Shown: positions 1 to 64,000 of the stretch, in pieces
Layout: each line of letters opens with the position of its first letter
Numbering within the stretch: the stretch's first letter is position 1
Source: a bacterium 1XD21-70
GTDB lineage: Bacteria; Bacillota; Clostridia; Lachnospirales; Lachnospiraceae
DNA: 64,000 bases
Reading direction: 5' to 3'
Assembly: GCA_003669055.1 (NCBI GenBank)
Contig: RAYB01000011.1
Coordinates: 1 to 64,000, forward strand
The notes under the pieces: model-generated
What the model saw: only the letters and a program-made list of their open reading frames with translations
Databases searched by the model: none
Told to the model about the DNA's origin: nothing
Program-made: the position numbers and the translations under genes

Positions 1-9
1 TATCAGCAT
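1..9 (-). CDS. Possible first codons of the next minus-strand gene
   Basis: Reading the minus strand, a strong Shine-Dalgarno-like GGGGGTAAGGAC is followed directly by ATG CTG ATA at the window edge. A perfect -10 TATAAT lies at 29-34. Only three codons are visible, so no function can be assigned. The gene would be transcribed in the same direction as spoIIID and sit downstream of it. Confidence 0.3.
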
Positions 10-36
10 GTCCTTACCCCCTGATTTTATTATATC

Positions 37-60
37 AAAAAAAGCCAGCTTTTGCTGACC
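37..60 (-). terminator. Rho-independent terminator downstream of spoIIID
   Basis: On the minus strand a 6-bp stem (GTCAGC / GCTGGC, one G-U pair) with an AAAA loop is followed by seven T. It lies 54 bp after the stop codon of the spoIIID C-terminal half and would end the restored spoIIID transcript, or the recombinase transcript when the element is inserted. Confidence 0.7.
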
Positions 61-76
61 TTTTTTGACAGTCTGA

Positions 77-101
77 GGAAGGCATCCCATGGATGCCTTC
101 C
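77..101. repeat. Perfect 11-bp inverted repeat, 3-nt loop
   Basis: GGAAGGCATCC and its complement are separated by CAT, just past the spoIIID stop codon. No T-run follows on either strand, so it is not a canonical terminator alone. It may stabilise the 3' end or act with the terminator at 37-60. Confidence 0.5.
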
Positions 102-113
102 CCAGAACGTTCC

Positions 114-278
114 TCAATCGTCCTGCTTACTGCAGATTGCCAGCCGGTGCTGGTACTTCTCCCGCGTGGCCAGCCCGCCGCGGATATGCCGCTCCGACTT
201 GTTCACATCCAATACGATCCTCGCCCTGGCTGCCAGGGACGGATTGATATGCTCCAGGCGATCTGTTACATCTTTATG
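114..278 (-). CDS. spoIIID: SpoIIID, C-terminal half (gene split by intervening element)
   Basis: This open stretch has no start codon of its own; TAG precedes it in frame inside the element. It encodes KDVTDRLEHINPSL, then LDVNKSERHIRGGLATREKY and a short tail, 53 codons to TGA at 114-116. This is the second half of SpoIIID, the mother-cell sporulation DNA-binding protein, including the basic C-terminal region needed for DNA binding. The missing start, with the recognition helix, is at 4304-4435. Fusing both halves at the CA of TACATA gives STVH-KDVTDRL in frame and a 91-residue protein, close to the usual length of about 90. While the element is present this half cannot be translated from its natural start. 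Confidence 0.93.
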   Translation of the reverse strand, partial: HKDVTDRLEHINPSLAARARIVLDVNKSERHIRGGLATREKYQHRLAICSKQDD

Positions 279-1809
279 TATGGTTGTCTATGATTAGAGC
301 GTTTTCATCCAAACCCAAATCGCCGAGCAAACGCAGGTAAATATCCACATTTCTGTCCTTGTCCACTTCGATTTTCTGAATAATCCGCTTTAACTGCTCA
401 TTACTCATATCACGGACAGAAGTAATGTCCTCAATGTTCTTGAATGTGCCTTTTATGATTCCCTCCAGTTGGTCGCCTTTGTCTAAATTGTACTGTACCA
501 GCTTCAAATCATTTTCCAGCCTCTCCATTTCCGCTTTCATGCCGCCGATTTTCTCATTCAGTTCTTCCCGGCTGATTAAATCGTCTGTATACATATCCAT
601 GTACTTCTGGCGGGTTTTTTTCAGTTTGGCAAGCTGGCTGTTTAATTCCCTTTCGTAATTCTCGTTATCATCCTTTGCCTTATAAATCTTTGTAAACTCC
701 TTTACCACATAGCTGATGATATTTTTCTTTCCTTTCAAAAGCCCGGCAAAGTATTCCTCCAACGCCTGAATCAGTTCGTCCTCATCCACTGTCACCGCAT
801 TGGGGCAGCTATTTGCACCCTTGCCGTTATGCCCGGAGCATACCCACCGGATGTAAGTATTCTTATAAGTGCGGACAGTGCGCCGGAATGACCAGCCGCA
901 TTCCTTGCACTTAATAAGCGTACTGAACAAATATTTATTGCTTTGCCGTTCATGTTTGACATGAAATGTGTCGTGCCGCCCATGCAGGATTTTTTGTGCC
1001 TTGTCAAACTGCTCCGGCTCTATGATCCGCAGATCGGGGCGGTCAGTAACGAACCACTCCGACTCGTCCTTTTCTGCCCTTGTACCTGTGAGAAAATCAG
1101 TAACCTCCTGTTTTCCATTGATGATTTTCCCGGTATACAGTTCATTGGTTAAAATACGGCAGACAGCGTTTTGGCTAAAGCTGCAATTCCGCTTTGTTTT
1201 CAACCCCCTCTCATTAAGCATATTCGCTATTTTTGCTGCACCGTATCCCTCATTCAAATACCATTCATAAATCTGCTTTACAATCTTTGCTTCTCCCTGA
1301 TTGATTGCAAGATTGAAATAATCGCCAATGGTCTTATCATATCCGTAAACGATATTTGGCACTCTGCCCTTTTCTGCGTTCATTTTCTTTCCGAACTTCA
1401 CTCGTTTGGACGTATTCGCACTTTCCTCTTGTGCCAACGCCCCGAAGATTGTCAGGACAAATTCGGACTGTCCTAAAACACCCATATTTGCAGTTAAAAA
1501 TGTGGTTTCTATCCCTAATGCCTTTAATGTACGGATACTTTGCAGAAGGTCTACGGTGTTACGGGCAAAGCGGGAAATATCTTTTACTACTACCATATCA
1601 AATAAACCCTGCTGTGCGTCACGCATAAGACGGAGAAATTCTTTACGGTTTTTAATTTTTGTACCGGAAATACCCTCATCTGCATATAATCTTACCAGGT
1701 TGTGACCGTTTTTTTCGGTATACTCGGTAAAAAACTTCTTTTGGGCTTCTAAGCTGTTAAGCTGGTCGGATTTGTCCGTGGAGACACGGCAGTAGGCAGC
1801 TATATTCAT
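274..1809 (-). CDS. Large serine recombinase (site-specific integrase/excisionase)
   Basis: The protein is 511 aa. The N-terminal resolvase domain (about 1-148) has the catalytic serine in YCRVSTD (Ser10), DEGISGT and the DISRFARN motif. A recombinase domain follows (about 150-260), then a zinc ribbon (Cys301, Cys304, Cys324, Cys335) and a coiled coil (about 375-440). All are expected for skin-type SpoIVCA-like recombinases, which exchange strands through a phosphoserine link at a central dinucleotide. ATG at 1809 is chosen because AAAGG lies about 10 nt upstream; an upstream TTG at 1836 lacks such a site. Its stop codon lies on the left attachment core, so in the excised circle the frame would read on for 18 residues. 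It is intact and codirectional with spoIIID, and is presumed to catalyse excision of 277-4324. Confidence 0.95.
   Translation of the reverse strand: MNIAAYCRVSTDKSDQLNSLEAQKKFFTEYTEKNGHNLVRLYADEGISGTKIKNRKEFLRLMRDAQQGLFDMVVVKDISRFARNTVDLLQSIRTLKALGIETTFLTANMGVLGQSEFVLTIFGALAQEESANTSKRVKFGKKMNAEKGRVPNIVYGYDKTIGDYFNLAINQGEAKIVKQIYEWYLNEGYGAAKIANMLNERGLKTKRNCSFSQNAVCRILTNELYTGKIINGKQEVTDFLTGTRAEKDESEWFVTDRPDLRIIEPEQFDKAQKILHGRHDTFHVKHERQSNKYLFSTLIKCKECGWSFRRTVRTYKNTYIRWVCSGHNGKGANSCPNAVTVDEDELIQALEEYFAGLLKGKKNIISYVVKEFTKIYKAKDDNENYERELNSQLAKLKKTRQKYMDMYTDDLISREELNEKIGGMKAEMERLENDLKLVQYNLDKGDQLEGIIKGTFKNIEDITSVRDMSNEQLKRIIQKIEVDKDRNVDIYLRLLGDLGLDENALIIDNHT
275..287. other. Left recombination junction of the spoIIID intervening element
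   Basis: The plus strand shows TATGTA (TACATA on minus) at 275-280, then TATGGTTGT at 279-287 inside the element. The same TACATA occurs at 4321-4326 and the inverted copy ACAACCATA at 4314-4322. The crossover dinucleotide is inferred as CA (minus strand, 277-278). The recombinase stop codon TAA (274-276) overlaps the site, so the stop is supplied by spoIIID sequence. Confidence 0.8.
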
Positions 1810-1855
1810 AAGCGGCAGCCTTTCTGTTATATTCAAAACGTTCTGTTACAACTAA

Positions 1856-1884
1856 ATTGTAATACCGGATCCGCCAATAGTCAA
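1856..1884 (-). promoter_or_regulatory. Sigma-A-type promoter for the recombinase
   Basis: On the minus strand TTGACT, a 17-bp spacer and TACAAT lie about 45 bp upstream of the recombinase ATG. The recombinase may therefore be transcribed independently of the sigma-E promoter of spoIIID. Confidence 0.6.
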
Positions 1885-1897
1885 TACTATCCAATCC

Positions 1898-3571
1898 TTA
1901 TCTCTTTACTGAATACCACTTCGCATACCGGTTCGTCCCCCTTGCCGCAATAACTCCATCTTTTTTCATTGCCTGCAAAAGATTCGATACCTTCTTTGAC
2001 TTCTGGTTCTCACTCAGCACCTCTGGCAGCGCTTTTTCCAATATCTCCATCAAATCCTGTTTTCCTGCTTCTCCCATCTTCTCCAATGCCTTTACAATCA
2101 ACTGTTTGCATATATCATCATCCAATCCCTTGTTCCGAATATAATCCGCCTTTTGCCCTACCGTATCTGCCACCTTAAACGACACAAACAAATTCGGATA
2201 TCTTCCCTCCACTAATCCCTGTTTTCTCAAAACCTTAAAGTCCTCTTTAGAAATCATCTCTTTCTTTTGCACTTTATCCAATAAAAATACTGTCTGTATA
2301 TCAAGTTCTCCATTAGAATACAGTAGCTGCGTATAATTTTTGTCCAGTATTTTTCCATACACCGTCACTTTAACCCTGTCAATAATATCCAGGTTATATG
2401 TGGGCAAAGGAAAACATTTATCTCTTTGAATCTGGTACATCATGGGGATTCCCATAGAATTTGTATCAATCATATACAGATTTACCATAGCATTGCACAA
2501 AAATATATTGCGGTAGTAAGGCGGCTTATACCCAGGTTCCAGCGCCTGCTCAATTGTCTCTGGGATAAATCCACCTTCATTGATAAAAACAAGCTTGTCC
2601 TCAAATTCTTCTACATTTATTTTTCCTCTTAACCGATAATCCTGATGTGCGATACAATTATTGAGAATCTCTTTAATCATTTCCGGCTCATACTGGTCCA
2701 CTTCGTCCGGAAACAGGGTTTGCTGCCCTGCTATGTAACGGTACTTCACATTCCGGATTCTGGAATATACCTTATCAACGGCCAATAGCAGCGGCATATC
2801 AAAATGCTCATAAGCCTTGACCGAATTGTCCGCATTATAAAGCGTCCATGTTATTCTTGGGATAAACCCGTCAAAAAAATAATGCGATTCGCTTTTTCCC
2901 AAAAGGAGCAGAGCTGTTCTTGTAATATTGCCCTTTATCGTAATCCCTGCCTTATTCAAAACCTCCATATCAGACAGTTTCTTCAAAATTTCCTGTGCCT
3001 TTTTGCGGTCACCCTGCCGTTTTGAAAACAGTTCTCTCGCCCGTTTCACGGCTTCCCTGTCTAAATCATCCAGTGTGGCACCCTCCACGGTTTCTTTTGA
3101 CCAGTCCATTCCAATCTGGCTTCTGATTAAGTCCACTTTATTCATTGGCAGCGGCGACACCGATTCATGCTCCCTGGCATAAGCGGCTCCCTGCCACGTA
3201 GTGGGAATCCCCCTGATTGCCGGTGGAACCTGAAATGCAATGACTCTGCACCCGTTCATAGACAACTCATAGATTTCCATAAAAGTCAGCCTCTCATTTG
3301 TACCATTCACAAGTTCCCTCTTCAGGTTTTGGAGCCCGCCCTGCTTTCTAAACTCTGTTCCCACAAACTCTTTGCTGTCAGATACTCCAAAAATCAGCCA
3401 TGCCTCCGGCAAACCGCGCAAATTTGCTTCATTGCTCAAAGCAGAAAAATATTTTCCTATGTCATTAAACGAAAAATTGCTTCTGGCTTCTTTGAATTCA
3501 GCCACTTCATTTTCAAATGAATCTATCATCGCTACGATCTTTTCTTTCAGCCTCGCATCTGTGTAAATCAT
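1898..3571 (-). CDS. AlbA_2 / GHKL-ATPase-like putative transcriptional regulator
   Basis: The protein is 557 aa. The N-terminus (about 5-130) resembles the AlbA_2 (Schlafen-like) domain, with ENEVAEFKEA and EAWLIFGVSDS. The centre resembles the ATP-binding C-terminal domain of such regulators (EILNNCIAHQDYR, INEGGF). The C-terminus looks like winged-helix DNA binding. Start ATG 3571 has AAAGGCGG upstream; an earlier in-frame codon at 3595 is weaker. This family occurs in mobile and defence loci but its biochemistry is poorly defined. It is the only intact cargo gene of the spoIIID element, 88 bp upstream of the recombinase, so control of excision or an accessory function is possible. Confidence 0.75.
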   Translation of the reverse strand: MIYTDARLKEKIVAMIDSFENEVAEFKEARSNFSFNDIGKYFSALSNEANLRGLPEAWLIFGVSDSKEFVGTEFRKQGGLQNLKRELVNGTNERLTFMEIYELSMNGCRVIAFQVPPAIRGIPTTWQGAAYAREHESVSPLPMNKVDLIRSQIGMDWSKETVEGATLDDLDREAVKRARELFSKRQGDRKKAQEILKKLSDMEVLNKAGITIKGNITRTALLLLGKSESHYFFDGFIPRITWTLYNADNSVKAYEHFDMPLLLAVDKVYSRIRNVKYRYIAGQQTLFPDEVDQYEPEMIKEILNNCIAHQDYRLRGKINVEEFEDKLVFINEGGFIPETIEQALEPGYKPPYYRNIFLCNAMVNLYMIDTNSMGIPMMYQIQRDKCFPLPTYNLDIIDRVKVTVYGKILDKNYTQLLYSNGELDIQTVFLLDKVQKKEMISKEDFKVLRKQGLVEGRYPNLFVSFKVADTVGQKADYIRNKGLDDDICKQLIVKALEKMGEAGKQDLMEILEKALPEVLSENQKSKKVSNLLQAMKKDGVIAARGTNRYAKWYSVKR

Positions 3572-3596
3572 ATTGCCATATCCGCCTTTCATCATC

Positions 3597-3620
3597 CTAT
3601 GACTAAATTCTATGACTAAA
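3597..3620. repeat. Two direct copies of CTATGACTAAA, period 13
   Basis: Copies at 3597-3607 and 3610-3620 lie directly upstream of the AlbA_2-type gene start, between its promoter and ribosome-binding site. Possible regulatory site or chance duplication. Confidence 0.35.
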
Positions 3621-3649
3621 CCAGGACTTCCTAGAACTAATTTGAAATT

Positions 3650-3678
3650 ATTTTACCCTAAGTTCAGTCATTGCGCAA
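3650..3678 (-). promoter_or_regulatory. Probable sigma-A promoter of the AlbA_2-type gene
   Basis: Minus strand TTGCGC, 17 bp, TAAAAT. The -10 is strong and the -35 moderate. It lies about 80 bp upstream of the chosen ATG. Confidence 0.45.
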
Positions 3679-3701
3679 TCGCCAACCACAAGAAAAGCCA
3701 C

Positions 3702-3882
3702 TCATTCTGAATGGCTCCCTGTTTCTGCTGCCTGAAACATCTTTCCTTTTACGCTTTCCTGCAATACCCTCTCGAATTTTTTTTGGTTTGCTTCAAGAAA
3801 TGCTTTCAGTATGTAGCTGGCAGCTTCCTCCACTGTATTAGGATTGTGAAAGCGGAAGTTTAACTTAACCTTATTAGCAATA
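3702..3882 (-). pseudogene. Decayed small conserved ORF (frameshift, lost start)
   Basis: The minus strand encodes IANKVKLNFRFHNP, then after one extra base NTVEEAASYILKAFLEANQK and on to a stop at 3702. Together these would be a protein of about 60 aa. An ATT sits where ATG is expected, 7 nt after GGGGGTGG. The single-base insertion creates an in-frame TAA in the HNP-NTV stretch. Small RFHNPN-containing proteins of this kind are, to my recollection, often found near recombinases of clostridial mobile elements; no function is known to me. It is a remnant of element cargo. Confidence 0.6.
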
Positions 3883-4073
3883 GTGAAACCACCCCCGTTT
3901 CATCTTACTGTCTTAGTTCTTTGTCCATAACTATGAGCAAGCGCAGAAAAATAGTCCTCATTTTTTTGCTTCGTTCATAAGCAATCTGAATCTCCCCATT
4001 TTCACCTGTGTTTTGGCCCCTCTTGCAGAGGGAAACATGTTCGGAAGATTTGAAAATGCCAAAAACGGACACA

Positions 4074-4106
4074 AAAACAGGAAACCTTTTCCTGGTTTCC
4101 TGTTTT
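4074..4106. terminator. Strong 13-bp hairpin inside the element, possible bidirectional terminator
   Basis: AAAACAGGAAACC and its exact complement flank a 7-nt loop, with T-runs after the stem on both strands. It interrupts the AraC-like remnant and lies between the sigma-E promoter of spoIIID and the rest of the element. It could block read-through into the cargo genes. Confidence 0.7.
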
Positions 4107-4109
4107 GGT

Positions 4110-4232
4110 ATGCCGTTCTATAGAACATTCTGCAATTTTTGAGATTTCTTCATGGTCAATTAATTCTTCTTTTCGTTGTAAATGATTCTCAACATAGCCA
4201 ATAATCACTTGCTGTTTTTCATTCCATTCCGT
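4110..4232 (-). pseudogene. AraC-family regulator fragment (N-terminus only)
   Basis: The frame reads EWNEKQQVIIGYVENHLQRK, then EELIDHEEISKIAECS, matching the start of an AraC-type HTH pair, and then loses homology at the hairpin. The natural start appears mutated: AAAGGA is followed 6 nt later by ACG (4230-4232) where ATG is expected. A GTG at 4206-4208 could still start a 68-aa peptide (4002-4208) whose second half is unrelated. Treated as a truncated remnant. Confidence 0.55.
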
Positions 4233-4303
4233 GTTGATTTCCTTTCGGCCTGATTCCTATTATCCTTATTCTATTATCCAAACTGTGTTTTTTATTTTTC
4301 GTT

Positions 4304-4435
4304 CTATTTCATCACAACCATATGTACCGTACTCTTGCTTATTCCAAACTTCTTCGCCGTCTGCCGCACCGTCGCATTGTGGTCTATAATGTAATTGGCA
4401 ATGGCCACCGCCCGCTCTTCGATATAATCCTTCAT
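4304..4435 (-). CDS. spoIIID: SpoIIID, N-terminal half (gene split by intervening element)
   Basis: ATG at 4435, preceded by AAGGG 7 nt upstream, begins MKDYIEERAVAIANYIIDHN, then ATVRQTAKKFGISKSTVH, the helix-turn-helix of SpoIIID. After His38 the sequence enters the element and adds MVVMK before TAG. As it stands it would give a 43-aa peptide with the HTH but without the basic C-terminal region. The remainder is at 114-275. SpoIIID is a sigma-E-dependent mother-cell regulator that shapes the switch to sigma-K. The upstream sigma-E-like promoter (4463-4491) fits that role. Confidence 0.93.
   Translation of the reverse strand: MKDYIEERAVAIANYIIDHNATVRQTAKKFGISKSTVHMVVMK
4314..4326. other. 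Right recombination junction of the spoIIID intervening element
   Basis: ACAACCATA (4314-4322) lies inside the element and TATGTA (4321-4326) spans the boundary with spoIIID. Together with 275-287 these define the host/element borders. The inferred CA crossover on the minus strand is at 4323-4324. Confidence 0.8.
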
Positions 4436-4462
4436 GGTTAAACCCTTGAGAATGTTTTTACC

Positions 4463-4491
4463 ATCATATGAAAAAACAAAGAAGAATATGC
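4463..4491 (-). promoter_or_regulatory. Sigma-E-type sporulation promoter of spoIIID
   Basis: On the minus strand GCATATT (4485-4491) matches the sigma-E -35 KMATATT fully. A 14-bp spacer is followed by CATATGAT (4463-4470), which matches six of eight bases of CATACAAT. Location 28 bp upstream of the spoIIID ATG and the known sigma-E control of spoIIID both support it. Confidence 0.7.
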
Positions 4492-4526
4492 CGTTATTCC
4501 ACTGCCTGCCAAGGCCTTTTTCTCTT

Positions 4527-5372
4527 TTATTTCCTTACGGCCTGGAACTTTTGCACGGTATTATGTATGGCTCTCTCCACCGGGATCCTCTCCATGCTGG
4601 AAGCGCCCACAAACCCTACTGCACAGGTCTCCTTAAAGATCCTCTCAAACGCCTGTGCATCCTCAATCGCGCCTCCGTGGCAAAGCGTAATGATATCCCT
4701 GTTCTCAGAAAGCCCGGCTGACAGAACCTCCTCGGTGATTTTAACCGATTCATCAATCGTTGCCGCACAGGTGGCGCCAATGTCACCGCCCGATGTAAGC
4801 CCGGCATGCGCAGCCAGGATATCCACCCCCTGCTGGACCATGATGCGGGCTTCCCTGGGTGTGTATACATACCCAATGGTCAGATACCCCATATCATGGG
4901 CCAGCTTCATCATGGCTGCCTCCCTCTCATAGCCCAGGCCGACACTTTCTATCTCCCTTCTGAATTTCCCTTCAAATTTCCCCACGGTCGGATAGTTAAT
5001 AATCCCCGAATATCCGGTTTCTGCAAGGCTATAGAGGAATGCCTCCATATCCCTGGTGGGGTCACACCCGAAAACACCTGCTGCCACAGGCATATCGTGG
5101 GTAACCGGAAGGATAAGGTCGCGCCCCAGCTTGTATACAATCCCATTGGCATCCCCCACCGGGAGGTTGCCAAGGATCGAACTGTGCCCATTCATACGAA
5201 AATACCCTGAATTATATACCACTGCCATATCGGCGCCTGCTTTTTCCAGAACCCTCCCCACAATGCCTACCCCGGCACCGCTGACAACCACCGGTATGCC
5301 CATCCCGATTTTCTCACGCATCCTTTGGAGCGTCACTTCACGCCCTACCCTGCACTGTACCTGCCGCATCAT
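4527..5372 (-). CDS. PEP-hydrolase-like TIM-barrel protein
   Basis: The protein is 281 aa and resembles the phosphoenolpyruvate hydrolase-like/TIM-barrel signal-transduction family. Visible motifs include VVVSGAGVGIVGRVLEKAGAD, MNGHSSILGNLPVGDAN, GYSGIINYPTVGKFEGKF, VDILAAHAGLTSGGDIGA and ITLCHGGAIEDAQAF. The true substrate in bacteria is not established. ATG at 5372 is chosen for GGAGGG 7 nt upstream. It overlaps the stop of the UPF0261 gene (ATGATG), implying translational coupling. These two families are commonly neighbours, and fused in some fungi. Last gene of a four-gene operon with a TAXI TRAP transporter, so it probably acts on the imported compound or a derivative. Confidence 0.85.
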   Translation of the reverse strand: MMRQVQCRVGREVTLQRMREKIGMGIPVVVSGAGVGIVGRVLEKAGADMAVVYNSGYFRMNGHSSILGNLPVGDANGIVYKLGRDLILPVTHDMPVAAGVFGCDPTRDMEAFLYSLAETGYSGIINYPTVGKFEGKFRREIESVGLGYEREAAMMKLAHDMGYLTIGYVYTPREARIMVQQGVDILAAHAGLTSGGDIGATCAATIDESVKITEEVLSAGLSENRDIITLCHGGAIEDAQAFERIFKETCAVGFVGASSMERIPVERAIHNTVQKFQAVRK

Positions 5373-6628
5373 GATTTGCCCTCCATTATCCTTCCATATG
5401 AAACTTCCTGCCAATTCAGCATTTTAATCAGATTCTTAACCAAAAGTTCTGCAAATTCCGGGTCGTTAATGTGATGCTCATCCGTGATCACCGGGACATT
5501 CTTCGGCATGCTCCGCTCCAGTTCATTGATAAACGCTGCGTCAGTCTGCCGGTTGTAAAAAACATTACCCTCCTTATCCACCTCAGAAAACCCTTTTGTG
5601 GGCACTATAATTTTTGTGTTTCCCCTGCTGTCTTGCAGCCGTTCTGCAAAGACGCGGGCAAGGCTCCTCACCTCTGCCTCGTTAGACCTCAGCTTCAAAA
5701 GCGAAGTGTTGTTATGGTAATACATAAGGTGATCTTTTTGCTCCGGCCTTAACATTTCTGCCGGCCCGATGTTAATCATATCGGTTGCCCCAGGCACCAC
5801 AATATATGGGATATTCTTTTTTACAGCCGTCCTTAGCCGCTTTGGCCCTACCACATAAGCCCCGCCTGCAATCTCATCGATCAGTTCCGTGGTTGTGACA
5901 TCGAGCACACCGCAGAAAAAATTTTCCTCTATCATTTTTTCCATGATTTTCCCGCCGGATACCCCCCTTGCATGGAAGATCAGTATCTCATAACCATAAT
6001 CCTCCAGCAATTCCTGGCACCGCTGCACGCAAGGGGTTGTAACACCAAAGCATGTGATAGCGATACATTTTTTCTTGTTGGGGGTAAGCTTCGGCATCCT
6101 GGCCATGGCATTGATGATGCGGGCAGCCTCCCTTAAGATATGGGTGCTCATAAAATTCAGGCTCTGGATATCCACCACAGAATTAATCAGCAAAATATCC
6201 TGCCCTTGTACATAAGGAAGCGTATTGCCGCTTGCCATAGTCCCCACAACTACTTTGGGGATCCCTATCGGCAGCTGCTGCATCGCCCCGGTGGCAATGG
6301 TAGTCCCCCCGCTGCCTCCCAGGGAAATCACGCCGTCCATTTTCTTTTCCTTTAAAAGCTTCTGGAGGATGACATTCAGCCCGGTGACCATATATTTTGA
6401 GGCTTCTGACCGCAGATTTGTGCCCAGCACCGTGGCAATCGGCACCTTGGCCGCGTCTGCTACCTGGGTTTGCGTATAGGAAATAGGGTAGTTTTTATTG
6501 CTGTGCCTCAAAGAGACATCAATCAGAAAAGCATGGTTGCCGCAGGCCTCGATCTGTTCTTTCAGGTAAACTGCCTCTTCCCCTTTAGTGTCCATAGTAG
6601 CACAGATATAAATGTTTTTCTTTTCCAT
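5369..6628 (-). CDS. Tm-1-like ATP-binding domain protein (UPF0261)
   Basis: The protein is 419 aa. The N-terminus (ICATMDTKGEEAVYLKEQ) and ISLGGSGGTTIATGAMQQLP are typical of UPF0261, whose plant relative Tm-1 binds ATP. A second domain with VVPGATDMINIGP follows. ATG at 6628 has GAGGG 8 nt upstream; an earlier in-frame codon at 6646 is less likely. The gene lies 73 bp after the TRAP permease and overlaps the TIM-barrel gene. Function unknown; the pairing suggests a two-component enzyme acting on the transported substrate. Confidence 0.85.
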   Translation of the reverse strand: MEKKNIYICATMDTKGEEAVYLKEQIEACGNHAFLIDVSLRHSNKNYPISYTQTQVADAAKVPIATVLGTNLRSEASKYMVTGLNVILQKLLKEKKMDGVISLGGSGGTTIATGAMQQLPIGIPKVVVGTMASGNTLPYVQGQDILLINSVVDIQSLNFMSTHILREAARIINAMARMPKLTPNKKKCIAITCFGVTTPCVQRCQELLEDYGYEILIFHARGVSGGKIMEKMIEENFFCGVLDVTTTELIDEIAGGAYVVGPKRLRTAVKKNIPYIVVPGATDMINIGPAEMLRPEQKDHLMYYHNNTSLLKLRSNEAEVRSLARVFAERLQDSRGNTKIIVPTKGFSEVDKEGNVFYNRQTDAAFINELERSMPKNVPVITDEHHINDPEFAELLVKNLIKMLNWQEVSYGRIMEGKS

Positions 6629-6701
6629 AATTATGCCCTCTCGCATTGCTGCCTCTATGCCGCTGGTTCCCTCTTATTTTCCCACGCGGCGGTTCCACAC
6701 A

Positions 6702-8621
6702 TTATTTTTGCCTTTTCAAGCGTATGGCATGCATCAGGATGATGGCCACAGCAAGGATAATCCCCACAAAATCCAGGACATATACCGGCATCACACAGCA
6801 GGCAGCTGCCGCAATGGCGGCAAGCCTTTCCGGCACCGTAAGCTTATCCAGGAAAAATCCCTCACAGGCAATGATGAACGTAAACAGGAAAATAACGATC
6901 ATCATCACAGCCCAAGCCCACCCTCCCACGGTTCCCAAGCCGAACAATATCGACGGCCGGTAAAGGAACATAAAAGGCAGGACGAATCCGGCAATAGCCA
7001 GCCGCAGCGACGTAATGCACGTCTTCATAAAATCCGCTTTTGCCATGCCTGATGCCACCAGGCAGCCTATGGCCACAGGCGGGGTCAGCGCACTCATCTC
7101 CCCGAAATAAAACACAAAGAAATGCGCTGCCAGCAGGGGAACTCCAAAAGAAGTCAATGCAGGCGCCCCCAAAAGGGCGCAGAGCACATAGGCCGGGGCT
7201 GCCGGCATGCCCATGCCAAAAACAACACAGCTGATGGCTACCATGACCCCCAAAAGGAAAAGGGAACTTCCGGCGGAAGCGACAACAAACTGCGAAATCT
7301 TAGACGGAAGCCCTGTGGCAGTAAGGATCTGGACCACAACCCCTGTCGCTGCCAGTACAATGGAGATCGCCGCGCAGCTTTTGGCTCCGCCCGCAAAGCC
7401 GCCCACCAGCTTTCTGGCAAACAGCTGCAAAGAGTCTTTCACAGGGCGCCCCTTCCTAAATTGCTTGCAAAAGCCAACCAGCATCATAGCGATAATGGCA
7501 TAGAAAAGCGACATCTGGGAGGAGAGGTTTTGAGCCATAAGGATTACCAGCACAATAATCGGGATGATAAACACGAAAAACTCTGTCGCCGCACTGCGAA
7601 ATTGCGGCAGGCTATCATCATCCACCCTTTCATCCCCCAGCTTGATGGCCTTGATATAGACGGAAAGCGCAATTCCCAGGAAATAAAGGACGGCCGGGGT
7701 GGCTCCTAGGATGACAATCTTAATATAAGGCGTGTTTGTCCAGCTGGCTATGATAAATGCTGCCGCATTCATTACCGGAGGAAGTATGGCTCCGCCGGTA
7801 GATGCCGTCGCTTCTGCCGCTGCCGCGAATTCCGGCGGGTATCCCCGTTTTTTCATCAGGGGGATGGAAACCGTCCCGGTCATCGAGATATTAGCAGCCA
7901 CCTGGCCTGTCACAGACCCGATAAGCCCGGAAGCGATCACTGCCACCTGCGCCCCGCCGGAACGCACCTTCCCGGATGCAGACATTGCCACATTCATGAT
8001 GCACTCAAGCGCCCCAAAGGAGTCCAGCATCCCGCCAAACACCGAAAACAGGATAATGGTATTCGCTGTTATCTGCCCCATCATGCCGAAAACACCGGTA
8101 AAATTCGTAGTAGAATAAGTGATCAGCCTTTTTACGGAAAGCCCTCCGTGATACAAAAAGCCCGGCAGCCTGGAGCCAAAGTAACCGTATAACAAGAAAA
8201 GCACCACAATCATTGGTATCACTTTCCCCCAGGCCATATAAGTGGCAATCAGGAATACAGCAAGGTAAACCGCCCCGGATACAATCTGCCCTGCCGAGTA
8301 GTTGCCCATTGCCTGCAGGTACTGGTCGTGATGTGCATAGATATATATGGTGTCGGCCAGCATGATAGCAGCAAGAGCCAAACAGACGACATTTTTCAGC
8401 AGTTGGCCGCGGGCAGCCTCCCTATCTGCATCCACCCTGATTCTGCCGAAAAATAAGATCGCAAAACACCCTAAATAGTGGATCATGATATGCCGGTATG
8501 CGCTTGTCAGCATATATCTCGCATATATGAAATGATAGATGCCCAAAATGGCAGCAATAGCAGTAACCGCAGCCCCAACTGCCCTCTGGGTGCCCTCTTT
8601 ACTTTTTCGCATATTTCCCAT
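6702..8621 (-). CDS. TRAP transporter fused permease subunit (DctQ-DctM fusion)
   Basis: The protein is 639 aa, highly hydrophobic with many membrane segments. The N-terminal part is a small DctQ-like region. The body has hallmarks of the fused TRAP permease family: GSVTGQVAANISMTGTVSIP, PEFAAAAEATASTGGAILPP and FGMGMPAAPAYVLCALLG. It uses a Na+ or H+ gradient to import a solute delivered by the TAXI protein encoded 28 bp upstream. Start ATG follows GGGAGG. The substrate is unknown; fused TAXI systems often move carboxylates or amino acids. Confidence 0.93.
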   Translation of the reverse strand: MGNMRKSKEGTQRAVGAAVTAIAAILGIYHFIYARYMLTSAYRHIMIHYLGCFAILFFGRIRVDADREAARGQLLKNVVCLALAAIMLADTIYIYAHHDQYLQAMGNYSAGQIVSGAVYLAVFLIATYMAWGKVIPMIVVLFLLYGYFGSRLPGFLYHGGLSVKRLITYSTTNFTGVFGMMGQITANTIILFSVFGGMLDSFGALECIMNVAMSASGKVRSGGAQVAVIASGLIGSVTGQVAANISMTGTVSIPLMKKRGYPPEFAAAAEATASTGGAILPPVMNAAAFIIASWTNTPYIKIVILGATPAVLYFLGIALSVYIKAIKLGDERVDDDSLPQFRSAATEFFVFIIPIIVLVILMAQNLSSQMSLFYAIIAMMLVGFCKQFRKGRPVKDSLQLFARKLVGGFAGGAKSCAAISIVLAATGVVVQILTATGLPSKISQFVVASAGSSLFLLGVMVAISCVVFGMGMPAAPAYVLCALLGAPALTSFGVPLLAAHFFVFYFGEMSALTPPVAIGCLVASGMAKADFMKTCITSLRLAIAGFVLPFMFLYRPSILFGLGTVGGWAWAVMMIVIFLFTFIIACEGFFLDKLTVPERLAAIAAAACCVMPVYVLDFVGIILAVAIILMHAIRLKRQK

Positions 8622-8649
8622 CTATACCTCCCGCCTTCCCTCCGCTCCT

Positions 8650-9732
8650 TTATTCCCCGTAAACAGTAAAACGTTCGTCCCACAGCCCGGCCTCTTTCAG
8701 GGCACGCGCCGCTCCCGGGTGGAAGGGAACCGAAGGCACGCAGACGCTGGTCACATAATCCTTAAATACTGCAAGATCCTGCGAGATATTGCCCAGTGCC
8801 TCCACATTGTCCAGGCATGTCTTTACAAATTGATAAACCGCTTCTTCCTCCACATCCGCACCGAATACGCACACACCGGAATTACGGGCAGCCAGCCTCA
8901 CCTCGCCTTCCGGAATAGAGGGGTCATTTTGGGACGTCATAGCCTGGTATGCGATGCCGTCATTGACCTCCCCAAGCTGTTCTGCCACCTCTTCCGAGAC
9001 GGGGAGGATCACGATATCACGTGTGGTGCAGAGTTCGATGATGCCAGACGCGGGCAAGCCGTTCGCCCATGAGCCGCAGGCAGCATCCACCCGGCCGTCC
9101 TTAAGCGCCTCCCATGCATCATTCCACCCAAAATATTCGATATTGACTTTTCCTGTCAGGCCGTAACAGTCAAAAAGCACCTTCATAACCTCTGCAGAAG
9201 CCGACCCCTGCTGCGGAAATGCCACTGTCCTGCCTTCTAAATCTTCATAGGAACCAATGCCTTTATCCTTTGTGGTGATCACCGGGAGCATCCAGGAAAC
9301 AAAACCAAAGCCCTGTGTCATGGATTCCACCGGAACCGGCTCTGCAAACGGCTCCTCCCCATTGAGCGCCTGGATCAGGTTGATGGTTCCCGCATACCCG
9401 CCTTCCAGTTCACCGCTGTGGATTAGGTTGATAATTTCAACTGCCCCTGTAGTGACAACTGTAGATGTCTTTAATGCTGTATTTTGGTTGACAACCGCTG
9501 ACATGGCCTCCAATGCCGTATTGGCCGTCCCTCCTACTGCATCGGTGCCAAGCCTGAGAATATAACCGTCTACATTCGCTGCTTCCTGTCCCTGTGCCGG
9601 CTGGGAAGACGATGCATCTGCCTTCGTATCCGCTGCCGCGCTTACCGGCGTTTTTGTTTTTGTATCCGCTCCACATGACATACAAGACACCGCCATCATG
9701 GCGCCCAAAAGCATCACCAGCATCTTTTTCAT
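8650..9732 (-). CDS. TAXI-family TRAP solute-binding lipoprotein
   Basis: The protein is 360 aa. The signal peptide ends in a lipobox (VSCMSCGAD), so it is a membrane-anchored extracellular binding protein. A low-complexity Ala/Ser/Gln stretch leads into the TAXI domain: LRLGTDAVGGTANTALEAMS, IINLIHSGELEGGYAGTINL, and GRTVAFPQQGSASAEVMKVL. First gene of the operon, behind a sigma-A promoter (9788-9816). Start ATG follows GGAGGG by 8 nt. Confidence 0.93.
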   Translation of the reverse strand: MKKMLVMLLGAMMAVSCMSCGADTKTKTPVSAAADTKADASSSQPAQGQEAANVDGYILRLGTDAVGGTANTALEAMSAVVNQNTALKTSTVVTTGAVEIINLIHSGELEGGYAGTINLIQALNGEEPFAEPVPVESMTQGFGFVSWMLPVITTKDKGIGSYEDLEGRTVAFPQQGSASAEVMKVLFDCYGLTGKVNIEYFGWNDAWEALKDGRVDAACGSWANGLPASGIIELCTTRDIVILPVSEEVAEQLGEVNDGIAYQAMTSQNDPSIPEGEVRLAARNSGVCVFGADVEEEAVYQFVKTCLDNVEALGNISQDLAVFKDYVTSVCVPSVPFHPGAARALKEAGLWDERFTVYGE

Positions 9733-9787
9733 TATCCTGGCCCTCCTTATTATCCGCCTTTTACAGGCGTGTATTTATTGTACTTCT

Positions 9788-9816
9788 ATTTTACACACCC
9801 CCATCCTACAGTTCAA
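9788..9816 (-). promoter_or_regulatory. Sigma-A promoter of the TAXI TRAP operon
   Basis: Minus strand TTGAAC, 17 bp, TAAAAT, about 55 bp upstream of the TAXI ATG. A TGCAATATGCAT motif lies directly upstream of the -35. Confidence 0.7.
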
Positions 9817-9824
9817 GGCATTTT

Positions 9825-9920
9825 TGCAATATGCATATATTTTCTCTTTTTTATCCGTTATTTTGCACATTATATTAAACATTTTCACGTCGCTCCTTCC
9901 AATTTTATTGCAATATTGCA
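9825..9920. promoter_or_regulatory. Repeated TGCAATAT sites upstream of the TAXI operon promoter
   Basis: TGCAATATTGCA, a perfect 12-bp palindrome, is at 9909-9920; TGCAATATGCAT is at 9825-9836; a TTGCAC half-site is near 9864. Their position upstream of the -35 suggests activator or repressor binding. The rest of the 9733-10148 gap holds an AT-rich stretch, a GCCTGCC/GGCAGGC hairpin (9964-9994) and the terminator at 10032-10064; no gene is seen. Confidence 0.45.
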
Positions 9921-10031
9921 CATTTTATTTCTCAATTTTTTGTATATATTTTTCACAGTCTCTGCCTGCCATGCACCTTCGCCCAAGGGCAGGCCAGCCT
10001 TTTGCGGTGTTATAACAACCACTATAGCAGC

Positions 10032-10064
10032 AAAAAAAGACGGCTCATTATGAACCGTCTTTTT
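10032..10064 (-). terminator. Terminator of the leuB-DUF1015 operon
   Basis: GACGG...CCGTC with further TCAT/ATGA pairing in the stem. Seven T follow on the minus strand and five on the plus strand. It lies 85 bp after the DUF1015 stop codon. Confidence 0.85.
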
Positions 10065-10148
10065 CCCGTCCCTGATCAAAATCCCTTTTCCCGAAAAGCT
10101 AAAACCCAATCCGCGCTTTCTGCCTCCTGAGGCTTGTATGGAAATCCC

Positions 10149-11504
10149 CTAAGACAGCTTATGGATAAACAGCCCGCTCCGCAGCTTCGGTTCAAACCAT
10201 GTCGATTTCGGCGGCATCAGAAGCCCGGCATCTGCCACTGAGAACAATTCCCCAATCGAGGTCGGGTACATGGCAAAAGCCACGGCTCCCTCGCCGCCGT
10301 CCACCAGACGTTCCAGTTCCCCAAGCCCCCGTATGCCGCCCACGAACTGAATCCGCACATCTGTCCGGGGATCCCCGATCCCCAGCACCGGCGCCAGCAA
10401 ATTGTCCTGTAGCAAAGATACATCCAGCCCCTTCACCGGATCGTCCGTCAAATACTCCGGAAGCACCTTAAGCCCATACCACTGCCCTGCCAGGTACATC
10501 CCGATATGGTGGCGCTCTGTCGGCTGGCCCGCATGCGCCCCGCTGCCGGGTCCTTTTTGCAGTTCCTTTTGCCTGCCTGTTTCATGAGTTTCCCCGCCTG
10601 CCTCCGCTGCCAGGCTTGTAATCTCAAACCGCTTGGACACTTCTTTGAGGAATCCTTCCGCTGTCCTGCCGTTTAGATCCTTCACCACCCGGTTGTACGG
10701 CATAATCAGAAGCTGGTCATCCGGAAACAGCACGGACAGGAAGTACTGAAACGGCTCTTCCCCCGTATATCCCGGATTTTCTGCCCTCCGCTTCAACCCT
10801 ACTTTCACCGCCGAAGCCGCCCGGTGATGGCCGTCTGCGATATAGACCGACGCCATCTGGAGGAACCGTCCCCGGATCCGGCTTGTCCAGCTTTCTTTCC
10901 TCTCCTTGGCTGTCCCGGCGCCTGTATCTGCCTCCCCGGCCTCCGCCGCCTTCCACACCCGGTGCCGGATCCCGTCCTCCGCGACAAAGTCATATAGCGC
11001 CTCCTGGCTGCACACCTCGGCCACGACCCGGTTCAGTTCCTCATCCGAGCGGTACGCCAGGAAAATCGGCCCTGTATGGGAATCCGTCACATCCACATGG
11101 CAGATCCGGTCCTGCTCCTTATCCTCACGGGTATTCTCATGCTTTTTGATCACACCGCTGATATAATCCTCCACTGCGGCACAGGCAACAATCCCGGTCT
11201 GGCTGCGCCCATCCATAGTCAGTTCATACACATAATAGCATTCTGTCTCATCCGGGACCAAAATCCCCTCTTTCTGCCACTGCCCCAACAGTTCCTTTGC
11301 CTTCGCATACACTCTCGGGTCGTGCAGGTCTACCTCATCCGGAAATTGTGTCTCTGCCCTGTCCACCGCCAAAAATGACATCGGGTTCTTCTCAACTTCC
11401 TTTTTTGCTTCCTGCCGGTTGTAAACGTCATAAGGAAGTGCCGCCACTTTTGACGCCACTTCCTTATTCGGACGGATACACCGAAATGGTCTTATCTCCG
11501 CCAT
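10149..11504 (-). CDS. DUF1015 family protein
   Basis: The protein is 451 aa. It starts MAEIRPFRCIRPNKEVASKV, then ALPYDVYNRQEA, typical of DUF1015. YIADGHHRAASAVKVG is the conserved ADGHHR motif, and ALLM-type C-terminal features (GLLMPPKSTWFEPKLRSGLF) follow. No biochemical role is established. Last gene of the operon, 19 bp after serA, with AAAGGAG before its ATG. DUF1015 genes often adjoin serA and serC, so a serine-metabolism role is likely; since no serB is present it is a candidate for the missing phosphatase step, but this is inference. The ADGHHR region is also reminiscent of ParB-like SerK enzymes. Confidence 0.9.
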   Translation of the reverse strand: MAEIRPFRCIRPNKEVASKVAALPYDVYNRQEAKKEVEKNPMSFLAVDRAETQFPDEVDLHDPRVYAKAKELLGQWQKEGILVPDETECYYVYELTMDGRSQTGIVACAAVEDYISGVIKKHENTREDKEQDRICHVDVTDSHTGPIFLAYRSDEELNRVVAEVCSQEALYDFVAEDGIRHRVWKAAEAGEADTGAGTAKERKESWTSRIRGRFLQMASVYIADGHHRAASAVKVGLKRRAENPGYTGEEPFQYFLSVLFPDDQLLIMPYNRVVKDLNGRTAEGFLKEVSKRFEITSLAAEAGGETHETGRQKELQKGPGSGAHAGQPTERHHIGMYLAGQWYGLKVLPEYLTDDPVKGLDVSLLQDNLLAPVLGIGDPRTDVRIQFVGGIRGLGELERLVDGGEGAVAFAMYPTSIGELFSVADAGLLMPPKSTWFEPKLRSGLFIHKLS

Positions 11505-11523
11505 ATCTCTCTCCTTTTAGGCC

Positions 11524-12687
11524 TTACTGGATCACCCGCACACGCAGGATCCCTTCAATCGCTGACAGCTTCCCTAGCGTCTCCCCGTCCGGCTGCTTAT
11601 CCAGGTCCATCAGCGTATATGCAAACTTCTCCCGGCTCTTGTTGGTCATATCGGAGATATTGATCCCCGCAGATGCCATCGCACCGGTCACCTGCCCGAT
11701 CATGTTCGGCACATTCAGATGCATCACTGCCACACGGCTCTTTGTCTTGCACACACCCATATCACAGGACGGATAATTGACGGAGTTGCGGATGTTGCCG
11801 TTCTCCAGGTAATCCATCATCTCCATCACTGCCATCTTGGCACAGTTATCTTCCGACTCTTCGGTAGACGCGCCCAGATGGGGGATCACGATCACATTCT
11901 GCATGTTGACTGCCTTGGGGTTCGGGAAGTCGGTCACATATTTCCTCACCTTGCCGGAAGCCAGTGCCGCTGCCATGTCGTCGTCGTTCACCAGCAGGTC
12001 CCTCGCAAAGTTCAGCACCACTACGCCATCCTTCATCATAGCAATGGTCTCCTGGTTGATCATGCCTCTGGTTCCATCCAGAAGCGGCACGTGCACCGTG
12101 ATAAAATCACATTCCTGATAAATGGTATCCACACTGGTGATATGCTTCACATCCCTGGAAAGCATCCAGGCCGCATTCACGGAAATATACGGGTCATAGC
12201 CATAGACCTCCATCCCCAGTGCTGCGGCGGCGTTTGCCACCTCGGCACCGATGGCGCCAAGGCCGATCACGCCCAGCTTCTTCCCCTTGATCTCGCCGCC
12301 TGCGAATGCCTTTTTGCTCTTCTCTACGGTCTTGGAAATGTTCTCGTCACCCTTGTTGTCCTGGCACCAGGCAATACCGCCGATAATATCACGGCTTGCC
12401 AGCAGCATCCCGGCCAGCACCAGTTCCTTCACGCCGTTGGCATTGGCACCCGGGGTGTTGAACACCACGATACCGGCCTTGGCACAGTCCTCCAGCGGGA
12501 TATTGTTAACACCGGCTCCTGCTCTGGCAACCGCCTGCAGGGAATCGGAAAACTCCATCTCATGCAGGGAAGCGCTCCGCACCAGGATGCCCTCCGCCTC
12601 GTTGATATCCTCGGTCAGTTTGTAATCCTCAGTCAAAAAACCAAGGCCGTATTTGGAAATTGCGTTTAAACAATGTATGGTTTTCAT
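11524..12687 (-). CDS. serA: D-3-phosphoglycerate dehydrogenase
   Basis: The protein is 387 aa and oxidises 3-phosphoglycerate with NAD+ to 3-phosphohydroxypyruvate, the first step of serine synthesis. The Rossmann motif is GVIGLGAIGAEVANAAAALG. Active-site elements are VVLNFARDLLVND (Arg) and VIPHLGASTEESEDN (His). A C-terminal ACT domain (about 315-387) suggests effector binding. The form is the short one, without the intervening domain of long SerA proteins. Its ATG overlaps the serC stop codon, so translation is probably coupled. Confidence 0.96.
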   Translation of the reverse strand: MKTIHCLNAISKYGLGFLTEDYKLTEDINEAEGILVRSASLHEMEFSDSLQAVARAGAGVNNIPLEDCAKAGIVVFNTPGANANGVKELVLAGMLLASRDIIGGIAWCQDNKGDENISKTVEKSKKAFAGGEIKGKKLGVIGLGAIGAEVANAAAALGMEVYGYDPYISVNAAWMLSRDVKHITSVDTIYQECDFITVHVPLLDGTRGMINQETIAMMKDGVVVLNFARDLLVNDDDMAAALASGKVRKYVTDFPNPKAVNMQNVIVIPHLGASTEESEDNCAKMAVMEMMDYLENGNIRNSVNYPSCDMGVCKTKSRVAVMHLNVPNMIGQVTGAMASAGINISDMTNKSREKFAYTLMDLDKQPDGETLGKLSAIEGILRVRVIQ

Positions 12688-13769
12688 GCCTGGTGTGCCT
12701 CCTCAAATTTCTTCATAAACTCTACCAGTTTCTCCACGCCCTCGATCGGCATCGCATTGTAGATGCTGGCGCGCATGCCGCCTACGGTCCGGTGGCCTTT
12801 CAGGTTCACAAAGCCTGCCGCGGCAGCCTCCTTGATGAACAATGCATCCAAATCGGCATCCCCGGTCACAAACGGGACATTCATCAGAGAACGGTCCTCC
12901 TTCACTACAGTCCCCTTGAACAGTTTGCTTCCGTCCAGGAAATCATAAAGGATCTTTGCCTTTTTCTCATTGTATTCCTTCATTGCAGCCAGACCGCCCT
13001 TTGCCTTCAGCCACTTGAATACCTTCCCGCAGATGTAGATGCCGTAAGCCGGAGGTGTGTTGTACAAGGACTTGGCATCCACATGGGTCTTGTACTGGCA
13101 CATGGTAGGCGTCCCCTCCAGCACATCCTCCGTGACCAGATCCTCCCGGATAATCACAATCACCACGCCGGCCGGGCCGATGTTCTTCTGCACGCCGCCA
13201 TAAATCACACCATATTTGGACACATCCACCGGCTCTGAAAGGAAGCAGGAGGAGACATCCGCCACCAGGGTCTTGCCCTTGGTATTCGGCAGGGTCTTGA
13301 ATTTGGTGCCGTAAATCGTATTGTTCTCACAGATATACACATAGTCCGCATCATCGTCAATCGGCAGGTCGGAACAGTCCGGGATATAGCTGAAGGTCTT
13401 GTCATCACTGGAGGCTACGGCCACAGCCTTGCCGTACTTCTGCGCTTCCTTAAATGCCTTCTTCGCCCATTGGCCGGTGATAATATAATCTGCTACCTTA
13501 TTCTTCATCAGGTTCTGCGGGATCATCGAAAACTGCAGGTGTGCGCCTCCCTGTAAGAACAGCACCTTGTAATTGTCCGGGATATCCATCAGTTCCCGCA
13601 AATCAGCCTCTGCCTCCTGGATGATCGTCTCAAAAGCCTTGGAACGGTGGCTCATCTCCATCACGGACATACCGGTGCCCTTGTAATCCAGCATTTCCTC
13701 CGCCGCTTCCCTTAAGACCTCCTCCGGCAGCACCGCCGGACCCGCCGAAAAGTTATACACTCTTCCCAT
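12684..13769 (-). CDS. serC: Phosphoserine aminotransferase
   Basis: The protein is 361 aa and PLP-dependent, converting phosphohydroxypyruvate and glutamate to phosphoserine. It begins RVYNFSAGPAVLPEEVL, the family signature. The PLP lysine is in GGVQKNIGPAG. VGGMRASIYNAMP near the C-terminus binds substrate phosphate in the family. ATG follows GGAGG by 10 nt. It lies 54 bp after ilvB and overlaps serA, linking serine to branched-chain amino acid synthesis in one transcript. Confidence 0.96.
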   Translation of the reverse strand: MGRVYNFSAGPAVLPEEVLREAAEEMLDYKGTGMSVMEMSHRSKAFETIIQEAEADLRELMDIPDNYKVLFLQGGAHLQFSMIPQNLMKNKVADYIITGQWAKKAFKEAQKYGKAVAVASSDDKTFSYIPDCSDLPIDDDADYVYICENNTIYGTKFKTLPNTKGKTLVADVSSCFLSEPVDVSKYGVIYGGVQKNIGPAGVVIVIIREDLVTEDVLEGTPTMCQYKTHVDAKSLYNTPPAYGIYICGKVFKWLKAKGGLAAMKEYNEKKAKILYDFLDGSKLFKGTVVKEDRSLMNVPFVTGDADLDALFIKEAAAAGFVNLKGHRTVGGMRASIYNAMPIEGVEKLVEFMKKFEEAHQA

Positions 13770-13823
13770 TGTTTTTCTTCCTCCTTCTGCCCATGTCTTT
13801 CGGACATCCTCTCTTTGTCACCT

Positions 13824-15572
13824 TTATTTTATCTTCAGATCCGTATCGTCAAACGCATCCTGGATCGGTGCCCCCGGCGAGACCATCGGATATACCTTGT
13901 CATCGCAGTTGATCTGGCAGTCAATGACTACCGGCGCCCCCAGCGCCATCGCCTGCTCCAGCACCGGCCGCAATTCGTCCCTGCTGCTTACCCGGAACGC
14001 CTTTGCACCCATCGCCTCTGCCAGCTTTACAAAATCTACTGCATCATTTAATACCGTATGCGAATACCTCTTGCCATAGAACAGGGTCTGCCACTGGCGC
14101 ACCATTCCCAGCACATGGTTGTTGATTACAACCTGGACTACCGGGATATTGTAACGCACTGCCGTGGCGATCTCGTTCATGTTCATGCGGAAGCATCCGT
14201 CCCCGGCAATATTGATCACCGTCTTGTCCGGCTCTCCCATGTCCCGGCACCCCAGCTTTGCCCCCAGCGCCGCCCCCAGGCCGTAGCCCATGGTTCCCAG
14301 GCCGCCGGAGGTAAGGAAGGTCCTCGGCTTTTTGTACTTATAGTACTGCGCTGCCCACATCTGGTGCTGCCCCACCTCGGTGACTATCATGGCATCGCCT
14401 TTTGTCATATCATAGATCGTCTCCACCACATACGGCCCTGTCAGCACGCTCTTGTCATAACGCAGAGGGTACATATCCTTCATCCGTTCCACATGGCTCA
14501 CCCACTCATCATGGTTCACCGGATCCAGACGTGCATTCAGCCTGCGCAGCACCACCTTCAAATCACCGATGATGCTGGCATGGGTACGGATATTCTTGTT
14601 GATCTCCGCAGGATCCACATCGATCTGCAGGATCTTGGCATTCTGTGCGAATTTGGCCGCATTGCCCGTCACACGGTCGCTGAAACGGGCGCCCGCTACA
14701 ATCAGCAAGTCGCATTCTGTGATTCCGTAATTGGAGGTTTTGGTGCCATGCATCCCTACCATGCCGGTGTACATCTCATCCGTGCCGTCGAAAGCGCCCT
14801 TCCCCATCAGGGAATCCGCCACCGGCGCCTGGATGCGGTGAGCCAGGGTCCGCAGTTCCTCCGAGGCATTCGCCAGCACCGCGCCGCCGCCCACAAAGAT
14901 AAACGGTTTCTGTGCGTTGCGGATCATCTCCAATGCAGTCTCGATATCCCCGTCGCGGATGGTATCCGTCTGCCTCTCCACCGGCTCCGGCTCTGCCGCC
15001 ACATATTCACACGTCTCCGCAGTCACGTTCTTGGTAATATCAATCAGCACCGGGCCCGGGCGGCCGCTCTGGGCGATGGCAAATGCCCGGCGGACCACAT
15101 AAGCCAGTCTCTTGATATCTTTTACGATGAAGTTATATTTGGTAATGGGCATAGTCACTCCCAGGATATCGATCTCCTGGAAGCTGTCCTTTCCTAACAG
15201 GTTCACACCGACATTGCAGGTGATCGCCACCACCGGAATCGAATCCATGTAGGCCGTGGCAATCCCGGTCACCAGGTTCGTCGCACCGGGGCCTGACGTG
15301 GCCAGGCAGACTCCCACCTTGCCGGTCGCCCGCGCATAGCCGTCGGCTGCATGGGCCGCCCCCTGCTCATGGGAGGTCAGCACATGGGTAATCTCTCCCT
15401 GGTGCTTATAGAGGGCATCGTAAATGTTCAAAATCGCACCGCCCGGGTATCCAAAGACAGTCTTCACTCCCTGCTCCTTCAGACACTCAATCAAGATCTC
15501 CGAACCGTTGAGAACCACCGGCTCCGGGGATGATTGGGGGGAATTCGTTTGTGGGGTGTTCTTTTCCGACAT
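13824..15572 (-). CDS. ilvB: Acetolactate synthase large subunit
   Basis: The protein is 582 aa, a ThDP enzyme that condenses pyruvate with pyruvate or 2-oxobutyrate. The catalytic Glu lies in THVLTSHEQGAAHAADGYAR. The ThDP/Mg motif runs from GDGCFRMNMNEIAT to VVINN. The usual FAD-binding middle domain is present. A Ser/Pro-rich N-terminal extension of about 20 residues precedes GSEILIECLKEQGV. No ilvN regulatory subunit lies beside it. It sits between ilvD (46 bp) and serC. Confidence 0.95.
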   Translation of the reverse strand: MSEKNTPQTNSPQSSPEPVVLNGSEILIECLKEQGVKTVFGYPGGAILNIYDALYKHQGEITHVLTSHEQGAAHAADGYARATGKVGVCLATSGPGATNLVTGIATAYMDSIPVVAITCNVGVNLLGKDSFQEIDILGVTMPITKYNFIVKDIKRLAYVVRRAFAIAQSGRPGPVLIDITKNVTAETCEYVAAEPEPVERQTDTIRDGDIETALEMIRNAQKPFIFVGGGAVLANASEELRTLAHRIQAPVADSLMGKGAFDGTDEMYTGMVGMHGTKTSNYGITECDLLIVAGARFSDRVTGNAAKFAQNAKILQIDVDPAEINKNIRTHASIIGDLKVVLRRLNARLDPVNHDEWVSHVERMKDMYPLRYDKSVLTGPYVVETIYDMTKGDAMIVTEVGQHQMWAAQYYKYKKPRTFLTSGGLGTMGYGLGAALGAKLGCRDMGEPDKTVINIAGDGCFRMNMNEIATAVRYNIPVVQVVINNHVLGMVRQWQTLFYGKRYSHTVLNDAVDFVKLAEAMGAKAFRVSSRDELRPVLEQAMALGAPVVIDCQINCDDKVYPMVSPGAPIQDAFDDTDLKIK

Positions 15573-15618
15573 CAGCTAAGCTCCTTTTCTATTTGGTAAT
15601 GGGATGATCTTCCATTCT

Positions 15619-17280
15619 TTAATTTCCTTTTAATACGGCTCCCTTATCCGCACTTGTAACCTGGCTGGCATAGCGTTTCAGGTAGCCAAAGACCTCTTTC
15701 TTTTTGGGAACCCAATTCTCCCTGCGCTTTGCCAATTCCTCGTCGGACACCTTCATGTTGATGGTGTTGGCATTGATATCGATGGCAATGATATCTCCCT
15801 CCTGCACCAGGCCGATGGGTCCTCCGGCAGCTGCCTCCGGGCACACATGGCCGATGGAAGCGCCACGGGAAGCCCCGCTGAAACGCCCGTCCGTGATCAG
15901 CGCCACAGATGCCCCCAGCCCCATACCGGCAATTGCGGAGGTCGGGTTCAGCATCTCCCTCATGCCCGGGCCGCCCTTGGGGCCTTCATAGCGGATCACC
16001 ACCACATCGCCGGCCACAATCCGGCCGCCCTTAATGGCATCGATCGCTTCCTCCTCGCTGTCAAATACCCTTGCCGGGCCTTCATGGCAGAGCATCTCCG
16101 GCACAACTGCAGAACGCTTCACCACACAGGAATCCGGCGCCAAGTTGCCCCGCAGCACAGCGATACCGCCCGTGCTGGAATACGGGTTATCGACTGTGCG
16201 GATCACTTCCGGGTTCCTGTTTTCACAGCCTTTGATGTTCTCACCCACCGTCTTCCCGGTGACGGTCATGCAATCCAGGTTCAAAAGCCCCAGCTTGCTT
16301 ATCTCGTTCATCACCGCATAGATGCCGCCGGCCTCATGGAGATCCTCCATGTAAGTAGGGCCTGCCGGAGCCAGATGGCACAGATTCGGCGTTTTCGCAC
16401 TGATTTCATTGGCCAGGTCCACATTCAGTTCCACCCCGGCCTCATGGGCGATCGCCGGCAGGTGCAGCATACTGTTGGTGCTGCAGCCCAGCGCCATATC
16501 CATGGTCAGTGCATTGCAAAACGCTGCCTCGGTCATGATATCCCTCGGGCAGATGTTCTTCTCCACCATCTCCATCACCGCCATGCCAGCATGTTTTGCC
16601 AGGCGGATCCTCTCGGAATAAACCGCCGGGATGGTGCCGTTCCCTTTCAGCCCCATGCCCAGCACCTCGGTCAGGCAGTTCATGCTGTTGGCCGTATACA
16701 TACCGGAACAAGAGCCGCAGGTCGGGCATACCCGGTTTGCAAAATCCTCCACATCTTCCTCGGTCATCGTCCCTGCCGTGTATGCACCTACCGCCTCAAA
16801 CATGCTCGACAGGCTCTTCTTCTGGCCGTTGATACGCCCTGCCAGCATCGGGCCGCCGCTGACGAACACCGTGGGGATATTCAATCGGGCCGCCGCCATC
16901 AGAAGCCCCGGCACATTCTTGTCACAGTTCGGCACCATCACCAGCCCGTCAAACTGGTGCGCCAACGCCATGCACTCTGTAGAATCGGCAACCAGGTCAC
17001 GGGTCACCAGGGAATATTTCATGCCGATATGCCCCATGGCAATCCCGTCACAGACTGCAATCGCCGGGAACACGATCGGTGTCCCGCCTGCCATGGCAAC
17101 GCCCTGTTTCACTGCTTCCACGATCTTATCCAGGTTCATATGCCCCGGGACAATCTCATTATAAGAACTTACCACACCGATCAGCGGGCGGCTCAGTTCC
17201 TCATCAGTCAGGCCCAGCGCCCGAAACAGCGACCTCGCCGGTGCCTGTTGCATCCCTGACTTCGCATTATCACTTCTCAT
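15619..17280 (-). CDS. ilvD: Dihydroxyacid dehydratase
   Basis: The protein is 553 aa and dehydrates 2,3-dihydroxy-isovalerate and -methylvalerate to 2-oxoacids, for Val, Ile and Leu. Iron-sulfur ligands are visible in [10 protein letters not shown] and [40 protein letters not shown] is the C-terminal signature. Length is typical. Located 24 bp after leuB in the same operon. Confidence 0.97.
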
Positions 17281-17304
17281 GGTTGATTTTCCTCCTCTGC
17301 TTTT

Positions 17305-18387
17305 CTAAATCCGCTCCGCAATCAGGTTCCCCATCTGGATGGTTCCTACCTTTTTGCAGCCCTCAGACATAATATCCGGCGTGCGGTACCCCTCTGTCAG
17401 CACTTTCTGTACTGCCGACTCGATGGCATCCGCCTCTTTGTCCAGGTCAAAAGAATACCGGAGCATCATCGCCGCCGAAAGAACCGTGGCAATCGGGTTT
17501 GCCAGATCCTTTCCCGCAATATCCGGCGCTGAGCCGTGGCTCGGCTCATACATGCCGAACCGGCTTTCATTCAAACTGGCCGAAGGCAGCATGCCGATGG
17601 AACCCGTAATCATGCTCGCCTCATCCGAGAGGATATCTCCGAACATATTCTCTGTCAGCACCACATCAAACTGCCCGGGGTTCATCACCAGCTGCATAGC
17701 ACAGTTGTCAACCAGCATATGTTCCAGTTTCACCTCCGGGTAATCCTTCGCCACCTCTTCCACCACCTTGCGCCACAGCCGTGAAGAATCCAGCACATTG
17801 GCTTTGTCTACGCTGATTACGCTCTTTCTCCGTTTCATGGCGATGCCAAATGCCTTTACCGCAATCCGGCGTATCTCATTCTCATTGTATGTAAGCGTAT
17901 CCGTCGCCTGCAGTACCCCGCCTGCCTCCTCGGTATGCCGTTCTCCAAAATAAAGCCCGCCGGTCAGTTCCCTCATGATGACCATGTCAAACCCCTCACC
18001 GATGATCTCCTTCTTCAGCGGACAGGCCTCTGCCAGTTCCCGGTACAGATAAGCCGGGCGGATATTGGCGAACAAATTCAGCCCCTTACGGATCGCCAGC
18101 AGCCCTGCCTCCGGCCGTAGGTTCGGCGCCACGTCATACCAGCGGGAATTCCCCACATCGCCGCCGACGGCTCCTAACAGGACCGCATCGCTCTCCCTGG
18201 CGGCCTTAAGCGCCTCCTCTGTCAGCGGGACTCCATATGCATCGATGGAGCATCCCCCCATCAGCACCTCCTGGTAACGGAAAGAATGCCCATATACCTG
18301 TGCTACCTTATCTAACACCTTGCATGCCTCCCGCACAATCTCCGGCCCGATCCCATCGCCCGGAATGGTCACTATCCTACATTCCAT
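17305..18387 (-). CDS. leuB: 3-isopropylmalate dehydrogenase
   Basis: The protein is 360 aa and performs NAD-dependent oxidative decarboxylation in leucine synthesis. Motifs: [18 protein letters not shown], the family loop [17 protein letters not shown], and the NAD site [20 protein letters not shown]. First gene of the long leuB-ilvD-ilvB-serC-serA-DUF1015 operon. GAGGAG precedes the ATG. leuA, leuC and leuD are not in this window. Confidence 0.97.
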
Positions 18388-18426
18388 TGCTTGTCTCCTC
18401 TTGCTTTTCTCAGCTTTCCCCTGCCA

Positions 18427-18450
18427 GGACGTGCCGAACCGGCACCATCC
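18427..18450 (-). other. Leader hairpin before leuB
   Basis: GTGCCG-GTT-CGGCAC with flanking GGA/TCC pairing lies within the roughly 75-nt leader between promoter and leuB. No T-run follows and no T-box motif (AGGGTGGAACCGCG) is present, so any regulatory role is open. Confidence 0.4.
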
Positions 18451-18467
18451 CCAACATGTTTCTTTTC

Positions 18468-18496
18468 ATATTATCGCATTTGCTTTCATTTTTCAA
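18468..18496 (-). promoter_or_regulatory. Sigma-A promoter of the leu-ilv-ser operon
   Basis: Minus strand TTGAAA, 17 bp, TAATAT. The start site would lie near 18461. The remaining 18497-18780 DNA is AT-rich with no credible gene. A weak CodY-like stretch (18511-18525, about 10 of 15 consensus bases) lies just upstream of the -35. Confidence 0.75.
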
Positions 18497-18724
18497 CATT
18501 TGGATGGGAATTTATTTAGAAAATATATACGAGATTGGAATTAAGTGTATAACCTGGAGTTATTTTTCAATATTGCCTTGTTCATTTTTCGTTTACAAAT
18601 CATTCAAAAACCTTTTACACAAACAACACGGTTTCTTCACGTTTCCTGTCTATACTATGTCTTGTAAGCAACCATCAATGCCGTATATGTGATATGCTTA
18701 TAAAATTTTTTTCATAATACTCGG

Positions 18725-18743
18725 GCTGATAGAAAATATCAGC
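18725..18743. repeat. 7-bp hairpin, GCTGATA/TATCAGC
   Basis: Perfect stem with a GAAAA loop between the antiporter terminator and the leu operon promoter. Purpose unknown; no T-run directly follows. Confidence 0.35.
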
Positions 18744-18780
18744 TCTCCTCCCTTTTTAACCTCTTATAAACTGTAGTATG

Positions 18781-18808
18781 AAAAGCCCCTCCAAGCAGAG
18801 GGGTTTTT
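18781..18808 (-). terminator. Terminator of the Ca/Na antiporter gene
   Basis: CCCCTC/GAGGGG stem with a 6-nt loop and a T-run on both strands, 30 bp after the stop codon. Confidence 0.85.
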
Positions 18809-18838
18809 CGCATTTATATTTACGGAAATCCAGCCAGG

Positions 18839-19762
18839 CTACCGAAGGCAGATATACACCAAATATCCGGCATACATCCCCAGCATGGTCAGCCCCTCCG
18901 GACGGCTTAAGCGCTCTCTGCTCCGGCACAGAATCAATGTCACCAGGCTGAATACCACCAGGCACGCCGCATCGACAACCGCATGGACACTCACTGCGAT
19001 CGGCTTTACCGCTGCCGACAAGGCCAGGACCATCAGGATATTAAAAATATTGGAGCCGATTACGTTCCCTACTGCCAGGCCGTTCTCCCCTTTCCGGGAA
19101 GCCACCACCGAAGTCACCAGTTCCGGCAGGGAGGTCCCAAGTGCCACTACCGTCAAACCGACCAGTGTCTGGCTCAGCCCAAAATCCAAAGCAATCTCGC
19201 TGGCAGAATCCACTACCAAGTCACCGCCCCAGACAATGGCTGCCAGCCCGCCGGCAATGTAGGCCGCGCACTGCCAAAGCGGCAATGTTTTTGTTTCTTC
19301 CTCTGCCTCCACCCGGTTAATCATTGCATCCCTCACGGTCAAAACCAAAAATGCCACAAACAGGCCCAAGAGCAGGAATGCCTCCGCCCGGCTCAGGTAA
19401 CGGTCGCCAAAAACCATCGCCAGCAGGAGTCCCCCGGCCAGGATCGAAGCGATAAAATCCCACCTAAGCCGTACCTTGACCGCATGGATGGCTCCGCAAG
19501 CCCCCAGCACCACCAGCAAATTAAAAATATTAGAGCCGATCACATTCCCCACGGCTATCTCATTGTTCCCCGCCAGGGAGGCTGTCGTGCTGACCGCCAA
19601 CTCCGGCGCACTGGTCCCAAATGCCACAATTGTCAGCCCGATAATGATGCTTGGCACCCGCAGCATCCTTGCTACGGAAGAACTGGCTTCCACAAAAAAA
19701 TCAGCCCCCTTAATTAAAAGCACAAAACCCAAAACCAACGTAACATACACCATAATCCTCAT
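18839..19762 (-). CDS. Calcium/sodium antiporter (CaCA/YrbG family)
   Basis: The protein is 307 aa with about ten membrane segments and two inverted alpha repeats. Repeat 1 is IIIGLTIVAFGTSAPELAVS; repeat 2 is LVGLTVVALGTSLPELVTSV with GNVIGSNIFNILMV. These hold the acidic and Asn residues that bind cations. ATG 19762 is chosen because GGAGGAG lies 6 nt upstream; a longer in-frame start at 19819 would overlap the riboswitch terminator. Upstream is a yybP-ykoY riboswitch, so it is probably induced by Mn2+ and may export Mn2+ or Ca2+. Confidence 0.93.
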   Translation of the reverse strand: MRIMVYVTLVLGFVLLIKGADFFVEASSSVARMLRVPSIIIGLTIVAFGTSAPELAVSTTASLAGNNEIAVGNVIGSNIFNLLVVLGACGAIHAVKVRLRWDFIASILAGGLLLAMVFGDRYLSRAEAFLLLGLFVAFLVLTVRDAMINRVEAEEETKTLPLWQCAAYIAGGLAAIVWGGDLVVDSASEIALDFGLSQTLVGLTVVALGTSLPELVTSVVASRKGENGLAVGNVIGSNIFNILMVLALSAAVKPIAVSVHAVVDAACLVVFSLVTLILCRSRERLSRPEGLTMLGMYAGYLVYICLR

Positions 19763-19832
19763 CTTTCTCTCCTCCTGTCGTATTTCTTTAACGGCGTTTC
19801 TATAAGCAGCAGGCGCCATTTCCTCTGAAAAT

Positions 19833-19881
19833 AAAAAAACGAGCCCCCTGCTGCATCAAAAGGATGCAACAAAAGTCTCGC
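19833..19881 (-). terminator. Riboswitch-controlled intrinsic terminator
   Basis: An inner GCATC/GATGC stem and an outer CGAG/CTCG stem are followed by seven T. The 5' arm contains the aptamer's final GCGAGAC, so ligand-bound aptamer would sequester it and prevent termination. Confidence 0.75.
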
Positions 19882-20008
19882 TTATTATATGCGTACCGGG
19901 CTGTCCTTACCCTCTTTCCCAGCTGTTTTCTGCTCATACATGGGATCCGGACGGCATGCCGTGATGACGATATCGCATAACATCCAAAAGGATGCAAGCT
20001 ACTCCCTC
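19869..20008 (-). ncRNA. yybP-ykoY (manganese) riboswitch aptamer
   Basis: Minus strand order: GGGAGTAGC (19998-20006), a GCATCC-TTTT-GGATGT helix, ATCGTCATCACGGC, a long variable arm and AAGCGAGACTTTTG at the 3' end. These match the conserved first strand, the CGUCA loop and the (A/G)AGAC closing segment of the family. It precedes a CaCA antiporter, a known class of target. The first conserved segment contains the TAG stop of the upstream symporter gene. Confidence 0.85.
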
Positions 20009-21402
20009 TTATTATCTTTAGTATATTCATTTCCCCGGCACTTGTCAAGGGCAATTGTGCTTGGGAAACGAACTTTCCCGGATAACCATACAATTGCCAG
20101 CAGGTTCGGATACGCCATCAGCCCGTTCCACAAATCAGATATCAGCCATACTATCTCCAGACGGGATACACATCCTATAAACACGGCCAGCAGGTAGCAC
20201 AAAAAATACAAATCCCCCCATTGTCTTTTCCACCCCCTTCCCAGCCGTTCCAGCAGATATCCAAACGATTGCCTCCCCAGGTAATACCAGGCGATAATGG
20301 TAGCAAAAGCAAATACTACCATGGCGCCTGATACCAGGATTTCCCCCATTGCCCCCAGGCGGGCAGAAAAACAGAATGCAGTCAGGGCTGCCCCATCCAT
20401 TCCGGTTTGTCCTCCCCCCACACACAGGATCACCAGGGCTGTCAGCGTGCACACCACAACCGTGTCAAAAAAGACCTCAAACATCGCCCACATCCCCTGT
20501 TGCTCCGGCGTGGTATTTTCCGCCGCCCCATGGAGCACTGCCAGGCTTCCCAGGCCGGCCTCATTAGAAAACACCCCCCGCGACAGGCCATAACGCACAC
20601 TGCGGCTTAAGAGGAAGCCGGATACCCCGCCCCCTACCGATTGGAACCGGAATGCCTCCCGGAACACATTCCCCAGGATTGCCGGTACCTGTTCCCAGCA
20701 GGACAGTATCACAACCAGGGAAAACATCACATAAATCCCCGCCGAAACCGGCATCAGGCGCTCCGATACGCGGGAAATCCGCCGGATCCCGCCCAGGATT
20801 ACCATTCCTGTCAGCGCCGTGGCCGCTATTGCGCTGACCAGCGGAGAAATGCCTGCCCCGAACTGCAGCGTGCCGCTGATAGAATTTGACTGCACCATGC
20901 TTCCCATCCCCAGGGAGGACAGCACTGCAAGCAAAGCATAAACCGTCCCAATAGCCGGACAGCCCAGCCCGCGGTCCATATAGACCATGGGGCCGCACAT
21001 CCACTCCCCGTCCTGCCTGCGGTACCGGTAAACCTGCCCCAGGCAAGTCTCCGCATAAGCCGTCATCATCCCGATGGCCGCGGATACCCACATCCAAAAC
21101 AGCGCGCCTGGGCCTCCCGCTGTCAATGCCGTGGCAACCCCTACGATATTCCCCGTGCCAATCGTAGCGGCAAGAGCCGTGCAGGCCGACTGGAAACGCG
21201 TGATCCCCCCATGCCCGATCCGCTGCCGTTCCTTTTCCCCTCCGCCCCACAGGCTCCCAACCGTCTCTTTCCACCAGCACCGTATCCCACAAAACTGAAA
21301 AAATCCTGACCGAACCGTAAACCATGCCCCAACCCCCAGAAACAGCCCCAATGTCCATGGCCCCCATACCAGGAAATGCAGCATTTCCACCGCAGCACGC
21401 AT
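19999..21402 (-). CDS. Alanine/glycine:Na+ symporter (AGCS family)
   Basis: The protein is 467 aa with about eleven membrane segments. Family features include FFQFCGIRCWW, TALAATIGTGNIVGVATALT with AGGPGALFWMWVSAAIGM, GVFSNEAGLGSLAVLHGAAE and YYLGRQSFGYLLE. It imports alanine or glycine with Na+. ATG 21402 follows GGTGG by 7 nt. Its 3' end encodes the promoter and first bases of the downstream riboswitch. It diverges from the phospholipase-like gene. Confidence 0.94.
   Translation of the reverse strand: MRAAVEMLHFLVWGPWTLGLFLGVGAWFTVRSGFFQFCGIRCWWKETVGSLWGGGEKERQRIGHGGITRFQSACTALAATIGTGNIVGVATALTAGGPGALFWMWVSAAIGMMTAYAETCLGQVYRYRRQDGEWMCGPMVYMDRGLGCPAIGTVYALLAVLSSLGMGSMVQSNSISGTLQFGAGISPLVSAIAATALTGMVILGGIRRISRVSERLMPVSAGIYVMFSLVVILSCWEQVPAILGNVFREAFRFQSVGGGVSGFLLSRSVRYGLSRGVFSNEAGLGSLAVLHGAAENTTPEQQGMWAMFEVFFDTVVVCTLTALVILCVGGGQTGMDGAALTAFCFSARLGAMGEILVSGAMVVFAFATIIAWYYLGRQSFGYLLERLGRGWKRQWGDLYFLCYLLAVFIGCVSRLEIVWLISDLWNGLMAYPNLLAIVWLSGKVRFPSTIALDKCRGNEYTKDNKRE
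20020..20048 (-). promoter_or_regulatory. Sigma-A promoter of the Mn riboswitch transcript
   Basis: Perfect TTGACA, 17-bp spacer, TATACT on the minus strand, about 12 bp before the aptamer. It lies inside the last codons of the alanine symporter gene. Confidence 0.8.
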
Positions 21403-21542
21403 TCAAAAACCACCATTTTCCTTTTCACCCTATTCTATGTAACAAACCCCTTCCTCTATGAAACAAGAAATTCCCCTCTCGCATTTTTTACCTACCTATG
21501 TTATGATTAATTTATTAAAATATAAAGAAAGAGGGCAATGCC

Positions 21543-22523
21543 ATGCCAGGTTTTACCACCCACTATATTCTGGGCATGAAAGCTTTCAACGATCTGCCTA
21601 ATAACCAATTAAAATATATCATTGCCAAACACCGCTGGCTTTACCAGCTTGGCCTGCAAGGGCCGGATATCTTCTTTTACAATATCCCCATCCTCCGCCA
21701 CCGGGATTACCGGAATGTCGGTTCGTATATGCACGAACACCATATCCAGGATTTTTTTTCCTGCTATCTGCACAACCTTGAAGAGATCCCTTCCCGGCAG
21801 CAGCGCATCGAGGGGCTGGCTTACTTTTGCGGCTACCTGTGCCATTATATCGGTGACTCCATCTGCCACCCGTATGTGTATGGGAGGATCGCCTACGATG
21901 CCAAAGCGCCCACGGCACAGGCCCACGGCATGCACGCCGCGCTTGAGAATGATATCGATGCCCTGCTTCTTTTAAAATACAAAAAGAAAAAGCCGTCCCA
22001 GTTTAACCAGGCGGCCACCATCTGCCTAAACGGCATGGAGATGCAGTTTATCTCCCGTTTTCTCTCCCGTTGTATTAATGATGCTTACTATCCGATCACC
22101 TATCAAAACAATTTCCAGGTGACGCCTCGGATGGTCCACCGTTCCATCCTGGCAATCCGTTTCGGCTGCCGTACCCTGGCAGACCCTTCCGGGCGAAAAC
22201 GCAACGGCATCGCCTTTGTCGAAAACATTTTTTTGAAAAACCCCCTGGCCTCCACCAAGCTGGTGACCGACCAGGTTTCCAACCCCCGGGCTTGCTTAAA
22301 CTTAGACCATGAGACTTGGTGCAACCCCTGGGACCGCCGGCTTGCCTCCAAGGCCTCCTTCCCGGAACTGTTCCAGCAATCACTGTTAAAATGCTGCAAT
22401 GTCTATGCAATCCTCAATGCTGCCATTGACCACGCCCAGGTCTCCCGCGAGGCAGACATTGCCCGGCTGCTGGACGAACTGGGAAGCTATTCCTATCACA
22501 GCGGCCTGATGGTCACGGACTAA
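21543..22523 (+). CDS. Zinc-dependent phospholipase C-like protein
   Basis: The protein is 326 aa. The start MPGFTTHYILGMKAFNDLP and WLYQLGLQGPDIFFYNIP, then YLCHYIGDSICHPYVYGRIA, carry the His/Asp ligands of the zinc-dependent phospholipase C/S1-P1 nuclease fold. No signal peptide is seen, unlike secreted alpha-toxin-type enzymes, so it is probably cytoplasmic and its substrate is unknown. GAGGG precedes the ATG. It converges with the XRE gene and shares the hairpin at 22541-22571. Confidence 0.88.
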   Translation: MPGFTTHYILGMKAFNDLPNNQLKYIIAKHRWLYQLGLQGPDIFFYNIPILRHRDYRNVGSYMHEHHIQDFFSCYLHNLEEIPSRQQRIEGLAYFCGYLCHYIGDSICHPYVYGRIAYDAKAPTAQAHGMHAALENDIDALLLLKYKKKKPSQFNQAATICLNGMEMQFISRFLSRCINDAYYPITYQNNFQVTPRMVHRSILAIRFGCRTLADPSGRKRNGIAFVENIFLKNPLASTKLVTDQVSNPRACLNLDHETWCNPWDRRLASKASFPELFQQSLLKCCNVYAILNAAIDHAQVSREADIARLLDELGSYSYHSGLMVTD

Positions 22524-22540
22524 CCCGCCGCCGTACTGAC

Positions 22541-22571
22541 AAAAGAAACGGTATCTCACAGATACCGTTTC
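22541..22571. terminator. Convergent terminator whose stem contains the XRE stop region
   Basis: A perfect 12-bp stem (GAAACGGTATCT) with a 3-nt loop; four T follow on the minus strand. The last codons (KRYL) and TGA of the XRE gene are part of the stem and loop. Confidence 0.75.
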
Positions 22572-22903
22572 AATGTTGCCAGGACATGCCAGAGTGCTTT
22601 TCTCTGCATCCGGTCCATCCGTTCTAAATTTTCTATAATAGCCACAATATCCTCACTGGCAGCACTTTGCATTTTCAGGGCAGTTTCCACAGGATTTTCC
22701 TCTTCCCCATCCACACAATACCCTAGAACACAATCTGTGGACACATGGAAATATTTTGCCAGATTGATCAGTACGTCTACCTGGATTTTGCTCCTGTCGC
22801 GTTCCATCCGGCTAATCACCTGTTGCGAAAGCCCTATTTCCTCACCTAATACCTTCTGGGAAATATTCCTCTGCTTTCGCAACTGCCTGATATTACTTCT
22901 CAT
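22556..22903 (-). CDS. XRE-family transcriptional regulator
   Basis: The protein is 115 aa. The N-terminal HTH is IRQLRKQRNISQKVLGEEIG, then LSQQVISRMERDRSKIQVDV and LINLAKYFHVSTDCVLGY, a standard Cro/CI fold. The C-terminal tail (about 65-115) is helical and may dimerise. GGAGGGG lies 10 nt before the ATG. Targets are not evident. The 22904-23100 stretch upstream is AT-rich and holds no gene. Confidence 0.88.
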   Translation of the reverse strand: MRSNIRQLRKQRNISQKVLGEEIGLSQQVISRMERDRSKIQVDVLINLAKYFHVSTDCVLGYCVDGEEENPVETALKMQSAASEDIVAIIENLERMDRMQRKALWHVLATLKRYL

Positions 22904-23100
22904 AATCGTTAGTCCCCTCCGTCTGCTTCCATTTTAACAAAGTAAACGCAGAGATTAACTCATAAATAAAGTATTTGCACTCATGAAATCCGTTTTTCGA
23001 CAAGCAAACCGTTTTTTCTTATTTCCGCGGTATTATATCGCCCTGATTTTCCTGCTATAGCATATCCTGTCATATCAAAAGAGCTGTCCGGGAAAACCGG

Positions 23101-24378
23101 TCAGCGGATCACCTGATCCCCGTCCTTCGTGCAATAATGCCTCTGTACATTCAAATGTGTCATCCATCCCTTGGTCTCTGATGTACGGTACCGGCTGCCC
23201 ACACTGTCCCACAGCCACTGGGGGGTAGGCCACAAGCAGATGCTGGGGTTCACTGCTTTATAGAACTCCTCATCCACCCCGTTCTGGCCGTGATGCGCCA
23301 TCTGGACAATATCCGATTTAAGCCCCTCTGCACCCACTTCCGACAAAAGGCGCCTTCCGCCCTCCTCTGCCATATCGCCTAGGAAAAGGATTGACTTTCC
23401 GTTCACCCAAATTTTATATACAATGCCGGCATTGTTCCCTTTATCCTGGGAGGTCTCATAGCGGTCATTCATCACCTGGACCGTCACGTCATCCACCTGG
23501 ATCGTCTGCCCCCGGCCTACCGTATTTAACATGCCTTCCGGCAAGCCGGAAAAACTTCCGATGATCGCATGGGCCATGGTCTGCTCAGTCGGGTCATTTA
23601 CCGAATACCACTCCGGCGCCGCAAACGAATAGTAGATGCCGTCAATCTGAATCCCTGACTGCAGCCCTGCCGCCTCATCCTGCAAAATCTTATAGAGCGC
23701 ACCCGCATGGTCCCCGTGGGGATGGGTAAGCAGCCACGCCGCCACATGGCTCCCCCTCGCCTGGATCTGGCTGCGCAGATAATCCCCGTCCGCCCCCAAT
23801 CCGCCGTCAACCACAATCAGCTTCCCCTGGCTTGTCTGCAAAATCGCCGAAAGCATCTGGCTGTCACTCTGGGAACGCAGCAGGGTCAGCGTTGCGCCTC
23901 CCAAAATCATATCCTGGGGATGCACTTCCTTCTCCCCCTCAGTCACAATATTCCCGTATATGGAAGGCCCGGTGCCGCCGCGGGAACCGCCCTGCCCGGC
24001 CACCACCATATTACTCCCTTTTCCCTGGCTTTCCTGCCCTTGCCCCGCCTGGACAGCCGGGTTTGCCTGCCCCGCAGGGTTAGCCTGGATCCCCGGATCC
24101 GCCTGGCCTGCCGTACTCCCTTGGTTTGCCTGGCCGCCGCCCGTCCCGGTCCCGTCAGGGGACTGTAAGCGCGCCACCTCATTTGCCAGGTATTCCGTGA
24201 AAAAAAAGCCGCTTTTCTTCACCGGAAGCCTGTCTGCGTCCAACCCAGGCTCGTTTCCCTCTGTCCCATATACATCTGACCTATCCAAATCCGTCCCCGG
24301 CGTGTGTAATACCGCCGCCGCAAAAAGCCCGGCCACCAGCAATTTGCCCAGCCAACGTCCCTGTCCTAACTGCCTCAT
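23101..24378 (-). CDS. Membrane-anchored metallo-beta-lactamase-fold hydrolase (ComEC-like)
   Basis: The protein is 425 aa with an N-terminal signal/anchor (KLLVAGLFAAAVLHTPG). A Gly/Gln/Asn/Pro-rich linker (about 75-145) repeats GQANP-type units. The MBL domain has LLTHPHGDHAGALYKIL, VYKIWVNGKSILFLGDMAEE and IVQMAHHGQNGVDEEFY, as in the ComEC/Rec2 competence nuclease domain but without its channel. Probably an extracellular hydrolase tethered by the linker; substrate unknown. GTG 24381 and ATG 24378 are both possible starts. It diverges from the BCCT gene. Confidence 0.88.
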   Translation of the reverse strand: MRQLGQGRWLGKLLVAGLFAAAVLHTPGTDLDRSDVYGTEGNEPGLDADRLPVKKSGFFFTEYLANEVARLQSPDGTGTGGGQANQGSTAGQADPGIQANPAGQANPAVQAGQGQESQGKGSNMVVAGQGGSRGGTGPSIYGNIVTEGEKEVHPQDMILGGATLTLLRSQSDSQMLSAILQTSQGKLIVVDGGLGADGDYLRSQIQARGSHVAAWLLTHPHGDHAGALYKILQDEAAGLQSGIQIDGIYYSFAAPEWYSVNDPTEQTMAHAIIGSFSGLPEGMLNTVGRGQTIQVDDVTVQVMNDRYETSQDKGNNAGIVYKIWVNGKSILFLGDMAEEGGRRLLSEVGAEGLKSDIVQMAHHGQNGVDEEFYKAVNPSICLWPTPQWLWDSVGSRYRTSETKGWMTHLNVQRHYCTKDGDQVIR

Positions 24379-24535
24379 CACTATCTGCCTCTCTCTCCTA
24401 AATTAATACAACCGTTATTTTACCAGAGACCAGAAATTTTGGATACCACTTTCATAGAATCGTCAGAAAATCGTCATATTTATTGTACCCCGTCAAATCC
24501 TCTCCTGGTTAACAACAACTTTATTATTTTCCCTC

Positions 24536-24564
24536 TTGAAATTTTTATCCATCCATGCTATCAT
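24536..24564 (+). promoter_or_regulatory. Sigma-A promoter of the BCCT transporter
   Basis: TTGAAA, 17 bp, TATCAT on the plus strand, about 60 bp before the BCCT ATG. Confidence 0.65.
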
Positions 24565-24625
24565 CTGTTCAATAGTTATTTATTTTTGCTTTTTTTGAAC
24601 AACATCTGACAGGAGGATAACAGAC

Positions 24626-26167
24626 ATGAAAAACAAACAATCGCCGCAATCTCTGATAAAACAGCTGGATCTGTTCACTACCCTGATCCCTTTTGTATGC
24701 ATCGCCGCCCTCTGCACCCTTTTCGTGCTGTTTCCGGACGCTTCCTCCCGTATCCTGGAAAAAATCCGCTTTTTCCTGGGTGACCGGATGGGCTGCTACT
24801 ACCTGCTGATTGGCCTCGGCGTCTTTATCTGCTCTTTATACCTTGCCTTTTCCCGTTATGGCTCCATACGCCTAGGAGGGGGAGGACAGCCGCAATATTC
24901 CGGCTTCCGCTGGGGATCCATGATGTTTACTGCCGGCCTGGCCGCTGATATCTTGTTCTACTCCTGCTGTGAGTGGCTGATCTATGCCTCCGACCCCCAT
25001 GTGGCCGGGATGGGGGCGCTCCATGACTGGGCCGCCACCTATCCGTTATTCCACTGGGGCCCGATCCCCTGGGGGTTTTATTTGGTGCTCGCCGTGGCTT
25101 TCGGCTTCATGCTGCATGTACGCCAGCGCCATAAGCAGAAATATTCCGAGGCCTGCAGGGCATTGCTTGGCCGCCATGTAGACGGCTGGGCCGGCCGGCT
25201 GATCGATTTGGTTGCCGTATTTGCGCTCCTGGCCGGCACGGCCACCACCTTTTCCCTGGCCACGCCCCTCCTGGCCATGGCTATCAGCCGCCTGACCGGC
25301 ATCGCTGCTACCACCTCCCTGACCATTGTAATCCTGGCTGTGGTCTGCTGCATCTATACCTGCTCTGTATATTTCGGCATGAAAGGGATCCAGCGTTCTG
25401 CCGCCTGCTGCAGCTACCTGTTTTTCCTGCTGCTGGCCTACGTATTTTTCTTTGGGGGGGAAAGCCGTTTTATTGTGGAAACCGGCATCACCTCCCTGGG
25501 GCTCCTTGCCCAGAATTTCATTACGCTCTCCACTTGGACGGACTCCTTAAGGACCACCTCCTTCCCCCAGGCCATGACAATCTTCTACTGGGCTTATTGG
25601 ATGGTATGGTGTGTGGCGTCGCCGTTTTTCATCGGAGCCATCAGCAAAGGGCGCACGGTTCGCCAGACCATCCTCGGCGGGTATTTCTGGGGGCTGGCAG
25701 GTACCTTCACTTCCTTCATCATCCTGGGAAACTATGGGTTGGGGATGCAGATGCATGGACGGCTGGACTCCCTGTCTGCCTACTTGGCAGGAGGCGGCTC
25801 CAACCATGCCCTGTACACCTCCATCATTTCCATCTTAGAGCAGCTGCCCCTCCCCGGTTTTGTGCTGCTTTTACTGGTTGTGTGTATGATTACCTTTTAC
25901 TCCACTTCCTTTGACTCTATCACTTTGGTTGCCGCCTCCTATTCGTATCAGGAACTTAAGCATGATGAGGATCCCGACCGGCGCGTCAAACTGTTTTGGG
26001 CAGTCTTTTTAATCCTGCTGCCCATCGCCCTGATCTTCTCTGAAAAGTCCATGGCGAACTTACAGTCCGTATCCATTATCGCCGCATTTCCGGTCGGTAT
26101 GATTATGGTCTTGATTATTGCAAGCTTCTTTAAGGATGCGGGCCAATATTTAAAGGAGGGGGAATAA
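24626..26167 (+). CDS. BCCT-family betaine/carnitine/choline transporter
   Basis: The protein is 513 aa with about twelve membrane segments. The signature segment FYWAYWMVWCVASPFFIG (about 320-340) is the aromatic motif of the BCCT substrate/transport region. It lacks the long charged C-terminal tail used for osmosensing in BetP, so it is more likely a nutrient or exchange carrier (carnitine, butyrobetaine or glycine betaine) than an osmoregulated one. GGAGG precedes ATG by 9 nt. It stands alone on the plus strand; no methyltransferase genes are adjacent. Confidence 0.93.
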   Translation: MKNKQSPQSLIKQLDLFTTLIPFVCIAALCTLFVLFPDASSRILEKIRFFLGDRMGCYYLLIGLGVFICSLYLAFSRYGSIRLGGGGQPQYSGFRWGSMMFTAGLAADILFYSCCEWLIYASDPHVAGMGALHDWAATYPLFHWGPIPWGFYLVLAVAFGFMLHVRQRHKQKYSEACRALLGRHVDGWAGRLIDLVAVFALLAGTATTFSLATPLLAMAISRLTGIAATTSLTIVILAVVCCIYTCSVYFGMKGIQRSAACCSYLFFLLLAYVFFFGGESRFIVETGITSLGLLAQNFITLSTWTDSLRTTSFPQAMTIFYWAYWMVWCVASPFFIGAISKGRTVRQTILGGYFWGLAGTFTSFIILGNYGLGMQMHGRLDSLSAYLAGGGSNHALYTSIISILEQLPLPGFVLLLLVVCMITFYSTSFDSITLVAASYSYQELKHDEDPDRRVKLFWAVFLILLPIALIFSEKSMANLQSVSIIAAFPVGMIMVLIIASFFKDAGQYLKEGE

Positions 26168-26178
26168 TCCCCCTCCTT
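26153..26178. terminator. Bidirectional terminator between BCCT and ccdA-tlpA
   Basis: A perfect 11-bp stem (AAGGAGGGGGA) with the four-base loop ATAA, which contains the BCCT stop codon. The stem abuts the stop of the convergent CcdA-TlpA gene. There is no long T-run on either strand. Confidence 0.65.
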
Positions 26179-27537
26179 CTACTGCCGCTTCCCTTCCATG
26201 GTCTGGCGGATAATGCTCTCCATCATATCCATGGTCAGCTGGCCGCTGATATAGCCAAAAATGTTGCCGTCCCGGTCAATCATGAATGTAGTGGGGAATG
26301 CCCGGATCCCATAACTGCTAAACAATTCCCCCGACGTGTCCATCAGGACCGGGTACGTATAACCGTTCTCCTCTAAGAATGCGCGGATCCCTTCTTCGTC
26401 CTTCTCCTGCCCCATCTCAGGCGCCGCCACTCCAAGGACAATCAAAGCTTCATCCCCCTCCCTGCTGTAATCCTCATAAAGCTTCTGGATGTCAGGCATC
26501 TCTGCGCGGCAGGGCGGGCACCATGTTGCCCAGAAATTCAAGAAAATAGTCTTCCCCTTATAGTCCTCTAGCGTATGGGTATTGCCATACTGATCCTGCA
26601 ATTCAAAATCCACGGCTGGGGGAAGGCTGTTCTCTGCGGTCTCAGAAGCGCCCGCGCCCTCCGGTGCTTCCTTGCCCTCCTGCCTTTCGCTGCCCGGGAT
26701 AGGCTTTTCTTCCTGGCCTTCTCCCCCCGGGGCATCCTTTCCGTCCTGCCCCTCTGCCTGCGGGGTTTCCCCACGGTTTTTCTGCCCCTCTGCCTGCGGC
26801 ATTTGGGAAATGCCTGATAAATACCCTGTTACATCATTCATCTTCCCGGTAAACATCATGAATCCCATCAGTACCAGGAGCACGCCCCCCAGTTTCACCG
26901 TATATTGCACTACATTCCGGTATTTCTTAAAAATCTCCAGAAGAGATGTCGTGAAAAACCCTACTGCCAGAAACGGCAGTACAAAGCCCAGGGTATACAC
27001 TCCAATCAGCGCAAACCCCACAGACTTTGTCGATGCCGATGCCGCCATCAAAAGCACCCCGGCCAAAGCCGGCCCCACACATGGCGTCCAGGCAAAGCTG
27101 AAGGTAAATCCCATCAGCAGTGCCGTAACCGGTGACATCGCCAGTGCATCTGCCCTAAACGGCAGCCGGCGTTCCCTCTCCAGTACCTGGGAAGAGCCAA
27201 AAAACCCCAGCTGGTACAGACCGAACGCCATGACCAGGATGCCTCCGATCCGGGCAAACATCATCTGCCCGGACTGAAACAGCCTCCCCGCCGCCGATAC
27301 GCCAAACCCTAACAGGAAAAAAGCAAAACTGACCCCAGCCACAAAACACAAGGTATGGATAGCGACCTTCCTTTGTTGGTAATGGATCCGCCCATCCTCA
27401 CCCCTCACCCCGGTTCCCCCGGACAAATAACCCATATAAAGGGGCAGAAGCGGCAGCACACAGGGTGAAAAAAAGCTTAACAGCCCCTGGAAAAATACCG
27501 TGATTGCCGGAACCCCCGTATCAAGTGAAAAACCCAT
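26179..27537 (-). CDS. CcdA-TlpA fusion (thiol-disulfide relay)
   Basis: The protein is 452 aa. The N-terminal membrane half (about 1-215) is CcdA-like, with the two redox Cys in FFSPCVLPLLPLYMGYL and FAWTPCVGPALAGVL. A charged Gly/Glu/Gln/Pro-rich linker (about 220-290) follows, then a thioredoxin-like TlpA/ResA domain with FWATWCPPCRAEMPDIQKLY. CcdA moves electrons across the membrane and TlpA reduces extracytoplasmic thiols, so the fusion joins donor and acceptor. Function could be protein thiol repair or oxidant defence; no cytochrome c genes are nearby. The ATG follows GGGAGG. Confidence 0.93.
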   Translation of the reverse strand: MGFSLDTGVPAITVFFQGLLSFFSPCVLPLLPLYMGYLSGGTGVRGEDGRIHYQQRKVAIHTLCFVAGVSFAFFLLGFGVSAAGRLFQSGQMMFARIGGILVMAFGLYQLGFFGSSQVLERERRLPFRADALAMSPVTALLMGFTFSFAWTPCVGPALAGVLLMAASASTKSVGFALIGVYTLGFVLPFLAVGFFTTSLLEIFKKYRNVVQYTVKLGGVLLVLMGFMMFTGKMNDVTGYLSGISQMPQAEGQKNRGETPQAEGQDGKDAPGGEGQEEKPIPGSERQEGKEAPEGAGASETAENSLPPAVDFELQDQYGNTHTLEDYKGKTIFLNFWATWCPPCRAEMPDIQKLYEDYSREGDEALIVLGVAAPEMGQEKDEEGIRAFLEENGYTYPVLMDTSGELFSSYGIRAFPTTFMIDRDGNIFGYISGQLTMDMMESIIRQTMEGKRQ

Positions 27538-27618
27538 CCTATCATGTCCTCCCTATTGCCGAAATATGCCCCCTAAGCCTCCTGCCTGAAAGGATGCCGC
27601 ATGGAAGCATTCCAAAAA

Positions 27619-28449
27619 TCAGTCTGCATTAATATAAATGTCCATGCTGCCGGAACGGAACCCTTCAAGATCCAGGGTCAGGTAATCAAATCCCAGCTGT
27701 TTTAAATAACCTATGATCTCTTCCCTCTGTTCCACCACCCGCATCAGCTGTGCCGGATCTACCTCCACACGCACGATATTTCCATGAAGGCGCAGCCGGA
27801 TATTGCCTGCAATCATTTTTTTCAGGTGCGCCTCCCCCTTTGCAATCCGGGCCAGCACCTCATAATCAATCTCCTGCCCGTAAGGGATCCTCGTTGCCAT
27901 GCAGGGCGTGGACGGCCTTGATGCCACGGAAATGCCGTAAGCCGCCGCCATTTCCTTCACCTCTTCCTTGGTGATGTGCAGTTCAGCCAGCGGGCTGGCT
28001 ATCCCCAGTTCCTTTAAAGCGCGGATTCCCGGGCGGTACACATGCATATCATCCTCATTTGTCCCGTCCACAACCATTTGTATCCCCCGGGCAGCCGCAA
28101 AGCCTTTTAAGTTCCGAAACAGATGCCGTTTGCACAGATAGCACCGGTTCTCAGGGTTGCTGCGGATCTTTTGCTGCCCCAGTTCATCTACCTCAATAAC
28201 CTCGTGGATCCCTCCCAGTTCTTTTGCCACCCGCCTCGCAATCTCCAGGTCACAGGACGGATGGAGACGGCTGTCAAATGTCACCGCATACACCTTCCTT
28301 TGGGAACACTTGGCAGCATCCGCAGCCACCTTTAAAAGCAATGACGAATCCACGCCGCCGGAAAATGCCAGGCAGACATCGCCGGAGGAAATCCGGGCAA
28401 AATACTGTTTTAACTCTGCCATTTTTTTCTCTGTCTGCCCTGTACCCAT
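27619..28449 (-). CDS. larE: ATP-dependent sulfur transferase LarE
   Basis: The protein is 276 aa and acts in synthesis of the nickel-pincer nucleotide cofactor, adding sulfur to adenylylated biscarboxynicotinate. The PP-loop is LAFSGGVDSSLLLKVAADAA. NRCYLCKRHLF supplies a CxxC and RPSTPCMATRIP a third Cys, the pattern of [4Fe-4S]-type LarE rather than the sacrificial single-Cys type. Last gene of larB-larC-larE, 36 bp after larC, with AGGAGG before ATG. Confidence 0.95.
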   Translation of the reverse strand: MGTGQTEKKMAELKQYFARISSGDVCLAFSGGVDSSLLLKVAADAAKCSQRKVYAVTFDSRLHPSCDLEIARRVAKELGGIHEVIEVDELGQQKIRSNPENRCYLCKRHLFRNLKGFAAARGIQMVVDGTNEDDMHVYRPGIRALKELGIASPLAELHITKEEVKEMAAAYGISVASRPSTPCMATRIPYGQEIDYEVLARIAKGEAHLKKMIAGNIRLRLHGNIVRVEVDPAQLMRVVEQREEIIGYLKQLGFDYLTLDLEGFRSGSMDIYINAD

Positions 28450-28485
28450 CGGATCCTCCTTGTCCTTTCTCTGTATTTCACCCTT

Positions 28486-29814
28486 TTATGCCTTCTGGCC
28501 GAATTGCAGCATCGCCTGCTCCCTGGCCTCACAGTAAACACTCTGGAAATCCATCCCGGTCTCCTTACAGATCCTGCGGATGCTTTCATATTCCGGATAA
28601 CAAAAAACATGGTCCTTATGGCGGCACACCTTTACTGCTGCCGTGCCATACCTTGTCTCTGCCGTTTTTGCTTCCCGCCCTAATACGGTCCTTTCCACCG
28701 GATAGCGCCGGATCCCGATGGTAGTAGTCTGTGTAAGCAGGATATCCTCCAACCGTTCCCTCTCCTCTTCCCCGCAGAGCACGGAAAGCTGGTAAGCCGG
28801 ACGGTTTTTCTTCATAAATATCGGCGTGTACCAGGCGTCATTGGCTCCCGCCTCCATTAACAGTTCCATGGCAAAGCCCAGCATCTCCCCCGTCCCGTCA
28901 TCCACATTTGTCTCCAGGATCCATTTTGTACCGCTCTTTTGTTCTTCTTCCTCTGCTTCCAGGAGCATCGCCCGCAGCACATTTGCCTGCCGGAATACTT
29001 TATTGCCTGCCCCCATGCCGACCCTCACCAGGCGGCATTTGGCCGGGAGTTCCTTCCTGGTGCGCAGAGCCGCCGCGATCGCCGCGCCGGTCGGCGTCAC
29101 CATCTCCCCGTCGTTATCTGTAAAACGGATGTCCAGCCCGCAGGCAGCCACAATATTCGCTGTGGCCGGAACCGGAACCGGAAGGATGCCGTGCTGGCAG
29201 CGGACATGGCCACGGCCTTCTGAAAGCGGGGACACCACCACCTCATCAATCCCCAGGTTCTCCACGCAAACTGCCACACTCACGATATCTATGATGGAAT
29301 CGACCGCACCCACTTCATGGAAATGCACCTGCGCTACCGGCAGCCCGTGCGCCTTCGACTCTGCCTCTGCCACAATGCAAAACATCCTCTTCGCCAGTTC
29401 CCTGACATACCCGCTGGCATCCAGGCGGTCAATCAGTTCATACACATCGTAAAGATTCCTGTGGGGGTGGCTGTGGCTATGTTCATGGCTGTGGCTGTGG
29501 TCATGGCTATCCCCGTACCCGTGGCTGTGCCCATGGTCGTGCCCATGGCTATCCCCATGGGCATGGCTATCCCCGTGCCCTCCATCCTGTCCATGCCCGT
29601 CACCATGCCCTGACGTTTCCAAATGCACATCAAAATCAAATGCATCCAGCCCGCAGGTCTCCTTGCGCCCAAAATGCAGGTGATAGCCCTCCAGCCCCAT
29701 GCTGTCCAGGGCTTTTTCCAGTTCCCTGCGGTCTGCCCCCAGATCCAAAAGCGCCCCCACCGTCATGTCACCGCTTATTCCCGAATTACACTCCAGATAA
29801 AGTATCCTTTTCAT
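28486..29814 (-). CDS. larC: Nickel insertion protein LarC (single ORF)
   Basis: The protein is 442 aa and inserts Ni into the pincer cofactor (CTP-dependent in characterised LarC). It begins RILYLECNSGISGDMTVGAL. A His-rich segment (about 72-118) with many HGH, HSH and DSH units would bind Ni. HFHEVGAVDSIIDIV and ETNVDDGTGEMLGFAMELL are conserved motifs. In some species larC is split into two frames joined by frameshifting; here it is one uninterrupted frame. Start ATG overlaps the larB stop (ATGA). Confidence 0.95.
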   Translation of the reverse strand: MKRILYLECNSGISGDMTVGALLDLGADRRELEKALDSMGLEGYHLHFGRKETCGLDAFDFDVHLETSGHGDGHGQDGGHGDSHAHGDSHGHDHGHSHGYGDSHDHSHSHEHSHSHPHRNLYDVYELIDRLDASGYVRELAKRMFCIVAEAESKAHGLPVAQVHFHEVGAVDSIIDIVSVAVCVENLGIDEVVVSPLSEGRGHVRCQHGILPVPVPATANIVAACGLDIRFTDNDGEMVTPTGAAIAAALRTRKELPAKCRLVRVGMGAGNKVFRQANVLRAMLLEAEEEEQKSGTKWILETNVDDGTGEMLGFAMELLMEAGANDAWYTPIFMKKNRPAYQLSVLCGEEERERLEDILLTQTTTIGIRRYPVERTVLGREAKTAETRYGTAAVKVCRHKDHVFCYPEYESIRRICKETGMDFQSVYCEAREQAMLQFGQKA

Positions 29815-30557
29815 TTCTTCACCGCCAGTCTGTTTATTTGTGTCGCTATATATCCGGCACCATATCCGTTGTCAATATTTACTACCGCAATTCCGTTTGC
29901 ACAGGAATTAACCATCGTCAGCAGCGCCGAAAGCCCCCCAAAAGATGCCCCATACCCCACTGAGGTAGGGACTGCAATCACCGGGCACTCCACCAGCCCC
30001 GCCACAACGGTTCCCAGCGCACCCTCCATGCCTGCCACTGCCACAATGCAGTTGGCACCGGCCAGCCGTTCCCGGTTGGAAAGCAGCCGGTGGATCCCCG
30101 CCACCCCCACATCGTAAATGCGGTCAACCCGGCTGCCAAAATATTCTGCTGTCTGCGCCGCCTCCTCCGCCACCGGGATATCGGCAGTCCCCCCGGTGCA
30201 AACCACCACATTCCCCACTCTTTCCTTATCTTCCTTCTCAATTTTTAAGATCCGGGAAACCGGGTCATAGGCTGCCTGCGGGATCGTTTCCTTCACCAGT
30301 TCATACTGTGCCGTGCTGGCTCTCGTCCCCAGCACCTCCTGATCCCTCTCATAGATCCGCTGGTATATTTCCACCAGATATCTGTCCGGTTTCCCCTGGC
30401 AGAATACCGTCTCCCCGAACCCGGTACGCAGCCGCCGGTGGAAGTCCAGCTTTGCATGCCCCAAATCTTCATATGGCAGGTTTTTCAGGATTTCCTCTGC
30501 CTCTTGGATCTCCAATTGCCCGTCCTTCACCTGCTGCAGCAACTCTCCTACGTCCAT
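29811..30557 (-). CDS. larB: Pincer cofactor carboxylase LarB
   Basis: The protein is 248 aa. It carboxylates and hydrolyses NaAD to start pincer-cofactor synthesis. The C-terminal half resembles PurE (AIR carboxylase), with VCTGGTADIPVAEEAAQTAE, VAVAGMEGALGTVVAGLVEC and PTSVGYGASFGGLSALLTMV. ATG 30557 has GGAGGG 6 nt upstream, better than an in-frame start at 30605 that overlaps the upstream gene. First of the larBCE set, 25 bp after the GLUG protein. Confidence 0.95.
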   Translation of the reverse strand: MDVGELLQQVKDGQLEIQEAEEILKNLPYEDLGHAKLDFHRRLRTGFGETVFCQGKPDRYLVEIYQRIYERDQEVLGTRASTAQYELVKETIPQAAYDPVSRILKIEKEDKERVGNVVVCTGGTADIPVAEEAAQTAEYFGSRVDRIYDVGVAGIHRLLSNRERLAGANCIVAVAGMEGALGTVVAGLVECPVIAVPTSVGYGASFGGLSALLTMVNSCANGIAVVNIDNGYGAGYIATQINRLAVKK

Positions 30558-30582
30558 CCATTTCCCTCCTATCAAAGCTAAA

Positions 30583-33500
30583 CTATTTCCCAGCCTTTTT
30601 CCCAAACAGAATCTCCTTCTTTTTCATTACAATAGCCAATGCCAGGCAGCCGGCACCGGCTGCAAAGAGGATCCACAAAGCCGAAGCCTTTTTCATCAAT
30701 ACGATTTCCCCTTGTGCCCCTGCCTCAAAGACCAGGTATTCACCGTCCCTTTCCACATCCACGCATTCTGCCGCGCCATCCCTGATGATTGCCACACTGT
30801 CCGCATCTGCTGCCGACACATGGAGCCTTACGGTTGCTGGCAATGCCAAATCCCCGGCCGCCTGGATTTCATAACGGAAAGCCTTCCCCGCACGGTGTCC
30901 GCGTGGGATAGACACTCCTGCCAGCCCGGCCGCCTCTCCTAATTCCTGCACGGCAAGCCGCGTTTCCGGATAAAAAGCAGCCTCCGCCAACAAGAACGGT
31001 TTGGGGGCATCCGAATCTGCAATCGTGGTTGTCCAGGGATGATAGACTGCATGGATCTTATAGTTCTTACGGATATCCGAAAGGTCTGCTTCCTCCCACC
31101 GCTCAAAAAAGCCTTCTTTTTTCGGCACTGCGGGCATATCCCCCAAGGGCAGGGACTCGCCGTAGCGGCAGACAATCCGTTCCACTTCTTCCCCGTCAGC
31201 TAAAAATGTCACCGTCAGGCTTTCAAACTCTGCCGGAACCCCATCCTTTTGCAGAAGTTCTTCATAGGAAATCCCCTCTGCTTCCCCAAGGAAGGTGACG
31301 CCGTCCACAGCGCCAAGGCCGTCATCCACATAAATATTGGCGCCGGCTGTGCCCTCTTCATCACAGCTTCCGGCAATACTGCCCGCCCATTCCCCGCTGG
31401 CTGTCACCACATTTACCATCGCGCAGTTTTCCTGCAGGTTTTTGGCAAGCCCGGCAACCCCGCCGGTATAATCATTTCCGGTGACCTCACACATCACGTA
31501 ACTGCCCCGGATCAGGGACTGGCTGCTGCCGGCGATCCCACCGGCATAATTGCCGTCCACCGTGCCGACATCCCCATAATTCTGGTTGGAAGCCAGCACG
31601 CCGATCTTGACCGTCCCCGCAATCCCACCGGCATAATCCTGCTGCACGAGCACATCCCCGTCATTGCGGCACCCTCTCACGGCTGCCTGGGCATAGCGGT
31701 TCATATAAAGAGACTCCTCCCCGTAGGTCTCGATATCTGCTTCCGGGTCAAGATCCAGTTCCACACCGACTGTCCCTACAACGCCTCCGGCCTGGAAATC
31801 CGAGGAGATGTCCCCCTTGTTTGAGCAGCCGACAATCATGCCGTTGCTTAAATTGTCCGCCGTCTCTGAGATATCCTCAAACAAAGGTTCCTCATCCTTC
31901 ACCTTGCTTCGCTCCGACTGCACCCGGTCCATTCCTTCTGTTATTATGTCATGCATCCCTTCCAGCTGGCCATCAAGCTGATCCTTTTCTGCCCTCAGCT
32001 GATCCTTGCCGGATTTCAGGTTCTCAGACAAAAAATCCAGTTCATCATAGAGCTGATCCAGCTGCCCGGTCAGATCCTCATCCAAACTGTCCACATCATC
32101 CACCAGCTGATCCTTATAGCCCCGGGTCAGGTCAAGAAACTCTTTTGAAGCCACACGCAGGGAATCTAAGTCATCCTCAAAATCCCGCACCCCGTCAGCC
32201 ACCCCTTCTGCCCGCTTCTCCACCAGGATCTCCGTGTCCTCCACGATGTCCCCGGCACAGTCCTGCAGTTCCTTCATCACTCCATAAAAATACTCCAGGC
32301 TGCCCAAAATCCCTTCGTCCTCATCCGGAATATAATCATCCGGCAAAAAATCGCCTCCGCCGGCATTCCCCAGCTGTTTTAAAAGTTCCCTTGCCCTCCG
32401 GATGTTTCCCTGTACACGGCTTCCGGCCTGGTCTGCTGCACGGCTTCCCAGATCCAGTTCCATGCCCGCCAGGATTTCATCCATCAAATCCAGCTGCCTT
32501 TTTGCCTTTATATCATAGTCTTCCCTCTTGTTCCTCCTGTCATCCTTTTTCCCTCTGGTAATGTCACGGATCGATTTCACAATCTCGTCTACCCGGTCAA
32601 GATTGCCGATGGACGCATCCGTAGTGCTGTGGATGCTTTCCGTCATGGCATCCGTGGTGTCCGAAATCTGGTCGATCTGCTCCCCTACCCGGTCGAAGGT
32701 GTCCTGATTGTAGCGGATCATCAGAAACGGCTCCATCTGCCCGGTTACTCCGCCCACGTCTTTACGGCCTTTTATGGTTCCGGAATTCTCACACAGAACC
32801 AAAATCCCGCTCTGGCGGCCTGCAATCCCTCCGATATTATAACCGGTATGGTCATAGCCGACCGCGCCCAAGTTCTCACACTGCTGGACCGTTCCGGAAG
32901 AAAGCCCGGCAATACCGCCTACATCATTCACTTTTTCCACCACAATGGTTGTCATAAAGCTTTCTTTATCCACAGAAATGCTGTTCTTGCTTCCTGATGT
33001 CTCGTCGATCCCTTCGGAGGCGGCATTGATCCCGCCTTCATTGGACGAATCCTTTATCGTCCCCGCATTCTCCCCGGCGATGCCCCCGACCCTCCGGTTG
33101 CCTGTCAGTTCCGCCTGGTTTTTACAATTCTCAATCACGCCGGTCTCCTCGTTGATGCCGGCAATCCCGCCAAGGTTCTCCAGCGCCTCACCGGTTCCCT
33201 CAAACGTACAGTTCCTGATTGTCCCCCGGTTCGTGCCGACAATGCCCCCGATCCTTTTCCGGCTTCCCTCCGGCTTTAGTTCCCCGCTCACCTTCAAATT
33301 CTGCACCAGCGCCTCCTCCTCCAGGTAACGGAAAACCCCCAAGCCGGAACCTGCCTGGCGTATGGAAACCCCGCTGATCGTATGGTTATTCCCTTCAAAA
33401 GTGCCGCAAAATACCGGGATCGGGACAAAGTCTTTCCCGCTAAGGTCAAGGTCTGCCTCCAGCGAGACCGTCTTCCCCTCCGAGTAGCTTTCCGAGACGC

Positions 33501-33651
33501 ACAGCCTGGCCAGTTCCTCCCATTCCTCCACGGTGCGGACTGCAATGGCTGGCGGTTCTGCTTTTGCTTCAAACGGGAATGTGGGTACGGATGCAGCAAA
33601 AACTGCCGCTGCCATCAGCAGCGCTTCCACTTTTTTTGTCCTTTTCATCAT
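30583..33651 (-). CDS. Large cell-surface GLUG-repeat protein
   Basis: The protein is about 1022 aa. It has a signal peptide (ALLMAAAVFAASVPTFPFEAKA) and many GLUG-type units such as GGIVGTNRGTIRNC, GGIAGENAGTIKDS and GGIAGLSSGTVQQC (about 130-310), with a second block around 610-770. A long helical, coiled-coil-rich segment (about 320-600) separates them, rich in Asp and Leu. The C-terminus has one membrane helix (LWILFAAGAGCLALAIVM) followed by basic residues. It is displayed outside the cell and anchored; ligand unknown. Start ATG overlaps the RND gene stop (TGATG), implying coupled expression and perhaps joint function. Confidence 0.85.
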   Translation of the reverse strand: MMKRTKKVEALLMAAAVFAASVPTFPFEAKAEPPAIAVRTVEEWEELARLCVSESYSEGKTVSLEADLDLSGKDFVPIPVFCGTFEGNNHTISGVSIRQAGSGLGVFRYLEEEALVQNLKVSGELKPEGSRKRIGGIVGTNRGTIRNCTFEGTGEALENLGGIAGINEETGVIENCKNQAELTGNRRVGGIAGENAGTIKDSSNEGGINAASEGIDETSGSKNSISVDKESFMTTIVVEKVNDVGGIAGLSSGTVQQCENLGAVGYDHTGYNIGGIAGRQSGILVLCENSGTIKGRKDVGGVTGQMEPFLMIRYNQDTFDRVGEQIDQISDTTDAMTESIHSTTDASIGNLDRVDEIVKSIRDITRGKKDDRRNKREDYDIKAKRQLDLMDEILAGMELDLGSRAADQAGSRVQGNIRRARELLKQLGNAGGGDFLPDDYIPDEDEGILGSLEYFYGVMKELQDCAGDIVEDTEILVEKRAEGVADGVRDFEDDLDSLRVASKEFLDLTRGYKDQLVDDVDSLDEDLTGQLDQLYDELDFLSENLKSGKDQLRAEKDQLDGQLEGMHDIITEGMDRVQSERSKVKDEEPLFEDISETADNLSNGMIVGCSNKGDISSDFQAGGVVGTVGVELDLDPEADIETYGEESLYMNRYAQAAVRGCRNDGDVLVQQDYAGGIAGTVKIGVLASNQNYGDVGTVDGNYAGGIAGSSQSLIRGSYVMCEVTGNDYTGGVAGLAKNLQENCAMVNVVTASGEWAGSIAGSCDEEGTAGANIYVDDGLGAVDGVTFLGEAEGISYEELLQKDGVPAEFESLTVTFLADGEEVERIVCRYGESLPLGDMPAVPKKEGFFERWEEADLSDIRKNYKIHAVYHPWTTTIADSDAPKPFLLAEAAFYPETRLAVQELGEAAGLAGVSIPRGHRAGKAFRYEIQAAGDLALPATVRLHVSAADADSVAIIRDGAAECVDVERDGEYLVFEAGAQGEIVLMKKASALWILFAAGAGCLALAIVMKKKEILFGKKAGK

Positions 33652-36044
33652 CAGCACCCTCCTTTCTCACTGGCACTGCCGCCCTGGCCTGTTTTCTTTT
33701 TATCGTCATCTGCACACTCCTTTGCATGCTTCACTGCACCCCGGTTAAACTCCGTCCGGTCAATCACCCGGTCAAACACCAGCAAAATCTGGGGAAGCAC
33801 TGTCATGACAAGTATGATGGAAACCAAAGTCCCTGTTCCCAACGCCTTCCCCAGCGAAGCAATAATCGCATTCGATGTCAGCCTTCCCACCGCAAAGCCG
33901 GCACAGGTGAGGATGGAACCCGAGGTAGCCACAGTGGGGAACGCCTGGTTCAGCGCTTCCACCACTACCTGCTTCCGGTCGGCCGACTGCTTCCGCAGAT
34001 CCATGTAACGGCTTGTAATTACGATTGCATAATCAATCGTGGCTCCCATCTGGATCGCGCTGACAATCAGGTAGCTCAAGAAAAACATCGTCCCTCCCCT
34101 AAGTGCCGGTATGGAAAAGTTAATCCAGATGCTGCTCTGGATGGTGAGGACCAGCATAATAGGCAGCCCCGCTGACTGGAAGGTAAACAGCAGGATGATC
34201 CCCACAAACAACGCCGTCAGTACACTGATCTTCACATTATCCGTGCGGAATGATTTGCTCAGGTCATAATCACTGGTCGAGTCACCGACCACATAAACCT
34301 CATCATAATAGGCATTGGCAATATTCCGTATCTGGTCAATGACCGCAAATGTCTCTTCCCCCTCAATAGGCCCAGTCATCGTAAACACAATGCGGGAATA
34401 ATTTTCCCCTTCCAGCTGCTCCCTGGCATCGCTGAGCGCGTCATGCAGGTCATCCACATCCTCCGAAAGGTCATCGTCCAGATCAATCGCCCCTTTTTCT
34501 TTCTGGTCATAAATAAAATCCACCATATCGATAATCGGGATCCGGTATTCATCGAGGTTCTTCATAAATGCACCATACTGTTCCCGGTCAATCGCATAAA
34601 ACTGGTACAGAAGGCGCACCAGATCCAGGTCCACATCCGCAACCTCGGCAAATTCACGTGGGTTCAGTTCATTTACCAGGATATATTTCCCGTCATCATC
34701 CACCTCAATGTTGCTAAGGCCGAGCACTGTGTCCACCCGCTCCACCTGCTCTAGGCCTTCAATAATCCTGGCCTCCTTCTGGTAATCCCCCTTCGGCACC
34801 ACCAGCGCCATGGTATTGGTCACCTCAAAAGTCTTATCAATCCGTACCTTGGATGTCATGAATTCATTCATCTTGTCTGCTTCGATCGAACTATGGTCAT
34901 ACACATACTCACACCGGCTGGACAAGACACAGCCGCCTGCCATCAATACCGCAAAAACCGGCAGCACCAAATACCTGGTGCGCACCACCAGGCGCCCCCA
35001 TCCCCGGATAGACGGCACAAAGCTGCGGTGCACCGTCCTCTCTATCCATTTGGAAAGCATCACGATCATGGCCGGCATCAGGAAAAACACCGTAATCAGG
35101 CTGAAAACAATCGCCTTTGTCAGGACGCGCCCCAGATCCATGCCGATGCCGAACTGCATCAGCATCAATGCCACCATGCCCGACACGGTAGTCAGGCTGC
35201 TCGAGGAGATCTCCGGGATTGCCTTGCTGAGCGCCACCGTGACCGCTTCTATCGTCTCCTTCGTCTCATGCTCCTCCATAAAACGGTGGAATAAAATAAT
35301 CGCATAATCGATCGACAGAGCCAGCTGCAAAACGGCGGCCACCGCATTCGTCACAAAGGAAACCTCGCCAAACCAGAAATTGGTTCCTGTGTTCAGCACG
35401 ATCGCCACGATAAAGGTTATCATAAAAATGACGATCTCCATATAGGTTCCGGAAGTAAAGAGCAGTACCAGCAAAATAATCACTGCCGCCACTGCCAAGA
35501 TACCCTTCATATCCTGTTTTAAGGCCGCATTGTCATCTTTATCCACGGTCGTATAAAAATAGGCCTGGTAACCATCCAGATGCTCCCGCACATTGGCAAT
35601 CGCCTTCTGCGACAGTTCCGTATCCTCCTCTTCCTCAAACGTCAGGGTATAGAGGGCGCACGCATCCTTATAATAGTCCGTGACCTCTTCTTCCCTATAG
35701 GTATCCTCCGCATTTTCCCAGTCAAAAAACTTCACCGAAGAAATCCCCCGGATTTCCTCCAGCGCCTTTGCCTCCTCCAATGCCTTCTCATATGTAATAT
35801 TGGTAACCAGGATCTTTGCCGAACCGAAGGTCGTGAACTGATCCTCCATAATATCCAGCCCTTGCCTGGTCTCCGTCGTGTCCGGCAGATAGTCTGTCAG
35901 TTCCGTATTCACCTTCGCCTTGTTCAATGTTGTCAGGCAGTAAATACATGCAATCGCAAACAGTACCACAAATGCATTTCGTTTATTTACCACGAATGCC
36001 GCAAGCTGCATCATAAAATTATTGCGGTCAATCTTATGTTCCAT
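33651..36044 (-). CDS. RND/MMPL-family exporter
   Basis: The protein is 797 aa, with two repeats of one plus five membrane segments and large extracellular loops. Proton-relay Asp residues are seen in LALSIDYAIILFHRF and MGATIDYAIVITSRYM. The extracellular loops are acidic (EDTYREEEVTDYYKD, DDLSEDVDDLHDAL). Such proteins export lipids or hydrophobic compounds; substrate unknown. First gene of an apparent operon with the GLUG protein and larBCE. AAAGGAG lies about 14 nt before the ATG, a long spacing. Confidence 0.9.
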   Translation of the reverse strand: MEHKIDRNNFMMQLAAFVVNKRNAFVVLFAIACIYCLTTLNKAKVNTELTDYLPDTTETRQGLDIMEDQFTTFGSAKILVTNITYEKALEEAKALEEIRGISSVKFFDWENAEDTYREEEVTDYYKDACALYTLTFEEEEDTELSQKAIANVREHLDGYQAYFYTTVDKDDNAALKQDMKGILAVAAVIILLVLLFTSGTYMEIVIFMITFIVAIVLNTGTNFWFGEVSFVTNAVAAVLQLALSIDYAIILFHRFMEEHETKETIEAVTVALSKAIPEISSSSLTTVSGMVALMLMQFGIGMDLGRVLTKAIVFSLITVFFLMPAMIVMLSKWIERTVHRSFVPSIRGWGRLVVRTRYLVLPVFAVLMAGGCVLSSRCEYVYDHSSIEADKMNEFMTSKVRIDKTFEVTNTMALVVPKGDYQKEARIIEGLEQVERVDTVLGLSNIEVDDDGKYILVNELNPREFAEVADVDLDLVRLLYQFYAIDREQYGAFMKNLDEYRIPIIDMVDFIYDQKEKGAIDLDDDLSEDVDDLHDALSDAREQLEGENYSRIVFTMTGPIEGEETFAVIDQIRNIANAYYDEVYVVGDSTSDYDLSKSFRTDNVKISVLTALFVGIILLFTFQSAGLPIMLVLTIQSSIWINFSIPALRGGTMFFLSYLIVSAIQMGATIDYAIVITSRYMDLRKQSADRKQVVVEALNQAFPTVATSGSILTCAGFAVGRLTSNAIIASLGKALGTGTLVSIILVMTVLPQILLVFDRVIDRTEFNRGAVKHAKECADDDKKKTGQGGSASEKGGC

Positions 36045-36232
36045 ATTGCTTCATTCTGCTCCTTTCCCTTAACTTCTATAAATAAAACACCAGAAAGATA
36101 GCAGCTATCCCTTGGGAACTGCGCTTACCTTCCTGGCCTTTTTATTCTCTCTTAGGTACGGTTTAAGCAACCCGGTGATTTCGGCTGCCCCCTCGCCTTA
36201 ACAAACGGATATGAAAGATCCCTGCCCTCCTA

Positions 36233-36559
36233 TCACTCCTCATCTTCCCCTACCAATTCGTCATACTCCTGGTCATCTAGCAGTTCGTCAAATGCATCTG
36301 CCACCAGATCATATTCTTCATCGCTTTCGATATTCTCCAGGTTGGGGTTGCCCTCTGCATCCTCGGAATAACGGTACAGGTACACTTCCCCCTCCTCTGC
36401 CAGTTCCCCCTCCATGGGAAGCAATGCGATATATTCCCGCTCCCCGGCATCAAATATAGTCAGCACTACACACTCTAGCTGGCTTCCGTCATCCAATGTC
36501 AAGGTAACGGTTACCTCCTCCTGCTCCATCTCATTGTTTATATTCTTATTCTGATCCAT
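36233..36559 (-). CDS. DUF1292 family protein
   Basis: The protein is 108 aa and very acidic. VTVTLTLDDGSQLECVVLTI and YIALLPM with VYLYRYSED are typical of DUF1292. The C-terminus is a run of Asp/Glu. Function unknown; widespread in Firmicutes. AAAGGAG lies before the ATG. The flanking 36045-36232 gap has a short GATAGC/GCTATC palindrome and no gene. Confidence 0.88.
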   Translation of the reverse strand: MDQNKNINNEMEQEEVTVTLTLDDGSQLECVVLTIFDAGEREYIALLPMEGELAEEGEVYLYRYSEDAEGNPNLENIESDEEYDLVADAFDELLDDQEYDELVGEDEE

Positions 36560-36680
36560 GCTACCGGTCTCCTTTGCCTAGGTTTCCCTTTGATATTTGA
36601 TATCTTTTTACCACATAAACAACTTTACCAAAATATAGGCATAAAATCAAGGAATTTTTGTGTTTAAATTTAGTTAATGA

Positions 36681-37202
36681 TTAATATTCAATCCCTTCCC
36701 TTGCCGGGATCCCCTTTTTGTAGGGATGCTTTATCATTTGGATATCCGATACGTAGTCTGCTATTTCCAGCAGCTGATGGGAAGGATCCCTGCCTGTCAG
36801 AATTACCTCAAGGCATCCCGGGCGGTTTTTTAAAAAATCTATCACATCCGTCTCCTGTACCATGCCGTAATTACATGCTGCCAGGATCTCGTCCAGGATC
36901 AGAATGCCGTATCCTCTGGATACTGCCTCGTGGCACGCCTGGGCAAAGCGCTGCCGGAAATATTTTGCTGCCTCGGCCTTCTCCTCTGCTCCCATCCGGA
37001 AAACAAAGCCAAACTCGCGGTCACAGGGCGTCACCGTAATCCCCGGGATCTGGCAAAGTATTGGCACCTCACCGGAATCTTCCGTTTTCAGGAACCGCAC
37101 TATTAGCACCTTTTTCCCCCGGCCGGCCGCGCGTATGGCCAAGCCCAGCGCCGCTGAGGTCTTGCCCTTCCCGTCTCCGCAATAAATATGGATACATCCC
37201 AA
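36681..37202 (-). CDS. cobO: Cob(I)yrinic acid a,c-diamide adenosyltransferase
   Basis: The protein is 173 aa and transfers the adenosyl group of ATP to corrinoids (CobO/BtuR/CobA type). The P-loop is GDGKGKTSAALGLAIRA. ILILDEILAACNYG and VILTGRDPSHQLLEIADYVS are family motifs. The likely start is TTG at 37202, 7 nt after GAGGG; no suitable ATG exists nearby. No other cobalamin genes are adjacent. Confidence 0.93.
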   Translation of the reverse strand: MGCIHIYCGDGKGKTSAALGLAIRAAGRGKKVLIVRFLKTEDSGEVPILCQIPGITVTPCDREFGFVFRMGAEEKAEAAKYFRQRFAQACHEAVSRGYGILILDEILAACNYGMVQETDVIDFLKNRPGCLEVILTGRDPSHQLLEIADYVSDIQMIKHPYKKGIPAREGIEY

Positions 37203-37247
37203 CTTTTATCCCTCACATTCCTGGTGTTTTTATTTTATATACATCAC

Positions 37248-39095
37248 TTAATCCCCCAAATACTCATCCACAAACCGTGACCTCTCCTGCCCTTTCCCGT
37301 ACCGCTCCTTCACATAGCACACGTGCAGACGGTCTTTTGCCCGGGTCATGGCCACATAGAACATCCTCCGCTCTTCCTCCAGATCTGCCTCCAGCACTGC
37401 CTTATGGTGCGGTGTCACCCGCTCGTTGGCATCCAGGATATACACCACCGGAAACTCCAGCCCCTTGGAACTGTGCATGGTCATCAGAGATACGCAATCC
37501 GTATCCTTTTCCGGCCTTTTTGCCTGCTCCTTTAGTTTCTCCCCGTATTCCTTCATATGCGCAAACCACTCCTGCACGGACGAAAAACCGGATGCACTCT
37601 CCTGCAGTTGGTCTGCCACCTCCAGAAGTTCCTCCGGCTTCATGCGCCGGTAATCTGCATACTCCCGCAGATACTCATCATACCCCACCCCCTTGCGGAT
37701 GTAATTCACCGCCGCCACCGGCGCCATCCTCCCGATCATCCGCAGGTCATACTCCAGCTGCTCGATCCGCTCCACCATCCAGCCCTTATCCTGGTACCAG
37801 GCCTTCACCTTGCCCCAGGAGACCTCCTGCCCCTCTAATGCCTCGCGGTTCACATACCGCTTGGGCCGGTTGATCACCCGCACCACATCGGCGCGCCTTG
37901 CCCGTCCCTCTTTTGCCAGAGCGTCCGCCGCAATCCGGATATAGGCACTGATATCTAAGGCAATCCAGTGCTCATACAGATTCGGCAGTGTGTCCTTCAT
38001 CCGGAACGGGATATTGTACTCCATCAGGCGTTCCATCAAAAGCCTCGGCTCCATGCTTGTCCGGTAAAGCACCGCTATGTCCGACCACCTGTACCCCATG
38101 CGCACATAATCCTGCAGTTCCTCCACGATCCCCTTCGTCTCAGCCCGCGCATCGTCCCACACAGCAGTCACCACCGGACGCCCTTTCCCCCGGCTCGCGC
38201 GGATTTCTTTCTGATAACGGGTCCTATTGTGCCGGATCAGCCGCCCAGCCGCATCCACAATCTCTGCACAGGAGCGGTAATTGATGCCCAAAAGCGTTTG
38301 TTTCGACTGTGGGTAATCCTTCGTAAATCCCAGCATGATCTCCGGTTTTGCCCCACGGAAGCGGTAGATCGACTGGTCGTCATCCCCCACGATAAACAAA
38401 TTATCCTCCGGCGCCGCCAGCATCCGCACAATCTCATACTGCACACGGTTGATGTCCTGGAACTCGTCCACTAAGATATACCGGTATTTCTTCTGCCAGG
38501 CCGCCAGGATATCTTTCCTCTGGGTAAACAGTTCATAGCACATGACCAGCATATCATCAAAATCCAGTAAATGCTGCCTTGCCAGCGCATCCGCATACCC
38601 CTGGTACAGATCCTTAAACAGCCCCTCCGGACAATTCTTGGAATAATAATGCTCCAGGTTTATCATCTCCCCCTTGACGGCGCTGATCTCCGAGAGAATC
38701 CCCCCGGCAAACTCTGCCTCGTCCTCCGCATCCACATGGTAGCGCCCCATCAGTTCCCGCATAATCCGCAGGCGCTGCTCTTCCCGGATAATATTGGACG
38801 CGTCATAGCGGTAGGCATGCTTTAAAATGCCGAAGAACACTGCATGGAATGTTCCGAAGCTGACAGGAAGCCGCCGGCCCTCAACCAGAACCTGGAACCG
38901 CTGTTTCATCTCTTCCGCCGCCGCCTTTGTAAAGGTAATCACCAAAATACCCCCCGGTTCCACCTGGTGCTCCTCCACCAGATGCCGGATCCGATGGGTA
39001 ATCACCGTTGTCTTGCCGGATCCCGGCCCCGCCAGCACCAGCATCGGGCCGTCCTTATGGCGGATTGCCTGCAGCTGCGACTCATGAAATGCCAT
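37248..39095 (-). CDS. UvrD/PcrA-like superfamily 1 DNA helicase
   Basis: The protein is 615 aa. Walker A is MLVLAGPGSGKTTVITHRI; motif II is LVDEFQDINRVQYEIVRML; motif III has VGDDDQSIYRFRGAKPEIML; motif V/VI has VSLMTMHSSKGLEFPVVYIL and YVAMTRAKDRLHVCYV. Shorter than typical PcrA (about 740 aa), with a reduced C-terminal region. A 3'-5' helicase in repair is likely. GGAGGG precedes the ATG by 9 nt. Confidence 0.94.
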   Translation of the reverse strand: MAFHESQLQAIRHKDGPMLVLAGPGSGKTTVITHRIRHLVEEHQVEPGGILVITFTKAAAEEMKQRFQVLVEGRRLPVSFGTFHAVFFGILKHAYRYDASNIIREEQRLRIMRELMGRYHVDAEDEAEFAGGILSEISAVKGEMINLEHYYSKNCPEGLFKDLYQGYADALARQHLLDFDDMLVMCYELFTQRKDILAAWQKKYRYILVDEFQDINRVQYEIVRMLAAPEDNLFIVGDDDQSIYRFRGAKPEIMLGFTKDYPQSKQTLLGINYRSCAEIVDAAGRLIRHNRTRYQKEIRASRGKGRPVVTAVWDDARAETKGIVEELQDYVRMGYRWSDIAVLYRTSMEPRLLMERLMEYNIPFRMKDTLPNLYEHWIALDISAYIRIAADALAKEGRARRADVVRVINRPKRYVNREALEGQEVSWGKVKAWYQDKGWMVERIEQLEYDLRMIGRMAPVAAVNYIRKGVGYDEYLREYADYRRMKPEELLEVADQLQESASGFSSVQEWFAHMKEYGEKLKEQAKRPEKDTDCVSLMTMHSSKGLEFPVVYILDANERVTPHHKAVLEADLEEERRMFYVAMTRAKDRLHVCYVKERYGKGQERSRFVDEYLGD

Positions 39096-39139
39096 TTTCC
39101 TGTACCCTCCTGTCCCTGAAAATACCTATAAAAACGATC

Positions 39140-40045
39140 TCACCCTCTGTCTTCTGCCAAAAACGTCCGGATATTATCCAGCACCTTCTCGCTCAGCAGC
39201 ACAAACGCCTGCCTCGTCCTTCCCACGGACGTCCCCATGCAGACCACATTGTCCCGGCCAAGCAATTTCCCGGACGGATCCCCGGCTGCCGCTTCCGTAT
39301 CACAGCAGTACAGGTTCTCCCCTGACTCCAGCCATGATGCCAGGGCATCCGTATCTGAGGCAGTCCCGATCGAGGTATTCATCAGGATCTTCTTATTCCC
39401 CAGGCACCTAAACTGCTCTTCATGGAGCAGGATCACATTTTTATTGAGACAGGTAATCACCACCCGGTTTTTCGCCAGCAATTCATCCAAAGGGAGGTAC
39501 TCCATGCCTGCTGCTTCCTTCTCGGGCTTTCTGGTACGGCTGAAGTAAGACACCTTTGCCCCCATCATCAGCAGCGCATCCGCCACCATCCCGCCGGAGA
39601 CCCCCAGGCCAACGATCCCCACCGGCAAGCCGGTCAGTTCCAGCGGTTCCTCCTCCCACATCGGGAAATCAAACCCATGGAGGATCCGGACCAGCTGGTA
39701 AATCACATACTCCACCACTCCCCTGTCTCCATAATCCCGGATCCCCAGCACCCGGATCCCATGCTCCCTGGCATAGGCAATATCCACATTCGCGCTGGCC
39801 TCCGAGTACAGGCTGCAGCACATGCCAATATAACGGATATTCGGGCAGCGCTCCAGCACCGGGCGGCCAATCTGTGAGGTGTAACTCACCAGCACCCCGT
39901 CCGCATCGCCGATCCTGCGGGCAATCTCCTCCTCATCTGCCGGAATGTCATCATAGAGCACCACTTCCTTCGCATATTTCTTCAACTCCTCCTGAGCAGG
40001 CAAAACCAGGCTTACCGGCTCGATTGCCACTAATTTTTCAAACAT
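39140..40045 (-). CDS. D-2-hydroxyacid dehydrogenase-like protein, atypical active site
   Basis: The protein is 301 aa. The Rossmann motif GLPVGIVGLGVSGGMVADAL is intact. The segment normally holding the catalytic Arg (N-x-x-RG) reads NTSIGTASDTDALASWL, and the segment normally holding the catalytic His (PH) reads VVCMGTSVGRTRQAF. Both residues appear absent, so ordinary 2-hydroxyacid oxidation is doubtful. It may bind NAD(P) with another role. AAAGGA precedes the ATG; it lies 45 bp after the helicase stop side and has its own upstream gap. Confidence 0.8.
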   Translation of the reverse strand: MFEKLVAIEPVSLVLPAQEELKKYAKEVVLYDDIPADEEEIARRIGDADGVLVSYTSQIGRPVLERCPNIRYIGMCCSLYSEASANVDIAYAREHGIRVLGIRDYGDRGVVEYVIYQLVRILHGFDFPMWEEEPLELTGLPVGIVGLGVSGGMVADALLMMGAKVSYFSRTRKPEKEAAGMEYLPLDELLAKNRVVITCLNKNVILLHEEQFRCLGNKKILMNTSIGTASDTDALASWLESGENLYCCDTEAAAGDPSGKLLGRDNVVCMGTSVGRTRQAFVLLSEKVLDNIRTFLAEDRG

Positions 40046-40200
40046 ATTTTAATCCTTTCCTCTCTTTTCTCTGGCCTCACCCTGGTCTTTCAACCAGTGC
40101 CCAAGGCCTTTGGGAATTATCTGTAAGTTCGATTGTACTAGAAAAAGGCGGGAAAAACAAGGAGATTTGAGAACTGGCCTAGGCAGCCTCCGCAATAAAA

Positions 40201-40249
40201 GCAAAACCAGGATGCCGGAATGCCCAAAAACCCCGGATCCTGGTTTTGC
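40201..40249 (-). terminator. Terminator of TRAP operon A
   Basis: A 13-bp outer stem (GCAAAACCAGGAT) with an inner CCGG pairing, then TTTT on the minus strand. It lies 20 bp after the DctM stop. Confidence 0.85.
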
Positions 40250-40268
40250 CTATTTTACCACATGATTA

Positions 40269-41558
40269 TTAAATAGCCGCCCCATAGATCAGGTTCGGCA
40301 AGAACAGTACCATCTTCGGGAAGAAGACGCAGAGCGCTACGGTAATCAATATCGCCACAAACAGCGGAACCGAATACCGTGTCGTCTCCTCCACCGAGCA
40401 GCCCATAATGTTTGAACAAGTATAAAGCGCCACTCCCACCGGAGGTGTAGAGCATCCCATGGTAACAATCGTCATCATAATGATCCCGAAGTGTACCGGG
40501 TCAATCCCATACTGGGTGATAATCGGGATCAGGATCGGGGTAACGATCAGCGTGATGACCGTAGTCTCCATGAACATGCCAAAGACTGTCAGCATGATCA
40601 GGATCAGCAGCAGCAGAATGTACTTATTGCTTGTCAGGCTGACCAGCATCGTCGTCAGTGTCTTAGGAAGCTGGTCAAACACCACCCCATAGCTGAAAAT
40701 CCCGGAAAATGCCAAAATCATGGTGATAACCGACAGATCCTTGACGCTGTCAACCACACATTTCTTGAACTTCTCAAGAGTCAGTTCCTTATAGATAAAG
40801 GCACCTACCACCAGCGCATAAAACACTGCAAATGCCCCGGATTCCGACGGTGTCATCACACCGAAACGGATCAGCACAATCAAAAGAATCGGGAATAACA
40901 GCGCCCAGATGCTCTCGATACACGCCTTTAAGATCACTCCCGGCGGTGACGGCTTATCATGATCCGGCTTATATCCGTGATGGCGTGCGGACCACGCCGT
41001 GGCAATCATCATCAGGATACACATGATAATGCCCGGAAGGAAGCCGGCCACAAACAGGCGGCCGATCGACACCTCTCCCACCGTGCCATACAAAATCAGC
41101 CCCATAGACGGCGGGATTGTCGCCACGATCAGGCCGGACAGGCAGTTAACCGCCGCCGCCCAGCCCGGCGCATAGCCGCGCTTTGTCATCTCCGGCCCAA
41201 GGATCCGGCACTCCATCGCCGCATCCGCCACCGCAGACCCGGACACGCCGCCCATCAGGGTAGACAGCACGACCGATACCTGCCCGATCGAGCCGTACAT
41301 GTGGCCGGTCATTACATTGGCCAGCTTGACCAGGCGCGAGGTGATTCCGGTATTATTCATCAGGTTTCCCGCAAAGATAAACAAAGGAATCGCCAGCATG
41401 GTGAAGGACTGGGTCGTGGACAGGGACTTCTGAACCAAAATCGTCCAGGGGATCTCCGGGCGCATCAGGAAAAAAGCAAATCCCGATACCGCAATCGCAA
41501 ATGCCACCGGCATGCCCAAAAACAGGAGTACCAGAAAGAATCCTATTGCACTTAACAT
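40269..41558 (-). CDS. TRAP transporter large permease DctM (copy A)
   Basis: The protein is 429 aa with about twelve membrane segments. Motifs include MLAIPLFIFAGNLMNNTGIT, LMGGVSGSAVADAAMECRIL and ATIPPSMGLILYGTVGEVS. Almost identical to copy B (44613-45902), especially the first 170 residues. It forms the gradient-driven translocator with DctQ and receives solute from DctP. TAATG overlap with dctQ. Substrate unknown; probably an organic acid, possibly a sugar acid given LacI control. Confidence 0.94.
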   Translation of the reverse strand: MLSAIGFFLVLLFLGMPVAFAIAVSGFAFFLMRPEIPWTILVQKSLSTTQSFTMLAIPLFIFAGNLMNNTGITSRLVKLANVMTGHMYGSIGQVSVVLSTLMGGVSGSAVADAAMECRILGPEMTKRGYAPGWAAAVNCLSGLIVATIPPSMGLILYGTVGEVSIGRLFVAGFLPGIIMCILMMIATAWSARHHGYKPDHDKPSPPGVILKACIESIWALLFPILLIVLIRFGVMTPSESGAFAVFYALVVGAFIYKELTLEKFKKCVVDSVKDLSVITMILAFSGIFSYGVVFDQLPKTLTTMLVSLTSNKYILLLLILIMLTVFGMFMETTVITLIVTPILIPIITQYGIDPVHFGIIMMTIVTMGCSTPPVGVALYTCSNIMGCSVEETTRYSVPLFVAILITVALCVFFPKMVLFLPNLIYGAAI

Positions 41559-42040
41559 TACTCAGCCCCCCATTCCTTTACAGGTTTTTTGAAATCTCCC
41601 ACCGTTTTGCCGATTGCACTGAAAAACATCAAGAAGGAGCCCACCGGAACCGCCAGCGTACACCAGGCATAACTCATCTTCAAGGTGTTGAAGGTCCTGT
41701 TCCAGCTTTGGGACACCAAAAGGAATCCATAGACAATCAAAATCAGCAAAAACAGCAGCATCAAGGCATCAAAAATCAGCATCAGAACCTTTTGCACCGG
41801 CTTGGGAAACTTATTCACCAACATATCGATCCGGATCAGCCCCCCGCCTTTGATGATAATGTCGGAACCGATAAATGTCAGCCACGCAAATGCCAGCAGA
41901 GACACATCCTGTGCCCAGTTCACCGGCATCCCAATCGTCCTGGCCACCGCAGACCAGAACACCAGGATGGCTATCATACATAACATAATACCGGCAAGGA
42001 TCTCTTCAATCTTTAAAATCAAATCCGATATTTTCTTCAT
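41558..42040 (-). CDS. TRAP transporter small permease DctQ (copy A)
   Basis: The protein is 160 aa with four membrane segments. LILKIEEILAGIMLCMIAIL and NWAQDVSLLAFAWLTFIGSD are typical. ATG 42040 is chosen because AAAGGA lies about 8 nt upstream of it and the length then equals copy B (160 aa). A longer reading from 42121 has a non-homologous 27-residue extension. It joins DctM in the membrane complex. Confidence 0.92.
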   Translation of the reverse strand: MKKISDLILKIEEILAGIMLCMIAILVFWSAVARTIGMPVNWAQDVSLLAFAWLTFIGSDIIIKGGGLIRIDMLVNKFPKPVQKVLMLIFDALMLLFLLILIVYGFLLVSQSWNRTFNTLKMSYAWCTLAVPVGSFLMFFSAIGKTVGDFKKPVKEWGAE

Positions 42041-42120
42041 CTGAAAGCTTCCTTTCCGTGTAACAATTCTTCCAAACAGCAACCGCTCAGATAACCTGGG
42101 CGGTTGCCAGACACATCGCA

Positions 42121-43194
42121 TCAGTTTGTCTTGCCGATCTCCTTGTACAGCTGCTCTCTCAGTTCTGTATAGCCCAGCTTATCATAAACCGGATCCACCA
42201 GGGCTTTAAAGGGAGCCACATCCGGCTCAACAATGGTCATGCCTGCTTCTACCATCTTCTTCTCTGCATCCTCCACCTCAGACATAACGTCGGCGGCTGT
42301 CGTCTTGCCCATCTCCACAGAGGTTTCCACCAGCAAAGTCTGCAAATCTTCCGGCAGGCTCTCAAACCACTTCTGGCCGCAGATCAGCCCCTGCATCAGC
42401 TGGAAATGATGAGTCTTGGACTGATATTCACATACCTCATAGATCCGGGACGGATAAGTGGAAGTATTCTGTGCTTCACATCCCTCCAGTGCCTTCGACT
42501 GGATCCCGTTGTATACCTCACCCCAGGACATGGAAATCGGCGTAGCGCCCATTGCCTGGATCGTCTCCGTACATACCTCCTGGCCGATGGTACGGATCCG
42601 CAGCCCTTTTAAGTCCTCCGGGGAATTGATCGGCTTATTGGTCATAAACTCACGCGGGCCATCGTAAAAGGTAAAGGATAAGATCTTGATCCCGTGGTCA
42701 TTGGAAAGGGTATCGCACCATCCCTTAAAGGTATCTGTCTGCGTCACCTGATAGCACTCATCATAGTTATCTGCAAAATATCCCATCATTAAAATGGAGA
42801 AATCCTTCACATACTGCCCCATACGGGAAGCATCGGTATTTACCGCCACGTTCACGCCCTGAATGGCCTGCTCCAGCACATCCTCGTCGCTGCCTAACTG
42901 GCCTGCCGGAAATACGGTAACCTTCAGCCTGCCGTTCGATTTTTCATTCAGCGTATCCGCCAGCTTCTGATAGTTCCTGGTAATCAGGGCCTGCTCGGTC
43001 TGGGATGTGGAAATCTTCAGTTCGTATACCTTATCCGTATCTGCAGCCGCTGCCGCCTCACCACCCTCATCCTTCGCCTCTGCTGCCGGAGCCGGTGCGG
43101 GCTGCGCGTTCCCCATCCCCGGCATGCCGCTGCACGCACTCAGCACTGCCATCGCTGCCGCCAAAACACTTGCTGTCAATACTCTTTTTTTCAT
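42121..43194 (-). CDS. TRAP solute-binding lipoprotein DctP (copy A)
   Basis: The protein is 357 aa with a lipoprotein signal (LAAAMAVLSACSGMPG) followed by an Ala/Pro/Glu-rich linker. DctP motifs: LADTLNEKSNGRLKVTVFPA, GQLGSDEDVLEQAIQG, and LKGLRIRTIGQEVCTETIQA containing the conserved Arg that pairs with substrate carboxylate. Very similar to copy B. First gene of operon A; promoter 43267-43295 and LacI-type operators 43224-43251 lie upstream. Confidence 0.94.
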   Translation of the reverse strand: MKKRVLTASVLAAAMAVLSACSGMPGMGNAQPAPAPAAEAKDEGGEAAAAADTDKVYELKISTSQTEQALITRNYQKLADTLNEKSNGRLKVTVFPAGQLGSDEDVLEQAIQGVNVAVNTDASRMGQYVKDFSILMMGYFADNYDECYQVTQTDTFKGWCDTLSNDHGIKILSFTFYDGPREFMTNKPINSPEDLKGLRIRTIGQEVCTETIQAMGATPISMSWGEVYNGIQSKALEGCEAQNTSTYPSRIYEVCEYQSKTHHFQLMQGLICGQKWFESLPEDLQTLLVETSVEMGKTTAADVMSEVEDAEKKMVEAGMTIVEPDVAPFKALVDPVYDKLGYTELREQLYKEIGKTN

Positions 43195-43223
43195 CTTTAT
43201 TCCCCTTTTCCTAGTAATAGTGC

Positions 43224-43251
43224 TTAACGATTTCTTATCGCTAAACGTTTA
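43224..43251. promoter_or_regulatory. Operators upstream of TRAP operon A
   Basis: TAAACGTTTA (43242-43251) is a perfect LacI-type palindrome. Beside it, 43224-43240 contains CGAT-N5-ATCG inside TTAACGATTTCTTATCG. Both motifs recur upstream of operon B, at 47566-47575 and 47607-47623. The sites lie just downstream of the promoter start, so binding would repress. Confidence 0.75.
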
Positions 43252-43266
43252 CATCTTAACACATTT

Positions 43267-43295
43267 AATATAAACGATCACACAAAAGAAATCAA
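43267..43295 (-). promoter_or_regulatory. Sigma-A promoter of TRAP operon A
   Basis: Minus strand TTGATT, 17 bp, TATATT, with the TAAACGTTTA operator about 15 bp downstream of the -10. The gap 43195-43497 holds this, the divergent LacI promoter and no gene. Confidence 0.7.
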
Positions 43296-43359
43296 GCAAT
43301 TTTTTATATTTATTTTATAATTATTTTAGTTTTATTGTAACCCCTTCCCAAATTCACTT

Positions 43360-43388
43360 TGACATCGACCGCCCAAGCTGATAAAATA
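43360..43388 (+). promoter_or_regulatory. Sigma-A promoter of the LacI regulator
   Basis: TTGACA, 17 bp, TAAAAT, about 110 bp before the ATG. The leader between has no exact TAAACGTTTA site. Confidence 0.75.
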
Positions 43389-43497
43389 ATTCCATATACC
43401 ACAGGATTTCCCGTTCCGCCCGCGGATTGGGCAACCGTTTTGGCAAACCGGGCATATATCGATTACACAATACTTAGAACGGAAGGAGTATCCGGCC

Positions 43498-44508
43498 ATG
43501 GTGACGATCAAGGATGTTGCAAAAAAATGCGGCTTTTCCGTATGCACCGTATCCCGTGCCCTCTCCGGGAAAGGCTACTTAAAAGAAGAAACGCGTAAAA
43601 AGATCATGGAAGCCGTGGAGGAACTGAATTACCGCCCCAATACTTTAGCCGTCAACCTAAAGACCGGGCGCCGCCAGACCCTGGCGCTGATCCTGCCCTC
43701 CCTGACCAATATTTTTTATGCCAAATTGGAACAATACATGGAGTCCTTCGCTTCTTTAAAAGGTTACCTGCTCTATCTGTGCAATACCGAGTACAGCCTT
43801 GAAAAAGAAAAACAGGTAATCGATAACCTGGTCGGCATGGATATCGCCGGCGTCATCATTTTCACCACCAGCGGAGAACACGGGCACATCAAAAAACTCT
43901 CCAAATTCGGAATCCCCTATGTTTACATGAACCGTTGCTTTGAGGATGATATGGCACACTGCCTGCGGCTGGATAATAAAAAAGCCGCCTATGAGGCGGT
44001 CAATTATATGATACGTCTCGGGCACCAAAATATCGGCGGCATTTTCCAAAGCTTCGCCAACGGTACCCACAGGGAACGGTACGAAGGCATGATGGAGGCA
44101 CTCGACGCCCACGGGCTGGCCTGCCGCCCCGGCCATCTGCTGTTTGATGTCAATCCGGAGGACATGAGTTCCACCCCCAACCAGGTCCTTGCCCTGCTCC
44201 AGCAGCCGAACCGCCCGGGGGCAGTCTTCGCCTGCAACGATATGATGGCCTTTAACCTGTACCGGGCTGCCTACATCCTGGGGCTGCGCATACCGGATCA
44301 CCTGTCCGTGTTCGGCTTTGATGACTGCATCATGGCCAACTTTGTGACGCCGCCTCTGTCCACCGTCTCGGTTCCTGCCAAGCAGATGTCTTCCTTTGCC
44401 GTGGATTTCATCCATCACCATATCCAGACCGGCTCCACCAAGGAACTCCCGCTGCTGAATCCCTCCCTGGTAATCCGCAGTTCAGTAAAGAACCTGGCCA
44501 CATCCTGA
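43498..44508 (+). CDS. LacI-family regulator of the paired TRAP operons
   Basis: The protein is 336 aa. The HTH is MVTIKDVAKKCGFSVCTVSR, then ALSGKGYLKEETRKKI; the hinge helix region YRPNTLAVNLKTGRRQTLAL follows. The periplasmic-binding-type effector domain continues to the end (VFACNDMMAFNLYRAAYILG, HLSVFGFDDCIMANFVTPPL). It lies between the two TRAP operons, divergent from A and convergent with B. Identical TAAACGTTTA sites at both operons make it the probable common regulator. Ligand unknown. Confidence 0.93.
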   Translation: MVTIKDVAKKCGFSVCTVSRALSGKGYLKEETRKKIMEAVEELNYRPNTLAVNLKTGRRQTLALILPSLTNIFYAKLEQYMESFASLKGYLLYLCNTEYSLEKEKQVIDNLVGMDIAGVIIFTTSGEHGHIKKLSKFGIPYVYMNRCFEDDMAHCLRLDNKKAAYEAVNYMIRLGHQNIGGIFQSFANGTHRERYEGMMEALDAHGLACRPGHLLFDVNPEDMSSTPNQVLALLQQPNRPGAVFACNDMMAFNLYRAAYILGLRIPDHLSVFGFDDCIMANFVTPPLSTVSVPAKQMSSFAVDFIHHHIQTGSTKELPLLNPSLVIRSSVKNLATS

Positions 44509-44534
44509 TACCCTGTGCCTGCACAGGGCAAACA

Positions 44535-44596
44535 GCCTTAGGAAAAGGGAGCCAGAAAATCCCCCACAGGTTCTTCTGGCTCCCTTTCTCTAAGGC
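44535..44596. terminator. Convergent terminator between lacI and TRAP operon B
   Basis: Nested stems: outer GCCTTAG/CTAAGGC and inner AAGGGAGCCAGAA/TTCTGGCTCCCTT. It serves genes arriving from both sides. Confidence 0.75.
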
Positions 44597-44612
44597 CGAT
44601 ACTGCAAAACCC

Positions 44613-45902
44613 TTACGCCGCTACCCCATACACCAAATTCGGCAGCAGCAAAACCAGGTCCGGGAAGAAAATGCAGATCGCCAGCGTCGCAAAAATCGCG
44701 ATATAAAGCGGAACTGCATACCGGGTCGTCTCTTCCACGGAACAGTTCATAATATTTGAACACGTGTAGAGAGCCACTCCCACCGGCGGGGTCGAACACC
44801 CCATCGTCACCACTGTCATCATAATAATGCCAAAATGTACCGGGTCGATCCCATACTGGCTGATAACCGGGATCAAGATCGGTGTCACGATCAGCGTGAT
44901 CACCGTAGTTTCCATAAACATGCCGAACACCGTCAGCATGATAATGATCAGGAAGATCAGCACAAACTTATTGCTGGTAAAACCAATCAGCATGTTGGCC
45001 AATGTCTTTGGCAGCTGGTCAAACACCACCCCATAACTGAAAATCCCGGAAAATGCCAGGATCATGGTAATCACCGACAGATCCTTTACGCTGTCAATAA
45101 TGCACTTCTTAAAACTCTCCAGTGTCAGTTCCTTATAGATAAACGCCCCCACAACCAGCGCATAAAATACGGCAAAAGCCCCTGACTCTGATGGGGTCAT
45201 CACGCCGAACCGGATCAGGACAATCAGCAGTACCGGAAACAGCAATGCCCATATGCTCTCCGCACAGCACTTCACAATCTCACTCAGGGAAGACGGTTTT
45301 TCATGGTCCGGCTTATACCCTAGATGGCGTGCAGACCAGGATGTTGCCAGCATCATAAAGACACACATGATAATCCCCGGAAGGAACCCTGCCACGAACA
45401 GCCTTCCGATGGACACCTCACCCACCGTCCCATACAAAATCAGCCCCATGGACGGCGGAATCGTCGCCACGATCAGGCCTGTCAGGCAGTTCACTGCCGC
45501 CGCCCAGCCCGGCGCATACCCCCTCTTCGTCATCTCCGGGCCAAGGATACGGCATTCCATCGCCGCATCTGCCACTGCAGAGCCGGACACCCCGCCCATC
45601 AAGGTGGAAAGCACCACCGACACCTGGCCGATAGACCCGTACATGTGCCCGGTCAGCACATTTGCTAACTTAATCAGCCGGGTAGTAATCCCCGTATTGT
45701 TCATCAGGTTCCCGGCAAAAATAAACAGCGGAATTGCCAGCATGGTGAAGGACTGCGTCGTAGACAGAGATTTCTGTACCAGGATCGTCCATGGGATCTC
45801 CGGGCGCATCAGGAAAAACGCAAACCCGGACACCGCAATCGCAAACGCAACCGGCATGCCCAGAAATAAAAGAACCAGGAAAAACCCAATTGCACTTAAC
45901 AT
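44613..45902 (-). CDS. TRAP transporter large permease DctM (copy B)
   Basis: The protein is 429 aa, the same length as copy A and nearly identical to it. Differences cluster at AFMETTVIT-flanking segments and the C-terminus (ILLLPNL-type ending versus FLPNL). Same motifs: SGSAVADAAMECRILGPEMT and PPSMGLILYGTVGE. Directly abuts dctQ-B. The duplication with separate control suggests related but distinct substrates or dosage. Confidence 0.94.
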   Translation of the reverse strand: MLSAIGFFLVLLFLGMPVAFAIAVSGFAFFLMRPEIPWTILVQKSLSTTQSFTMLAIPLFIFAGNLMNNTGITTRLIKLANVLTGHMYGSIGQVSVVLSTLMGGVSGSAVADAAMECRILGPEMTKRGYAPGWAAAVNCLTGLIVATIPPSMGLILYGTVGEVSIGRLFVAGFLPGIIMCVFMMLATSWSARHLGYKPDHEKPSSLSEIVKCCAESIWALLFPVLLIVLIRFGVMTPSESGAFAVFYALVVGAFIYKELTLESFKKCIIDSVKDLSVITMILAFSGIFSYGVVFDQLPKTLANMLIGFTSNKFVLIFLIIIMLTVFGMFMETTVITLIVTPILIPVISQYGIDPVHFGIIMMTVVTMGCSTPPVGVALYTCSNIMNCSVEETTRYAVPLYIAIFATLAICIFFPDLVLLLPNLVYGVAA

Positions 45903-46385
45903 TTAATTCTCCCCCCATTCCTTTACCGGAGTCCGGATATCTTTGGCCAGCTTCCCGGTTATCGTGAAAAACAGCAGCAGCGCACCGACCGGCACGGCCA
46001 TGGTACACCATGCATAACTCAGTTTCAGAGTGTTGAAGGTACGGTTCCAGCTCTGGGATACCAGCAGGAAACCATACACAATCAAAATCAGCAAAAACAA
46101 AACCATCATCACATCAAAAACCACTGCCAGCACCTTCTGCGCCGCTGCCGGAAGCTTGTTAGCCAGCATATCGATCCGGATCAGGCTGCCGGCCCTGGCT
46201 ATGATATCAGAACCGATAAAAGTCAGCCAGCCGAAAGCCAGCAAAGAGACATCCTGCGCCCAGTTCACCGGCATTCCGATGGTTCGGGCAACCGCAGACA
46301 AAAAAACCAGCACAGATATTAAGACAAGCATCCCCCCGGCAAGGATTTCCTCTATCCTCAGCACCAGATCAGAGATCTTTTTCAT
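45903..46385 (-). CDS. TRAP transporter small permease DctQ (copy B)
   Basis: The protein is 160 aa with four membrane segments. LVLRIEEILAGGMLVLISVL and PVNWAQDVSLLAFGWLTFIG parallel copy A. GAGGTGATGGT precedes the ATG. It lies 30 bp after dctP-B and abuts dctM-B. Confidence 0.92.
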   Translation of the reverse strand: MKKISDLVLRIEEILAGGMLVLISVLVFLSAVARTIGMPVNWAQDVSLLAFGWLTFIGSDIIARAGSLIRIDMLANKLPAAAQKVLAVVFDVMMVLFLLILIVYGFLLVSQSWNRTFNTLKLSYAWCTMAVPVGALLLFFTITGKLAKDIRTPVKEWGEN

Positions 46386-46415
46386 ACCATCACCTCATTC
46401 CCAAAAATATTTCTG

Positions 46416-47471
46416 TCAATTGCTCTTGCCGATTTCTTTATATAGCTTTTCCCGAAGTTCCGAATACCCCAGTTTCTCATAGACCGGGTCTACCGCTGCT
46501 TTAAAAGGCTCCAAATCCGGCTCATTGATCTCCAGGCCGGCCTCAACCATCTTCTTTTCTGCCTCTTCCACTTCGCTCATGACATCCGCCGCCGTCTCCT
46601 TTCCGATCTCATTGGCAGTGTCCTCCAAAAGCTTCTGCAGATCCTCCGGCAGGCTCTCAAACCAGCCCTGGCCGCAGACCAGCCCCTGCATCAGCTGGAA
46701 ATGCCCGGTCTTTGACTGGTATTTGCAGACCTCATAGATCCGGGACGGATAGCTGGAAGTATTCTGTACCTCGCACCCCTCCAATGCCTTGGACTGGATC
46801 CCGTTATATACCTCGCCCCAGGACATGGAAATCGGTGTTGCCCCCATCGCCTGGATCGTCTCTGTACATACCTCCTGGCCAATCGTCCGGATCCGCAGCC
46901 CCTTCAAGTCTTCCGGGGACTGGATCGGCTTATTCGTCATGAACTGGCGCGGGCCGTCATAGAACGCAAATGATAAGATCTTGATTCCATGGTCCTTTGA
47001 CAACGTATCGCACCAGCCCTTAAACGTATCCGTCTGGGTCACCTTAAAGCACTCATCATAATCATCCGCAAAATATCCCATCATCAAAATGGAAAAATCC
47101 TTCTCGTACTGCCCCATACGGGAGGCATCCGTATTAACGGCCACATTCGCCCCCTGGATCGCCTGCTCCAGCACATCCTCATCGCTCCCTAGCTGCCCTG
47201 CCGGGAACACGGTCACCTTCAGCCTTCCGTCCGACCTGGCATTTAGTTCATCCGCCAGCTTCTGGTAATTCCTGGTAATCAGCGACTGCTCTGTCTGCGA
47301 GGTGGAGATCTTTAGTTCATACACCTTCCCGCCGTCTGCCGCAGCCCCATCTTCCGCTTTTGCCTCCGCAGTTTCCTGCTGCACATTTCCCATGCCCGGC
47401 ATATTGCTGCATGCACAGAGCATTACCGCAGCCCCTGCCAAAATACTTGCTAAAACCTGTCGCCTCTTCAT
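46416..47471 (-). CDS. TRAP solute-binding lipoprotein DctP (copy B)
   Basis: The protein is 351 aa. The lipobox MLCACSNMPG follows a signal peptide. Conserved segments: VYELKISTSQTEQSLITRNY, VFPAGQLGSDEDVLEQAIQG and LRIRTIGQEVCTETIQAMG. Most differences from copy A lie in the linker and C-terminal 60 residues, so the binding pocket is probably alike. First gene of operon B behind promoter 47562-47590. Confidence 0.94.
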   Translation of the reverse strand: MKRRQVLASILAGAAVMLCACSNMPGMGNVQQETAEAKAEDGAAADGGKVYELKISTSQTEQSLITRNYQKLADELNARSDGRLKVTVFPAGQLGSDEDVLEQAIQGANVAVNTDASRMGQYEKDFSILMMGYFADDYDECFKVTQTDTFKGWCDTLSKDHGIKILSFAFYDGPRQFMTNKPIQSPEDLKGLRIRTIGQEVCTETIQAMGATPISMSWGEVYNGIQSKALEGCEVQNTSSYPSRIYEVCKYQSKTGHFQLMQGLVCGQGWFESLPEDLQKLLEDTANEIGKETAADVMSEVEEAEKKMVEAGLEINEPDLEPFKAAVDPVYEKLGYSELREKLYKEIGKSN

Positions 47472-47561
47472 ACTTTTCCTCCTTTTGCAGTTAAATTGCC
47501 TTTATCTCTCCACTGCCTGCATTTGCAGCCAGTTTCCTGGCAAATCCCTTGCCATGAGCAA

Positions 47562-47590
47562 AATATAAACGTTTACACATCAAACGTCAA
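47562..47590 (-). promoter_or_regulatory. Promoter of TRAP operon B with embedded LacI-type operator
   Basis: Minus strand TTGACG, 17 bp, TATATT. The palindrome TAAACGTTTA (47566-47575) overlaps the spacer and -10, so repressor binding would block RNA polymerase. Confidence 0.75.
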
Positions 47591-47606
47591 CCCACTCCGG
47601 CAGGTC

Positions 47607-47623
47607 TTAGCGATTCCTTATCG
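47607..47623. promoter_or_regulatory. Second shared motif upstream of TRAP operon B
   Basis: TTAGCGATTCCTTATCG differs by two bases from the copy at operon A (43224-43240) and keeps CGAT-N5-ATCG. Here it lies upstream of the -35, while in operon A it lies downstream of the start. Confidence 0.5.
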
Positions 47624-47714
47624 TTTTGCAAACACCTTCTTAACACGGGCGCCCTGTCTTCTTAACACCCCGTTTATATCCCCCTCTGCATCCCCCCCGG
47701 ACGGCAAATTAATA

Positions 47715-47749
47715 CAGGGATCCATAGGTGCCGCACCTATGGATCCCTG
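47715..47749 (-). terminator. Hairpin terminator after manA
   Basis: A perfect 16-bp stem (CAGGGATCCATAGGTG) with a CCG loop, 16 bp after the manA stop. The T-run is weak. Confidence 0.65.
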
Positions 47750-47764
47750 CCTGTCTCCCTGTTC

Positions 47765-48892
47765 TTATCTCTCCATGTCCTCCCCCGGATAGACAAACAC
47801 CAATTCTGCCTCTTCCTCCGGGACAATCCGGCATGTTTCCACCGCCGCCGCAATTACAAAGCTGTCTCCCTGCCTAAGTTGGATCCCCTCGTATTTTTCC
47901 CCTTCCTGGCGGCCTTCCCCGCCATCCGGCCTCCCAAAACCCTCGATCCGGCAGCTTCCGCCGCACACGACCCCAAGGGTAAACTTCCCGTTATGGGGCA
48001 CCTCGGACTCTCCCCAGACCCTAAGCGACTCAACAAAAAAGCATGGCGTCAGCTTCTCCCCTACCAGGCGCCGGCGCTCGTATCCGGCTGTCTTCTCAAG
48101 CACCTGCGGGGTGATCCGGCATTTTTTGATAACCTCCTCTTTTGAATACTCCGTATAGTCAAACACGTCCAGGCAGAAGTCCAGATCTCTTCCCATATAC
48201 CGTGCTTCCTCCGGCACCACGACACCTTCCCGCTCAAATTCACAGCGAACCACCAGATCAGAAGGTTCCATAATCTCCAGCATCGTAATCCCCTCGCCGA
48301 TTGCATGCGGCATCCCACCCGGTATGTACCACACCTCCCCCGGCCGGACAGGGATTTTCTCAAAGCAGGCATCCATCCTGCCCATATCCTGAGCCTCCAC
48401 AATCTGCTTCCATTCCTCGCGGGACGGTGCATGCTGAAAGCCTAAGCGGATATAAGGGTCAATCCCCTCCCTCGCATTCAGGATATAATAGCACTCCAGC
48501 TTTCCATAGGGCTTTTCCATCACTTCATTGGCAAACTTCGTGGACGGATGCGCCTGGACATGCAAACGCATGGCAGAGTCCAGGATCTTCAAAAGAAAAC
48601 TAAGCTGCCAGGTGCCGTCCTTGCGGACACTCTCCCCCAAATAAAACCTCCGGTTCTTATCCACCAGGTCCCGCAGGCAAAACCTGCCCTCCTTTGTCTC
48701 CACCATTGCCAGGCCTTCGTTCTCTACCGGCTCCATTCCCAGGTTTACTGCTTCCACCATCGAGCCGATCCACTCCTCCGGCCGGTCATTGTCCCGGCAC
48801 ACCGCCTCCCCATGCAGCCGGTCAATCCCGGCGCCTCCCAGATAATTGCGGCGAACGCGGTTTTTCGGCAGTTTCATCAATCCTTCCTTCAT
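47765..48892 (-). CDS. manA: Class I mannose-6-phosphate isomerase
   Basis: The protein is 375 aa, a Zn cupin enzyme interconverting mannose-6-P and fructose-6-P. LLKILDSAMRLHVQAHPSTK holds the metal-binding QxHP motif; WYIPGGMPHAIGEGITMLEI is the second signature. ATG 48892 follows AAGGAG by 7 nt; an upstream ATG at 48916 lacks a ribosome site. It lies 34 bp after the solitary dctP, co-transcribed with the kinase/regulator pair, linking that sensing system to mannose or a mannose-like sugar. Confidence 0.92.
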   Translation of the reverse strand: MKEGLMKLPKNRVRRNYLGGAGIDRLHGEAVCRDNDRPEEWIGSMVEAVNLGMEPVENEGLAMVETKEGRFCLRDLVDKNRRFYLGESVRKDGTWQLSFLLKILDSAMRLHVQAHPSTKFANEVMEKPYGKLECYYILNAREGIDPYIRLGFQHAPSREEWKQIVEAQDMGRMDACFEKIPVRPGEVWYIPGGMPHAIGEGITMLEIMEPSDLVVRCEFEREGVVVPEEARYMGRDLDFCLDVFDYTEYSKEEVIKKCRITPQVLEKTAGYERRRLVGEKLTPCFFVESLRVWGESEVPHNGKFTLGVVCGGSCRIEGFGRPDGGEGRQEGEKYEGIQLRQGDSFVIAAAVETCRIVPEEEAELVFVYPGEDMER

Positions 48893-48925
48893 ATCTTTTC
48901 TCCTTCCCTCTTCCATAAAGTAATT

Positions 48926-49996
48926 TCAGCGCATCTTTTGGATCTCCTCAATCAAACCCAAAAATTTCGCCCCGTATTTCTGGTACACCGGCTCTACGGC
49001 AGCACTCCACGCCTCCGGATCTTCCAACTCCAGGATCTCCACCCCTGCTTCCTCAAGCGCCTGGTATGCCTGCCTGTCTGCCCGTTCGATCTCTTCCCGG
49101 TTGTACTCCTGTGTCAGGCGGGCCGCCTCTGCGATCACCTTCTGCTCCTCTTCGTTTAGCGTATTCCAGGTAATCTCGCTGACCAGGATCACCCCCGGCG
49201 CATAGGTATGGCTGTCTTTTACATAGTAGGGTGCCACCTCATAAAATTTATTATAAAAGTAGCTGACCGGGGGGTTCTCCGCACCGTCCACGCTCCCTGA
49301 CTGAAGCGCCGTATACAGTTCCACATAAGCAATCGGAACCGCCTTTGCCCCCAAGGCAGCCACCGTGTCTTCCATAAGCCCGGACAGCTGCATCCGGATT
49401 TTCAAATCTTTCATGTCTTCAATCCGCGTAACCGGTCTCTCCCTGGTGAAAAAATTGCGGGAGCCCTCATCCAGATAGGCAATCCCCTTCATTCCCTTTG
49501 CGCTCACCTCGATATCATCCAGGATTTCCTGACCCAATTCACTCTCGCACACCTTCCAGAAATGTTCCCGGTCCCGGAAGATATAAGGCAAAGCCAATGC
49601 CGAAACCATCGGGTTCCCACACTCCGCCAGAGACGCACAGTTGCCCCGGTACAGATCCAAAGAACCCATCTGCATGGCCCGGTAACATTGCTGGTCGTCT
49701 CCCATCTGGCCGGACGGGTATATCTCTACCACAATCCGCCCCTCACTGAGCCGTTCCACCTCATCCGCAAAGAACTTTGCGGAATCCGTCATAATATGCC
49801 CTTCCGGATTGACCTCCCCATAACAGAGCACCAAATCCGGCTCCGTATTCCTGCTTTCCGTTTTCGGCCCTCCGGCCACACTGCATCCTGGCAGGCATCC
49901 GCCCAGCAGCAAAACCAGAACCCCAGGGAAAAACACCTGCCGCAAAGCCCATGCCCGGCGCCTCCCCCATGACGCATTTCTTCCGCCCTTCCTCAT
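48926..49996 (-). CDS. Solitary DctP-type solute-binding lipoprotein
   Basis: The protein is 356 aa with signal peptide and lipobox (GGCLPGCSVAG). DctP motifs: SAKFFADEVERLSEGRIVVE, IYPSGQMGDDQQCYRAMQMG and LKIRMQLSGLMEDTVAALGA with the conserved Arg. There is no permease pair next to it. Start ATG overlaps the response regulator stop (ATGA). It may deliver solute to one of the DctQM pairs nearby or act as the sensory input of the kinase. Distinct from copies A and B in sequence. Confidence 0.9.
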   Translation of the reverse strand: MRKGGRNASWGRRRAWALRQVFFPGVLVLLLGGCLPGCSVAGGPKTESRNTEPDLVLCYGEVNPEGHIMTDSAKFFADEVERLSEGRIVVEIYPSGQMGDDQQCYRAMQMGSLDLYRGNCASLAECGNPMVSALALPYIFRDREHFWKVCESELGQEILDDIEVSAKGMKGIAYLDEGSRNFFTRERPVTRIEDMKDLKIRMQLSGLMEDTVAALGAKAVPIAYVELYTALQSGSVDGAENPPVSYFYNKFYEVAPYYVKDSHTYAPGVILVSEITWNTLNEEEQKVIAEAARLTQEYNREEIERADRQAYQALEEAGVEILELEDPEAWSAAVEPVYQKYGAKFLGLIEEIQKMR

Positions 49997-51216
49997 TGCT
50001 TCCAAACCTCAATCTCAGAAAAGTATTCCATATGATACTTCAAATTATCACCGTTGAAATTCAATTCACCCAGCTTTTCAAATAAGGCAGACGCCTGGGA
50101 AGTCTTGACCCTCACTCCCGGGTTCTGGTTCATCTCGCGCAGGACCGTCATCAGGCTGCGCCCGAAATTCAGCTTCACCGACACGTCCTGGTACATCAGG
50201 CGCTGTTCCAGTTCCTCAGCCAGCCTGATCAGGCTTTCATAACCAGCTTCCCGCTCCTGCCGCACCAGGCTTTGGCTGATCTTCTCCTCCAGGCTGCAGA
50301 TCCTGCGCATCCCTTCCGTCATTTCCACAAAAGCCGCCCGTATCTCTCCCGTAGAATACTCGCTGATATAAGAAGCTGCCTCCTCATAGGCACCTGCGAG
50401 CATTTCCGCACTGCTGCAGGTGCCGCTGACCCCACACGCAACCGGGATCTGGCTCTCCCCCGCCAGATAATCCCTCGCCCGGCGGATGCAGCCGGTCAGT
50501 TCCGTAAATGCATCCTCCTGCGCCGCATACAGGCAGATCGCCATCTGATCCATCCAGATACTGTTAATCGCCTTCACCTCTGCCATATGAAAATAATTTT
50601 TAAGCACCTCCTGGGAAAACGTCCCCATGGAGACCAGCGCCGGGCTGGAAATCAGCACCACCTTCATCCAGCCCTCACCGATCCCCCACAAGGCAAGCTG
50701 CTTTTTCAGTTCTTCTACCGGCTTCCTCCTGAAAAACAGGCTCCACAGCAGATCCTTTTCCAAATCCCGGTAAAAATCAAAAACCACTTTCTGGTCCGCA
50801 GGGTTTGAATACGACAAAAGCGCCAGCGAATCCTCCCTTTCCCGCGCCCTTGCAATCACTTTATCCAGCGTCTCTTGCAATTCCGAATCCAGATAAGGCT
50901 TGAGCAGGTAATCCGTCACCCCCAGCTTCAATGCCTGCTTCGCATAGGCAAAATCGCTGTGGGCAGAGATTACGATTATCTGGATATCGGGATATCTCTT
51001 GCGGATTTCCTCCGCCGCATCCAGCCCGTCCATCCGCGGCATCTTGATATCCAGGAGCACAATATGCGGCCTGCACCGCTCCAGGTTCTCTACCAGATCC
51101 ACGCCGTCCGCTGCCTTATAGACAACCTCAAGAAGGCTCGGATAACTCTCTTTAATGATTTTTTCTAAATATTCCCGTTCATATTGCTCGTCATCTGCCA
51201 ATATCAGCCGCAGCAT
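49993..51216 (-). CDS. YesN-like response regulator lacking the AraC output domain
   Basis: The protein is 407 aa. The receiver is intact: ADDEQYEREYLEKII, phospho-Asp in HIVLLDIKMPRMDGLD, VTDYLLKPYLDSELQ with Lys. A YesN-type middle region of about 250 residues follows. The usual C-terminal pair of AraC helix-turn-helices is absent; the protein ends EVWKQ and the stop overlaps dctP, so this is not a local frameshift. How it produces output is unclear. Partner kinase lies immediately upstream, 46 bp away. Confidence 0.88.
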   Translation of the reverse strand: MLRLILADDEQYEREYLEKIIKESYPSLLEVVYKAADGVDLVENLERCRPHIVLLDIKMPRMDGLDAAEEIRKRYPDIQIIVISAHSDFAYAKQALKLGVTDYLLKPYLDSELQETLDKVIARAREREDSLALLSYSNPADQKVVFDFYRDLEKDLLWSLFFRRKPVEELKKQLALWGIGEGWMKVVLISSPALVSMGTFSQEVLKNYFHMAEVKAINSIWMDQMAICLYAAQEDAFTELTGCIRRARDYLAGESQIPVACGVSGTCSSAEMLAGAYEEAASYISEYSTGEIRAAFVEMTEGMRRICSLEEKISQSLVRQEREAGYESLIRLAEELEQRLMYQDVSVKLNFGRSLMTVLREMNQNPGVRVKTSQASALFEKLGELNFNGDNLKYHMEYFSEIEVWKQ

Positions 51217-51262
51217 ATTCTCATCCTCCTGTTCACCCTGATTCCCAGCCTGCTCCCTTCTG

Positions 51263-52678
51263 TTATGCTTCCTCTTCCTTATAAAGCTTCAATGTGACCT
51301 TTGTGATCCCGTCTGCCCGCTCAATCTTAATCACATCCTCTTTCCGGTAAAAAAATTTCAGGCGTTCCATCACATTATTCAGCCCGATTGAAGTCCGCCC
51401 CTTATCTCCTGCCTGAGTTTTCCCTTCTGCCTCTTTCTTCCCCTCCCCGGACGGAAACCCCTCCCCGTTATCTGCCACCACCACTTCCATGTGATCCGGC
51501 TTTTCCGTAATCAAAATGTCTACCTTGCCCCCGCTGACCCGGTTCTTTAACCCATGCTGGATACTGTTCTCCACCAAAGGCTGTATCGTAAGGGGCGGTA
51601 TCATAAAGGTATCATCCAAAAAAGACTTCCTTACATCCAGGCAGAAACTGATCCTGCCTTTTAAGTGCAGCTTCTGGATATACAGGTATGCCTGCAGAAG
51701 TTCGATCTCATCATCCAGGGGGATCGCCGTTGTCTTGATCTCAATGCTGCTGCGGAGTATCTGCGAGATAGATTTCACCAATTGGATGGCAGTATCCCGT
51801 TCCCCCATCTGGACGCTGCGGATCACCAGGCTTAGGGTATTGAACAAAAAATGCGGGTTCATCTGCATCTGCAGTTCCCGGATCTTGGCCTCCGCTAAGC
51901 GTTCCTTCATCTGATAAGTCTCGTTGAGTTCCGTAATCATATTGCGGATCGTATGCTTCATCTGGTCGAACGTGCCGGAAACCTGGTTCAGTTCCTCAAA
52001 AGCCGTCTCTTCAATATCCTGCACCTCAAAGTTTTTGTTGGTGATCTCCCTGGCGGCATACGTAAGGCGGCTGATGGATTTGAGCATATTACGGCTCATG
52101 CGGTAGTTCACGGATAAGGTAAACAGGCATCCGGCAATCAGAACCAGGTTCATCAGGAAATTAACCATGTTCAGCTGCCGGCTGTAGTCCTCAAAGGCCT
52201 TGTTCAGGTACTCCAAATACCGGCTCATCAGCTGGTTTAAACACCGCTCAATCTCTAAATCCACCTCATCTAGGATGCCCATGTCCCCGGGGCTATACAG
52301 GCTGTCCGGCTGGATGTAGGAATATGCCAGTTCCTGGTGGTGCTCCACCACCTGGCAGACAATCCGGTGCATCATTTTGCACTGCCGGTCATGCTTCATC
52401 TTTTCCGCAAGTTCTAAAAGGCGGGCATTTAAACGGATGCAGCTCTCAGAATATTTTTCCAGCGCCGCATTTTCATGGCTCTTGCAATATAGCTTAAAAC
52501 TGATCTTGCGGTCATTATTCATCACAGACAGTTCGTTCACCTGCCGGTAATCCTGCAAAAGCCTATTGTACCTGCTGGACGAACCGGCATTTACCAAAAT
52601 ATTGGCCGTAATAAACACACAGGTAAATATGATCAGCACAAAATAGCTGCGGCGTATCTCATTCCGAATTGATTTCAT
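51263..52678 (-). CDS. YesM-type sensor histidine kinase
   Basis: The protein is 471 aa. TM1 is YFVLIIFTCVFITANILVNA, an extracellular helical sensor follows, TM2 is FLMNLVLIAGCLFTLSVNY, then HAMP-like, His-kinase (phospho-His in QMNPHFLFNTLS) and HATPase (VENSIQHGLKNR, VADNGEGFP). ATG 52678 has AGAGGG about 8 nt upstream; the longer reading from 52813 adds an implausible tail. First gene of the kinase-regulator-dctP-manA operon. Confidence 0.92.
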   Translation of the reverse strand: MKSIRNEIRRSYFVLIIFTCVFITANILVNAGSSSRYNRLLQDYRQVNELSVMNNDRKISFKLYCKSHENAALEKYSESCIRLNARLLELAEKMKHDRQCKMMHRIVCQVVEHHQELAYSYIQPDSLYSPGDMGILDEVDLEIERCLNQLMSRYLEYLNKAFEDYSRQLNMVNFLMNLVLIAGCLFTLSVNYRMSRNMLKSISRLTYAAREITNKNFEVQDIEETAFEELNQVSGTFDQMKHTIRNMITELNETYQMKERLAEAKIRELQMQMNPHFLFNTLSLVIRSVQMGERDTAIQLVKSISQILRSSIEIKTTAIPLDDEIELLQAYLYIQKLHLKGRISFCLDVRKSFLDDTFMIPPLTIQPLVENSIQHGLKNRVSGGKVDILITEKPDHMEVVVADNGEGFPSGEGKKEAEGKTQAGDKGRTSIGLNNVMERLKFFYRKEDVIKIERADGITKVTLKLYKEEEA

Positions 52679-52786
52679 ACCTAATTCCCTCTCCTGGAGG
52701 CACCCTATTTTGGGCAAAACTAATACTAATAATACACTATTTCCGAGAATTTTTAAAGCATATTGTTGCACGTTTCCACAAATTAT

Positions 52787-52826
52787 CCCAAAACAAAAAC
52801 CGCTTACCCTCAACAGATAAGCGGTT
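52787..52826 (-). terminator. Terminator of the chemoreceptor/FMN-lipoprotein pair
   Basis: AACCGCTTA/TAAGCGGTT stem, 11-nt loop, then TTTGTTTT on the minus strand. It lies 8 bp after the FMN-binding gene stop. Confidence 0.85.
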
Positions 52827-52833
52827 GCAGTTT

Positions 52834-53274
52834 TTACTTTTGTGTATCCACATATACGATGCTGGAATCTCCCTGCCTGGACTGTTCCAACACCGCAGCC
52901 GCAAGCTTTTGGAAAGAAGCATGGGACGAACTCGCCCCTGATAGGGCATCAATGCTGCCCTCCCCTTGGCCGTCCAACAGCTGTCCGGCATAGTATCGGG
53001 TGTATTCGTTGGGATAAGTGCCGTTGGTATGGAGCATTGTCTGCATATAAGCGTTATCCCAGTTCTTAATAAAGCCGCTGGAATTCTCGGCATTGTACTC
53101 CACGGAAACAATGCTCCCCCCTCTCACCATGATCGTGATATATTCTTTCCATCCATGGCTAAACTCGGCAGCTTGCGCCGTATAATAGCCGTCCTGGAGA
53201 ACCGTCTTGTCACCGCATCCCACCAGCAGCAGCACCCCCAGCAACAAGGGCAGCAAGTTCACTATCTTTCTCAT
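52834..53274 (-). CDS. FMN-binding-domain lipoprotein
   Basis: The protein is 146 aa. Signal peptide with lipobox LLLVGCGDK anchors it outside. The FMN-binding motif is DALSGASSSHASFQKL, in which ApbE-type transferases attach FMN to Thr or Ser. YYTAQAAEFSHGWKEYITIM is the domain start. Start ATG overlaps the chemoreceptor stop, so both are co-translated. A redox-sensing or electron-transfer role beside the receptor is inferred. No apbE is nearby. Confidence 0.88.
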   Translation of the reverse strand: MRKIVNLLPLLLGVLLLVGCGDKTVLQDGYYTAQAAEFSHGWKEYITIMVRGGSIVSVEYNAENSSGFIKNWDNAYMQTMLHTNGTYPNEYTRYYAGQLLDGQGEGSIDALSGASSSHASFQKLAAAVLEQSRQGDSSIVYVDTQK

Positions 53275-55313
53275 CTGCCATGTTCCTCCTTCAAAATAAA
53301 CTTTTTCACCTGGGACTGCAAGGCCTCTGCCTCCTTCGCCAGCATACCGCTCGACTGCTCTGTCCCGCCGGCGTTCTGCAGGTTCCGGTCAGCGATCGCC
53401 GAAATTGTCCCAATCCTCTCTTCCATGGAAGAAAGCGCGTCCTCCTGCCCGTGCACCGCCACTACCAGCTGGTCGGAAATCTTGCTGATCTGGTCGGAAA
53501 CCTCGGATATCGCCTGGAGGGAACCTGCCGTGTTGGCAGTCAGTTCCACCCCCGTAAGGATGATTGCCCGGGTATTGCCCACCATATCCGTGGCAGTCTG
53601 CGCCGCCTCGGCGCTTCTGGAAGCCAGCTGTTTGACCTCGTCGGCCACCACGGCAAACCCCTTCCCCGCAGTTCCTGCACGTGCCGCCTCCACGGAAGCA
53701 TTGATCGCCAAGATACTGGTCTGGAACGCAATGTCCTCAATCGCTTTGGCAATCTTTGTTATTTCCTGCGCATTGCTGCTAATATTGTCCATAGAGTCTG
53801 AAAGCGCCGTCATCTGCGTGTTCGCTTCCTGGATACGCCTTGCAATCTCTTCCGTCTTGGCGCGGGTCTGCCCGCTGCTCTCTACCACATCGGACAGCCG
53901 CTCCTTCACATGGGAGACCTCCTGAACCAGAGCCTCGGCCGACTGGTTCTGCTCCAAAGACGCCTGGTGCAGCTGGCCGGACTGCCCATTCAGTTCCTCG
54001 GACATATCCGTAAGCCGGGACGCCGCAGCACGGAAACCGGCAATCGTTTCATTCATCGACAGGATAATATTGCGCAGGCTGCTCCGGATCAGCGCAAAAT
54101 CGCCCTTATAATCCCCCTGCGGCTCAACCTGGAGATTGCCTCCCGCAACCTGGGTCAGCACCTGCTGGATATCTGATATGTAGCGGTTGACACTCTCTAC
54201 CGTGGCATCCAAGGTCTGCGTCAGCACCTCTAATTCATCCCCGGAGCGGACAAATGCCACCTCTGTATGTAAATCACCGTCAGAGAGCGCCACCATCCGG
54301 TCTGTCACGCTCTTGACCGGCCGGGAAATCGACCGGGACAGGCGCAGGATCAGCAGGATGGAAAGCACCAACACCGCCAGGGTGGACAGCACTGCCACCA
54401 TCATTGCCGCATTGATCAGCTGGTTATAGTCGGCTTTCGGAACCTGGATCACCAGCCCCCAATGCGTCCCCCGGATGGGGGAAAAGGCCACCAGCATCAT
54501 CTTGCCGTCAACCATAAATTCTGTGGCTCCTGTCTCCCCGGTGGCCACCCGGCTTAAGCCCTCCTCATTCCCGCTGTTTAGCTGAGCCAGCGTAGTCCCC
54601 TTTAAAACCAGGGACTGTTCTGGGTGCCCGGTAACCTCCCCCTCCTTGTTAACCATATAGGCCATGCCGTTTTTGCCTAGGTTGATATTGCTGATCACAT
54701 CATTCAGCGCATCATATTTATAGACACCTACCACATACAAGATGGTCTCCCCGTCCTCTTTCACCGGCATCCCCATCATGATGCCTAATTTGCCCTGGAA
54801 AACCGTGGATGTGTGCGTAGTCAGATTGTCTGTCTCCTGAAGGAGCGCAAAAAAACCGGCATCCAGGTCTTTTGGCGCACCATCAATCCCCTGAACCAGG
54901 CGCCCTTCTTTATCATATAAAGCAATCGTATGCAGTTCATAGATCTCGGCCGCCTCCGACAGAACTTCCTGGCGGCCCGCCCGCGTCACAGCATCGTCTG
55001 TCCGGGCAGCGTCTTGCCGGCCATCCCCAGCCCCGCCGCCAGCGGCTATATTCATGCGGGGGTCTCCCGCAATTGTCATCATACGGTCTGCAAGCATATG
55101 AATATTGGCCTCCACCGTCTTAGCCGACTGCCGGGCCATTGGCTGTAGACTGTCCAGCAAGATGTTATTTGCCAGCGACTGCATTGAAACCGCCATTATC
55201 CCACAACAGACAATCACCAAAATCAAAATGTTGAGAGTGGTACTTCTCAATATCCTCCTGTTGAGACTCCTCTTCGGCCACTGGCCAGAGTGGGAGTTTG
55301 CTCTCTTTTCCAT
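53271..55313 (-). CDS. Methyl-accepting chemotaxis protein
   Basis: The protein is 680 aa. TM1 is LNILILVIVCCGIMAVSMQS, a dCache-type sensor follows (YVVGVYKYDALNDVISNINL, MVNKEGEVTGHPE), then TM2 (VAVLSTLAVLVLSILLIL), HAMP and signalling domain with ILAINASVEAARAGTAGKGF. It senses an extracellular ligand, perhaps with help from the FMN lipoprotein. GTG/ATG start pair; ATG 55313 follows AAGGG. A structured leader lies upstream. Confidence 0.94.
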   Translation of the reverse strand: MEKRANSHSGQWPKRSLNRRILRSTTLNILILVIVCCGIMAVSMQSLANNILLDSLQPMARQSAKTVEANIHMLADRMMTIAGDPRMNIAAGGGAGDGRQDAARTDDAVTRAGRQEVLSEAAEIYELHTIALYDKEGRLVQGIDGAPKDLDAGFFALLQETDNLTTHTSTVFQGKLGIMMGMPVKEDGETILYVVGVYKYDALNDVISNINLGKNGMAYMVNKEGEVTGHPEQSLVLKGTTLAQLNSGNEEGLSRVATGETGATEFMVDGKMMLVAFSPIRGTHWGLVIQVPKADYNQLINAAMMVAVLSTLAVLVLSILLILRLSRSISRPVKSVTDRMVALSDGDLHTEVAFVRSGDELEVLTQTLDATVESVNRYISDIQQVLTQVAGGNLQVEPQGDYKGDFALIRSSLRNIILSMNETIAGFRAAASRLTDMSEELNGQSGQLHQASLEQNQSAEALVQEVSHVKERLSDVVESSGQTRAKTEEIARRIQEANTQMTALSDSMDNISSNAQEITKIAKAIEDIAFQTSILAINASVEAARAGTAGKGFAVVADEVKQLASRSAEAAQTATDMVGNTRAIILTGVELTANTAGSLQAISEVSDQISKISDQLVVAVHGQEDALSSMEERIGTISAIADRNLQNAGGTEQSSGMLAKEAEALQSQVKKFILKEEHGR

Positions 55314-55356
55314 CACAATCCCTTCTCCTTTACCTCACATTTTTATAAACAGACAT

Positions 55357-55443
55357 AAAAAAGCCTTCCAAGCCATGCAGCTAAACCGAACCGGGTTTCT
55401 TTTGGCCTCGCTGAAAAGGATAGGCTTTGCGTTATAGCATAAC
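55357..55443 (-). other. Structured leader between ybaK-like gene and chemoreceptor
   Basis: On the minus strand a TGTGTTAT/ATAACGCA hairpin is followed by GCCTATCC, which can pair over about 50 nt with GGAAGGC; six T follow, ending about 45 nt before the chemoreceptor ATG. Inside is AAACC/GGTTT. It could be the terminator of the upstream deacylase gene or an attenuator of the receptor. It lacks the GCAAAC and tetraloop parts of a c-di-GMP-I riboswitch. Confidence 0.4.
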
Positions 55444-55475
55444 ACAAATAACCCGTGAAAGGAAGCCCCTGTGTG

Positions 55476-55949
55476 CTATCCTTCCCACCCTTTGCTCACA
55501 TCAACCCAGGAAGTATAGCCGGAATAGTTCTCCAATTCTTCCATCGTCAGTTCAATGGCACTGTTACTGCTTCCGCAGGCAGGAAAAACCGTCTCAAACC
55601 GCCTTAAAGACTGGTCGAGGTAAACCTTTGCCTCTTCATGGACCGCAAAGGGGCACACCCCGCCTACCGCATGCCCAACCATCGCCGCCACCTCATCCGG
55701 AGCCAGCATTTTGGCCTTCGTGCCAAACTTGGCTTTAAATTTGCCGTTATCCACCTTGGCATCCCCTGCCGTAACTATCAATACTGCATGGCCGTCTACC
55801 AGGAATGACAGTGTTTTTGCAATGCGGCAAGGCTCACAATGGAGCGCTGCCGCCGCCAGTTCAACCGTAGCGCTGGATACCTCAAATTCCTGCACCCTCC
55901 CCTCCATTCCATATTGCCGGAAATATTCCTTCACCTTTTCAATCGACAT
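55476..55949 (-). CDS. YbaK/EbsC-family aminoacyl-tRNA deacylase
   Basis: The protein is 157 aa. It hydrolyses misacylated tRNA (Cys-tRNA-Pro or related) in trans in this family. Conserved features: CEPCRIAKTLSFLVDGHAVL with the substrate Lys, DNGKFKAKFGTKAKML and VGHAVGGVCPFAVHEEAKVY. GGAGG lies 8 nt before ATG. It follows the XRE-cupin gene by 46 bp and may be co-transcribed. Confidence 0.92.
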   Translation of the reverse strand: MSIEKVKEYFRQYGMEGRVQEFEVSSATVELAAAALHCEPCRIAKTLSFLVDGHAVLIVTAGDAKVDNGKFKAKFGTKAKMLAPDEVAAMVGHAVGGVCPFAVHEEAKVYLDQSLRRFETVFPACGSSNSAIELTMEELENYSGYTSWVDVSKGWEG

Positions 55950-55995
55950 GGCTTAAACCTCCTTCTCTCACCGCTCCCGCCCCATAATCTCTCCC

Positions 55996-56562
55996 TTATC
56001 CGCAAAAGGCATGCGGGTAAAATATCGTATTATAGACCGCACTCCCACCCACGGCCAGGTTATGGTAGGCATGGGGGATGTCTGCCCGGAAACGAACCGC
56101 CTGCTTCTCCTCGACAAGGATCCGTTTTTCCCCTAAAACAAGCTGCAAAATCCCTTTTAGGACAAAAACATGTTCTTCCACCCCGTCGCAATGCCTGTCT
56201 GCCAGATGGCGGCACCCCTCATCAAATTCAATATAAAAGGTCTCAACACTTCGTAGCGGGTCATATGTGAATAGCGGATATGCCCTCATGGCCTTGCCAT
56301 CCCCAAAGATCACGTTCTTTCTATCTATGCCGGCGACCGAATAATCCACCTGCAGTTCTTCCAGGAAAGAAGACAAGGGCGTTTTGAGCCCTGCTGCTAT
56401 CTTCCAGAGCGTCGTCACCGTAGGAACCGACTGCCCCCTCTCGATCTGCCCCAGCATCGGCTTGCTCACCCCTGTCAAATCGGAAACCTCATCCAGGGTC
56501 ATCTGACGGATCATGCGTATCCGTTTCAGCTTTTCACCGATTTTCAGATTTAATGTTCCCAT
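55996..56562 (-). CDS. XRE-cupin transcriptional regulator
   Basis: The protein is 188 aa. The HTH is LKRIRMIRQMTLDEVSDLTG, VSKPMLGQIERGQSVPTVTT; the C-terminal cupin has EHVFVLKGILQLVLGEKRIL and FRADIPHAYHNLA. This family usually regulates amino-acid, amine or osmolyte genes with a small ligand in the cupin. It is first in a possible operon with the YbaK-type gene, behind an extended -10 promoter. Confidence 0.92.
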   Translation of the reverse strand: MGTLNLKIGEKLKRIRMIRQMTLDEVSDLTGVSKPMLGQIERGQSVPTVTTLWKIAAGLKTPLSSFLEELQVDYSVAGIDRKNVIFGDGKAMRAYPLFTYDPLRSVETFYIEFDEGCRHLADRHCDGVEEHVFVLKGILQLVLGEKRILVEEKQAVRFRADIPHAYHNLAVGGSAVYNTIFYPHAFCG

Positions 56563-56604
56563 ATTAAACCATCGCCCTTATCTGTTATATTATATATCAG
56601 GTTC

Positions 56605-56613
56605 ATTATAGCA
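56605..56613 (-). promoter_or_regulatory. Extended -10 promoter of the XRE-cupin gene
   Basis: TGCTATAAT on the minus strand, an extended -10 (TGnTATAAT), about 45 bp before the ATG. No good -35 is seen. Confidence 0.55.
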
Positions 56614-56624
56614 TATTTCCTCAA

Positions 56625-56672
56625 AAAAGAAAGCCCTTATCTTGGCATCCACCATCCGACGGGCTTTCTTTT
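56625..56672 (-). terminator. Terminator of the alpha-glucoside operon
   Basis: AAAAGAAAGCCC/GGGCTTTCTTTT, a 12-bp stem with a 24-nt loop, 10 bp after the glucosidase stop; T-rich on both strands. Confidence 0.8.
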
Positions 56673-56681
56673 CTCTCACTC

Positions 56682-58367
56682 TTATGCTTCCTTCACTACC
56701 CCTATTACCACCTGGAGCGCCTCAAGGACCATCCCCTTTTCATTCCACCGGGGCGGCTCTCCATTCCCCAAAAGCAGCCGGAATTTCCCTTCTTCCACCC
56801 CGTCTGCCCAAACCGTCCGCGCCTCCTGCCCGAAGTTCCCGGCAACCAGGATCCGCTGTCCATTGCCCTGCCGGAAATACGCCATAACCCCGGGTTCCTC
56901 CTCCAGCACCGGCTCGGTCCTTCCATACACGATGGCCTCCTGGAATTTTGGATCCTTCCGCAGCCTGATCAGCTTCTGGTAAAATGCAAAAACGCTGTCC
57001 GGATCCTTTCTCTGCTGCTCCAGGTTGATCTGCCGGTAATTCCCGTTCAGGCCCAGCCACGGAACCCCTGTGGTAAACCCCCCGTTTTCCTCCCCGCTCC
57101 ACTGAAACGGAGTCCGGGCATTGTCCCGTGAATACCGGCTGACCACTGCCATCGCCTCCTCCCGGGAAAGCCCGGCCTCCAGGCACACCTGATACTCTTC
57201 CTTGCTGCTGATATCATCCACCTCATCGATGGAGGCAAAGCTGCTGTTCTCCATCCCCAGTTCCTGGCCCTGGTAAATAAACGGCAGCCCTTTCAGCATA
57301 AAATACAATGCTGCCAGAAGCTTCTTCCCTTTCGTATTCCTGGCCTCCTTTGGCAGGTAATGGCTGACGCCCCGGGGTTCATCATGGTTCTCAATAATGT
57401 TGGAATAGAACCCGATCCCCTCCATCTCCCTCTGGCTCTCAAAACAGCACCGTTTATAATCCTCCGGCGTGGGAACCCTAGCGGCATGCCAGCCATCCAC
57501 GGATTTCCCCTCCACCGTCTGCCGGAAATCAAAAATGGAGGAGAAATATCCGTCCTCCCCGGCAAAATCCGCCAGTTCCCCGTCCTTGGCATTGAACACC
57601 TCTCCCACGGAAAAAGCCCCATGGGGACGGAATGTGCGATCCCGCATTTCCCGGAGGAAATCCCCTATCCCGGAAGTATCCGCCAGCACAGTGCCCATGT
57701 CGCAGAGCCCGTCCTCCCGGTCTGCCGGATAATCCTTAAACATCTGCGGTTTTTTGATATTGATGATCGCGTCAATCCGGAATCCGGCCAGGCCCTTGTC
57801 CAGCCACCAGTTGACCATCTCGTAAATCCGTTCCCGGACCACAGGGTTTTCCCAGTTTAGGTCCGGCTGTTTTTTGTGGAACACATGAAGGTAGTACCAG
57901 TCACTCCCCGGCACCGGCTCCCAAACCGGGCCGCCGAAATATGACCGCCAGTTGCACGGCAGCTTCCCGTCCTTCTTTTTCTCCAAATAAAAGTATTTTC
58001 CGTATTCCCCCTCCGGATCCGCGCAGGCCTTCCGGAACCACTCATGCTCATCCGAACAGTGATTGACAACCAGATCCATCACTACCGCGATCTCCCGCCG
58101 CTTCGCTTCCTCCAGCAAACGGTCCATATCCTCCATCGTCCCAAACACCGGGTCGATCTGATAATAATCCGCAATATCGTATCCCTGGTCCGCACAGGGC
58201 GACAGATAGACCGGTGAAATCCAGATCATGTCAATCCCCAGTTCCTTGAGATAGTCCAGCTTAGCCGTGATCCCGGGTATGTCACCGACCCCGTCGCCAT
58301 TGGAGTCATAAAAACTTTTGGGATAGATCTGATATGCTGTCTTTCCATGCCACCATTCTTTTTTCAT
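56682..58367 (-). CDS. GH13 alpha-glucosidase (oligo-1,6-glucosidase type)
   Basis: The protein is 561 aa. WWHGKTAYQIYPKSFYDSNG, DGVGDIPGITAKLDYLKELG open the barrel. Catalytic residues: nucleophile Asp in GLAGFRIDAIINI (about 200), acid/base Glu in FSVGEVFNAKD (about 255) and Asp in IIENHDEPRG (about 330). The subfamily resembles GH13_31, which cleaves maltose, isomaltose and related oligosaccharides. ATG 58367 follows GAGGG; it overlaps nearly the end of malQ. Last gene of the operon. Confidence 0.93.
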   Translation of the reverse strand: MKKEWWHGKTAYQIYPKSFYDSNGDGVGDIPGITAKLDYLKELGIDMIWISPVYLSPCADQGYDIADYYQIDPVFGTMEDMDRLLEEAKRREIAVVMDLVVNHCSDEHEWFRKACADPEGEYGKYFYLEKKKDGKLPCNWRSYFGGPVWEPVPGSDWYYLHVFHKKQPDLNWENPVVRERIYEMVNWWLDKGLAGFRIDAIINIKKPQMFKDYPADREDGLCDMGTVLADTSGIGDFLREMRDRTFRPHGAFSVGEVFNAKDGELADFAGEDGYFSSIFDFRQTVEGKSVDGWHAARVPTPEDYKRCCFESQREMEGIGFYSNIIENHDEPRGVSHYLPKEARNTKGKKLLAALYFMLKGLPFIYQGQELGMENSSFASIDEVDDISSKEEYQVCLEAGLSREEAMAVVSRYSRDNARTPFQWSGEENGGFTTGVPWLGLNGNYRQINLEQQRKDPDSVFAFYQKLIRLRKDPKFQEAIVYGRTEPVLEEEPGVMAYFRQGNGQRILVAGNFGQEARTVWADGVEEGKFRLLLGNGEPPRWNEKGMVLEALQVVIGVVKEA

Positions 58368-58375
58368 AATTTCCC

Positions 58376-59875
58376 TCACCCGGCAAGCCGCCCATAACGC
58401 CTCGCCATCTCATAAAGCCTTTTTTTCAGTTCCTCCGTCAGTTCTCCTTCTGTCAGCCGCCACTTCCAGTTAATCCCCACCGTGGACGGCTTATTCATCC
58501 GGCTCTCATTCCCATATCCCAGATAATCCTGCATGGGGATGATGCACATCCTAGCCGTGCTCCGCATGATCAGGCTGATAAATGACCAGTTCAGTTCTTT
58601 CCTCGGGGTCCGGCTGTCGCACAGATACTCCCTCGCCATCTCCTGCTCCGCTTTCGTAATACTGTCAAACCAGCCGCGGATCGTCTCATTGTCATGCGTC
58701 CCGGTATATGCCACACAGTTTTCCCCGTAGTTATGAGGCAGATAATCATTGGCACAGCCCGAATCCCGCGAGTCAAAAGCAAATTCCAGTACCTTCATCC
58801 CCGGAAAGCCGCTGCTTTTCACCAGTTCGCGGACAGAGTCCGTCACATAGCCCAGATCCTCTGCAATCACCTCCCGGCGGCCTAAGGCCTCCTCCACCCG
58901 GGCAAACAAAGCCATCCCCGGACCCTTTTCCCAATGTCCGCCCACGGCGGACTCTGCTCCGTAGGGAATGGAATAATACTCATCAAAGCCGCGGAAATGG
59001 TCAATCCGCACCACATCATACAGCCGGAAGCAATACTCCAACCGGGAAACCCACCACTCATAGCCAGTGTCCTTGTGATAACCCCAGCGGTACAGAGGAT
59101 TCCCCCAAAGCTGCCCTGTGGCCGAGAACCCATCCGGGGGGCAGCCGGCCACTGCCAGGGGCACGTTATCCTCATCCAGCTGGAACAGTTCCGGGTGCGC
59201 CCAAGTATCCGCACTGTCCATGGCCACGTAAATCGGGATATCCCCAATCAGGCGGATCCCCTTTTCGTTGGCATAATTTTTCAGCTTCATCCACTGCATG
59301 TAAAACAGATACTGCAAGTACTGCTGGAATTCTATGTCAAAATACAGTTCCCTGCGGTAATAATCCATGGCATTCCCCCACCGCAGGCGGATATCCTTGG
59401 CCCACTCCGTCCAGGGCACCCCGCCGAACCGGTCTTTCACTGCCATAAACAGCGCATAATCCCCAAGCCACCAGTCATTATCCACCACAAAACGCCGATA
59501 ATCCTCGTTTTCACTGATTTTGCTGCGCTCATAGGCCTTCCTAAGCAGCGGATAGCGGGCCTGGTAGATTTTCTCATAATCCACGTTATCCGGCTTGCTC
59601 CCAAAATCCGCCGCCTCACACTCCTCCTTGGCCAGCAGCCCCTCCTCCACCAACGCCTCTAGGCTGATAAAATAAGGGTTCCCGGCAAAGGTGGAAAAGG
59701 ACTGGTACGGCGAGTCCCCATAGCTGGTAGGCCCCAGCGGCAGAATCTGCCAATAAGTCTGCCCCGCCTCTTTCAGCCAGTCCACAAAATCATAAGCACT
59801 TTTAGAAAAACATCCGATCCCGTACTTAGACGGCAGGCTGGTAATTGACAGCAATACACCTCCGGCTCTGTTCAT
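58376..59875 (-). CDS. malQ: 4-alpha-glucanotransferase
   Basis: The protein is 499 aa, family GH77, and disproportionates maltodextrins releasing glucose. Family start: RAGGVLLSITSLPSKYGIGC. Catalytic motifs: VVRIDHFRGFDEYYSIPYG, VIAEDLGYVTDSV and YTGTHDNETIRGW. Three bp after the phosphatase-like gene; GGGGAG precedes ATG. Confidence 0.96.
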   Translation of the reverse strand: MNRAGGVLLSITSLPSKYGIGCFSKSAYDFVDWLKEAGQTYWQILPLGPTSYGDSPYQSFSTFAGNPYFISLEALVEEGLLAKEECEAADFGSKPDNVDYEKIYQARYPLLRKAYERSKISENEDYRRFVVDNDWWLGDYALFMAVKDRFGGVPWTEWAKDIRLRWGNAMDYYRRELYFDIEFQQYLQYLFYMQWMKLKNYANEKGIRLIGDIPIYVAMDSADTWAHPELFQLDEDNVPLAVAGCPPDGFSATGQLWGNPLYRWGYHKDTGYEWWVSRLEYCFRLYDVVRIDHFRGFDEYYSIPYGAESAVGGHWEKGPGMALFARVEEALGRREVIAEDLGYVTDSVRELVKSSGFPGMKVLEFAFDSRDSGCANDYLPHNYGENCVAYTGTHDNETIRGWFDSITKAEQEMAREYLCDSRTPRKELNWSFISLIMRSTARMCIIPMQDYLGYGNESRMNKPSTVGINWKWRLTEGELTEELKKRLYEMARRYGRLAG

Positions 59876-59878
59876 ATC

Positions 59879-60796
59879 TTAAAATCTCCCCTGTTCTCTA
59901 TAAAAGTCAATGTCATCTCCTGCCACCACCATCACACCATAATGGTCTGATACCACCGGATAGTTCTCCCCGTTGCAAACCACACGGGAACTAAGAACCG
60001 GGATCTCCCGGCTGCACCAGATATAATCAATCCTCATGCCCTCGGGGCGGATGGCTTGGCTGCCATCCTGATCTGACAGCCGCTCCCTCCAGCCGTCAAT
60101 CATTTTCCCCACCGTAATGCCGCAGTCCTTCTCCTGCGCCAAAAGATAAGTATCCCTCCAGCCGCTTCCACTCACTAAATCATATCCCTCTCCGGAAATC
60201 TTGTCAAGACTGTTAAAATCCCCCATCAGCCAGACCGGCCGGCTTTCCCTGCCAGCCTGGCCTTCTCTGCTTTTCACTGCACAAATGTGCTCCTGCAGCC
60301 TTTCCCATTGCCTGCAAAACGGCTCCTCCCTGTCATCCCACCAGCCCATGTGCACGGTATAGAACCATCCAGCTTCTGTCCTCACCCCCAGAATCCGGCG
60401 GGTCTTCCAGTTTTTATAATCCTCACACTGGCTGATTCTAAAAGAATCTGCCTCCAGGATCGGGTACCTGCTAAAAACCGCCAGGCCCTCATCGTATTTT
60501 CCATACCCCAGCTTTGCGGGAACCCATGTCCAGAAATACTGCATCTTTTCCTCCCGCAAAAGCCCGGAAAGCCTGGCTGCATGGTTATCCTGCCGGACTT
60601 CGCCCTTAAAACCGGGGCACCGGACATACCCGGGCAGCTTTTCCGGCTCCAGGCGCCCGGCTGCCGCCGACTGGTTCACCTCCTGCATGGCCAGGATATC
60701 CGGCCCCTCCGTCAGCACCACATCCGCAAGCCGGTGCAGCTTCCTCTCATAATCCGCCTCCTCCAGGCTATGGGTATTCAGTGTGATAAGCTTCAT
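59879..60796 (-). CDS. Endonuclease/exonuclease/phosphatase-family protein
   Basis: The protein is 305 aa. MKLITLNTHSLEEADYERKL, ILAMQEVNQSAA (Glu), VWLMGDFNSLDKI (Asp, Asn) and VVSDHYGVMVV (Asp, His) are the DNase I-like fold motifs. Substrate unknown; in this operon a sugar-phosphate or other phosphomonoester is as likely as DNA. Start ATG 60796 or ATG 60805; GGGAGGG lies upstream. A longer reading would translate tandem repeats and is rejected. Confidence 0.85.
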   Translation of the reverse strand: MKLITLNTHSLEEADYERKLHRLADVVLTEGPDILAMQEVNQSAAAGRLEPEKLPGYVRCPGFKGEVRQDNHAARLSGLLREEKMQYFWTWVPAKLGYGKYDEGLAVFSRYPILEADSFRISQCEDYKNWKTRRILGVRTEAGWFYTVHMGWWDDREEPFCRQWERLQEHICAVKSREGQAGRESRPVWLMGDFNSLDKISGEGYDLVSGSGWRDTYLLAQEKDCGITVGKMIDGWRERLSDQDGSQAIRPEGMRIDYIWCSREIPVLSSRVVCNGENYPVVSDHYGVMVVAGDDIDFYREQGRF

Positions 60797-60896
60797 AAGC
60801 GGCATCTCCCTCCCTGCCGGAACAGAAAACCTCCAAGAATATATCAGAAATTTTCTTGTCCATCCTCTGCAAACTTTTGGTTTTCCCAGCTTTGCA

Positions 60897-60965
60897 GTGC
60901 ATCTTCTTGTTTTCCAAATAGCCGTGCATCTTCTTGTTTTCCAAATAGCGGAAAACAAGAAGATG
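60897..60965. repeat. Tandem 27-bp duplication with inverted copy (alternative hairpins)
   Basis: Two copies of a 27-bp unit starting GTGCATCTTCTTGTTTTCC lie at 60897-60923 and 60924-60950. A complementary GGAAAACAAGAAGATG follows at 60950-60965. Either unit can pair with it: the nearer one as a 16-bp stem with a 7-nt loop, the farther one with a larger loop. In the PTS-to-phosphatase gap of the operon. Confidence 0.75.
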
Positions 60966-60980
60966 GGCTTATCGCCCTAT

Positions 60981-61046
60981 GCCCGGATGCCAAATCCAAG
61001 CCTTTTGCAAGCGAGCTTGCAGCGGGCTTGGATTTGGCATCCGGGC
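60981..61046. repeat. 22-bp perfect inverted repeat with inner hairpin
   Basis: GCCCGGATGCCAAATCCAAG plus CC (60981-61002) pairs exactly with 61025-61046. The loop contains GCAAGC-GA-GCTTGC. No T-run follows, so it is not an ordinary terminator. It begins 14 bp after the PTS gene stop and may be a REP-like element or an RNA-stability barrier. Confidence 0.8.
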
Positions 61047-61059
61047 GCACTGCTCATTA

Positions 61060-63351
61060 TTATAAGATATCATTGATATCCGATTTCAGGACATCTGCTT
61101 TTGGCCCATATACGGCCTGAATCCCGTTGTCCTTTTTCAGAAGCCCGAGGGCGCCTTCCGCCTTCCATGCAGGCAGTTCCGCCACCTTGGAGGCATCCTT
61201 TACCGTTACCCTCAGGCGGGTCATGCAGGCATCCACCAGAGTAATGTTCTCCCTGCCGCCCAGCAGTGCAATAATCCGCTCTGCCTGGCTGCTGCCGCCC
61301 TTTTTAGTTCCTGAGCCGCTTCCTCCGGCCGACGCACTGCTGTCCTCGTCAGCATTTTCATCCGTATAGTTCCCCAGGCGTCCCGGCGTTGCAAAATGCA
61401 GCTTGTCGATCATAATATAGGCCACCGCATAACCGATGGCAAAGAACACCAGCACACAGACTATAAAATTGATCAGGTCTCCCGCCAAACCGGCCTTCAT
61501 GGACATGGGCACCCGGGTAATAAACTCCAGGTTGCCAAACGAATGGAGCCTCAAATGCACAATCCCCGCCATGGCAAAGGCACACCCCTGCAGAACCGCA
61601 TACACCGCATACAGGGGCAGCGCACAGAACATAAACATAAATTCCAGCGGCTCCGTCACACCGGTCAGGAATACTGCCAGCACGGTAGACACAAACATCG
61701 AACGGTAAGATTTTTTCTTATCTGCATCCACCCTGCGGTACATGGCCAGGGCAATCCCCAGCAAAAGCCCGGTCGCGCCAATCATCTGCCCCACCTTAAA
61801 CCTGGCAGGCGTCACGGTTGCCATCAGATCCGTATAAGCCGCCATATCCCCGGCGTCCTTAAAATTAATCAGGTCAGTCACCCAGGCCAGCCACAGAGGG
61901 TCCTGCCCGAAGACCTGGGAACCGGCATTGATTCCCGTCTGAATCGTGTAAGTACCCCCGAAAGAAGTATAGTTCATTGGAATCGTCAGCATATGGTGCA
62001 GGCCAAACGGCAGCAGCAGCCGCTCCAGGGTACCGTAGATAAACGGTGCAAACACGGGTGAAGTCGAGGACGAATTGGCAATCCACACACCAAAGGCATT
62101 GATTCCTGTCTGCACCACCGGCCATATTACTGCCAGTACCAGGGAAATAATCACAGACCAGACGATCACCACCATAGGCACGAACCGCTTGCCGTTGAAA
62201 AATGCCAGCGCATCCGGCAATTTCCGGAAATTATAATACTTATTATAAATCATTCCGCCGGTAAATCCGGCGATAATGCCCACAAACACTCCCATGTTCA
62301 GCGCAGGCGCCCCCAGCACTGACGTGAAATATCCGTTCACCAGAATCTCCTGCCCGAACAGGGTATGCGTCACGGCCTCCGGGTCATTCAGCATGGCAGC
62401 CGACACTCCGAAAATCGCACCCGTGATGCAGTTGATCAGGATAAAGGCAATCACCGCCGCAAAAGCACCGCCCGCGCGTTCCTTTGCCCAGGAACCGCCG
62501 ATCGCCACCGCAAACAGGATATGCAGGTTGTTGATCACCGCCCAGCCGATATTCTCCATGGTGCTGCCGACCATGGCGATCATATGGACATCCACCCCTG
62601 CCATCTGCACCAGCTTTCCCAGGCTGATCATCAGGCCTGCTGCCGGCATAACGGCAATCACCACCATCAGCACCTTGCCCAGCTTCTGGAGAAAATCAAA
62701 GTTAATGGCCAGTTTCTTTTTCTCCGCCCCCTGGCCGGATGTGCCGCCGGATGCCGCTATCCTGCCGGATGTGCCTCCCGTCCCAGGGTCGCTCCCCGGC
62801 GCACTGCCTGCTGCCCCGCTGCTGTCCCCCTGTGCACTGCCGCCTGCAGATACGGCGGCTGAGCCGCTTCCGTCCTCCTCTAGCGTTGCCAGCACATCCT
62901 TCCCGGCTGCCACCGCGCCTTCCCTGCCCTTCAATGACCTCCCCTCCATGCCGCCGCAAATCAGCACCGGCGTGATAGGGTTGATCTGCCTCTTTGCCAA
63001 AAACGCCAGATCCACCTCTGCCACCAGGTCACCGGCCTGAATCCGCTCACCGGCCTTGACATGGACTTTGAAGCATTCCCCCTTCAGAGCCACGGTCTCC
63101 AGCCCCACATGAACCAAAAGTTCGACCCCGTCATCTGTGCGGAAGCCAAAGGCATGAAGAGTGTCTGCCACAGAGGCCACCTCCCCGGTCACAGGGCTTA
63201 GGATCCTCCCGTCCTCCGGGATCACTGCCATGCCGTCACCAATAATCTTCTGGGAAAACACCGGATCCGGAACCTGATCCAATGCAACCGCTTTCCCTGT
63301 TACCGGGGACAGAATAACAATCTCATTACCATTGCTTTTCCTGCTGCTCAT
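61060..63351 (-). CDS. PTS glucose/maltose-type permease, IIA-IIC-IIB
   Basis: The protein is 763 aa. IIA is first (about 10-150) with phospho-His in VELLVHVGLETVAL. A Gly/Ser-rich linker (about 155-210) follows, then membrane IIC (about 215-600; PFGLHHMLTIPMNYTSFGGT) and IIB last with phospho-Cys in ITLVDACMTRLRVTV. It phosphorylates its sugar on entry; with malQ and GH13 downstream the substrate is probably maltose or another alpha-glucoside. The A-C-B order differs from the common C-B-A. GGAGG precedes ATG. Promoter and operator lie at 63404-63449. Confidence 0.94.
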   Translation of the reverse strand: MSSRKSNGNEIVILSPVTGKAVALDQVPDPVFSQKIIGDGMAVIPEDGRILSPVTGEVASVADTLHAFGFRTDDGVELLVHVGLETVALKGECFKVHVKAGERIQAGDLVAEVDLAFLAKRQINPITPVLICGGMEGRSLKGREGAVAAGKDVLATLEEDGSGSAAVSAGGSAQGDSSGAAGSAPGSDPGTGGTSGRIAASGGTSGQGAEKKKLAINFDFLQKLGKVLMVVIAVMPAAGLMISLGKLVQMAGVDVHMIAMVGSTMENIGWAVINNLHILFAVAIGGSWAKERAGGAFAAVIAFILINCITGAIFGVSAAMLNDPEAVTHTLFGQEILVNGYFTSVLGAPALNMGVFVGIIAGFTGGMIYNKYYNFRKLPDALAFFNGKRFVPMVVIVWSVIISLVLAVIWPVVQTGINAFGVWIANSSSTSPVFAPFIYGTLERLLLPFGLHHMLTIPMNYTSFGGTYTIQTGINAGSQVFGQDPLWLAWVTDLINFKDAGDMAAYTDLMATVTPARFKVGQMIGATGLLLGIALAMYRRVDADKKKSYRSMFVSTVLAVFLTGVTEPLEFMFMFCALPLYAVYAVLQGCAFAMAGIVHLRLHSFGNLEFITRVPMSMKAGLAGDLINFIVCVLVFFAIGYAVAYIMIDKLHFATPGRLGNYTDENADEDSSASAGGSGSGTKKGGSSQAERIIALLGGRENITLVDACMTRLRVTVKDASKVAELPAWKAEGALGLLKKDNGIQAVYGPKADVLKSDINDIL

Positions 63352-63403
63352 CCTTCTTCCTCCTTATATTTTTCCGTTTCCATGCAATTTTATGCTTTTA
63401 TAA

Positions 63404-63417
63404 CGCAACCGCTTGCA
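63404..63417. promoter_or_regulatory. LacI/MalR-type operator of the alpha-glucoside operon
   Basis: TGCAAGCGGTTGCG on the minus strand, a near-palindrome of the TGCAANCGNTTGCA type, 3-4 bp downstream of the -10. The LacI gene at 63634 is the natural regulator. Confidence 0.7.
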
Positions 63418-63420
63418 TTA

Positions 63421-63449
63421 AATATATACTGTTTGCACGAATTTTGCAA
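63421..63449 (-). promoter_or_regulatory. Promoter of the alpha-glucoside operon
   Basis: Minus strand TTGCAA, 17 bp, TATATT. A TTGCA/TGCAA inverted repeat (63433-63449) covers the -35 and spacer and could be a second operator. Confidence 0.7.
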
Positions 63450-63533
63450 CCGCATTTTCCCCAATTTTTCTCATTTCTCCCTTTTCAACAAGCCATGCCT
63501 TCCAATTTTGTGCACCTTGACTGTGCCCGGTTA

Positions 63534-63562
63534 TTGACTTCACGAATGGTTTCCACTAAAAT
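63534..63562 (+). promoter_or_regulatory. Promoter of the LacI-type regulator
   Basis: TTGACT, 17 bp, TAAAAT on the plus strand, about 72 bp before the ATG. Confidence 0.65.
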
Positions 63563-63633
63563 AATTCCATGTATGTATCCGTTTATCCGATATGGCTGCC
63601 GTTACAAGCACACAAAATCCAGGAGGTTTTCCC

Positions 63634-64000
63634 ATGGCTGTCACCATCAAAGATGTCGCTGCGCTGGCGGGTGTATCCCCGTCCACCGTATCCCGCACCT
63701 GCAAGAACAATCCGTCCATCAGCGAAGAGACTAAGGAACGGGTTCGCCGCGCCATGGCCCAGCTGGGTTATGAGCCCAATTTCCAGGCCAGCAACCTGGC
63801 CACACAGAATGCCCGGACCATTGGCATCATCCTGCCCACCTCTGCCCGGGACGCCTATGAGAACCCTTTTTATCTGGAAGCCATCCGGGGAATCAGCCAG
63901 TTCTGCAACCACCGCCAATACATCAACACTGTCATTACCGGCAAGGACGGGGACGAGGTGCTCCAGGCCATACGCACCATGACCCGCAGCGGCCAGGTGG
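63634..64000 (+). CDS. LacI-family regulator (partial, runs off window)
   Basis: ATG 63634 follows AGGAGG. The visible 122 residues start MAVTIKDVAALAGVSPSTVS with RTCKNNPSISEETKERVRRA and a hinge region (YEPNFQASNLATQNARTIGI), then the beginning of the effector domain. It is divergent from the PTS-malQ-glucosidase operon and is its likely repressor (MalR-like). The C-terminus is outside the window. Confidence 0.92.
   Translation, partial: MAVTIKDVAALAGVSPSTVSRTCKNNPSISEETKERVRRAMAQLGYEPNFQASNLATQNARTIGIILPTSARDAYENPFYLEAIRGISQFCNHRQYINTVITGKDGDEVLQAIRTMTRSGQV

What the first reader, a model, noticed from the sequence alone, without database searches (positions are those of the whole stretch)
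114..4435. spoIIID is split by a skin-like element
The N-terminal 38 codons of SpoIIID (4322-4435) and the C-terminal 53 codons (114-275) are separated by about 4.05 kb carrying a serine recombinase. Joining at TACATA restores a full 91-residue SpoIIID in frame. Known skin elements interrupt sigK, and other intervening elements interrupt spore genes such as spoVFB, gerE or spsM. I do not recall one in spoIIID. Because SpoIIID acts before sigma-K, excision here would set an earlier checkpoint and produce irreversible mother-cell rearrangement.
Basis: partly seen in the sequence, partly recalled or inferred. Interest (0 to 1): 0.96.

Follow-up and report, generated by a model that had tools for sequence, protein, structure and literature searches.

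The report
Mobile element splitting sporulation gene spoIIID
In this gut bacterium an early master gene of spore formation is cut in two by a mobile DNA element that carries its own cutting enzyme and a small helper gene with what looks like a sporulation-only switch, so the gene can probably be rebuilt only while a spore is being made; the same arrangement recurs in dozens of gut bacteria.

Summary
Confirmed, and broader than reported. The window holds the only spoIIID found in its genome, split at codon 38 by a 4,046-bp element. The element ends form a serine-integrase attP palindrome (ACAACCATA-CA-TATGGTTGT) around a CA crossover; joining restores 91 codons. Inside are a large serine recombinase (LSR), a Schlafen/AlbA_2 protein and an overlooked 59-codon ORF, X. 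X occurs in 20 of 32 genomes with only partial spoIIID, 0 of 24 intact, 0 of 13 lacking it, co-varies with the LSR, and has a sigma-E-like promoter in 50 of 83 elements (shuffles 3.2; consensus read from the same set). C. difficile skin is wired alike (CD1231, CD1234). Of 241 sampled Lachnospiraceae with spoIIID, 27 are split; 77 of the 80 best LSR loci in named genomes hold a spoIIID 3' half. Two phage contigs carry LSR and X beside an intact attP. This is a mobile, spoIIID-dedicated element family, most likely excised in the mother cell. Excision was not observed, and no excised circle was found in 397 assemblies. No earlier report turned up in my searches.

The parts
4322..4435 (-). spoIIID 5' half, codons 1-38 (reads on to a 43-aa truncated ORF ending at 4304)
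   Evidence: PF12116 1-54, E 6e-17
114..275 (-). spoIIID 3' half, codons 39-91 and stop
   Evidence: PF12116 32-80, E 1.5e-20
4463..4491 (-). sigma-E-like promoter of spoIIID: GCATATT (4491-4485), 14-base spacer, CATATGAT (4470-4463)
   Evidence: pattern found in 30 of 52 split and 10 of 22 intact upstream regions
4300..4346 (-). element left junction; crossover CA at 4324/4323 within TACATA
255..301 (-). element right junction; crossover CA at 278/277 within TACATA; the LSR stop codon lies in it
274..1836 (-). large serine recombinase (520 aa from TTG 1836; conserved ATG at 1809)
   Evidence: PF00239, PF07508, PF13408; alignment A1
1839..1884 (-). LSR promoter region: TTGACT (1884-1879), 17-base spacer, TACAAT (1861-1856); half-site GTTGTAACAGAACG (1852-1839) resembling the att arms
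1898..3595 (-). SLFN_AlbA_2 / HATPase_c_4 protein (565 aa), cargo of unknown role
   Evidence: PF04326, PF13749; 94% identical protein in L058
3702..3881 (-). ORF X, 59 codons and stop if the ATT at 3881 is the start; candidate recombination directionality factor
   Evidence: two-helix model
3927..3956 (-). sigma-E-like promoter of X: GACTATT (3956-3950), 14-base spacer, CATAGTTAT (3935-3927); 12 of 12 consensus points

Best explanation
A mobile element with a large serine recombinase has integrated site-specifically into spoIIID at codon 38, with a CA crossover inside TACATA. Shown from sequence: the split gene, the att sites, the in-frame repair on joining, the LSR + X pair and its recurrence across genera. 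Inferred: in growing cells the LSR is made from a sigma-A-type promoter but cannot excise alone, so the element is stable. [quoted passage not shown] X acts as the recombination directionality factor, the LSR recombines attL with attR, the element leaves as a circle, and spoIIID is whole behind its own sigma-E promoter. SpoIIID then runs the mother-cell programme. The forespore keeps the element, which so passes through the spore. Because X must act before SpoIIID exists, its promoter should need sigma-E but not SpoIIID, unlike CD1234 of C. difficile.
For: Only split copy in the genome. 32 of 32 loci with both halves join to an open full SpoIIID. CA core on both sides in 30 of 30 compared loci and attP arms symmetrical at 15.9 of 24 positions against 7.5 for the restored host site. 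Intact attP beside LSR and X in two distinct viral contigs with phage genes. X in 20 of 32 partial-spoIIID genomes, 0 of 24 intact, 0 of 13 without; X co-varies with LSR, r 0.60, partial 0.58. Sigma-E-like promoter before X: 50 of 83 against 3.2 in shuffles; with the general regex 14 of 83 against 0.6, and 0 of 81 before the LSR. SpoIVA in 32 of 32. In L116/L125, which share one insertion, the spoIIID halves differ by 13 synonymous and 0 nonsynonymous changes. Same wiring proven in C. difficile skin (PMC5025042, passages).
Against: No excision, transcript or spore was observed. No attP circle in 397 family assemblies. Purifying selection on a split gene rests on one pair; most insertions look recent and independent, which is also what a passive insertion hot spot would give. 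X is not tested as an RDF; 33 of 83 loci lack a promoter at my threshold, L186 and Sporofaciens (L104) among them, and the promoter consensus was read from the same data. sigK of this genome is also in two pieces, unresolved, so this strain could be asporogenous. Severely decayed spoIIID halves would have escaped my searches.
Confidence: 0.78

Rival explanations
1. An ordinary mobile element uses spoIIID as its attB because the gene is conserved and not needed for growth; insertion simply abolishes or cripples sporulation and there is no developmental excision.
For: The elements move horizontally: LSR and SpoIVA distances are unrelated in 15 Lachnospiraceae (Mantel r 0.08, p 0.28), LSR dS 0.54 against saturated spoIIID dS between the window and G004, and only 1 independent pair of loci shares an insertion. 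G013 and G015 have an intact spoIIID plus a leftover 5' half, as if the interruption had been repaired.
Against: SpoIVA kept in 32 of 32; a near-full-length SigK-model hit in 28 of 32; 105 of 106 3' halves open, the other at a contig end; 13 synonymous to 0 nonsynonymous changes in the one shared insertion; a sigma-E-like promoter on X would be pointless.
Confidence: 0.15
2. Excision happens at random in a fraction of growing cells, and only the cured cells sporulate; sporulation signals do not control it.
For: The yin element of C. botulinum was found excised at all time points of culture (PMC10747680, passage); the LSR promoter looks vegetative.
Against: Sigma-E-like promoter on X; no attP circle among 397 assemblies of growing cells or metagenomes.
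Confidence: 0.06
3. Assembly artefact or contamination.
For: Draft genome of 137 contigs, 3.34% contamination; the 3' half lies 114 bp from the contig start.
Against: Same site and CA core in independent assemblies, three of them single-contig genomes.
Confidence: 0.01

Closest known systems
skin element of Clostridioides difficile (sigK; LSR CD1231, directionality factor CD1234)
   Same: LSR-bearing element splits a mother-cell regulator; LSR from a sigma-A promoter, small RDF under sporulation control (PMC5025042, passages).
   Different: Target spoIIID acts earlier; the trigger cannot depend on SpoIIID; the window LSR is only 27% identical, over part of its length, to the LSR of a sigK element in G244.
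gin element of Bacillus cereus ATCC 10987 (gerE; GirC and RDF GirX)
   Same: Element without phage genes inside a small regulator gene, excised by LSR plus RDF (PMC5595907, passages).
   Different: Late gene; described there in one strain; the spoIIID family spans many genera and includes phages.
SP-beta/spsM, vfbin/spoVFB, vrin/spoVR, yin/yabG
   Same: Intervening elements in mother-cell sporulation genes (PMC4191935 and PMC10747680, passages).
   Different: Other target genes; none is spoIIID.
LSR families that converge on one conserved coding site (PMC10083194)
   Same: Diverse LSRs sharing one target gene, such as a prolyl isomerase (passages).
   Different: spoIIID does not occur in that paper's main text; the passages seen do not treat developmental excision.

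Membership tests
sporulation gene-intervening (skin-like) elements | splits a mother-cell sporulation gene so that precise joining restores the frame | tested here: met
   window and 32 of 32 loci
sporulation gene-intervening (skin-like) elements | encodes its own site-specific recombinase | tested here: met
   LSR at 274-1836
sporulation gene-intervening (skin-like) elements | attL/attR with a common core and inverted repeats | tested here: met
   30 of 30 compared loci share CA; attP symmetry 15.9 of 24
sporulation gene-intervening (skin-like) elements | directionality factor made in the mother cell | tested here: inconclusive
   X with sigma-E-like promoter; function not tested
sporulation gene-intervening (skin-like) elements | excision during sporulation | not testable with these tools
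   no reads or cultures; no circle in 397 assemblies
skin proper (sigK elements) | inserted in sigK | tested here: not met
   inserted in spoIIID
large serine recombinases | Resolvase + Recombinase + zinc-ribbon domains | tested here: met
SCC cassette recombinases (CcrA/B/C) | reaches the NCBIfam equivalog cut-off | tested here: not met
   CcrB 165.3 bits, cut-off 900

The most novel reading that the evidence does not exclude
An integrase family shared by phages, mobilizable elements and small cassettes of gut Clostridia has specialised on spoIIID as its regular landing site and carries a dedicated sigma-E-controlled excision factor, so that in about a tenth of spoIIID-bearing Lachnospiraceae passage from sigma-E to SpoIIID requires an irreversible mother-cell genome rearrangement; in a few (G000, G244, G368) sigK is in two pieces as well, suggesting two serial rearrangements in one mother cell.
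Probability: 0.62. Interest if true: 0.92.

Novelty: new variant of a known kind. Interest (0 to 1): 0.86.

Why it matters
SpoIIID links sigma-E to sigma-K in the mother cell. The developmental excisions I found described hit sigK or other genes, each in few strains. Here one integrase family meets one early regulator across many genera of gut commensals. If right, spore formation, and so transmission, of many gut bacteria depends on a mobile element; gene-presence surveys will wrongly score these species as lacking spoIIID; and phages can time their exit to the doomed mother cell while staying in the spore. It makes testable whether such insertions are courteous parasites or host regulators, and offers many LSR/att/RDF candidates as tools.

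Tried and rejected
Vertical inheritance as the general rule: not supported in Lachnospiraceae (LSR versus SpoIVA in 15 genomes, r 0.08, p 0.28; the two with divergent LSRs, G078 and G291, left out), although over 72 loci LSR and spoIIID 3'-half distances do correlate (r 0.30, p 0.0002). Shared insertions: only L116/L125 is an independent pair; L067/L140, L075/L123 and L060/L147 are the same sequence twice, and L127/L132 passed my filter only in broken pieces at about 72% identity. X as a named family: no match beyond chance-level hits. X in solved structures: only weak unrelated hits, best E 0.025. The intact spoIIID of split MAG G458 as an excised allele: rejected, its sequence differs throughout. 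Window-type attP in viral contigs or in 397 assemblies: none. MT838016, filed as a phage, as a free circle: rejected, a spoIIID 3' half follows its LSR. Plasmids: no LSR match. LSR model: mean pLDDT 72, not used. G138 is an assembly break within spoIIID and G375 is unresolved; neither is counted as split, but both are among the 32 'partial' genomes.

Full report
1. The observation. The minus strand carries spoIIID codons 1-38 at 4435-4322 and codons 39-91 at 275-114; the two crossover points are 4,046 bp apart. PF12116 finds only these two pieces in the own genome (4.31 Mb, 137 contigs, 96.7% complete, 3.34% contamination). The 5' half keeps a sigma-E-like promoter, GCATATT-N14-CATATGAT (that pattern is found upstream of 30 of 52 split and 10 of 22 intact copies). 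Joining the halves gives 91 codons without a stop.

2. What lies between. From the 5' half inwards: small unassigned ORFs; ORF X (3881-3702); a 565-aa SLFN_AlbA_2/HATPase_c_4 protein (3595-1898); a large serine recombinase (1836-274; Resolvase, Recombinase and zinc-ribbon domains). The LSR stop codon lies in the att core (TACATAA); 15 of 18 aligned LSRs end this way.

3. The att sites. Of 32 loci with both halves, 30 were compared (L063 left out for an alignment gap, L112 because its LSR is not at the 3' half). All 30 have CA at the same place on both sides. The reconstructed attP consensus is ACCGTTCtAATTAgTgACAACCATA-CA-TATGGTtGTAACAAAATAGAACGGT, symmetrical at 15.9 of 24 positions on average; the restored host site is symmetrical at 7.5 of 24 (chance 6). 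That is the anatomy of a serine-integrase site. A similar palindrome stands uncut beside the LSR in viral contigs L183-L185 (one phage from three samples, contigs of 50-119 kb, 99.995-100% identical over the DNA held) and, less perfect, in L186 (read by eye). Between them these contigs encode DNA polymerase, PhoH, anaerobic ribonucleotide reductase, an amidase or endolysin and tail proteins. The other three viral relatives (44-48% identical LSRs, L187-L189) show no such site.

4. How common. Genus: 4 of 24 genomes have only partial matches, 20 a full one. Family, 397 genomes drawn evenly: 241 over the PF12116 cut-off, 29 of them with partial matches only. By junction sequence 23 are type A as in the window (two of these, G078 and G291, with divergent LSRs at 42-46% identity, and G193 without an LSR hit in the 10.5 kb held beside its 3' half), 4 are type B (break two codons later, different att arms; three LSR-like stretches beside the 3' half in G099, G155 and G194, att sequence only in G369), 1 is an assembly break (G138) and 1 is unresolved (G375). 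So 27 of 241, about 11%. In the genus of G051 (its contig equals L147, Blautia sp. An81) 6 of 18 genomes over the cut-off have partial matches only, two of them single-contig; one, G482, shows only a 5' half at a contig end. Among the 80 best LSR loci in named genomes, 77 hold a spoIIID 3' half, 74 of them within a few hundred bases of the LSR, 2 at 2.4 kb (L116, L125), 1 at 7 kb (L112); L149 ends at the LSR; L107 and L108 are inserted elsewhere and their genomes have an intact spoIIID or none. The 80 were capped: 489 relatives were found. Of 50 such genomes searched, 47 have only split pieces (45 both halves, 2 the 3' half only), 1 has an intact copy with the LSR elsewhere, 1 has none, and 1 MAG (G458) has split pieces plus an intact copy from what looks like another species. 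Record names include Lachnospiraceae, Oscillospiraceae and Ruminococcaceae.

5. It moves. In the cross-genus pairs printed, LSRs are 72-89% identical where SpoIVA is 50-69%, and over 15 genomes the two distances are unrelated. The window and G004, one genus, have saturated synonymous divergence in the spoIIID 3' half but LSR dS 0.54. Element sizes run from 3.5 to about 75 kb. Cargo includes a xanthine/uracil permease (L061), Mrp antiporter genes (L069), a MobA/MobL relaxase and RepA_N (L064) and AbiL-like genes (L109).

6. ORF X. A small protein (42-76 aa from the first conserved residue in all but one locus; KxKLNYRFHNPNxxExTADYILKILIEANxxKVExAI) is found in 90 loci, five of them duplicates, including 69 of the 80 named LSR loci (several of the others are cut short); a few copies (L150, L160) lie on the strand opposite to the LSR. 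In whole genomes it occurs in 20 of 32 with partial spoIIID (one, G099, a weak hit), 0 of 24 intact and 0 of 13 lacking spoIIID. It co-varies with the LSR (r 0.60; 0.58 with host distance held; 72 loci). It has no Pfam, NCBIfam or PHROGs family beyond chance-level hits. The model has two helices, pLDDT 91-96 over residues 11-40, pTM 0.45. In 13 of 90 loci no ATG, GTG or TTG lies within 12 codons upstream; the window and eight relatives offer ATT or ATC behind a strong ribosome-binding site.

7. The promoters. Upstream of X, 50 of 83 loci (duplicates and two short stretches dropped) score at least 9 of 12 against GACTATT-N14-CATAGTTAT, 48 of the 50 lying 45-66 bases before the first conserved codon; 100 dinucleotide-shuffled sets give 3.2 (sd 1.6, maximum 8). 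The consensus was read from these sequences. The general sigma-E pattern, fixed before on spoIIID promoters, gives 14 of 83 against 0.6 in mononucleotide shuffles (maximum 3) and 0 of 81 upstream of the LSR. The LSR has a sigma-A-like site in 53 of 81 (a loose pattern, no shuffle control) and a GTAACNGA half-site in 51 of 81, resembling the att arms and spoIIID codons 41-44; self-repression is a guess. C. difficile skin is wired alike: CD1231 from a sigma-A promoter; CD1234, 72 aa, under sigma-E and SpoIIID, acting as RDF (PMC5025042, passages). X cannot wait for SpoIIID, so the loop must be simpler here.

8. Is the host still a spore former? SpoIVA is present in 32 of 32 genomes with partial spoIIID, 24 of 24 intact and 3 of 13 spoIIID-less ones. 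A near-full-length hit to the SigK model is found in 28 of 32, most below the model's cut-off; two pieces in G000, G244 and G368; none in G193, 79% complete. Two intact-spoIIID genomes, G003 and G020, also have sigK in two pieces, so the two splits are not tied. Of 106 loci with a 3' half 105 are open and 1 is at a contig end; badly decayed halves would not have been found. L116 and L125 share flanks and element colinearly and their spoIIID halves differ by 13 synonymous and 0 nonsynonymous changes over 79 codons. Neutral change would be mostly nonsynonymous, so this speaks for a working joined protein, but it is one pair. The name Sporofaciens suggests spore formation in a split strain (recalled; my two searches gave no description).

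9. Literature. Elements are described in sigK, spsM, spoVFB, spoVR, gerE and yabG (passages of PMC4191935, PMC5595907, PMC10747680). Searches pairing spoIIID with skin element, recombinase, interruption, attB, mobilizable elements or Lachnospiraceae listed no split spoIIID (open-licence PubMed Central only; listings and passages, no whole paper). PMC12888040 names spoIIID among genes differing between a sporulating and a non-sporulating Anaerostipes hadrus strain (passage).

10. Verdict. A new, mobile and widespread variant of the sporulation-intervening element, placed in an earlier regulator, with a strong candidate for its developmental trigger. Insertion, att sites and recurrence are shown from sequence; excision and its timing are inferred.

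Noticed in passing
own genome C79:3225-3509 and C43:123284-123634 (L190, L191): sigK is in two pieces on two contigs. No LSR lies in the 36 kb of C43 read around the 3' piece, but an LSR 63% identical to that of the sigK element of G244 lies 80 kb away on C43. Layout unresolved; the strain may need two excisions or may be asporogenous.
   Followed up: partly
L217 (G450), L072 (G129), L073 (G015), L074 (G013): Extra copies of the spoIIID 5' half, in L217 with the promoter region: three tandem pieces in G450, a degenerate one in G129, and a leftover 5' half upstream of an intact spoIIID in G015 and G013. Possible scars of serial insertion and repair.
   Followed up: partly
L081, L089, L100 (G099, G155, G194): A second, unrelated class of spoIIID insertion two codons downstream, with three LSR-like stretches and its own palindromic att arms: convergence on the same gene.
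   Followed up: partly
window 3881 (-); L058, L062, L075, L112, L115, L120, L124, L126: ORF X offers only ATT or ATC as start codon behind a strong ribosome-binding site; possibly a brake on translation.
   Followed up: no
L069 (G368) 3430-12870: Mrp-type Na+/H+ antiporter genes fill the space between the two spoIIID halves, so the mother cell would lose them on excision.
   Followed up: no
L107; L108 (Christensenella sp. Marseille-P2438): Same LSR clade and X, but inserted outside spoIIID, in genomes with an intact spoIIID or none: secondary sites.
   Followed up: partly
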